Source: a virus. From it: DNA of 24,866 bases. The notes beneath the pieces are model-generated. The model did not search any database, was not told the DNA's origin, and was given only the letters and a program-made list of their open reading frames with translations. The stretch covers positions 1 to 24,866 of the IMG/VR virus record IMGVR_UViG_3300007236_000054. One strand, given 5' to 3'. Positions 1 through 24,866 of this stretch are shown in pieces; position 1 is the first letter of the stretch; every line of letters begins with the position of its first letter. The translations under genes were made by a program, and so were the position numbers.

Positions 1-203
1 ATTGGAAAATAAAATTTTCGACCAGGTACAGCAACAGCTATACCAACGACTTCACCTAAACCAATAACAGCACCTGATCCTCTTGTTTTTAATTCTGGAT
101 CTCTTGTCTCTAAGTCAATTGCAATCTCATCGTAAGATCTTAGATCTGGGTATTCTTCTGGTTCAATCCACTCTGTTTGTGCTTCAAATCTTGGTATGAT
201 CAT
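1..203 (-). CDS. Family A DNA polymerase, N-terminal fragment (runs off window edge)
   Basis: Only the first 67 codons are in the window; the gene continues past base 1. They contain IAIDLETRDP with D30 and E32, the DxE of exonuclease motif I in the 3'-5' proofreading domain of PolA/T7-type polymerases, followed by GLGEVVGIAVAVPG and an aromatic KFYFP stretch typical of the second strand of that fold. The likely role is replicative phage DNA polymerase. The ATG at 203-201 is the only good start and lies inside the end of the methyltransferase gene, giving a 20-nt overlap and suggesting translational coupling. No strong Shine-Dalgarno is visible before it (only AAGAAAG). The polymerase domain is outside the window, so a stand-alone DnaQ-like exonuclease is not strictly excluded, but the position at the end of a primase-helicase operon favours the polymerase. 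Confidence 0.75.
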   Translation of the reverse strand, partial: MIIPRFEAQTEWIEPEEYPDLRSYDEIAIDLETRDPELKTRGSGAVIGLGEVVGIAVAVPGRKFYFP

Positions 204-1623
204 ATAAAACTTTCTTTATTGCTAATCCTATTTCTCTTGCTATTTGAGGAACTATTGCGTTACCTAAAGTTTTTATTCTGTTTGCTCTGTCTTTGTCCAA
301 TCCATAGGAAATCCCATTAGGAACTCCACAAACGTTGGATTCAATTTGCCACCAGGTTTGTTTTTGTCCATCCGTATTATGTCCCCAATTATCGACGATC
401 TGTTCTTTTGACTGATCGGAAACGTTACATTCTTCCCGTCGTTCGTCGTCGGACTGTAATACATCTCTTTCTCCAGATATAACATCGCGTCTGATAGTTT
501 TGCTCCGAATGTCGACTCGGGTTTGTTCTTCTTCCTCAGAATAAAACCTCCAGACTTTGTCCTCTCCACTCTCTCCGATTGTTCTCCACCCTCTTCGCAT
601 CCCACTGTTGGTGTTGGAAACATCTTCACTGCTGCTGTTAGATTGTGTTGAGCTGCTGCTTTGATTCCTTTCCTCTTGATCAATGTTTCTGGATTCTCCT
701 GTCCCGATGATCTCGGTGTTGGATACATTCTCTTCTCTTCCTCTTCCTTCTGCACTGCGTGACGAAGTGCGAACTGAAGATTGATTCCCTTCTCCTCTTT
801 CTTTTGTTTTGCTCTCTTCTTCCAAGCTTCTAATGTTTCCGATTGATTTGCTAGATGATCTGATCTCTGTGGTGTTGGATACATCCTTTTCTCTTGATCT
901 GCTGCTATTCGTTGACCTAAACTGTGTCCCCGAGTCTTGCCCACTGAAGGTGGTACTTTGTTTACTGAGTCCTTCCAATCCCTTGCGTTCGGTGTTGGAT
1001 ACATCTTCATCGTTTCTGAATCCACTTGTTCTCTCAGATTGGATGGTTTGGTTCTGCCCTTCCTGTGTCCCTGCTGTAGTTTCAGTGTTCCTTCTTTCGA
1101 TCTTGGAGGTAAGTAATCCATTGTGTTCGGAGTGGCCCACAATCCAGACTCTGTACCTTTGGTGCCAAGCACCGATGCCTGAAGCTGGAATAAGGAAACA
1201 TTGGACTTCGAAACCTTCACTTTCCAAGTCGTCTTGCACCTGTCTGAGTACCATGCCGTTTTGGATGTTAATAATTCCTTGCACATTCTCCCCAATAACG
1301 AATTGGGGTTTGATTTGTTTAATGAGTCTAAACATTTCTGGCCAGAGATAGCGGTCGTCATCTGTTCCTTTTCTTTTACCTGCGACTGACATTGGTTGGC
1401 AGGGGAACCCTCCCACAACGACATCTGCGTCTCCTTCTTTTCCTTCGACATTTTTTATATCCTCCTCTATTGGTATGTTAGGAAAGTTCTTTTGTAGAAC
1501 TCTCTTGCAATATTTATCTTTTTCAACAAATTTTACAGTCTCAAATATTCCTGTAGAGTCTAAGCCTAATGCAAAGCCACCTATACCAGAAAATAAATCA
1601 AGAACTTTTAATTTTTTATTCAC
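184..1623 (-). CDS. dcm: DNA (cytosine-5) methyltransferase with a long low-complexity insert
   Basis: Transfers a methyl group from S-adenosylmethionine to C5 of cytosine in DNA; in phages this usually protects against host restriction. Motif I is VLDLFSGIGGF (8-17), motif IV GGFPCQP with nucleophile C75, motif VI ENV (112-114), motif VIII QRYRVW (155-160), and motif X RIKTLGNAIVPQ near 449-460. Between VIII and X, where the target recognition domain normally sits, about 260 residues are low-complexity Ser/Thr/Asn/Arg/Glu with VSNT repeated near 208, 248, 300 and 334. The start is GTG at 1623, in a GTGA overlap with the DUF3310 gene stop. The 3' end overlaps the polymerase start by 20 nt. 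Most of the gene (273-1451) is also open in the +1 frame, see the embedded gene. GC is higher than in the neighbours: bases 961-1020 have 26/60 G+C against 15/60 in 1981-2040. Whether it is active and what it recognises cannot be read here. Confidence 0.9.
   Translation of the reverse strand: MNKKLKVLDLFSGIGGFALGLDSTGIFETVKFVEKDKYCKRVLQKNFPNIPIEEDIKNVEGKEGDADVVVGGFPCQPMSVAGKRKGTDDDRYLWPEMFRLIKQIKPQFVIGENVQGIINIQNGMVLRQVQDDLESEGFEVQCFLIPASGIGAWHQRYRVWIVGHSEHNGLLTSKIERRNTETTAGTQEGQNQTIQSERTSGFRNDEDVSNTERKGLEGLSKQSTTFSGQDSGTQFRSTNSSRSREKDVSNTTEIRSSSKSIGNIRSLEEESKTKERGEGNQSSVRTSSRSAEGRGREENVSNTEIIGTGESRNIDQEERNQSSSSTQSNSSSEDVSNTNSGMRRGWRTIGESGEDKVWRFYSEEEEQTRVDIRSKTIRRDVISGERDVLQSDDERREECNVSDQSKEQIVDNWGHNTDGQKQTWWQIESNVCGVPNGISYGLDKDRANRIKTLGNAIVPQIAREIGLAIKKVLYDHTKI
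273..1451 (-). CDS. Embedded overlapping gene inside the methyltransferase (+1 frame), [MYWF]xTP-repeat protein
   Basis: A 392-codon frame lies wholly inside the methyltransferase gene on the same strand, shifted +1. Support for expression: AGGAGG at 1466-1461, 9 nt before the ATG at 1451, and no stop for 392 codons in an AT-rich genome. The product shows LWATP (104-108), MYPTP (150-154, 190-194, 242-246), MFPTP (278-282) and MYYSP (330-334), each followed by a polar 30-50 residue segment, then LNPTFVEFLMGFPMDWT (370-386). The N-terminal part includes MSLWEGSPA (10-18) and a Trp/Cys-containing segment (67-76). From memory, uncharacterised phage proteins with repeated L/M-aromatic-PTP and a terminal LNPxFVExLMGxP block are common, and some are encoded in this same way over cytosine methyltransferases; I could not verify this. 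No catalytic motif is recognised, so no function is assigned. A conserved artefact of methyltransferase coding remains possible. Confidence 0.6.
   Translation of the reverse strand: MSKEKKETQMSLWEGSPANQCQSQVKEKEQMTTAISGQKCLDSLNKSNPNSLLGRMCKELLTSKTAWYSDRCKTTWKVKVSKSNVSLFQLQASVLGTKGTESGLWATPNTMDYLPPRSKEGTLKLQQGHRKGRTKPSNLREQVDSETMKMYPTPNARDWKDSVNKVPPSVGKTRGHSLGQRIAADQEKRMYPTPQRSDHLANQSETLEAWKKRAKQKKEEKGINLQFALRHAVQKEEEEKRMYPTPRSSGQENPETLIKRKGIKAAAQHNLTAAVKMFPTPTVGCEEGGEQSERVERTKSGGFILRKKNKPESTFGAKLSDAMLYLEKEMYYSPTTNDGKNVTFPISQKNRSSIIGDIIRMDKNKPGGKLNPTFVEFLMGFPMDWTKTEQTE
610..1005 (-). repeat. Dispersed 15-bp repeat within the dual-coding region
   Basis: The plus-strand word GGTGTTGGATACATC occurs exactly at 871-885 and 991-1005, with one change at 715-729 (last base) and one at 610-624 (GGAAACATC). 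Degenerate relatives lie near 451-464 and 1121-1140. On the coding strand the same word reads DVSNT in the methyltransferase frame and MYPTP in the embedded frame. Spacing is irregular (about 105-160 bp), so this is a coding repeat and not a CRISPR array. Confidence 0.7.
1461..1466 (-). promoter_or_regulatory. Shine-Dalgarno of the embedded gene
   Basis: Perfect AGGAGG on the minus strand, nine bases (ATATAAAAA) before the ATG at 1451. In the methyltransferase frame it falls within the codons for IEEDIKN. It is one of the strongest ribosome binding sites in the window, stronger than that of the surrounding GTG-started methyltransferase, and it decides the start of the embedded frame. Confidence 0.6.
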
Positions 1624-1880
1624 GAATAATCTCTTTCTAATATCATTTCAAGATAATGAATTGCTTTTTGAATATCTTTTTCTTTTCCTTTTGATTGATG
1701 TCTACAAATATATTTTATAGCATTGCCCTCAGCAAATAATAATTTGTTTTCATTAATAAATTCTGCAGGTTGAATTTTCATTTTAGAATAATGTTTTCCA
1801 TCTACCTGCTTGTTTAATGAGTCGTATATAATTCTTTCAGAAGTTTCATTTATTATCTTAAATGTATCTTTATTTTTCAT
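1620..1880 (-). CDS. DUF3310 family small phage protein
   Basis: The 86-residue product carries the DUF3310 core: HYSKMKIQPAEFI (30-42), then LFAEGNAIKYICRH (48-61) and KGKEKDIQKAIHYLEMIL. In known phages this domain appears alone or fused near nucleotide-metabolism genes and is sometimes labelled nucleotide kinase, but I know of no demonstrated activity, so the function is left open. The ATG at 1880 overlaps the helicase stop as ATGA, and its stop overlaps the methyltransferase GTG start as GTGA, so it is coupled on both sides within the replication operon. The N-terminal ~28 residues are polar and not part of the recognisable core. Confidence 0.8.
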   Translation of the reverse strand: MKNKDTFKIINETSERIIYDSLNKQVDGKHYSKMKIQPAEFINENKLLFAEGNAIKYICRHQSKGKEKDIQKAIHYLEMILERDYS

Positions 1881-3310
1881 AAATAATAACCATACCTTTC
1901 TATTTTTGCTCTCATCAAGTATAAATTTCTTTTGCTACGTGTTACTCCCACATACCATACTCTATGTTCTTCATCTCTTTTTTTACTACTTTTTACCACA
2001 GCTTCTCTTATTTTTCTAGCATTATCTAATAACAACAAAACATTCTCTGATTCACCACCTTTTGCTGCATGAATCGTAGATATTTTTATTCTGGGTTCTT
2101 CATTTAAATTTTCTTTATTTGAAAGTAATAATCTTATATAATTCTTTTCTTCATTATTAGCTTTATCAAAAGCCTCATACCAAGGTAACAATTCATTCCA
2201 ATTATTATCTAACATATAATCTTCAACATCATCTACCTGTGTAGAATCTAGTTCTTGTCCTTCAGACCATCTTGAATAATAAACAGCTGCTTTATATAAT
2301 TTTGAATTAAAACTTTTGATATATTTGTTTTCAAAATATAAACCTTTAAGTCTAAGTTCTTTTGCAATCTTAATAGATTTATCAATTGTTCTAGTAAGTA
2401 TTAACCAGTTATCTTTATAGAGATCTACATTATCTATATTATTAATTGTTATGCAGTTTCCCTCTTCATTTTTTGGATGATAATCTTTAATTGCTCGTAA
2501 GCCTTCTATTCTACTTACAATAATATTAGATATATCTTGAACTTTTATTGGCACCCTTCTTGATTTTTTTAAAACTACTTCTGTTGCAGGTTCTTGTATA
2601 AATCTATCTACATCCGCTCCTGCCCAAGCGTAGATTGCTTGATCATCATCTCCCGCAAGGTACATATCTTTTGTATTTGATTTTAAAATATCAAACATTT
2701 GCCATTGTATTGGAGATAGATCTTGAGCTTCATCAATAAATACTACATCAAATTGAGGACATAAATGTTTCTTTTGTATGAACTGATGAATCATATCTGT
2801 AAAATCTATTAAGGTATTATTTTTTTTGTATTTTAAATAATTAAGTGCAACATGTTTTAATATGTTAGGTCTTATATCTTTACCATATTCACCGGTACAA
2901 TATTCATCCCAAACTTCTATGTCTTTTTCTCTAGCCTTGGTTATAATTTGAAAGTATTCATTGTCACAAGTTAGATAAGGTGAAGAGTCTAGATCTCTTT
3001 TTGCTTTTACACTAATGCTTAATATTTTACCTAAATCATCATAATGATAATCTTGCATAACATTTTCTTCTTTTAAACCTAATGTATGAAAAGCTAATGA
3101 ATGCAGTGTTTGAAAATATTTTAAATCTTTTTTTTGAAACTGTTTATTTTTATTTAACATTCTTTCTTTAGCTTCAATAGCTGCCTTTTTAGTAAAAGCA
3201 AAGTACCCTATTCTTTCTATTGGTGTGCCTATTCTAATATAAGCTAATGCTCTCCTAATTAATTTTTCTGTTTTACCTGTACCTGGAGGACCGTAAAATT
3301 TTTTTATCAT
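1877..3310 (-). CDS. UvrD/Rep-like superfamily 1A DNA helicase
   Basis: ATP-dependent single-strand DNA translocase/helicase, probably working with the primase and polymerase of this operon. Visible motifs in order: Walker A GPPGTGKT (7-14), motif Ia region GYFAFTKKAAIEAKER (35-50), Walker B VVFIDEAQDLSPIQW (189-203), motif III AGDDDQAIYAWAGAD (219-233), motif IV KKSRRVPIKV (248-257), motif V STIHAAKGGESENVLLL (near 413-429), and motif VI VWYVGVTRSKRNLYLM (near 455-470). At 477 residues it is much shorter than bacterial UvrD (about 720), so the 1B/2B subdomains must be reduced, as in many phage versions. The ATG at 3310 overlaps the primase stop as ATGA. All catalytic motifs look intact. Confidence 0.93.
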   Translation of the reverse strand: MIKKFYGPPGTGKTEKLIRRALAYIRIGTPIERIGYFAFTKKAAIEAKERMLNKNKQFQKKDLKYFQTLHSLAFHTLGLKEENVMQDYHYDDLGKILSISVKAKRDLDSSPYLTCDNEYFQIITKAREKDIEVWDEYCTGEYGKDIRPNILKHVALNYLKYKKNNTLIDFTDMIHQFIQKKHLCPQFDVVFIDEAQDLSPIQWQMFDILKSNTKDMYLAGDDDQAIYAWAGADVDRFIQEPATEVVLKKSRRVPIKVQDISNIIVSRIEGLRAIKDYHPKNEEGNCITINNIDNVDLYKDNWLILTRTIDKSIKIAKELRLKGLYFENKYIKSFNSKLYKAAVYYSRWSEGQELDSTQVDDVEDYMLDNNWNELLPWYEAFDKANNEEKNYIRLLLSNKENLNEEPRIKISTIHAAKGGESENVLLLLDNARKIREAVVKSSKKRDEEHRVWYVGVTRSKRNLYLMRAKIERYGYYL

Positions 3311-4941
3311 AGAATATTATCTTTTTCTTGCATTGGCATTTCTTCTGCATCCTCTTCTTCTCTTTCAAAGAAAGTCATAGGAATTTTTACACAACGAATT
3401 GGATTGTGTGATTTTTTATCTGTATCTTTTTTAGGATATCTTTTTAAATGACCTAACTCTGATTTAAATTCTTCTATTAACATTCTACCAGTCTTTTCAA
3501 ATTTCATTTTCCATTCTTTATTTTTTAAATAATTAAAAAAAACATCCATAGTAAAATATGCAAATCCATCTTCTTTTAAAATAGATCCACTACCAAATGA
3601 AGTTGCACTTACTGCAGGTACACCATTAATATGTTCTTCTAAATATTTATGTAACAATTCTTTAGGAGAAGTACCTAAAGGTGGTGGTTGTACTGTCTCT
3701 GTTTCTTTTAAATTTTCTATAATAGTTTGAAACTCATCTTGTTTTATTCTTGGTGGAGCAATAGGTGTATGTGCACCAATCAGTCTTCTACATTTTTCCA
3801 TGTCCATTAAATAATTTATGTCTCTAGCTACAACTTGTTTACTCATTTCCCCATCTTGTTTATCGTTAAAATTTACAGTAAATCTAAATTCTGGTTCAGG
3901 TTGATAATCTATTCTAATTAAAGCGGACAGCTGCGGAAACTTCTTTTGTTTATCTGACATATAACCAAATTGTCTTTTTGCACATTCAGATTTAATACAA
4001 AAATTTCTTATTGGATCTTGATCACATAAATGTCCTGCAGTTGGTTTACGCCAAGATTTTATTTTATCTAATACTTTTTTATCTCCCCACTCTTCATCAT
4101 ATAAAATATATTTTCTTGCACCTTCTAAAACTCTTTTTTCCCAAAGATCTGGGTATTTCTTTTTACAAAACACCATGTAATTAAATAAGAATCTATCTCT
4201 TTCATCGGGTAGTTTGTTACTATCATCTATTGTTTTTGATATTGCTTGCAAACATGGTGGACCATCTGCAAATTCTTCTGCACCACCTGTAAGAATTTTA
4301 CTAATGTGTGCATCAATAAATTCATTTAATTCTTTTTCTGTTTTTAAATTAGCATCAACAACTTTGATATATTGATCAAAAGTAAATTCTGTGCCATCTA
4401 AATTTAATGCAACTCGTTCATTTTTATTATAGTATGGTAGGTTAATAAAATTACCATTTGTAAAACTACCATCTGGTCCTGTTCCAAGTTCCGTTTGCTT
4501 TGGATATATTTCTGTTGTTGGATTTAATTCTAATGTATATAATAGTTTGTCTAAAAAATTTCTTAAAAAACTAGCTTTGACTTTTTCTTTTGTATGAATG
4601 TATAAATGAAGTCCGCCACTTTTTGATTTAACTGGTATGACAGGTAAATTATTCTTTTCTATAATCTCTAAATATTTTCTTGGACTAAAATCTTGATAAG
4701 CTTTGGAGTCTATATCAATTGCACCAAAACTAACAAAACCATTGTCATCACAAGGCTGTATGCCAATAGATTTCTCACCCTTAAGATGTTGTAGATAATC
4801 CGTTGATGTTAGTTGTTTACCTGCCCAACCGTGTTTTACTTTAAACTTACCTGTTGTTGAATCTTTGTAACCATTACTAACTTCTGCGTATCCATAATCT
4901 CTTTTTAAACCGTCAAATATCTGTACAAATTTCTGTTCCAT
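3307..4941 (-). CDS. Archaeo-eukaryotic-type (AEP, TOTE-like) DNA primase/primase-polymerase
   Basis: Likely makes primers for phage replication. The N-terminal AEP catalytic fold shows motif I FGAIDID (72-78, acids D76 and D78), motif II KSKSGGLHLYIH (105-116, H112) and EIYPKQ (144-149) followed by NGNFINLPYYNK; this order resembles the primase domain of the TOTE group. A downstream region has GPPCLQ (C230) and later LCDQDPIRNFCIKSEC (C306, C315, C320), four cysteines that could bind zinc or an iron-sulfur cluster as in PriL/PriCT-like regions (inference). The C-terminal ~200 residues end in an acidic tail with no helicase motif. I use the ATG at 4941; the frame is open upstream to a TTG at 4986, which would add a basic, Trp-rich 15-residue leader (WKREWKR) and is less convincing. 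Neither start has an obvious Shine-Dalgarno. The stop overlaps the helicase ATG (ATGA). Confidence 0.82.
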   Translation of the reverse strand: MEQKFVQIFDGLKRDYGYAEVSNGYKDSTTGKFKVKHGWAGKQLTSTDYLQHLKGEKSIGIQPCDDNGFVSFGAIDIDSKAYQDFSPRKYLEIIEKNNLPVIPVKSKSGGLHLYIHTKEKVKASFLRNFLDKLLYTLELNPTTEIYPKQTELGTGPDGSFTNGNFINLPYYNKNERVALNLDGTEFTFDQYIKVVDANLKTEKELNEFIDAHISKILTGGAEEFADGPPCLQAISKTIDDSNKLPDERDRFLFNYMVFCKKKYPDLWEKRVLEGARKYILYDEEWGDKKVLDKIKSWRKPTAGHLCDQDPIRNFCIKSECAKRQFGYMSDKQKKFPQLSALIRIDYQPEPEFRFTVNFNDKQDGEMSKQVVARDINYLMDMEKCRRLIGAHTPIAPPRIKQDEFQTIIENLKETETVQPPPLGTSPKELLHKYLEEHINGVPAVSATSFGSGSILKEDGFAYFTMDVFFNYLKNKEWKMKFEKTGRMLIEEFKSELGHLKRYPKKDTDKKSHNPIRCVKIPMTFFEREEEDAEEMPMQEKDNIL

Positions 4942-4954
4942 GCGAATTTTTGAT

Positions 4955-4982
4955 GGGCGCTTCCACTCTCGCTTCCACGCCC
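4955..4982. repeat. GC-rich tandem 9-mer with a short inverted end in the pre-primase gap
   Basis: The 57-base gap between the primase ATG (4941) and the preceding stop (4999) contains the plus-strand 9-mer CGCTTCCAC twice (4958-4966 and 4970-4978, 12-nt period). Outside it GGGCG (4955-4959) and CGCCC (4978-4982) could pair as a 5-bp stem. It stands out because flanking DNA is strongly AT-rich. It might be a leader structure, a protein-binding site or part of the primase coding region if the TTG at 4986 is used; nothing decides between them. Confidence 0.5.
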
Positions 4983-4998
4983 ACAACCTAGGATTCTA

Positions 4999-5769
4999 TT
5001 AGTAGTGTGCAGAATCACTTGCTGTTTGTTCTTCACCATGTTTTACTTCAACATCTCCTTTAGAGATACTTTCAGCAAAACCTTTTGCTTGATGATAAAG
5101 ATCAGCATTTTCTACGGGACCTACTTTACTAACTTCCCAACCAAACCAAGTTCCTTTATCGTTTGATTGTTGAGTAGTCTTCAATAAATACTGATGACTG
5201 AAAGAAGCTGGAGTAAACATTCCATTCTTTCCTTTGAGTTTTATGCTTTGCATCATGCTATTCCATTTTCTACTAATCTTTAATTGTGTAGATTTCATGG
5301 CAATCAAAGCAGTAGTAGGAACATTTCCTGCCACAATCACAAAGTGTTGTGCAGTCTTTTCAATATAGTTACCGTTCGATAATCTATCTTTGAAATCAGA
5401 TCCTCTAGTTGTTTTGGTCATGATGTCTGAAGAAGAAGGATAAATGTTTACTGGCGCACCAGATCCATCTTTACCTCTATCTCTCCATTCGACATACTCT
5501 AATTTGTAGTAACAAGGTATAATATTAACACCTTTATCACCATTGAAGATTTCACCTGTTACTGAATTGTATATCATTCCAGGTTCAGCACCTTCAACAT
5601 ACTTGCCATCTCTTTTGTTTACTTCTGGAGATAGTTGTCCAAGTATTTTAAGAAATGGTAACGCAAGATCTTCTTGTGTTATTTTATCCATTCCCATATT
5701 CGCATCAGCTTCAAATACATTTGTTGCTAGTGCATTTTCTTTTTTCTTGATTAGCTCTTCTTTGCTCAT
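4999..5769 (-). CDS. Phage replication-region protein, possible ssDNA-binding or recombination accessory protein
   Basis: A 256-residue soluble protein with no membrane segment. The N-terminus is charged (MSKEELIKKKENALATN), followed by LALPFLKILGQLSPEVN (36-52), AEPGMIYNSVTGEIF (61-75) and GVNIIPCYYKLEYVEWRDRG (80-99). I recall this arrangement (a lysis-independent 'PxLKILQxxSPEV...PGMxxNxVTGE...VxVIPxxYxxxxVEW' pattern) from uncharacterised phage proteins encoded beside replication genes; some are labelled single-stranded DNA-binding. The C-terminal tail is acidic and polar (VKHGEEQTASDS), as in many ssDNA-binding proteins, but that is weak evidence. It follows the 182-residue gene by 11 bases and precedes the primase, which supports a DNA-replication role. 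The start is supported by GGAG a few bases upstream (GGAGAACGAACG). Confidence 0.72.
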   Translation of the reverse strand: MSKEELIKKKENALATNVFEADANMGMDKITQEDLALPFLKILGQLSPEVNKRDGKYVEGAEPGMIYNSVTGEIFNGDKGVNIIPCYYKLEYVEWRDRGKDGSGAPVNIYPSSSDIMTKTTRGSDFKDRLSNGNYIEKTAQHFVIVAGNVPTTALIAMKSTQLKISRKWNSMMQSIKLKGKNGMFTPASFSHQYLLKTTQQSNDKGTWFGWEVSKVGPVENADLYHQAKGFAESISKGDVEVKHGEEQTASDSAHY

Positions 5770-5780
5770 CGTTCGTTCTC

Positions 5781-6329
5781 CTATTTACTTGTTATTTTAG
5801 TTCTGTTTCCTGCGAACACATTAAATAGATCCGTGGGCATCTCTTTCCCAGACTCGAGACGCTCACGAACCAATGCTTTAAGTGTCATTGGTTCAACCTT
5901 TAACTTCTGGGTCGGTTGATACCCTTGACCTTGTGCAAGGACAGCATAATCTGCTGCCTTGTTATCCTCGTTACGACCAAAGGAAACAGTAATCTCATTT
6001 TTAATAAGATCGCCTAAGCCGTTATTACGAAGCCAGTTAAATGCCTCTTCTTTTTTTGCTGCTGATATTGAGGCACCATAGACAGGTTTAACTTCAACTG
6101 AAGATCCGTCTGATAATTTTAATGTAGAAAGATTCATCTCTTGCATCATAGTTGGAATAACTTCTCCAGAGATTACTTCAATATCTTTCTTTAGTTTTTT
6201 AATTGCATCTTCTTTTTGAGAAAGATCTTTTTCCATTGCCTGAAGTTTAGTTACTTGTTCTGACAACGAAGCTGCATCATCAACTTTTGTCAATGAGTCT
6301 TGTTTATCTTGTTCAAAGTTTATATTCAT
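5781..6329 (-). CDS. Uncharacterised phage replication-region protein with N-terminal coiled coil
   Basis: 182 residues. Residues about 20-55 (LSEQVTKLQAMEKDLSQKED onwards) show the heptad-like Leu/Ile/Lys/Glu pattern of a coiled coil, followed by a compact part with LKLSDGSSVEVKPVYGASIS (71-90), an EAFNWLRNNGLGDLIKNE helix and a C-terminal PMTLKALVRERLESG segment. The pattern is familiar from uncharacterised phage proteins that sit just upstream of the preceding 256-residue type of protein; no function is known to me. AGGAG about 7 bases before the ATG (AAGGAGAAAAAATG) supports the start. It is the first gene behind a promoter-like sequence at 6359-6387 and probably heads a sub-operon with the replication genes. 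Confidence 0.75.
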   Translation of the reverse strand: MNINFEQDKQDSLTKVDDAASLSEQVTKLQAMEKDLSQKEDAIKKLKKDIEVISGEVIPTMMQEMNLSTLKLSDGSSVEVKPVYGASISAAKKEEAFNWLRNNGLGDLIKNEITVSFGRNEDNKAADYAVLAQGQGYQPTQKLKVEPMTLKALVRERLESGKEMPTDLFNVFAGNRTKITSK

Positions 6330-6358
6330 TTTTTCTCCTTTTTTATCTTTCGTATGTT

Positions 6359-6387
6359 ATTAATAGTTATATAAAATCCTATGTCAA
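6359..6387 (-). promoter_or_regulatory. Sigma70-like promoter upstream of the replication sub-operon
   Basis: On the minus strand a perfect TTGACA (6387-6382) is followed after 16-17 bases by TATTAA/ATTAAT (6365-6359). It starts three bases after the stop of the 134-residue gene and leaves a leader of about 20 bases to the AGGAG and ATG at 6329. The -35 is exact, the -10 is only 4/6, and AT-rich DNA makes chance -10 matches common. The 60-bp gap it occupies is one of the largest within this operon. Confidence 0.5.
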
Positions 6388-6389
6388 GG

Positions 6390-6794
6390 CTATTCTTCAA
6401 TTTTTCCTTTCTCATATAAATTTACTTTTATTGGATAGTACATTTTTTCTTGTCTGTCCCATTTTAAAAAATTAAATTGTCCTACTGTTATATCAGATAC
6501 AATAGAACAGGCTACACCAATTATGGCAGGATCGCCTGTAAGTAGTAAATAATCATCTTTAGTAAAGTTTTTTAGAAGCTTTCTAAGTTTAAATATTAAT
6601 GGGCCTGGTGACATTATTATTTGTGAATTTTCTGGTAGTAAAGTTATTAGTTCACCAAATTTAGATGCACCCATAATATTAAATTTAGGTGTACCTAATC
6701 TAGTTCCTGGTAACTCTTGAATTACATATACTTTAGATAGAATAGTACCATCTTCAATATAATGTAACTTGTTGTTGTATTCTTTAATTTTCAT
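6390..6794 (-). CDS. Uncharacterised phage protein
   Basis: 134 residues, soluble, no signal peptide. Features: an N-terminal beta-rich part (KVYVIQELPGTRLGTPKFN, 21-39), LPENSQIIMSPGP (53-65), then DDYLLLTGDPAIIGVACSIV (80-99), and a C-terminal FLKWDRQEKMYYPIKV. The combination LLLTGDPAIIG...LKWDRQExxYYPI is, from memory, recurrent in small proteins of marine phages next to replication genes, but I know no function. It is the first gene of the minus-strand operon and starts beside the divergent promoter region; AAGGA about 12 bases before the ATG is a plausible ribosome binding site. Confidence 0.72.
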   Translation of the reverse strand: MKIKEYNNKLHYIEDGTILSKVYVIQELPGTRLGTPKFNIMGASKFGELITLLPENSQIIMSPGPLIFKLRKLLKNFTKDDYLLLTGDPAIIGVACSIVSDITVGQFNFLKWDRQEKMYYPIKVNLYEKGKIEE

Positions 6795-6796
6795 TA

Positions 6797-6825
6797 TTGA
6801 CTTTTTTCCTTTCCCGTTCTATATA
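6797..6825 (+). promoter_or_regulatory. Sigma70-like promoter for the SNF2 helicase
   Basis: Plus strand TTGACT (6797-6802), exactly 17 bases, then TATATA (6820-6825). The predicted start near 6832 leaves an 18-base leader with a purine-rich AGAAAGAAGAAG before the ATG at 6850. The -35 matches 5/6 and spacing is optimal. The -10 hexamer is shared with the opposing promoter at 6820-6848. Confidence 0.6.
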
Positions 6826-6848
6826 GCTTATTAGAAAGAAGAAGTAAA
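6820..6848 (-). promoter_or_regulatory. Sigma70-like promoter for the replication operon
   Basis: Minus strand TTTACT (6848-6843), 17 bases, then TATATA (6825-6820). It uses the same palindromic TATATA as the plus-strand promoter. The predicted start near 6813 leaves about 20 bases before the ATG at 6794, with AAGGA in between. The -35 is weaker (4/6) than that of the opposing promoter. Confidence 0.5.
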
Positions 6849-6849
6849 C

Positions 6850-8283
6850 ATGAATTATAAATTTAAAACTAAGCCTTACAAACATCAATTAGAGGCTCTT
6901 AATAAGTCTCATAATAGAGAAGTATATGCGTATTTTATGGAAATGGGTACGGGTAAATCAAAAGTATTAATAGACAATATTGCTATGCTTTATGATGCAG
7001 GTAAAATTAATGCAGCTCTTATTGTTGCACCTAAAGGAGTATATAAAAATTGGTACGACTCAGAGCTTCCCACACACCTTGTAAAACACATAGAACATAA
7101 AACAGTATTATGGAAGGCTAGTATTTCCAAACAACAAGAAAGACTATTAGATGAATTGTTTACAACAGGAGAAGATCTTCGTATTTTAATTATGAATGTT
7201 GAGTCTTTTTCTACAGATAAAGGTGTTGAATTTGCATATAAATTTTTAAATGCAAACAATGCTTTAATGGCAATAGATGAGTCTACGACAATAAAAAACC
7301 CTGATGCCAAAAGAACTAAAAATATAGTCACTCTTGGTCAAATGGCTAAGTATAGAAGGATCCTTACAGGATCACCGGTTACAAAGTCACCATTAGATCT
7401 GTTTAAACAGTGTGAGTATTTAGACCCAGAATTATTGGGGTATAGTTCTTATTATGCATTTAGAACTAGATACGCCAAACTTAGAACTGCAAACTTTGGT
7501 GGTAAGTCTTTTCAACTTGTTGTGGGTTATAAAAATCTTGATGAGTTATCAGAAAAAATAAAACCATTTTCTTCTCGTGTATTAAAAGAAGAATGTTTAG
7601 ATCTTCCTCCGTATACATATATGAAAAGAACTATACAACTATCTGCAGAACAAAAAAGTGTATATCAACAAATGAAGAAAGAAGCTGTTGCATTTTTAAA
7701 TGGTAAAAGTATGACTACAGCTACAGCATTAGTGCAGCTGATGAGACTACAACAAATTACTTGTGGTCATTTCAAAGATGATAGCGGAAAAATTCAACAA
7801 ATAAAAAATACTCGTATCACTGAATTGATGAATGTATTAAGTGAGGTAGAAGGTAAATCAATTATCTGGTGCCATTGGAGATATGATATTGAAAATGTAA
7901 TTAAAGCAATTACAAAAGAGTATGGTCCAAGATCCGTGGTTACTTATTATGGTGACACTAGCACTGAAGATAGACAAAAGGCTATTAAAGAAATACAAAA
8001 TCCAGATAGTGAAGTAAGATTCTTGGTAGGTACACCACAAACGGGTGGGTATGGTATCACACTTACAGAAGCAAATACAATGATTTATTTTTCAAATGGA
8101 TATGATCTTGAGAAAAGAACACAGTCCGAAGCTCGTATTAATCGTATTGGTCAAAAAAGAAAAATGACTTATATAGATATAATTGCAGAAGATACTGTTG
8201 ATGAAAAAATTGTAAAAGCTTTAAATAAAAAACAAAACATTGCTAGTGAAATTATGGGTGAAGAATTAAAAGCATGGATCTAA
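6850..8283 (+). CDS. SNF2-family (superfamily 2) DEAD-like helicase/ATPase
   Basis: DNA-dependent ATPase of the SWI2/SNF2 type; phage members are thought to remodel or translocate on duplex DNA during replication or recombination. Motifs: KPYKHQLEAL (8-17), Walker A MEMGTGKSKV (30-39), motif Ia LIVAPKGVYKNW (57-68), Walker B variant AIDESTTIKN (141-150, DEST in place of DEAH), motif III RRILTGSPVTKSPLDL (near 169-184), and in the second lobe SIIWCHWRYDIENV, TPQTGGYGITLTEANTMIYF, and motif VI QSEARINRIGQ. The 477-residue length matches compact phage SNF2 helicases with no extra domains. It is the only large plus-strand gene, driven by its own promoter at 6797-6825, and its end overlaps the next small gene by 10 bases. 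Confidence 0.93.
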   Translation: MNYKFKTKPYKHQLEALNKSHNREVYAYFMEMGTGKSKVLIDNIAMLYDAGKINAALIVAPKGVYKNWYDSELPTHLVKHIEHKTVLWKASISKQQERLLDELFTTGEDLRILIMNVESFSTDKGVEFAYKFLNANNALMAIDESTTIKNPDAKRTKNIVTLGQMAKYRRILTGSPVTKSPLDLFKQCEYLDPELLGYSSYYAFRTRYAKLRTANFGGKSFQLVVGYKNLDELSEKIKPFSSRVLKEECLDLPPYTYMKRTIQLSAEQKSVYQQMKKEAVAFLNGKSMTTATALVQLMRLQQITCGHFKDDSGKIQQIKNTRITELMNVLSEVEGKSIIWCHWRYDIENVIKAITKEYGPRSVVTYYGDTSTEDRQKAIKEIQNPDSEVRFLVGTPQTGGYGITLTEANTMIYFSNGYDLEKRTQSEARINRIGQKRKMTYIDIIAEDTVDEKIVKALNKKQNIASEIMGEELKAWI

Positions 8284-8480
8284 TAATATTAAACGACGGA
8301 CTGTATCAATTGATACCTATAACAAAAGAAATTATGGAGGGTATAGTTGTAACTTCTGAAATAGATTGTTTTGCTTTGTGTGATATTTTAAGACTTAAAT
8401 TATCTGGGTATGTAGATAGTTTAAATCTTCATGTAATGAATGATGGCAGTGGAAATTTTATTGGATGTATGTGTAGTTAA
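8274..8480 (+). CDS. Small uncharacterised protein downstream of the SNF2 helicase
   Basis: 68 codons starting inside the helicase end (10-nt overlap, ATG at 8274), so probably translationally coupled. The product is acidic to neutral with three cysteines (CFALC 32-36 region and a final CMCS), no membrane segment and no recognised domain. A purine-rich GGGTGAAGAA lies before the start. It ends with TAA at 8478-8480 inside a palindrome shared with the stop of the converging gene. Support is its overlap geometry and lack of any competing reading; I assign no function. Confidence 0.55.
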   Translation: MDLIILNDGLYQLIPITKEIMEGIVVTSEIDCFALCDILRLKLSGYVDSLNLHVMNDGSGNFIGCMCS

Positions 8481-8485
8481 TTAAC
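8476..8485. repeat. Palindromic double stop between converging genes
   Basis: GTTAATTAAC is a perfect 10-bp palindrome that supplies the TAA stop of the plus-strand gene (8478-8480) and the TAA stop of the minus-strand gene (8479-8477); the two genes overlap tail to tail by four bases. No GC-rich hairpin with a T-run is visible on either side, so transcription termination here is not explained. Confidence 0.7.
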
Positions 8486-8656
8486 CATATCCATAAGTAA
8501 AGTTATAAGAACAGCTCCCATACCACCAACAATCCAATATTCTAATCTTTTTATTCTTTCCTGCATTTCTTTTATTTGTTCAAACGTTTGCTTTTGCATT
8601 ATTCTACAAAGCTTTTCGTGAGATTCTATTTTTTCTAATGCAGATTTTCTAGCCAT
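8477..8656 (-). CDS. Small coiled-coil and single-membrane-helix protein, candidate holin (XhlA-like)
   Basis: 59 codons. The first ~40 residues are strongly charged and helical (MARKSALEKIESHEKL, then FEQIKEMQERIKRLE), consistent with a coiled coil; they are followed by one hydrophobic stretch, YWIVGGMGAVLITLLMDMV (40-58), ending at the C-terminus. Such a cytoplasmic coil plus C-terminal membrane helix is the layout of haemolysin XhlA-like proteins and some small phage lysis proteins, and marine phages often carry similar short proteins after virion genes. No endolysin is seen nearby, so the lysis role is inference; a membrane anchor for DNA ejection is an alternative. The ATG at 8656 overlaps the TAA of the 1414-residue gene (TAATG), so it is coupled to the virion operon. 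Confidence 0.7.
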   Translation of the reverse strand: MARKSALEKIESHEKLCRIMQKQTFEQIKEMQERIKRLEYWIVGGMGAVLITLLMDMVN

Positions 8657-11600
8657 TATATTAATTTTTGTAGTTCAATTTGTCTTAATAAATCATTTTG
8701 TACATTTCCTATACTTTGATTTACTATACCAGTATTTACAGGAGTATCAAGTCCTTGTGGTACAGGAAGCTCAACTGTCTGTGTAGTTTGAGTATTTATT
8801 AACGGTTCTTCACCTCTTAATCTAGATATTGTTGGAAATAATATTGAGTTTATTTTTTGATCTATTTCTTCTCTACTGTCATTAAGATCTATTCTTCTTA
8901 GTCTTGTTCTTAATCTTTCCATTGCTCTCACACTTTGTCTTATTTCTGATGCTACTTTAGCTGCTTGAATAGGGTCTTCTATTCTTAATCTATTTACTAG
9001 ATCATCAAATGTTTCTTCACTAAATCCAGGTACTTTAAAATCTCCATCAATAAGTTGTGCTACTTCTGATTTATTTCTTAAACGTTTTTCTAAAATGTCT
9101 TCTACTTTTCTTGAAGAAACACCCATTGTTTTCATGTCTTTTAACACTTGATAAAATACTTTTTGTGCATCAAAAGAATCTAAAATATATTCTTTAAAAC
9201 CAGCTAATCTTTGTTCTGGTGTAGCATCGACTCTAAATACATTTCTACCAAATTCTCTTCTTATGTTTTGTTTATCTTTACCATAAGATGTAATTAAGAA
9301 AGGCATACTATTTAATGGTTTAGCTTCTTCAACACGAACTCCAGCTAACAAAGCACCTAATTCAGTTTTAGCATCTAGTTGAGCACCAAATTGTGTAAAG
9401 GTTCCTGTAATTCCTTTATACACTCTTCTAATACTTCTGTTTGCACCAGGTTCTAGTTGTGTAAATAAATGTCCTAAAGACTTATCTATTTTTTCTAATG
9501 CAGAATCTTGATCAAAATATATTTGTTTACCATCTCTAGTTTCACCATTTCTAAATGCAATGTCAAACACAGCTTCAGATCCAATAGATTCTGAAACAAA
9601 AGGAGTAATAAATTCGGTTAAAGCACCAGGGGTATCTGTTAATCTATCATAAAATAAAGCATCAAACACTATTTGATCTGCAGTTTTATCATTTAATGTA
9701 CCATTTGAATATGCATTAAACACAGCATTAACTGGTCTAATCATTGAATCATATGGATTTGTGTAAGAAAAATTAAAATATTTAAAGTTTCCATTTAAAT
9801 CAGATTCGGTTAATGGAATTAGTGTAGCATTTTTTTGATAGTCTGGAGCTGAAGATCTTTGAAAAGCTTTTACTTTTTCATCACTAACACCTGTTATTTT
9901 TTCTGCAGTATATGCAATTGTAGATCCAATACCACCAAACACAGCAGAAGTACCCATTAATCTTCTTGCACCCATTTGTCTAATAAATGGATTTGAACTA
10001 GTTAATTCTCTTGCACCAATATTAACTAGATGTGCACTTGTCCTTAATATTTCTGCAGGAAAAGCTATAAAGTTACCAATAGGTAATTTTCTAATTGCTT
10101 TAATTATTTCTGGTACTTTACTATAGGTAGGTATTGTGTTTGTAACCAAGTAAGCAGATATATCTTTTCCATTTCCAATACTATCAAACTGTTTTACTAA
10201 ACTTTCTTTTTGGCTTATATCTGTAGTGTTTAAAATTTTTTGATTTATAGCAGCCAACTCATCTGATTTCCTACCTTCTCTTCCAACTGTTTTATACCAA
10301 TCAATAATATTTTCTCTATAAGCTTGATCTGCTGCAACATTTTTTCCATTGTATTTAAATGCAGTATCTAATGCATCTTGATAAAAATCATCTGCATATA
10401 GTTTCCAAACGTTATCTCCACCTTGATATAAATCAAAAGCTTTTTTAACAGTTGGGTTATTCATTAAAGCTGATAAACTAAATTTACCGTCTTTTGCTTG
10501 TTGTAAAATAGTTTTAATTTCATTAACCTCTATATTACTATCTATAATACCTCTTTGAACTCTTTCAGATAATATATCTGCCATTTTCGATGCTGAAACT
10601 GATTTACCTGGAAATAAATCATCTGCTAGTAATTTAAAAGAATCACCTAAACTTGTTCGACCACCCACTAGCCCACTAGCTAATGCAAAGAAAGATGCAG
10701 TTGAAACATTTCTTATTTGTGTCATAGGTGAAAAAACTGTTTTACCAATTTGACCTGTGGCTTTGACTGACATCAAAGCTTTATATAAAGGTATGTCATA
10801 TAATCTTCCAAATGTTTCGTCTACACCCCTAATAGCATTTGCAATTTCTGGTGTTGTATACAAACCAGACATTTTACCATCTGCTGCTATACCATTGTAA
10901 AACATCTTACTTTGAAACTCTTCGCCATATTTTATTAAAGGAACTACTTGTTGTAGGTTATTTGGATTAATTCCTTTTGCTGTAGCTTCATTTGCAGATC
11001 TAAAAAATAAACCAGACTCTAATCCTGTGTCCGCTATTCGATCAAAAAAATCTTTTTGATAAACCTGTTTTGCTGTCTGCATAAAAGTATCTGTAACAGC
11101 AGCTCTGTAATCTGTAGACGTTTCAAGAAAAGCATCTGTAATAGATTTGTATTTTCTAACATCTACAATATCTTGAATTGTTTGTCCTTTTTTTAAAAGT
11201 TCTCCTTCAACACTAGTAATTTTTTCTACAATTTTATCTTTTTTTAATAATGAGTCTGCTTTAACAAAAGTATCTTTTTTTAATTCTTTTGTTGGTATTC
11301 TAAATGTTTTAGCAACTGCATTAAAAATAGTGTCTGGAGATCTATTGCTTTCAATAATTTGTCTTTTTAAATACTCCATTCTATTAGTAGCAAATTCATC
11401 TAAAGATTTATTCCAAGTTTCACTTGTTCTATCGGTAGTTTTAGCTAAGGTATCAACTTCTTTTGCAATATCATCATTTGTTTTTGTTAGATTTTTAAAA
11501 AACTCTTTTGCACCTTTTATTTTTTCAGGATTAAATTTGTAAGATTCATTTTTAAATGCAGAAAATACTTGTTTTAAATATGCACCACCATTAGCTATTA

Positions 11601-12900
11601 TTTGAGAACCTAGATCTCTAGTAGCTTCATCTGTAGATTCTGTTAGTAATCTACCATAATCTTTGCCTAATTTAGTCATTAATTCTTTTAGACTTTTTGC
11701 AGAATCTTTTATTGCTTTATTAGGTAATTGATTAAATATATCATCTGCTTCTTTTCCAGAAGTTCTTAAAAAATTAAATATTAAATCATTTTCTGCTTGA
11801 GCAATAGGAGTGCTTTTAAATCCTTCTTTGAATCTAACTGAATAATTATTTGCAATATCTTTAAAGTTTTTATCTATATCATCCATTAATTTTATTAATG
11901 ATTTTTCATTGGCATTAACTAAATTACCAGATTCCTCTAACAATCTTCTTGATTCTACATCAAGTGGTCCTGTAGATTTAAATACATTCTTTATATTATC
12001 TAATTTTTTAGCTAATCTTTCTTTTAGAGGAGCATTAGGTGAAGAAGATAAAAATTTCCACGAGTCTGCTTTGGGTATATTTAAAGATCTCATCGCCTTA
12101 TCAATAGCTTTATCATAACCAACTCCTGCAAGTTTAACTCCTTTACCTAAAGTTTCTGTGCCTATTATTTTAGTCATTGGATTTATAACAGCATAATTTA
12201 ATCCTCTTAAAGTTTTACCACCAACAAAACCAATTGCTTGACCTGCAGGTTTTATTCCATATCTAAACCCTAATGTGCCTGCAACCGGTAAAGCTGCAGT
12301 AATACCACCCCCTAGTAAAGCACCTTCTGCACCAAATTTTATTTTTTGTTTAAATGCCTCTGCTGCTTTTTCAGATCCTTCTAATTCACCACCTTTATAA
12401 TCTTCTGCATATCCTAAAGTTTGAGCTACTGTTCTATTTTCTTCTGGGTCAGAAACTACAAAATCAGTAACACCACCGATTGAACCATAAAATCCTGCTC
12501 TTTTAGCTAATTCTGCGGTCTTACCACCCATAGTAGGTAAACTAGATAATTTAGTTATTTTACTAGCACCTTTTAAAACTTTTATACCTTGTGCTATTTT
12601 TACGGCACCCGCTGCAGGCACACCAAACTGTGTAAGAACAGATGTAATATCCCCTAATGCTGTTTCTGTTTCAGGTGTTATTTTTTCAAAAATATTATCA
12701 ATTGTAGAAATTAAATTAGTATCAGCAAGATAGTCAATTGGCATTGCACCAAGAGTCAATAGTCCTTGAACAGCTTGACTAGCTCCTTTTGCTATTCCAA
12801 CAGGAACATCTGTAACATAATCTAAGAAACCAGGTTTTTCTTGTGGATCTATTTTTTCTGGTGGTGTTTCTAAAAGAGATTTAAAGAAGGGTTCAGCCAT
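8656..12900 (-). CDS. Very large virion-associated protein, candidate internal/ejection protein
   Basis: 1414 residues, mostly alpha-helical and Lys/Asp/Asn-rich with three hydrophobic Gly/Ala-rich patches: residues about 188-214 (FGAEGALLGGGITAALPVAG), a mid-protein patch (MTQIRNVSTASFFALASGLV) and a later one (RRLMGTSAVFGGIGSTIAYT). These could insert into a membrane. Size, place at the end of the virion operon just before a candidate holin, and helical/amphipathic make-up resemble podoviral internal core proteins (T7 gp15/gp16-like in role) that are ejected with the DNA. No peptidoglycan-hydrolase motif is recognisable. The start has TAGGAGGACTATG, with AGGAGG (12909-12904) only three bases from the ATG and overlapping the previous stop. 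A 'polyvalent' effector-type protein injected into the host is the main alternative. Confidence 0.65.
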   Translation of the reverse strand: MAEPFFKSLLETPPEKIDPQEKPGFLDYVTDVPVGIAKGASQAVQGLLTLGAMPIDYLADTNLISTIDNIFEKITPETETALGDITSVLTQFGVPAAGAVKIAQGIKVLKGASKITKLSSLPTMGGKTAELAKRAGFYGSIGGVTDFVVSDPEENRTVAQTLGYAEDYKGGELEGSEKAAEAFKQKIKFGAEGALLGGGITAALPVAGTLGFRYGIKPAGQAIGFVGGKTLRGLNYAVINPMTKIIGTETLGKGVKLAGVGYDKAIDKAMRSLNIPKADSWKFLSSSPNAPLKERLAKKLDNIKNVFKSTGPLDVESRRLLEESGNLVNANEKSLIKLMDDIDKNFKDIANNYSVRFKEGFKSTPIAQAENDLIFNFLRTSGKEADDIFNQLPNKAIKDSAKSLKELMTKLGKDYGRLLTESTDEATRDLGSQIIANGGAYLKQVFSAFKNESYKFNPEKIKGAKEFFKNLTKTNDDIAKEVDTLAKTTDRTSETWNKSLDEFATNRMEYLKRQIIESNRSPDTIFNAVAKTFRIPTKELKKDTFVKADSLLKKDKIVEKITSVEGELLKKGQTIQDIVDVRKYKSITDAFLETSTDYRAAVTDTFMQTAKQVYQKDFFDRIADTGLESGLFFRSANEATAKGINPNNLQQVVPLIKYGEEFQSKMFYNGIAADGKMSGLYTTPEIANAIRGVDETFGRLYDIPLYKALMSVKATGQIGKTVFSPMTQIRNVSTASFFALASGLVGGRTSLGDSFKLLADDLFPGKSVSASKMADILSERVQRGIIDSNIEVNEIKTILQQAKDGKFSLSALMNNPTVKKAFDLYQGGDNVWKLYADDFYQDALDTAFKYNGKNVAADQAYRENIIDWYKTVGREGRKSDELAAINQKILNTTDISQKESLVKQFDSIGNGKDISAYLVTNTIPTYSKVPEIIKAIRKLPIGNFIAFPAEILRTSAHLVNIGARELTSSNPFIRQMGARRLMGTSAVFGGIGSTIAYTAEKITGVSDEKVKAFQRSSAPDYQKNATLIPLTESDLNGNFKYFNFSYTNPYDSMIRPVNAVFNAYSNGTLNDKTADQIVFDALFYDRLTDTPGALTEFITPFVSESIGSEAVFDIAFRNGETRDGKQIYFDQDSALEKIDKSLGHLFTQLEPGANRSIRRVYKGITGTFTQFGAQLDAKTELGALLAGVRVEEAKPLNSMPFLITSYGKDKQNIRREFGRNVFRVDATPEQRLAGFKEYILDSFDAQKVFYQVLKDMKTMGVSSRKVEDILEKRLRNKSEVAQLIDGDFKVPGFSEETFDDLVNRLRIEDPIQAAKVASEIRQSVRAMERLRTRLRRIDLNDSREEIDQKINSILFPTISRLRGEEPLINTQTTQTVELPVPQGLDTPVNTGIVNQSIGNVQNDLLRQIELQKLI

Positions 12901-12907
12901 AGTCCTC

Positions 12908-14413
12908 CTACGCTGTGTTTTGTGGTAATATTAAATTTACACCATATTTCACATTAAATTTTTCTACATCACCTTGTGTTCTAATATACGCAAAGTCTTG
13001 TAAAGCTTCTTCACTTGTTGCTACAAGTTTAACAACATCATCTGTAATTTCTTTTGGTAGTCTTGTTCTTAATTGTTCAAAAGTTAAATTAGTTGCAACT
13101 GGTTCTGTAGGTGTTTCCGTAGGTCCTCCTACAGCCATTTCAATTCTACCGCCTTCTGCTTTTTTAACTCCTAAATAAGGAGATACATCATATCCAATTA
13201 TTCCACTAACATTATCTGTAGTAACCCCTTGTATTAAAAGAAGTTGATTAATTCCTGCTATAATTTCTGATTGAATTATTGATTTTTCATTTTCAGCAGC
13301 ATCTTGTAAACTTGTAATATTTTTATTAACTTCATTAGCTATTTTACCTGCTGTAGTAGCACTTGGTCCAGTTAAACCCGTTTTTATTCCAAGGCCATCT
13401 TTAAGTATTTGAAATCTTGATTCTTCTGATTTAGTTCTATCTTTTTTTGAAGCAAGATTAGCATATTCATCAAATCTTCTTTCTGAAAATCCTTTTTTAC
13501 CTGCAGCTATTTTTGCTTTTTCTAATTCAGTTGTTGCAGCAAAAGCTATTTTAGCCATATCTTTTTTGTCTTTTCTTTTCTGACCCATAATACCTAATAA
13601 TGATTTATTAAGAGCAGCTGCTTTGTCTGCAATAGTTCCTTCTGTGCCAACAGCATCAGATAATGCTAAAGCTAATCTACCTTTTGTTTCTCTATTACTT
13701 GTTCCTAAATATTTCTCTAACCTTTTCATTTGTTTATCATACTCAGAGTCAAATGAATCTTCTACTACCTCACCTCCTACTTCTGTGTCTTTTGATTTAA
13801 TTTCATTTTTATTAGTTACTACTTTTTTTGCAATTGAATCAAAGTTAACTGGTTTAGGACCTGCGTTTGGTAAAAACTTTTTTTCTTCAGCTTTTTCTAT
13901 TTCTTTTTTTATATCTCTATCTTTTGTTCTACCTAAAGCTTTAGGATATGTTCCTGTTTCAGGATCCATTAAAAATGCATCTAAGAAACTAATTTCTTCT
14001 CCTTCTTTATTTGCTTTATCCATTTTTTTAACAAAGTCTTCATATTCAAAAAGACCTGTTTCATCAAACGTAGAAGAAGGTTCGCTTTTCATAACTTTTA
14101 AAGCCTCAGTTGTTTTAGGTCTATTTGCATAAGCCATTATACCTGTTGGAATAAAAGGAGCTGCTAAAGTTGCTGCTGTACTAAAAGATGGAAGAGACAT
14201 AGGACGAACTTGGGTTAAAAAACGTGCACCTCTTGATCCTCTAGTAAGTCCTTGTCCACTAGGAGGTTTCATTTGAGTTCTCATTTCTTGTTGCACTCCA
14301 GGTTCTAAAAATTGAAATCCTGGAAAACCATTAAATGCTTTTATTCTAGGTGTAAGTTGTTCAATTCCAGTTGGCATACCACCACGTCTTAACGAAGGTC
14401 TTTTATAAAACAT
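12908..14413 (-). CDS. Virion structural or internal protein with EGGRI motif
   Basis: 501 residues. The N-terminus is basic and Pro/Gly-rich (MFYKRPSLRRGGMPTG), followed by one hydrophobic stretch TAATLAAPFIPTGIMAYA (80-97) that may be a membrane helix or a buried segment, a long charged helical centre rich in Lys/Glu, and a C-terminal part with KKAEGGRIEMAVGGPTE. The EGGRI motif recurs in the 649-residue protein of the same operon. No enzymatic motif is seen. Context (TAATG coupling to the 298-residue gene upstream, followed after 7 bases by the 1414-residue gene) supports an internal virion protein. The start is supported by GGAGG (CTTTGGAGGTAACTAATG). Confidence 0.65.
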   Translation of the reverse strand: MFYKRPSLRRGGMPTGIEQLTPRIKAFNGFPGFQFLEPGVQQEMRTQMKPPSGQGLTRGSRGARFLTQVRPMSLPSFSTAATLAAPFIPTGIMAYANRPKTTEALKVMKSEPSSTFDETGLFEYEDFVKKMDKANKEGEEISFLDAFLMDPETGTYPKALGRTKDRDIKKEIEKAEEKKFLPNAGPKPVNFDSIAKKVVTNKNEIKSKDTEVGGEVVEDSFDSEYDKQMKRLEKYLGTSNRETKGRLALALSDAVGTEGTIADKAAALNKSLLGIMGQKRKDKKDMAKIAFAATTELEKAKIAAGKKGFSERRFDEYANLASKKDRTKSEESRFQILKDGLGIKTGLTGPSATTAGKIANEVNKNITSLQDAAENEKSIIQSEIIAGINQLLLIQGVTTDNVSGIIGYDVSPYLGVKKAEGGRIEMAVGGPTETPTEPVATNLTFEQLRTRLPKEITDDVVKLVATSEEALQDFAYIRTQGDVEKFNVKYGVNLILPQNTA

Positions 14414-15309
14414 TAGTTACCTCCAAAGATGCTACCTAAACCATATGCTGTTAAACCAACTTGTAAAGCTTGTGATAAAGGACTTGCTGATGCAGGTGCC
14501 GGTGCTTGTGTTTGAGTTGTAGTTGGAACACCGCCTGCTTGTGATGCAATACCAGATCCTAATATTCCTAATCTAGTGTATGGTTCTTGATAAGCAAGTT
14601 GTGCTTGTTGTTGGGTTGCGTCTTTTAATGCTTGAGAATATGCAAGAGCTCCTGTACCTGCTGAACCTAATTGTTGTGTTGTAGTTGCCGCCAATGATGG
14701 CTGTAATGATGCAAGACCTCTTTGTTGTTCAAAGGCTTGTTGTGCTGCGGTCTGTGCTTGACCAAATCCTTGTTGTAATAATTGTGCTTGTAGTGCAGCT
14801 CTGTTTCTGTCTGAAGCTGCTTGATACTCGGCTCTTTGTACACCTTCTCTACCACCACCAAATGCTCCTGCTTGAATAGCTTGAGTTGCTATGCCAGTCA
14901 TACCTTGTTGAGCTTGTCTATCGAATTCATCTAAAGTTGTATCAATTACTTGTTGTTGATAAGGTGACATAAAACTTTGATATGCGCTTGGTCCTGAGTA
15001 TTGTGATGCTTGATCAAAGAAAGGTTGAAAACCTGCAACACCTGTACCTGTCCCAATACCGGTTACAGCACCAGTTGTTTGATCAAATGTTAATTGACCT
15101 AATCCTGCTTGTGTTGCTGCTTGTTGTTGAGCTGCTTGTGTTAAGGGATCAACTCCTGCAATTTGAGGTCCAAGTTCCGCGAGCGTTGGTACACCGGTTG
15201 AGCCTGGTGCTCTACCAACACCTTGTGTAAGTAGATCTATATATGATTCTTGAGCCGCTTCTAAAAAAGGTGCTCGTCTAGTGGTTGTTGTGTAATCTTG
15301 AACGGCCAT
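14413..15309 (-). CDS. Gln/Ala-rich internal virion protein
   Basis: 298 residues, extremely rich in Gln and Ala (for example TQAAQQQAATQAGLGQLTF, 57-75) with long amphipathic helices, LDEFDRQAQQGMTGIATQAI, then GAFGGGREGVQRAEYQAASD and a C-terminal GLTAYGLGSIFGG. This composition resembles small podoviral internal/ejection proteins such as those that form a channel across the cell envelope (T7 gp14-like role), which is inference from composition and place. It is joined at both ends by TAATG overlaps (15309 and 14413). AGGA precedes the start (GTAGGACAAGCATAATG). Confidence 0.65.
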   Translation of the reverse strand: MAVQDYTTTTRRAPFLEAAQESYIDLLTQGVGRAPGSTGVPTLAELGPQIAGVDPLTQAAQQQAATQAGLGQLTFDQTTGAVTGIGTGTGVAGFQPFFDQASQYSGPSAYQSFMSPYQQQVIDTTLDEFDRQAQQGMTGIATQAIQAGAFGGGREGVQRAEYQAASDRNRAALQAQLLQQGFGQAQTAAQQAFEQQRGLASLQPSLAATTTQQLGSAGTGALAYSQALKDATQQQAQLAYQEPYTRLGILGSGIASQAGGVPTTTQTQAPAPASASPLSQALQVGLTAYGLGSIFGGN

Positions 15310-17258
15310 TATGCTTGTCCTACTTTTTCTGCTTGTTTCATAAAGTTATATAGCTTTTCTGCGCCTTTATCAACACTTCCGTTACCCACACCTCTAACAG
15401 CATCAGCTGTTAATACGAACTCATTTTTAGATAACATTGCAGGCACATCGTCAGCTTTTTCTTTAATACCTACTGGTACAAAACCACCATTTTCTCTGTA
15501 ATCTAGCTCCATTACACCACCTTGATTTTCTCTAACAGGTATCTCTCCACCCATAGCCATCTTAGGTTTTTTATATTTATTCATTTCTTCTCTTATAAGA
15601 TCATCAGCTTCTTTTAAATCCAAGCCAAAGTTCTCCATTAAATCATTTCTTTTAGGCATAACATATTCTTCAAAGATAAATTTTCTAGAAGTCATGTCTT
15701 GATCATCTCCTGAAGTACCTAAAATAACTTTAGCTATTTCAGCAGCAGCCATATTAGGTGCGTTTTCTGGTATAGGATTTGAAGTTGTTGTATCTACAAA
15801 CATTGCTGGATTTCTTTTTTCAGCTTCTTCTAATGTTATATTTGGTGTAGGTAATTCTTTTTCTTTACTAGTACCACCAAAACCATTCATAACTAAGTTA
15901 AATAAATTTTCATCACTTAGTTCTGGAAATTTTGTTTTTAATTCTGCCATAGCATTTTTAATAGCTATCTCTTTATTGGCACCATTTTCAAAACCAATAC
16001 GGCCACCTTCTTTTTTACCCATACCCATAATAGCAATTTCTTTTAACACTTTGGCATCAGCAGGATAAGATCCAGGATCATTTAAAATGTAATATAAATT
16101 AGGCATTGATTTACTTTTACCCGATGTGCCACTGCTACCAAGTTTTTTAAATAAATAAGCTCTTTCTGCTTTACTAAATGTAATGCCTGCCATTTTCATA
16201 TCTTCATCTTCTTCATCTTTTTGCATAGACATAATACCTTCGCTGTCTTCAACTTTTTCACCGAATTTAAAACCTATTCTTCCGCCTTCTTTTCTACCAC
16301 CAAAGAAATTCTTTAAATAACCTTCATATTCTTTTTGTTTTTCTTCTTTTGCGGCTTCGTCATATTCTTCTACAGTTAAATCTACACCAGCTTCATCAGC
16401 TATTTTTTTAGCATCTAAATAAGTAAGACCAAAAGATCCTGCAGCAAGAAGAGCTGTCTTGTCTAAAACCCTTTTGCCACCTGGGCCTTCTTTATAAAAG
16501 ATTGCATCTCCTGCTTTTGCAGCTCCTTCTTTAAGAGCATTTCCTATTTTTGCAGGATCGCCTGAGAATATATCTTGCAAGAATGTTTTTGGACTAAAAT
16601 CTTTTACAACAGCATCTGTAATTGTTGTATCAATAACACCTGTATCACCCATACCTACAGGAATAAATTTTTCTGGAAATGCTGCTTGCTCTACAAATAC
16701 TCCAGGATCTGCTCCAGGAACAGGTTGGCCAGCTAATATATTAGATCTATTTACTATACTTTGATCAGCAATTTGTTTTCCAAGTTTTGCTGAATCTGGC
16801 GTTGCAACTTCTTGAACACCTGTAACAGGTTGACTAGTTTTTCCAAGTTTGAAACCTGTCTTTGTTCCTATAGGATAACTAAACCCTCCTTTAAACCCTT
16901 CAAGTCCACCTCTGAACGCACCACCTTCTGTAAATGGGTTACCTTGAAATCCTGCACCACCTGCATATCTAGCTAGTTGTCCACCACCATATGTTAGTGC
17001 TGCACTTTTTAATGAACCACCAATACTACCTGTCTGATCAAAACCGCCAATACCTGCCATAGCTGCTGCCGCTGCAGGGTTAAAAGGTGCAACGAACGGT
17101 GCTGCTTTGACTGCAATATCTGCTATTTCATTGGGTATTACTTTTCTTACAAATTTTTTAAGTGAACTACCTATACCAAATTTTTCTCTAGGAGTAACAT
17201 CCATAATCCCACCTTGTCTCCTTAATTGTCTTCTGATTTGTGATCTAGTTATTGGCAT
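15309..17258 (-). CDS. Virion protein with EGGRIGF motifs and conserved LSxxEFVLTADAVRGVGNG tail
   Basis: 649 residues. The N-terminus is basic (MPITRSQIRRQLRRQGG), followed by an Ala/Gly/Phe-rich region (AAPFVAPFNPAAAAAMAGIG, about 52-72) and a Gly-rich stretch. Two copies of KEGGRIGF lie mid-protein (bases about 16270-16297 and 15988-16017). The C-terminal ~70 residues contain MAMGGEIPVRENQGG, DDVPAMLSKNEFVLTADAVR and GVGNGSVDKGAEKLYNFM, a block I recognise from virion proteins of many short-tailed phages, where it is often labelled tail or injection protein without proof. It is coupled to the 298-residue gene by TAATG and lies 12 bases after a 56-residue gene. Confidence 0.7.
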   Translation of the reverse strand: MPITRSQIRRQLRRQGGIMDVTPREKFGIGSSLKKFVRKVIPNEIADIAVKAAPFVAPFNPAAAAAMAGIGGFDQTGSIGGSLKSAALTYGGGQLARYAGGAGFQGNPFTEGGAFRGGLEGFKGGFSYPIGTKTGFKLGKTSQPVTGVQEVATPDSAKLGKQIADQSIVNRSNILAGQPVPGADPGVFVEQAAFPEKFIPVGMGDTGVIDTTITDAVVKDFSPKTFLQDIFSGDPAKIGNALKEGAAKAGDAIFYKEGPGGKRVLDKTALLAAGSFGLTYLDAKKIADEAGVDLTVEEYDEAAKEEKQKEYEGYLKNFFGGRKEGGRIGFKFGEKVEDSEGIMSMQKDEEDEDMKMAGITFSKAERAYLFKKLGSSGTSGKSKSMPNLYYILNDPGSYPADAKVLKEIAIMGMGKKEGGRIGFENGANKEIAIKNAMAELKTKFPELSDENLFNLVMNGFGGTSKEKELPTPNITLEEAEKRNPAMFVDTTTSNPIPENAPNMAAAEIAKVILGTSGDDQDMTSRKFIFEEYVMPKRNDLMENFGLDLKEADDLIREEMNKYKKPKMAMGGEIPVRENQGGVMELDYRENGGFVPVGIKEKADDVPAMLSKNEFVLTADAVRGVGNGSVDKGAEKLYNFMKQAEKVGQA

Positions 17259-17270
17259 AGTTTATCTATT

Positions 17271-17441
17271 CTATTTGGTTTTTCCAAAAATATCAAGGCT
17301 TGGCATTAGGACTTTTATATCTCTTCGAATATCTTCTTCAGGTACTCCTTTAGATTTCCATTCGTTGTCATCCTTATATTCTTCACCTGTCTTAAGGTTA
17401 GTTATTTTTTCTATTATCTTTTCTGGTTTTAACACTTGCAT
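17271..17441 (-). CDS. Small uncharacterised protein in the virion operon (56 codons)
   Basis: Starts at an ATG at 17441 with a perfect AGGAGG at 17451-17446, four bases away, overlapping the stop of the 109-residue gene (TAGGAGG); ends with TAG at 17273-17271. The product is charged and soluble, with KPEKIIEKITNLKTGEEYKD (5-24) and IRRDIKVLMPSLDIFGKTK at the C-terminus. The latter looks like a short beta-strand and amphipathic helix. No known domain is recognised. Its conserved-looking place between two virion genes and strong ribosome binding site argue it is real. Confidence 0.7.
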   Translation of the reverse strand: MQVLKPEKIIEKITNLKTGEEYKDDNEWKSKGVPEEDIRRDIKVLMPSLDIFGKTK

Positions 17442-17449
17442 TTTTCCTC

Positions 17450-17779
17450 CTATGTTCTGTCAAATTCTAGTATTGATACAGTGCCTTCAAATATATCAGC
17501 AGAGGCTGCTTGTAACTGTAATTTGTCACTTTCTTCTAATATGATTGTACCATCAGATATAGACTTAGAGTTACCTGCATTAACAGTATGCTCTGCAAAT
17601 TGATAAGCTCTACCTGCAGAGGTATCATATATAAAAGCTTTTATTTCCGTGTTCCCTGCTCCAACATTCGCTACATGTATATTTTGTATGATGGCTCTAG
17701 ACTCAGATGGCACAGTATAAATATCTGTGACAGTTGTTGCAGTTAAATCAAAGTTTGCGTTTTGGTATCTATTTGCCAT
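17450..17779 (-). CDS. Small beta-rich virion protein
   Basis: 109 residues with alternating hydrophobic/polar strands and many Thr/Ala/Ser: NANFDLTATTVTDIYTVP (7-24), SRAIIQNIHVANVGAGN (27-43), and a C-terminal ADIFEGTVSILEFDRT. The pattern is that of a compact beta-sandwich, as in head-decoration, neck or fibre-associated proteins of marine phages, but which of these cannot be told. No cysteine and no membrane segment. The ATG at 17779 overlaps the preceding TAA (TAATG). Confidence 0.65.
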   Translation of the reverse strand: MANRYQNANFDLTATTVTDIYTVPSESRAIIQNIHVANVGAGNTEIKAFIYDTSAGRAYQFAEHTVNAGNSKSISDGTIILEESDKLQLQAASADIFEGTVSILEFDRT

Positions 17780-17958
17780 TATGCTGTATTTCCACTACTC
17801 ATGAACCAAGTAAATCTTTGTTGTTCATCCCTTAAATCTTGTTGAAATGTAGAGTTTAATTTTTCAATTAATCCGTCTAAATCTCTTACTAAAGAATCAG
17901 CATCTTGTTGTCTGTATTCTTTATTAGGTCTAGTAAATACTACGGTTATCTTTGCCAT
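17779..17958 (-). CDS. Small uncharacterised protein in the virion operon (59 codons)
   Basis: ATG at 17958 overlapping the TAA of the 283-residue gene, TAA at 17781-17779 overlapping the next ATG; both junctions are TAATG, which is strong positional support. The product begins with a hydrophobic strand (MAKITVVFTRPN), then a charged helix LVRDLDGLIEKLNSTFQQDL (24-43) and ends WFMSSGNTA. Helical coiled-coil tendency is weak. No family recognised. Confidence 0.7.
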   Translation of the reverse strand: MAKITVVFTRPNKEYRQQDADSLVRDLDGLIEKLNSTFQQDLRDEQQRFTWFMSSGNTA

Positions 17959-18809
17959 TATACTAAATCACTATAAAAAATTGGGTTGCTTGCAGTACCA
18001 TAATTAAAATCATAGTTTTTTGCAGTTTCTTCATTTTCATCTTCTGCAATAGGAGTTACGTTGCTTACTTCCATTATACCTAGATTATTTCTTGCTCCAT
18101 CTCCGCCTCCTCTATTATTGATTTCATTACCATAAGCATCTATTTTACCTGCCATTCTAGCTGACATATAATCATCATAATTTAAATTTGTTTTACCTGC
18201 AGGTACAACTTTTTCATTATAGAAATCTAAATTATTTATAGGACCAAATTTACTAGCAAATTTTTTTGCTAAATTTAAAGGAGTTGGAAGTTTATTATAA
18301 AAGTCTACAGCTTTTTGAAAAGCGCTAGGCTCATAAACAAAATCTCCTAATCCATCTGGGCCTGTTCTACCTGTTGGATCAGGTCCTCTATATCCTTCTG
18401 TAATACCTGTTGGTGAAGTTACATTAACTTTACCAGTCATAATATCAGAAGCTCTTTGTTTATTTTTATCGGTATCACCAACTCTATTTCCACGATCATT
18501 TGGTCCACCTGGACTTGCATCATAACCACCAAGATCACCTTGTAATGACATGATACCACCAGGACCTGTGTTAGGTTTTCCTTTTAATGACCCATATATA
18601 TTTGCATCTAATAAAATTTTTTGTTCTCTTGGAGTAATGTAAGCTAATTCAGCTACAACGTGATCTGGATCTGATAACCATTTTTTAGGAACAGTCACAG
18701 TTTCTTGTTTACCAAGATAGTTCATTCCACCACCTTGTTTTACAGGTTTAATTTTATTTTTTTCTTTTTCAGTTAATCTTTGATCTTTATATAAACCTTT
18801 ATCTATCAT
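17958..18809 (-). CDS. Gly-rich virion-associated protein
   Basis: 283 residues. Order: a basic N-terminal segment (KDQRLTEKEKNKIKPVKQ), GGGMNYLGKQETVTVPKKWL (26-45), DHVVAELAYITPREQKIL (49-66), a Gly/Pro/Asp-rich flexible region including GPGGIMSLQGDLGGYDASPG and GYRGPDPTGRTGPDGLGDFV, then a more ordered C-terminal half with LPTPLNLAKKFASKFGPI. The middle part reads like a linker or a tail-associated disordered segment. I recognise the first block as recurrent in marine phage virion operons, without a known function. It is coupled by TAATG on both sides. Confidence 0.65.
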   Translation of the reverse strand: MIDKGLYKDQRLTEKEKNKIKPVKQGGGMNYLGKQETVTVPKKWLSDPDHVVAELAYITPREQKILLDANIYGSLKGKPNTGPGGIMSLQGDLGGYDASPGGPNDRGNRVGDTDKNKQRASDIMTGKVNVTSPTGITEGYRGPDPTGRTGPDGLGDFVYEPSAFQKAVDFYNKLPTPLNLAKKFASKFGPINNLDFYNEKVVPAGKTNLNYDDYMSARMAGKIDAYGNEINNRGGGDGARNNLGIMEVSNVTPIAEDENEETAKNYDFNYGTASNPIFYSDLV

Positions 18810-20983
18810 TATCTTCTACCATCTGGTTGTGTATCTAATCTGAACGTGCCAAGTTTCCAACTTTGATTAACAGCTGTATTAGCTACCTTTAAAGATATGG
18901 CTCTTGCTCTTGCACGAGTATCTACCTTATCAGTAGATGAAGTAATTGTAAATGGCCCTAGTGGAGAACTTGCTTGAGAACTATTAGGGTAATTCTTTAA
19001 TTGTAGTGTTACTTGAGTATTACCTGTTTGAGATAAAAAATCTGGTACAAATCTTCGTATTTTCATTAAATATTCTCCGTCTCCTCTAAAATCAGAAACA
19101 CCTGTCATTTGTCCTTGTCTAGATCTTGCTTGAGTAATATCAAAATCTCCAGATTCAATATTAGATGTAATTACATTTATGCCATTAGCTAATGCTTCAT
19201 CAGTTCCTTTTTCGTGTTCAAAGTATATTGTGCTTCCTTCAGTATTACCCACTACATCAAATGATGCATCATCGTCTGCAGTGAAACTAGTTGCATGAGG
19301 TAGACCAAATACAGACGAATCTTGCCATGCACCTCTTGCTAAAGTTCCTGTTGTCCACACAGGTCTTTGAGGAGTAGAATCTAAATAGTTATATGTTACA
19401 CATCTATTAATAACAGTTGAACTTTCAGTGCAATAAAACCAAGTAATCTCACCAAACAAATTATTTAGTCCGACATTAATTAATTGATTGGCTGTTGTAT
19501 TTAAATCATTAAATACAAAATCTTCTACTAAACATTTCATAGTTTCTAGATTACCAGAATATTTAAAAAAACCATTTTCTGAAAACCAATATGCAGCTCC
19601 ATCAACTTCTAATGCAGCATTCTGTCCAATCAATCCGCAGTTCGTTCCTACTTGTTGAAAACCAAAAGTAAATGGTTGACCAATAAATCTCATAGTAAAT
19701 AAAGATGTATCTGTCCAAACATAGATTGCATCCCTACCTCTAACAGCACCTACAATTTTAGACCCGTCAGCTAGTCTTTGTGTGCCTGCAGTATTAACTG
19801 CTGTTGGTTGATAAGTATTAATATCTTCTTGGTTAGAAAATCTAATAAACATTTCATCTTGTGTAGAAGGTGTTCCAATCGTTGTTTCTGTTCCAAAGAA
19901 TACTAAATGACGGTCAGGTGTAGAGACTAACATATCTCTAGATGCTGTTGGTGCACCTGATATAATAGTTGCTCTATTAGTTACAGCATTTGTTGCATTT
20001 GAGTCCCATTCAAATACTTGTGCATTATGAATTAGTGCAATTACTTTATCACCAAAATTATCAATAGACCATAAACCAGGATCTACAACTAAATCTCCTG
20101 ATGCAGCTTCACCCCATGCAATGTAATCAGAACTATTAAGTACGGTCGCACCATTAGAATGTGTTGCAGCTGTTGTATTTCTAACTCCTCTTGTAACACC
20201 TGTTAAAGTGTTGCTACTTATACCTGTGTATGAAATTTCTTCTGATCCTATTTGAATAAAGTTTGTTCCTGAAGTTGGAAACAAAGATGCATCTGTTAAT
20301 ACAATAGTAGTTGTAACAGCATTGATACCACCATTTAAAGTAGTGGTTGCTTCACCTGTTACTGTTCCACCCCAAGAAGCTAGTCCCCAACCAAAACCAG
20401 GTAATTGTTCTGCAGGTCCTACTGGATAATAATGTTGAACTCTAATACCACCCGATGTTGTTGCACCTGAACCTGTTTCATTAGAGGGCATAGTAATAGT
20501 TAGGGTAGTTGCTGTTGGCACAGATGTCACCATAAATTTTTTATCATCAAAATCTGATGCTGAATAATTTGAATTAGTAATTGTCGTAAAATTATCTAAA
20601 AGAATAATATCGTTTTCTTGAATATTGTGATCTGTGCTAAAAGTTATAGTAACTGTTGCTGATCCATTCGTCGTGCTAAATGCATTAGAAAGAGTTGTTG
20701 TAGATTTAATAGGATGTATGTCATAAAATACACCACCAGTATATGCATATAAAACTCTATTTGTACCTATTATAGCGAACTTGTTACCAGATCTATTAAC
20801 TAAGTGATGCAGAGCCCTTGCAGCTCCTGTAAGTTTTGATTCACCTAATTGTGACCAACCACCTATCTTCTCTGGTGTGCCATATCTAAAACGTACATTA
20901 TCTCCTCCGACCCATTGTCCTTCGGCCGTGGTTTCTGTAATCTGTTTATTGAATCCAGGTTGAAATCCTATCTTTTGTAACAT
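18809..20983 (-). CDS. Head-tail connector/tail stabilisation protein (P22 gp10-like)
   Basis: 724 residues, predicted almost entirely beta-rich. The N-terminus QKIGFQPGFNKQITETTAEG (3-22) then QWVGGDNVRFRYGTPEKIGG (23-42) is the signature of the phage stabilisation / tail tubular-type family found in short-tailed phages, which closes the portal and forms the base of the tail. Residues about 215-285 form an inserted small domain (ASLFPTSGTNFIQIGSEEIS, then TGISSNTLTGVTRGVRNTTA) that resembles a module common in marine phage tail proteins. GGAG (TAATGGAGCCATATG) precedes the start. As the first clear virion gene downstream of the oxygenase cassette, it marks the boundary between modification genes and tail genes. 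Confidence 0.78.
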   Translation of the reverse strand: MLQKIGFQPGFNKQITETTAEGQWVGGDNVRFRYGTPEKIGGWSQLGESKLTGAARALHHLVNRSGNKFAIIGTNRVLYAYTGGVFYDIHPIKSTTTLSNAFSTTNGSATVTITFSTDHNIQENDIILLDNFTTITNSNYSASDFDDKKFMVTSVPTATTLTITMPSNETGSGATTSGGIRVQHYYPVGPAEQLPGFGWGLASWGGTVTGEATTTLNGGINAVTTTIVLTDASLFPTSGTNFIQIGSEEISYTGISSNTLTGVTRGVRNTTAATHSNGATVLNSSDYIAWGEAASGDLVVDPGLWSIDNFGDKVIALIHNAQVFEWDSNATNAVTNRATIISGAPTASRDMLVSTPDRHLVFFGTETTIGTPSTQDEMFIRFSNQEDINTYQPTAVNTAGTQRLADGSKIVGAVRGRDAIYVWTDTSLFTMRFIGQPFTFGFQQVGTNCGLIGQNAALEVDGAAYWFSENGFFKYSGNLETMKCLVEDFVFNDLNTTANQLINVGLNNLFGEITWFYCTESSTVINRCVTYNYLDSTPQRPVWTTGTLARGAWQDSSVFGLPHATSFTADDDASFDVVGNTEGSTIYFEHEKGTDEALANGINVITSNIESGDFDITQARSRQGQMTGVSDFRGDGEYLMKIRRFVPDFLSQTGNTQVTLQLKNYPNSSQASSPLGPFTITSSTDKVDTRARARAISLKVANTAVNQSWKLGTFRLDTQPDGRR

Positions 20984-21000
20984 ATGGCTCCATTATAATA

Positions 21001-21648
21001 CTATTTTACAAATGATGGTAGACCTAACATAGGTCTTCCGTCAAATCTGTTTTTATCAGCAAATGGGCCGTTTACATGATTATAATGTAGAAATACTTGG
21101 CCACAAATGTTCCCGTCAAAAGGCTCTCGCCAATGTTCGAGTTCACAGCCACTATATACTAACATATCACCTACTTCAAGCAAGACTTTTGTGCCTTTGG
21201 GTGCGTTGGGCTTATGTATGTTTTTATACTCGTCTATGACGCTGTCAGCCCCCGTACCGTCGATAAATATAGGCCAAGGATCTCCACCTAAGTTTAGAGT
21301 CGTAGATATTTCACAACTAGGTCTATCTTTATGTCTTCGTAGTTCATCACCTTTTTTATATGCTCTAGCGTAAGAGTAAGTAGGTATTAGATCTAGTCCT
21401 GTATGTTGTTTCATTACAGGCAACATCTTAACTAGTAATGTATCCATTACAAAGTCACCATAACAAGAATAAGTATTAGGTATCTGTTGATCAGTCCATG
21501 TTCCAAGGATCGGGGACTGTGAATGTATGTTATTTTCATACATAAATCTTGTTGCATCTCTTTTAAGTAAAAAATAGTTAAGTATAAAATTAGCCATGTC
21601 GTAAGACAAAGCTTTCTTAATTACTTGATATTTGTGATCTCTAAACAT
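21001..21648 (-). CDS. 2OG-Fe(II) oxygenase 1 (HxD...H)
   Basis: 215 residues with the double-stranded beta-helix signature of 2-oxoglutarate/Fe(II) oxygenases: GDELRRHKDRP gives H106 and D108, the following SCEISTTLNLGGDPWPIF strand, and the distal histidine in GCELEHWREPF (H172), then QVFLHYN. These enzymes hydroxylate protein, lipid or small-molecule substrates using 2-oxoglutarate and O2. No clear C-terminal Arg/Lys for 2OG binding about 10 residues after the distal His is visible, which is the usual position, so cofactor binding is less sure. It overlaps oxygenase 2 by 8 bases and is the last gene of the cassette, 17 bases before the connector gene. Substrate unknown. Confidence 0.8.
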   Translation of the reverse strand: MFRDHKYQVIKKALSYDMANFILNYFLLKRDATRFMYENNIHSQSPILGTWTDQQIPNTYSCYGDFVMDTLLVKMLPVMKQHTGLDLIPTYSYARAYKKGDELRRHKDRPSCEISTTLNLGGDPWPIFIDGTGADSVIDEYKNIHKPNAPKGTKVLLEVGDMLVYSGCELEHWREPFDGNICGQVFLHYNHVNGPFADKNRFDGRPMLGLPSFVK

Positions 21649-22228
21649 TAAACCCTTTCTGTAAAAAATTAAACGATACTGATATTCTTATTTCATTACT
21701 TAAGTTTGGTTCAACACAATGCCAAAGCCATGCTGGAAATATAACTATTCTACCTTCTAATGGATCTACACGAACCTCTCTCCATAGATGTGAAGGTGGT
21801 TCTCCTTCTTTTCTTCTTGGCATAACCATATGTGCCGATGCTCTTGGTTCGTTAAATACTATTTGTCCAGAATTTTTAGGTGCCTTAATATAATACACAC
21901 CACTAAAATGAGAGTTAGGATGTAAGTGTGGTCGGTTATATCCACCTGGTGGATTGATGTTGGCCCACATATTTCCAATAACAGGTTCACTATCTAACCA
22001 TTCTTCTTGAAATACTTCACTTTGCATTTTAAATAATTCATCAACTAATGGTTTGAACACTGGTATTTGATGCATATTAGTTTGACTATGCCAACCATTC
22101 ATATTAGTTCGTTTGATTCCTTTATCTTTATCAGCCCAAGCAAGAACTTCTTTTTCAAAAAGTCTGTTGTCTAGATTAACATCTTTAGCATATATAATAG
22201 TTGGAAAGTATGCAGCTTTAATCATCAT
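21641..22228 (-). CDS. 2OG-Fe(II) oxygenase-like protein 2 (TIGR02466-like, HxH ligands)
   Basis: 195 residues. RPHLHPNSHFSGVYYIKAP (99-117; H101, H103) and GRIVIFPAWLWHCVEPN (159-175; distal H170) followed by RISVSFNF (R181) match the uncharacterised putative 2OG-Fe(II) oxygenase family TIGR02466. There the first pair reads HxH where classic enzymes have HxD, so the metal site differs and activity is unproven. The start could be either of two adjacent ATGs (22228 or 22225); the first overlaps the previous stop as ATGA. Probably cytoplasmic, substrate unknown. Confidence 0.78.
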   Translation of the reverse strand: MMIKAAYFPTIIYAKDVNLDNRLFEKEVLAWADKDKGIKRTNMNGWHSQTNMHQIPVFKPLVDELFKMQSEVFQEEWLDSEPVIGNMWANINPPGGYNRPHLHPNSHFSGVYYIKAPKNSGQIVFNEPRASAHMVMPRRKEGEPPSHLWREVRVDPLEGRIVIFPAWLWHCVEPNLSNEIRISVSFNFLQKGFNV

Positions 22229-22809
22229 TTAAAAGGTGTCCCTCCAAACCACATAACCAAAGATTTTCTGTTGCCACGTATTACAGGTTTAACTCTGTGT
22301 CTAATAAATGATGCAAAGAACACAGCATGTCCTTGTTTTATTTTTGCAACTTTACCCTCAGCCATTAATTCTAAATCACCACCTTCAAATTCATTCTCTG
22401 GTGATAATAAACAAGTCATAGATATTTTTCTTACAGGTGGTTCGTGTTGCATGTTCACATCATTATCTACATGCCAGTCATAGAATCCTCCTTCTGGATA
22501 TTCTGTGTATTGTGCCATTTCAGTTATTGTCATTCCGTCAAAACCAAAATGATTACCGTTTGTGGTTTTCATAATACGTTCAATGTCTTTATACATGTCC
22601 GCCATTTTTTTAAATGGTATCCAACTAATGTGTGAGGTTCTAGTTTTAGTATCTACGACTCCACCTTTAATACCTTTATTACTTCCAACACTCGCATCAT
22701 TTCTAGGTTCCGCACGTCCAGCTTGAATAATCATTTTACATTGTTCTGGTGTAAATATTGGTTGTGTAGTTTCAACTATAAAAGATCGCCATCGTGGTTC
22801 TGTTATCAT
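22225..22809 (-). CDS. 2OG-Fe(II) oxygenase 3 (PiuC/PKHD hydroxylase-like)
   Basis: 194 residues with the most complete classic signature of the set: GGFYDWHVDND (107-117; H113, D115), MTCLLSPENEFEGGDLEL (131-148), FFASFIRHRVKPV (164-176; distal H171) and R181 for 2-oxoglutarate. The layout matches PKHD-type prolyl-4-hydroxylase-like proteins such as PiuC. Expected reaction: hydroxylation coupled to oxidative decarboxylation of 2-oxoglutarate; the target is unknown. ATGA overlap with oxygenase 2 and a one-base gap from oxygenase 4 show tight coupling. Confidence 0.87.
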   Translation of the reverse strand: MITEPRWRSFIVETTQPIFTPEQCKMIIQAGRAEPRNDASVGSNKGIKGGVVDTKTRTSHISWIPFKKMADMYKDIERIMKTTNGNHFGFDGMTITEMAQYTEYPEGGFYDWHVDNDVNMQHEPPVRKISMTCLLSPENEFEGGDLELMAEGKVAKIKQGHAVFFASFIRHRVKPVIRGNRKSLVMWFGGTPFK

Positions 22810-22810
22810 A

Positions 22811-23389
22811 TTAATATCCGTATTCTACCCATCCCGTTATTATATATTTGTCATTTGATAGAGGAGGGTTGCCTCTATGAACGTGTGTAAACTGTGCAGG
22901 CCAAACTAACATAGTATTTTTTTCAGGTTTAAATCTACATTTTTGATATAAAAATTCTGTTTCTCCACCTTCAGTCACATCATTAAGATAAACACTAAAA
23001 GCTAGTATTCTATTTCTAGCTTTCATCTCTGCATTTTCACAATGCCACATATGATAACCTTCACCTACTTTAGTTTTTTGAATTTTTACTTCTAATATAT
23101 TATGTGTAGCTAATTTTTTTAGGTAGGAATATTTTTGTACATACAGAGGGTATACATCTTTAAAAAACATATCTATAAAAGGTTTGTTATTATAAGTCAT
23201 TGGAACATTGGTATCTCTAATAGTATCTATTGAATTATCAGATACTAACGTTTCATCTACTTGCCTTGGATACACTGCACCTTGTTCTTCACACTTATTA
23301 AAATAATTTGTATAATCATCTATCAATTGATTTGGCATAAAGTTTTTAAATAAACCAATGTGGTTATCTATGTAATATTGTTTGTCCAT
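22811..23389 (-). CDS. 2OG-Fe(II) oxygenase-like protein 4 (HxE variant)
   Basis: 192 residues. GEGYHMWHCENAEM (109-122) gives H116 and E118, so the carboxylate ligand is glutamate, not the usual aspartate. ILAFSVYLNDVTEGGETEFL (128-147) and MLVWPAQFTHVHRGNPP (160-176; distal H169 or H171) then KYIITGW (K181) complete a prolyl-4-hydroxylase-like fold. From memory, some marine phage relatives also carry HxE, so this may be a family trait rather than a loss. TAATG coupling to oxygenase 5 at 23389. Substrate unknown. Confidence 0.8.
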   Translation of the reverse strand: MDKQYYIDNHIGLFKNFMPNQLIDDYTNYFNKCEEQGAVYPRQVDETLVSDNSIDTIRDTNVPMTYNNKPFIDMFFKDVYPLYVQKYSYLKKLATHNILEVKIQKTKVGEGYHMWHCENAEMKARNRILAFSVYLNDVTEGGETEFLYQKCRFKPEKNTMLVWPAQFTHVHRGNPPLSNDKYIITGWVEYGY

Positions 23390-24048
23390 TACACTGCACC
23401 TCTATTTCTAATCGGATCAAAATCTACATCACAGTTTGCAGCTAGTGTTCGTCTAGTCTCATCAGTTCCATTAAAAGGATATACACAGTGTCTCATATCA
23501 TATGGAAATATATAAAAGTCTCTAAGGTCCATTGGTGGCTGATAATCTATCTTAGCAAACTGACCATTAGCTGCTCCTAATATTTGTAGTCTACCATTCT
23601 GTTGTATATGTCCTGCTGAGTATTCTTTACCATAGGTTGATGGTAGTTTTAAAATCATAACAGAAGATAAACCAGTAAATAACATACCTCTATGAATGTG
23701 TGCAGGATTATATTCGTGTTGTTTCATTTCATTAACCCAAATAGAATTTAAATGAGTTTTGTAATCTCTAATTTTATTAAATGCTAGATAGTGTTTAAAT
23801 ATAGTCATAAAATAATCTGTTACATTTGTAGGCAACATATTATGGTTTTTCATTTTAGATTGGTCTTGACCATGATAAAACAAAGAATGTTCATTTTCTA
23901 TCTTACCCACTAACTGACCATTGGCAGGTGCAAGGTTATGAAAATTTTGTTCGTAGATTTGGTTAATCGTAGTAAATATATCAAGCGGTACTTGATACTT
24001 TAAAACAGACTGACCTAAAAATACAAAATCAAATTTTAATGTGTCCAT
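23389..24048 (-). CDS. 2OG-Fe(II) oxygenase-like protein 5 (HxH ligands)
   Basis: 219 residues from the ATG at 24048. NPAHIHRGMLFTGLSSVMIL (114-133; H117, H119) and DFYIFPYDMRHCVYPFNG (177-194; distal H187) then ETRRTLAANCDVDFDP (R199/R200) form the beta-helix core of putative phage 2OG-Fe(II) oxygenases with an HxH pair. The frame is open further upstream to a TTG at 24141, but that would put 31 extra residues inside the sulfotransferase gene with no Shine-Dalgarno, so the ATG is preferred; it still overlaps the sulfotransferase end by 20 bases. The N-terminal ~100 residues are less typical and may hold substrate specificity. Confidence 0.75.
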   Translation of the reverse strand: MDTLKFDFVFLGQSVLKYQVPLDIFTTINQIYEQNFHNLAPANGQLVGKIENEHSLFYHGQDQSKMKNHNMLPTNVTDYFMTIFKHYLAFNKIRDYKTHLNSIWVNEMKQHEYNPAHIHRGMLFTGLSSVMILKLPSTYGKEYSAGHIQQNGRLQILGAANGQFAKIDYQPPMDLRDFYIFPYDMRHCVYPFNGTDETRRTLAANCDVDFDPIRNRGAV

Positions 24049-24823
24049 ATTTCTGTCTAATCCTTTCTGGAATCTTTTCAATGTAAGGGTTATATACTTT
24101 TCTAACAGGTCCATCAAATATTTTATGCATATTATTACCAACTATTCTATCATCATAGGACAGACCATTTATGTTTACTTGATCTAAATTATTAAATCGA
24201 TGGTTAAAGTAAGGCGCATCAATAAAATTATAAATTTTTTTAAACTCTTGTTCAGGATTAGTAACTATATCATCATATCTTACATAGTGACAAATATTAG
24301 AATAATTATATGAATTTTTAATTGCTTTTAAATTTTTTACAATTGCGCCGTCTTTATGCATAAGCATTAATAATTTTTCCTCATCATTTTTACAGCCATA
24401 TTTATTTGGAAACGCACTTAAATTTTCTGTATACCATTTCATATAACTAGCTAATACGTCCATTAAATCTCTAAGTAGAATGATACATTTAAAACCAGGT
24501 TTAAAATGTTTTTGCATTAGTTCAAAGTTTCCAGGATTACCGCTTACCATTATGGGTCCACGATCTATAATTATTCGTTGAGGCCAATCTTTGTAATATA
24601 AATTAAATATGTTATCTAATACATTATCTAAAGATTTATGGTCTGGATAATTTTGAAACGTATCTGTTTGTTTAAGTAAAAACAATTCTTTTAATATTTC
24701 TAGTGTAATAGAATTAGCCGTTGTTGCTATTTCAGGATTTTGATTCATAATACTTGCAAATAAAGTATTTCCAGATCTAGGTAGTGCAACTAAAAAAAAT
24801 AACTTACGGTTTTGGTTTACCAT
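24029..24823 (-). CDS. Sulfotransferase family protein (PAPS-dependent)
   Basis: 264 residues. The 5'-phosphosulfate loop is LVALPRSGNTLFASIMNQNP (11-30), matching the family's (S/P)RSGT/N-T pattern, and the 3'-phosphate-binding region is CIILLRDLMDVLASYMKW (113-130; R118, S126). A later HYVRYDDIVTNPEQEFKKIY fits the family's Y-(E/D)-D-L-V-x-x-P segment. The enzyme should move a sulfuryl group from PAPS to a hydroxyl or amine on a protein, glycan or small molecule. It is the first complete gene of the oxygenase cassette. A hydroxylase-made OH could be the acceptor (inference). It starts at ATG 24823 inside the end of an upstream partial frame. Confidence 0.85.
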   Translation of the reverse strand: MVNQNRKLFFLVALPRSGNTLFASIMNQNPEIATTANSITLEILKELFLLKQTDTFQNYPDHKSLDNVLDNIFNLYYKDWPQRIIIDRGPIMVSGNPGNFELMQKHFKPGFKCIILLRDLMDVLASYMKWYTENLSAFPNKYGCKNDEEKLLMLMHKDGAIVKNLKAIKNSYNYSNICHYVRYDDIVTNPEQEFKKIYNFIDAPYFNHRFNNLDQVNINGLSYDDRIVGNNMHKIFDGPVRKVYNPYIEKIPERIRQKYGHIKI

Positions 24824-24866
24824 GTTGAGTTATTTGTTCGTTCTCTTTGTAACTATTTTCTAATTC
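24804..24866 (-). CDS. C-terminal end of an upstream gene (partial)
   Basis: The 43 bases before the sulfotransferase ATG are open in only one minus-strand frame; it runs on into the sulfotransferase start and ends with TAA at 24806-24804, encoding a polar tail ENSYKENEQITQHGKPKP. The 20-base overlap mirrors other junctions of this cassette. Too short to identify; a stop-free stretch of this size can also occur by chance. Confidence 0.4.
   Translation of the reverse strand, partial: ELENSYKENEQITQHGKPKP

Follow-up and report, generated by a model that had tools for sequence, protein, structure and literature searches.

A nested reading frame in a viral C5-cytosine methyltransferase gene, predicted to encode a modular target-recognition subunit

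Does a 392-codon reading frame lying inside a viral cytosine methyltransferase gene encode a second protein and, if so, what would that protein do? The question is raised by a 24,866-nucleotide viral sequence (IMG/VR record IMGVR_UViG_3300007236_000054, positions 1 to 24,866; hereafter the window), for which an original prediction made from the letters alone proposed that two proteins are produced from one locus. In prokaryotes, long overlapping genes on one strand often meet with doubt. The overlap described here, met at 190 distinct loci in our scans, can be tested by fused relatives, by selection in each frame and by the conservation of its initiation signals. Overlap, frame, Shine-Dalgarno sites, per-frame selection, modularity and the fused and split relatives were all computed. 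The reading we favor, and consider highly probable, is a two-chain C5-methyltransferase in which one chain (alpha) is catalytic and carries motifs I-VIII and X, while the nested chain (beta) is predicted to supply target recognition and motif IX.

The nested frame, its start and its selection

We confirmed that the 392-codon ORF (plus a stop, with an ATG start) is present on the minus strand within the methyltransferase ORF, in the +1 frame relative to alpha and beginning 172 nt into it (Table 1). The repeated motifs that had been noticed by inspection are all found in beta, with LWATP at residue 104, MYPTP at residues 150, 190 and 242, MFPTP at 277, MYYSP at 330 and the C-terminal block GGKLNPTFVEFLMGFPMDWT at residues 367-386. 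Over the same DNA the methyltransferase frame does have the low-complexity look ascribed to it, being rich in S, E, R and N by eye between motifs VIII and X.

Table 1. Features of the nested methyltransferase locus in window coordinates
Feature	Coordinates	Strand	Basis or remark
alpha, C5-cytosine methyltransferase ORF	184..1623	minus	479 codons, predicted GTG start; PF00145, phrog_363
beta, nested ORF	273..1451	minus	392 codons, +1 frame of alpha; phrog_1008
Shine-Dalgarno GAGGAGG	1461..1467	minus	9 nt upstream of nested ATG, within alpha codons
beta N-terminal part, residues 1-103	1143..1451	minus	overlaps alpha motifs IV-VIII; dual coding
module 1 (LWATP...), candidate target-recognition module	1005..1142	minus	head position, module typing
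module 2 (MYPTPNARDWKD...)	885..1004	minus	head pattern
module 3 (MYPTPQRSDHLAN...)	729..884	minus	head pattern, module typing
module 4 (MYPTPRSSGQEN...)	624..728	minus	head pattern, module typing
module 5 (MFPTPTVGCEEGG...)	465..623	minus	head pattern, module typing
module 6 (MYYSPTTNDGKN...)	354..464	minus	head pattern
motif-IX-like block GGKLNPTFVEFLMGFPMDWT, beta frame	294..353	minus	same block in fused relatives L142, L168, L169
alpha motif I (DLFSGIGGFALG)	1564..1599	minus	assigned by eye
alpha motif IV, catalytic PCQ (VGGFPCQPMSVAG)	1378..1416	minus	located in sequence
alpha motif VI (VIGENVQGI)	1273..1299	minus	assigned by eye
alpha motif VIII (QRYRVWIVGH)	1132..1161	minus	by eye; its end overlapped by start of beta module 1
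alpha motif X (LGNAIVPQIA)	238..267	minus	by eye; directly downstream of beta stop

Chance expectations were derived from three recodings of alpha, each run 10,000 times: a synonymous shuffle, a codon-order shuffle and a synonymous redraw that followed the codon frequencies of 10 further genes from the window. Mean lengths of the longest open run in the +1 frame were 85, 72 and 61 codons, respectively, with maxima of 233, 222 and 170, and a stretch of at least 392 codons appeared in 0/10,000 recodings under each null (0/30,000 in total). The third frame of the alpha ORF contains 31 stops in 480 codons, so the expectation of one stop every 15-20 codons in a random frame was about right.

We then considered the frame in relatives. 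A search with alpha as the query, which reaches close relatives only, returned 80 loci, comprising 70 distinct loci, 9 duplicates and 1 locus lacking motif IV. In 69 of the 70 distinct loci no stop interrupts the +1 frame between motif IV and the motif-IX-like block (or motif X or the end of the contig); the sole exception (L414) has a +1 stop 2 codons before the end, and the third frame is open in none. The original prediction named methyltransferase relatives with stops in the +1 frame as a result that would count against it, and this alpha-fetched set does not show that result. Four scans with beta-containing queries yielded the 190 distinct nested loci, the +1 frame reading through from motif IV as far as the block in 187 and the third frame being open in 0; given such queries, these counts do not give the share of C5-methyltransferases without beta. 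A census of motif frames by regular expressions took in 320 loci, of which 201 could be classified, 29 were duplicates and 90 lacked the motif triple because the contig was cut, the motifs had diverged or the enzyme was a different one. Within one scan, 77 of 80 loci had a +1 overlap of more than 300 nt, a figure that includes the AquI-like L139 and some truncated alphas.

The start of the nested frame is also marked. The 6-nt Shine-Dalgarno core precedes it in 56/69 relatives when the best in-frame start is picked for each, and glutamate codons at this site are GAG in 97/115 cases versus 78/175 upstream.

Selection was compared frame by frame. Between motifs VIII and X, amino-acid identity is 0.861 in the embedded frame versus 0.727 in the methyltransferase frame, and the embedded frame is the more similar in 22/22 independent pairs, which agrees with the proposal that it is the better conserved of the two there. 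In the module region alpha codon position 1 (the beta wobble position) varies most and position 3 least, with position 1 differing more than position 3 in 22/22 independent pairs. The reverse holds in the non-overlapping ends, where position 3 exceeds position 1 in 16/22 pairs at one end (3 contrary, 3 ties) and in 20/22 at the other (2 ties). Purifying selection is therefore not confined to the methyltransferase frame, and the pattern upholds the suggestion that the methyltransferase insert is largely a by-product of the frame beneath it. An all-pairs version of the codon-position comparison gave the same picture. Over the N-terminal part of beta, alpha third positions differ at 0.073 per site, against 0.198 and 0.256 in the two ends outside the overlap, for pairs picked by similarity in the nested region; judging from these rates, the region encoding beta residues 1-103, across alpha motifs IV-VIII, is under dual constraint. 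Because an internal Shine-Dalgarno sequence and selection occur together, we infer that alpha and beta are co-produced.

Assigning functions to alpha and beta

Alpha matched PF00145 (E 5e-50) and phrog_363 (E 8e-70), and the C5-cytosine methyltransferase motifs I, IV (PCQ), VI, VIII and X were located in it. By eye, neither motif IX nor a TRD was seen in its own frame, and a phmmer alignment of alpha with M.HhaI was restricted to residues 5-162. Among the checks proposed for beta, profile searching succeeded in that the window beta matched phrog_1008 (E 5.8e-29), which is labeled 'DNA methyltransferase' in PHROGs v4. The same profile matches two Paenibacillus betas, one from a phage and one from a genome (E 2e-74 and 5e-43), as well as the module-to-X half of a fused protein, P0003 (E 7e-25). 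Unlike our reading of beta, the phrog_1008 label says nothing of nesting, subunit role or modularity. No Pfam or NCBIfam model matched beta (E 1), and its profile had no match in the PDB at E 10. Structure prediction of beta alone failed, the AlphaFold model of P0001 with 34 sequences being not folded (mean pLDDT 48.9, pTM 0.20).

More relevant to function are relatives in which the parts are arranged differently. In three fused loci (L142, L168 and L169), the modules, the block and motif X lie in one frame with motifs I-VIII, and the block sits between the modules and motif X. The +1 frame beneath the module region contains 4 stops in each of L168 and L169. Under the catalytic part of L142 a shorter +1 frame that holds one module persists, so this locus may be a misassembly or a copy that has undergone a frameshift. 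In four other loci (L139, L171, L176 and L238) the beta frame carries motif X too, and in three actinophage genes the N-terminal part and some modules are nested but the motif-IX-like sequence and motif X remain in frame with alpha. The division of labor is thus not the same everywhere. These forms suggest an evolutionary series of fused, split with partial overlap and fully nested genes, presumably in that order.

Since these modules and the motif-IX-like block also occur in rare single-chain methyltransferases, a target-recognition-subunit role, at first offered as a possibility, is now the best-supported reading of beta. Beta is most likely the part that chooses DNA targets, each module being a putative TRD. 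The block is retained as a probable motif IX because of its position and the fused relatives. Its similarity to canonical motif IX was not significant in profile comparisons with 5 canonical sequences: a local alignment gave a probability of 0.8 over 9 columns in the expected register, global alignments gave 0.1-0.2, and the fused C-terminus reached a local probability of 14 via motif X only. An AlphaFold model of fused L168 (50-row alignment) has a well-folded large domain and C-terminus, and its module and block region is mostly below pLDDT 50. With low-confidence stretches omitted, model residues 1-352 superimpose on M.HhaI (Z 24.0, rmsd 2.6, 210 aligned). Given the poorly folded module and block region, the Foldseek and VIA-align matches of L168 to M.HhaI rest mainly on the large domain and motif X. 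A profile of the fused alignment searched against PDB chains aligned in its N-terminal part only.

Beta might instead be translated and selected as an accessory protein, such as a regulator, chaperone or anti-restriction factor, and not as the recognition and motif IX half. The lack of a recognized fold for beta alone and of significant matches to canonical motif IX or solved structures would fit such a protein, as would the PF00145 match of alpha, which covers the whole profile (positions 1-323 of 324, a range silent on the motif IX columns). We nevertheless judge it unlikely, as in the single-chain relatives motifs VIII and X flank these very modules and the block, no other motif IX was seen in alpha by eye, and phrog_1008 unites nested betas with the module-to-X half of P0003. 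Less probable still is a frame change near motif VIII yielding a single chain of motifs I-VIII, modules and motif IX, with beta not started separately. Such a chain would be workable since one-frame fused relatives exist, but to include motif X too would take two shifts, and both the conserved internal Shine-Dalgarno sequence with its start and the 103 extra, dually constrained beta residues upstream of the modules would go unexplained.

That the embedded frame is no gene and merely reflects alpha composition is very improbable: a low-complexity alpha frame can leave other frames open, but the recodings, the +1 openness against a closed third frame and the conservation across all pairs already contradict it, and some Paenibacillus phage annotators list beta as a CDS. 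We give just as little credence to the insert being a homing element whose endonuclease is concealed in another frame. The precedent is the ShiLan phage methylase, in which an insertion has been reported to carry an out-of-frame HNH endonuclease gene (PMC11855218); the two cases share a second frame hidden in a phage methylase gene. However, no HNH domain or other nuclease model matches beta (Pfam, NCBIfam, E 1), the nested frame already starts ahead of the modules, in the part coding for motifs IV-VIII, and its openness in nearly all alpha-fetched relatives is not scattered. The ShiLan insert is a homing endonuclease of patchy distribution, whereas beta in our reading would be the enzyme's own recognition half.

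Under the two-chain reading, translation of alpha would start at the predicted GTG (1623) and that of beta at an internal ATG (1451) preceded by GAGGAGG. Alpha would form the large catalytic domain, with AdoMet binding, the catalytic PCQ and motif X, and beta the small domain, in which its N-terminal part is followed by six ~35-53-residue modules for target recognition and by motif IX. The chains would then assemble, with beta reading the DNA target, probably one target per module, while alpha would flip the cytosine and methylate it. The stretch of alpha separating motifs VIII and X would need only to lack stops and is probably a disordered loop. Exchange of modules between phages and hosts would allow a phage to retune or widen the sites it methylates, most likely escaping host restriction.

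Module arrays and comparison with known enzymes

Cutting betas by a head pattern, which places some boundaries wrongly and merges a few modules, gave 508 modules (median 38 aa) in mix-and-match arrays, with 153 types at 60% identity. The 141 distinct betas carry 122 distinct arrays, and 38/41 common module types have at least two left neighbors, counting the array start as one. No module type was repeated within any one beta (0/141) at 60% identity; at looser cut-offs repeats occur in 3/141 betas (45%) and 6/141 (40%). The scarcity of repeats could reflect duplicated modules recombining out, or selection for distinct targets. Viral contigs, phages and bacterial genomes all yielded relatives of beta, which span many phyla, and the ~40-residue cassettes appear to be shuffled among phages and bacteria. 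In a survey of 299 genomes from a single bacterial phylum, the one to which the Paenibacillus genome carrying L090 belongs, the beta profile matched 4, including that genome, so beta is widespread there without being common. Among 50,697 phage records, 54 were matched with P0001 and 71 with the Paenibacillus phage beta, both counts being limited by similarity.

Several known enzymes resemble parts of this arrangement. In M.EcoHK31I (YGGCCR), and likewise in M.EaeI, the gene of the small chain occupies an alternative frame within that of the large chain. M.EcoHK31I has motif IX on its smaller polypeptide and motifs I-VIII and X on the larger, with the predicted TRD placed in the large chain (PMC3404938). 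The layout here resembles the one described for it, in that alpha corresponds to the large chain and beta is nested in an alternative frame. The two differ in that the module array between VIII and IX lies on the small chain here, and an interchangeable array is not described in the available text for M.EcoHK31I (PMC3404938). According to the same source, M.AquI (CYCGRG) is split after motif VIII, with the distal variable region and motifs IX-X on the smaller chain (PMC3404938). The variable region and IX-like block are likewise on the small chain in the window, although motif X is on alpha there. The M.AquI-like form was met in the four loci whose beta frame carries motif X and, by eye, in the annotated phage Jarcob. 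The C5-methyltransferases of Bacillus phages SPR, phi3T, rho11 and H2 have serial, mix-and-match TRDs between VIII and IX and are multispecific single chains in one frame. Our locus shares phage-borne serial modules, here candidate TRDs, in this position but has the array on a separate chain in a nested +1 frame. We did not find the nested modular family described in the searched literature, which covers subscription papers poorly and so is weak evidence of novelty. New here are the modular mix-and-match, the non-redundant arrays and the relatives in many phyla.

Implications for methyltransferase specificity

We lean towards the view that these loci form a widespread class of C5-methyltransferases in which specificity is stored as a shuffled, non-redundant array of ~40-residue cassettes in a nested frame, each locus encoding a multispecific anti-restriction enzyme whose targets equal its cassettes in number. 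If so, the catalytic and recognition subunits would pass on as a unit, with cassette exchange rearranging the specificity. Much specificity would have been overlooked, since annotation often records the alpha frame only. Many genes annotated as 'DNA cytosine methyltransferase' would then be half an enzyme, and cloning alpha alone could therefore give a false negative. Further, if the modules are target-recognition cassettes, their 153 types would be a natural catalogue of interchangeable DNA readers, and matching the arrays to methylomes might decode them and allow phage escape from restriction to be predicted.

The nested reading frame and its relatives

The original prediction placed a 392-codon open reading frame in the +1 frame of the C5-cytosine methyltransferase gene; the frame coordinates bear this out, and all of the sequence motifs it listed are found in the encoded protein (here beta, the methyltransferase being alpha). 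By computation, this hidden gene is real. Its 392 open codons were matched by none of 10,000 recodings in each of three null models, which preserved the methyltransferase protein or its codons, the best reaching 233. GAGGAGG lies upstream of the beta ATG with a gap of 9 nt. Among 69 relatives with a visible start, the SD core is 6 nt in 56, 5 nt in 2, 4 nt in 7 and absent in 4; the core count is inflated, since each relative was represented by whichever early in-frame start had the best core. At the SD site, alpha glutamate codons are GAG in 97 of 115 cases vs 78 of 175 upstream, with relatives pooled regardless of kinship.

Table. Features of the window and of E. coli locus L257
Feature	Coordinates	Strand	Description
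beta ORF	273-1451	minus	392 codons, ATG start, +1 frame of methyltransferase ORF
methyltransferase (alpha) ORF	184-1623	minus	479 codons
primase-like ORF	3307-4986		PF22548, archaeo-eukaryotic primase domain of TOTE conflict systems, E 6.5e-14
2OG-Fe(II) oxygenase	22811-23389
sulfotransferase	24029-24823
L257	1492-2520		E. coli chromosomal methyltransferase gene; unannotated 311-codon +1 frame, (W)PTP modules

In all 80 viral loci matched with the beta protein, beta is read in +1 relative to a methyltransferase. The sole exception among 88 sequences is an annotated marine phage (L002, KT997847.1), in which the beta ORF is still open and the N-terminus and C-terminus of the methyltransferase lie in different frames; the N-terminus appears to be frameshifted, either in the phage itself or in the record. 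Searched with a profile, bacterial genomes yielded 283 relatives in 477 candidate stretches; the 80 retained span many phyla, judged by record title, and 77 overlap a methyltransferase frame in +1 by more than 300 nt. A later viral scan found at least 519 relatives among 600 stretches. Relatives in Desulforhopalus singaporensis lie on four contigs of one assembly, of which L126 and L127 agree in both the coordinates and the lengths of their frames, L128 and L129 in frame length, which suggests two gene versions, each repeated.

Layouts were typed in 320 loci from four scans according to which frame holds motif IV, the IX-like motif and motif X. Leaving out 90 loci without a recognisable motif triple and 29 duplicates, the distinct sequences are nested (190), AquI-like (4), fused (3) or broken (4). 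Of the 190 nested loci, 187 have no +1 stop between motif IV and the IX-like block, the open stretch beginning 9 (L076), 9 (L077) and 49 (L324) codons later in the others; the third frame is interrupted in every one (median 14 stops). Because these scans used beta-containing queries, we added an alpha-query scan. Its 80 loci, less 9 duplicates and 1 without a motif IV match, gave 70 distinct relatives, and in 69 no stop interrupts the +1 frame between motif IV and the block, X or the contig end. The block is visible in 53, many others ending at a contig edge; the third frame is interrupted in all 70 (median 21 stops).

Selection along the gene

Differences per site were compared in 22 independent pairs at alpha codon positions 1, 2 and 3, position 1 being the wobble position of the beta frame. 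The contrasts per region therefore describe successive regimes in one gene: alpha only, both, beta and alpha again. The per-frame comparison proposed with the original prediction finds the modules constrained in the beta frame. In the IV-VIII overlap, protein conservation is.958 for alpha vs.915 for beta, as expected for the alpha catalytic core.

Table. Differences per site by alpha codon position; pairs were picked by nested-region similarity, which lowers absolute rates there and leaves the between-position contrast unaffected
Region	1	2	3	Contrast (22 pairs)
alpha N-terminus without overlap	.079	.040	.198	3 > 1 in 16 (3 ties, 3 contrary)
beta overlap with alpha motifs IV-VIII	.039	.015	.073	3 > 1 in 17 (5 ties)
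module region	.229	.110	.085	1 > 3 in 22
IX-like block	.137	.049	.060	1 > 3 in 16 (4 ties, 2 contrary)
alpha C-terminus past beta stop	.068	.037	.256	3 > 1 in 20 (2 ties)

Annotation and genomic context

Both overlapping CDS are annotated in some records of Paenibacillus larvae phages, and the DevRi record adds the remark 'Not called by any program'. A comparative paper on these phages tabulates DNA-cytosine methyltransferase genes and states that overlaps are penalised in its scoring (PMC6070908). Klebsiella, Bacteroides, Bordetella and Acinetobacter records of the phage collection annotate the methyltransferase only, the +1 frame beneath it being open for 289-379 codons. Among 5,426 E. coli genomes, 66 have relatives of the Klebsiella gene, and 15 of these span 80% or more of its length. 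Two chromosomal examples were inspected: the +1 frame of L257 lies under a RefSeq gene and ends in LNPAHARWLMGLP plus 12 further residues, and L256 has an unannotated 343-codon +1 frame with (W)PTP modules, its methyltransferase gene being annotated as two incomplete pieces with a pseudogene flag.

In the window, the methyltransferase lies immediately upstream of a gene truncated by the window edge, which begins MIIPRFEAQTEW...DEIAIDLETRDPELK and is probably the exonuclease start of a DNA polymerase. DUF3310, a UvrD-like helicase and the TOTE-type primase domain lie on the opposite side. Since no restriction nuclease domain was matched among 9 window proteins (an SNF2-type helicase weakly matches the ResIII helicase domain), the methyltransferase looks like an orphan, protective enzyme. 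Three ORFs at 21001-22809, adjoining the oxygenase and sulfotransferase genes, are oxygenase-like by eye; one of them (21001-21648) has no Pfam match.

Beta as a putative recognition subunit

Beta has no match in Pfam or NCBIfam and is a member of phrog_1008, labelled DNA methyltransferase. In C5-methyltransferases, target recognition resides between motifs VIII and IX. Three fused relatives, L142 (Pelosinus MAG) and the viral L168 and L169, carry motifs I-VIII, at least one (W)PTP module, the block (reading LxPDWVECLM) and X in one frame. Beneath the fused region, L168 and L169 have 4 stops each in the +1 frame; L142 retains a +1 frame that is shorter and holds one module, and it could be a frameshifted copy. 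In the AquI-like L139, L171, L176 and L238, alpha ends after VIII, and modules, block and X lie on beta; in the nested majority, X stays in alpha. According to PMC3404938, M.EcoHK31I has I-VIII and X on its larger chain and IX on its smaller, and M.AquI has IX and X on its smaller chain. The proposed two-chain layout of alpha and beta resembles that of M.EcoHK31I. We read beta as the small domain because of the role of the VIII-IX region, this division in split enzymes and the three layouts. The beta block resembles canonical motif IX weakly by itself, below significance, so the motif IX reading rests on position and the fused relatives. The structure modelled for fused L168 superposes on M.HhaI (residues 1-352 vs 13-325, Z 24.0, rmsd 2.6, 210 aligned), its module region being of low confidence. 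Judged from sequence, beta most likely serves the enzyme whose gene hides it as its recognition subunit.

Intermediate layouts were seen in Mycobacterium phage ShiLan gp70 (L248), Gordonia phage CheeseTouch gp88 (L249) and prophiT46-2 gp23 (L250), with the N-terminal part and some modules nested in +1 and the motif-IX-like stretch and X in the alpha frame; ShiLan gp70 and prophiT46-2 gp23 have additional modules in the alpha frame too. The corresponding gene of Jarcob (L251) is two CDS, gp69/gp70, AquI-like by eye. In L024, L025, L048, L049, L052 and L058 the beta frame extends ~126-132 codons beyond the alpha stop, reading FYRTPT / MYRTPT..., as if beta were fused with the following gene.

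Delimited at their heads, the modules of 141 distinct betas number 508 (1-7 per beta; median length 38 residues, quartiles 33-46) and form 153 types at 60% identity. The 41 types with at least three members account for 378 modules, and 38 of these types are preceded on the left by two or more different neighbours, counting array start as one. Arrays are distinct in 122 of the 141 betas, and some types are common to viral contigs and bacterial genomes. Among pairs of the first viral scan at least 85% identical over the first 95 residues, which are non-independent, arrays differ in 194 and agree in 6. No beta carries the same type twice at 60% identity, against a mean of 21.0 repeat-bearing betas (minimum 11) after permutation of modules across all slots and 13.4 (minimum 4) after permutation confined to slots of one class (first, middle or last); lowering the identity to 40% gives repeats in 6 of 141 betas vs 27.2 and 18.3. 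Alternatively, duplicates may be lost by recombination, which would likewise leave arrays free of repeats. The non-repetition fits a reading in which each cassette would add a different target and, as far as our searches show, so broad, modular and shuffled a beta family is new within the literature searched.
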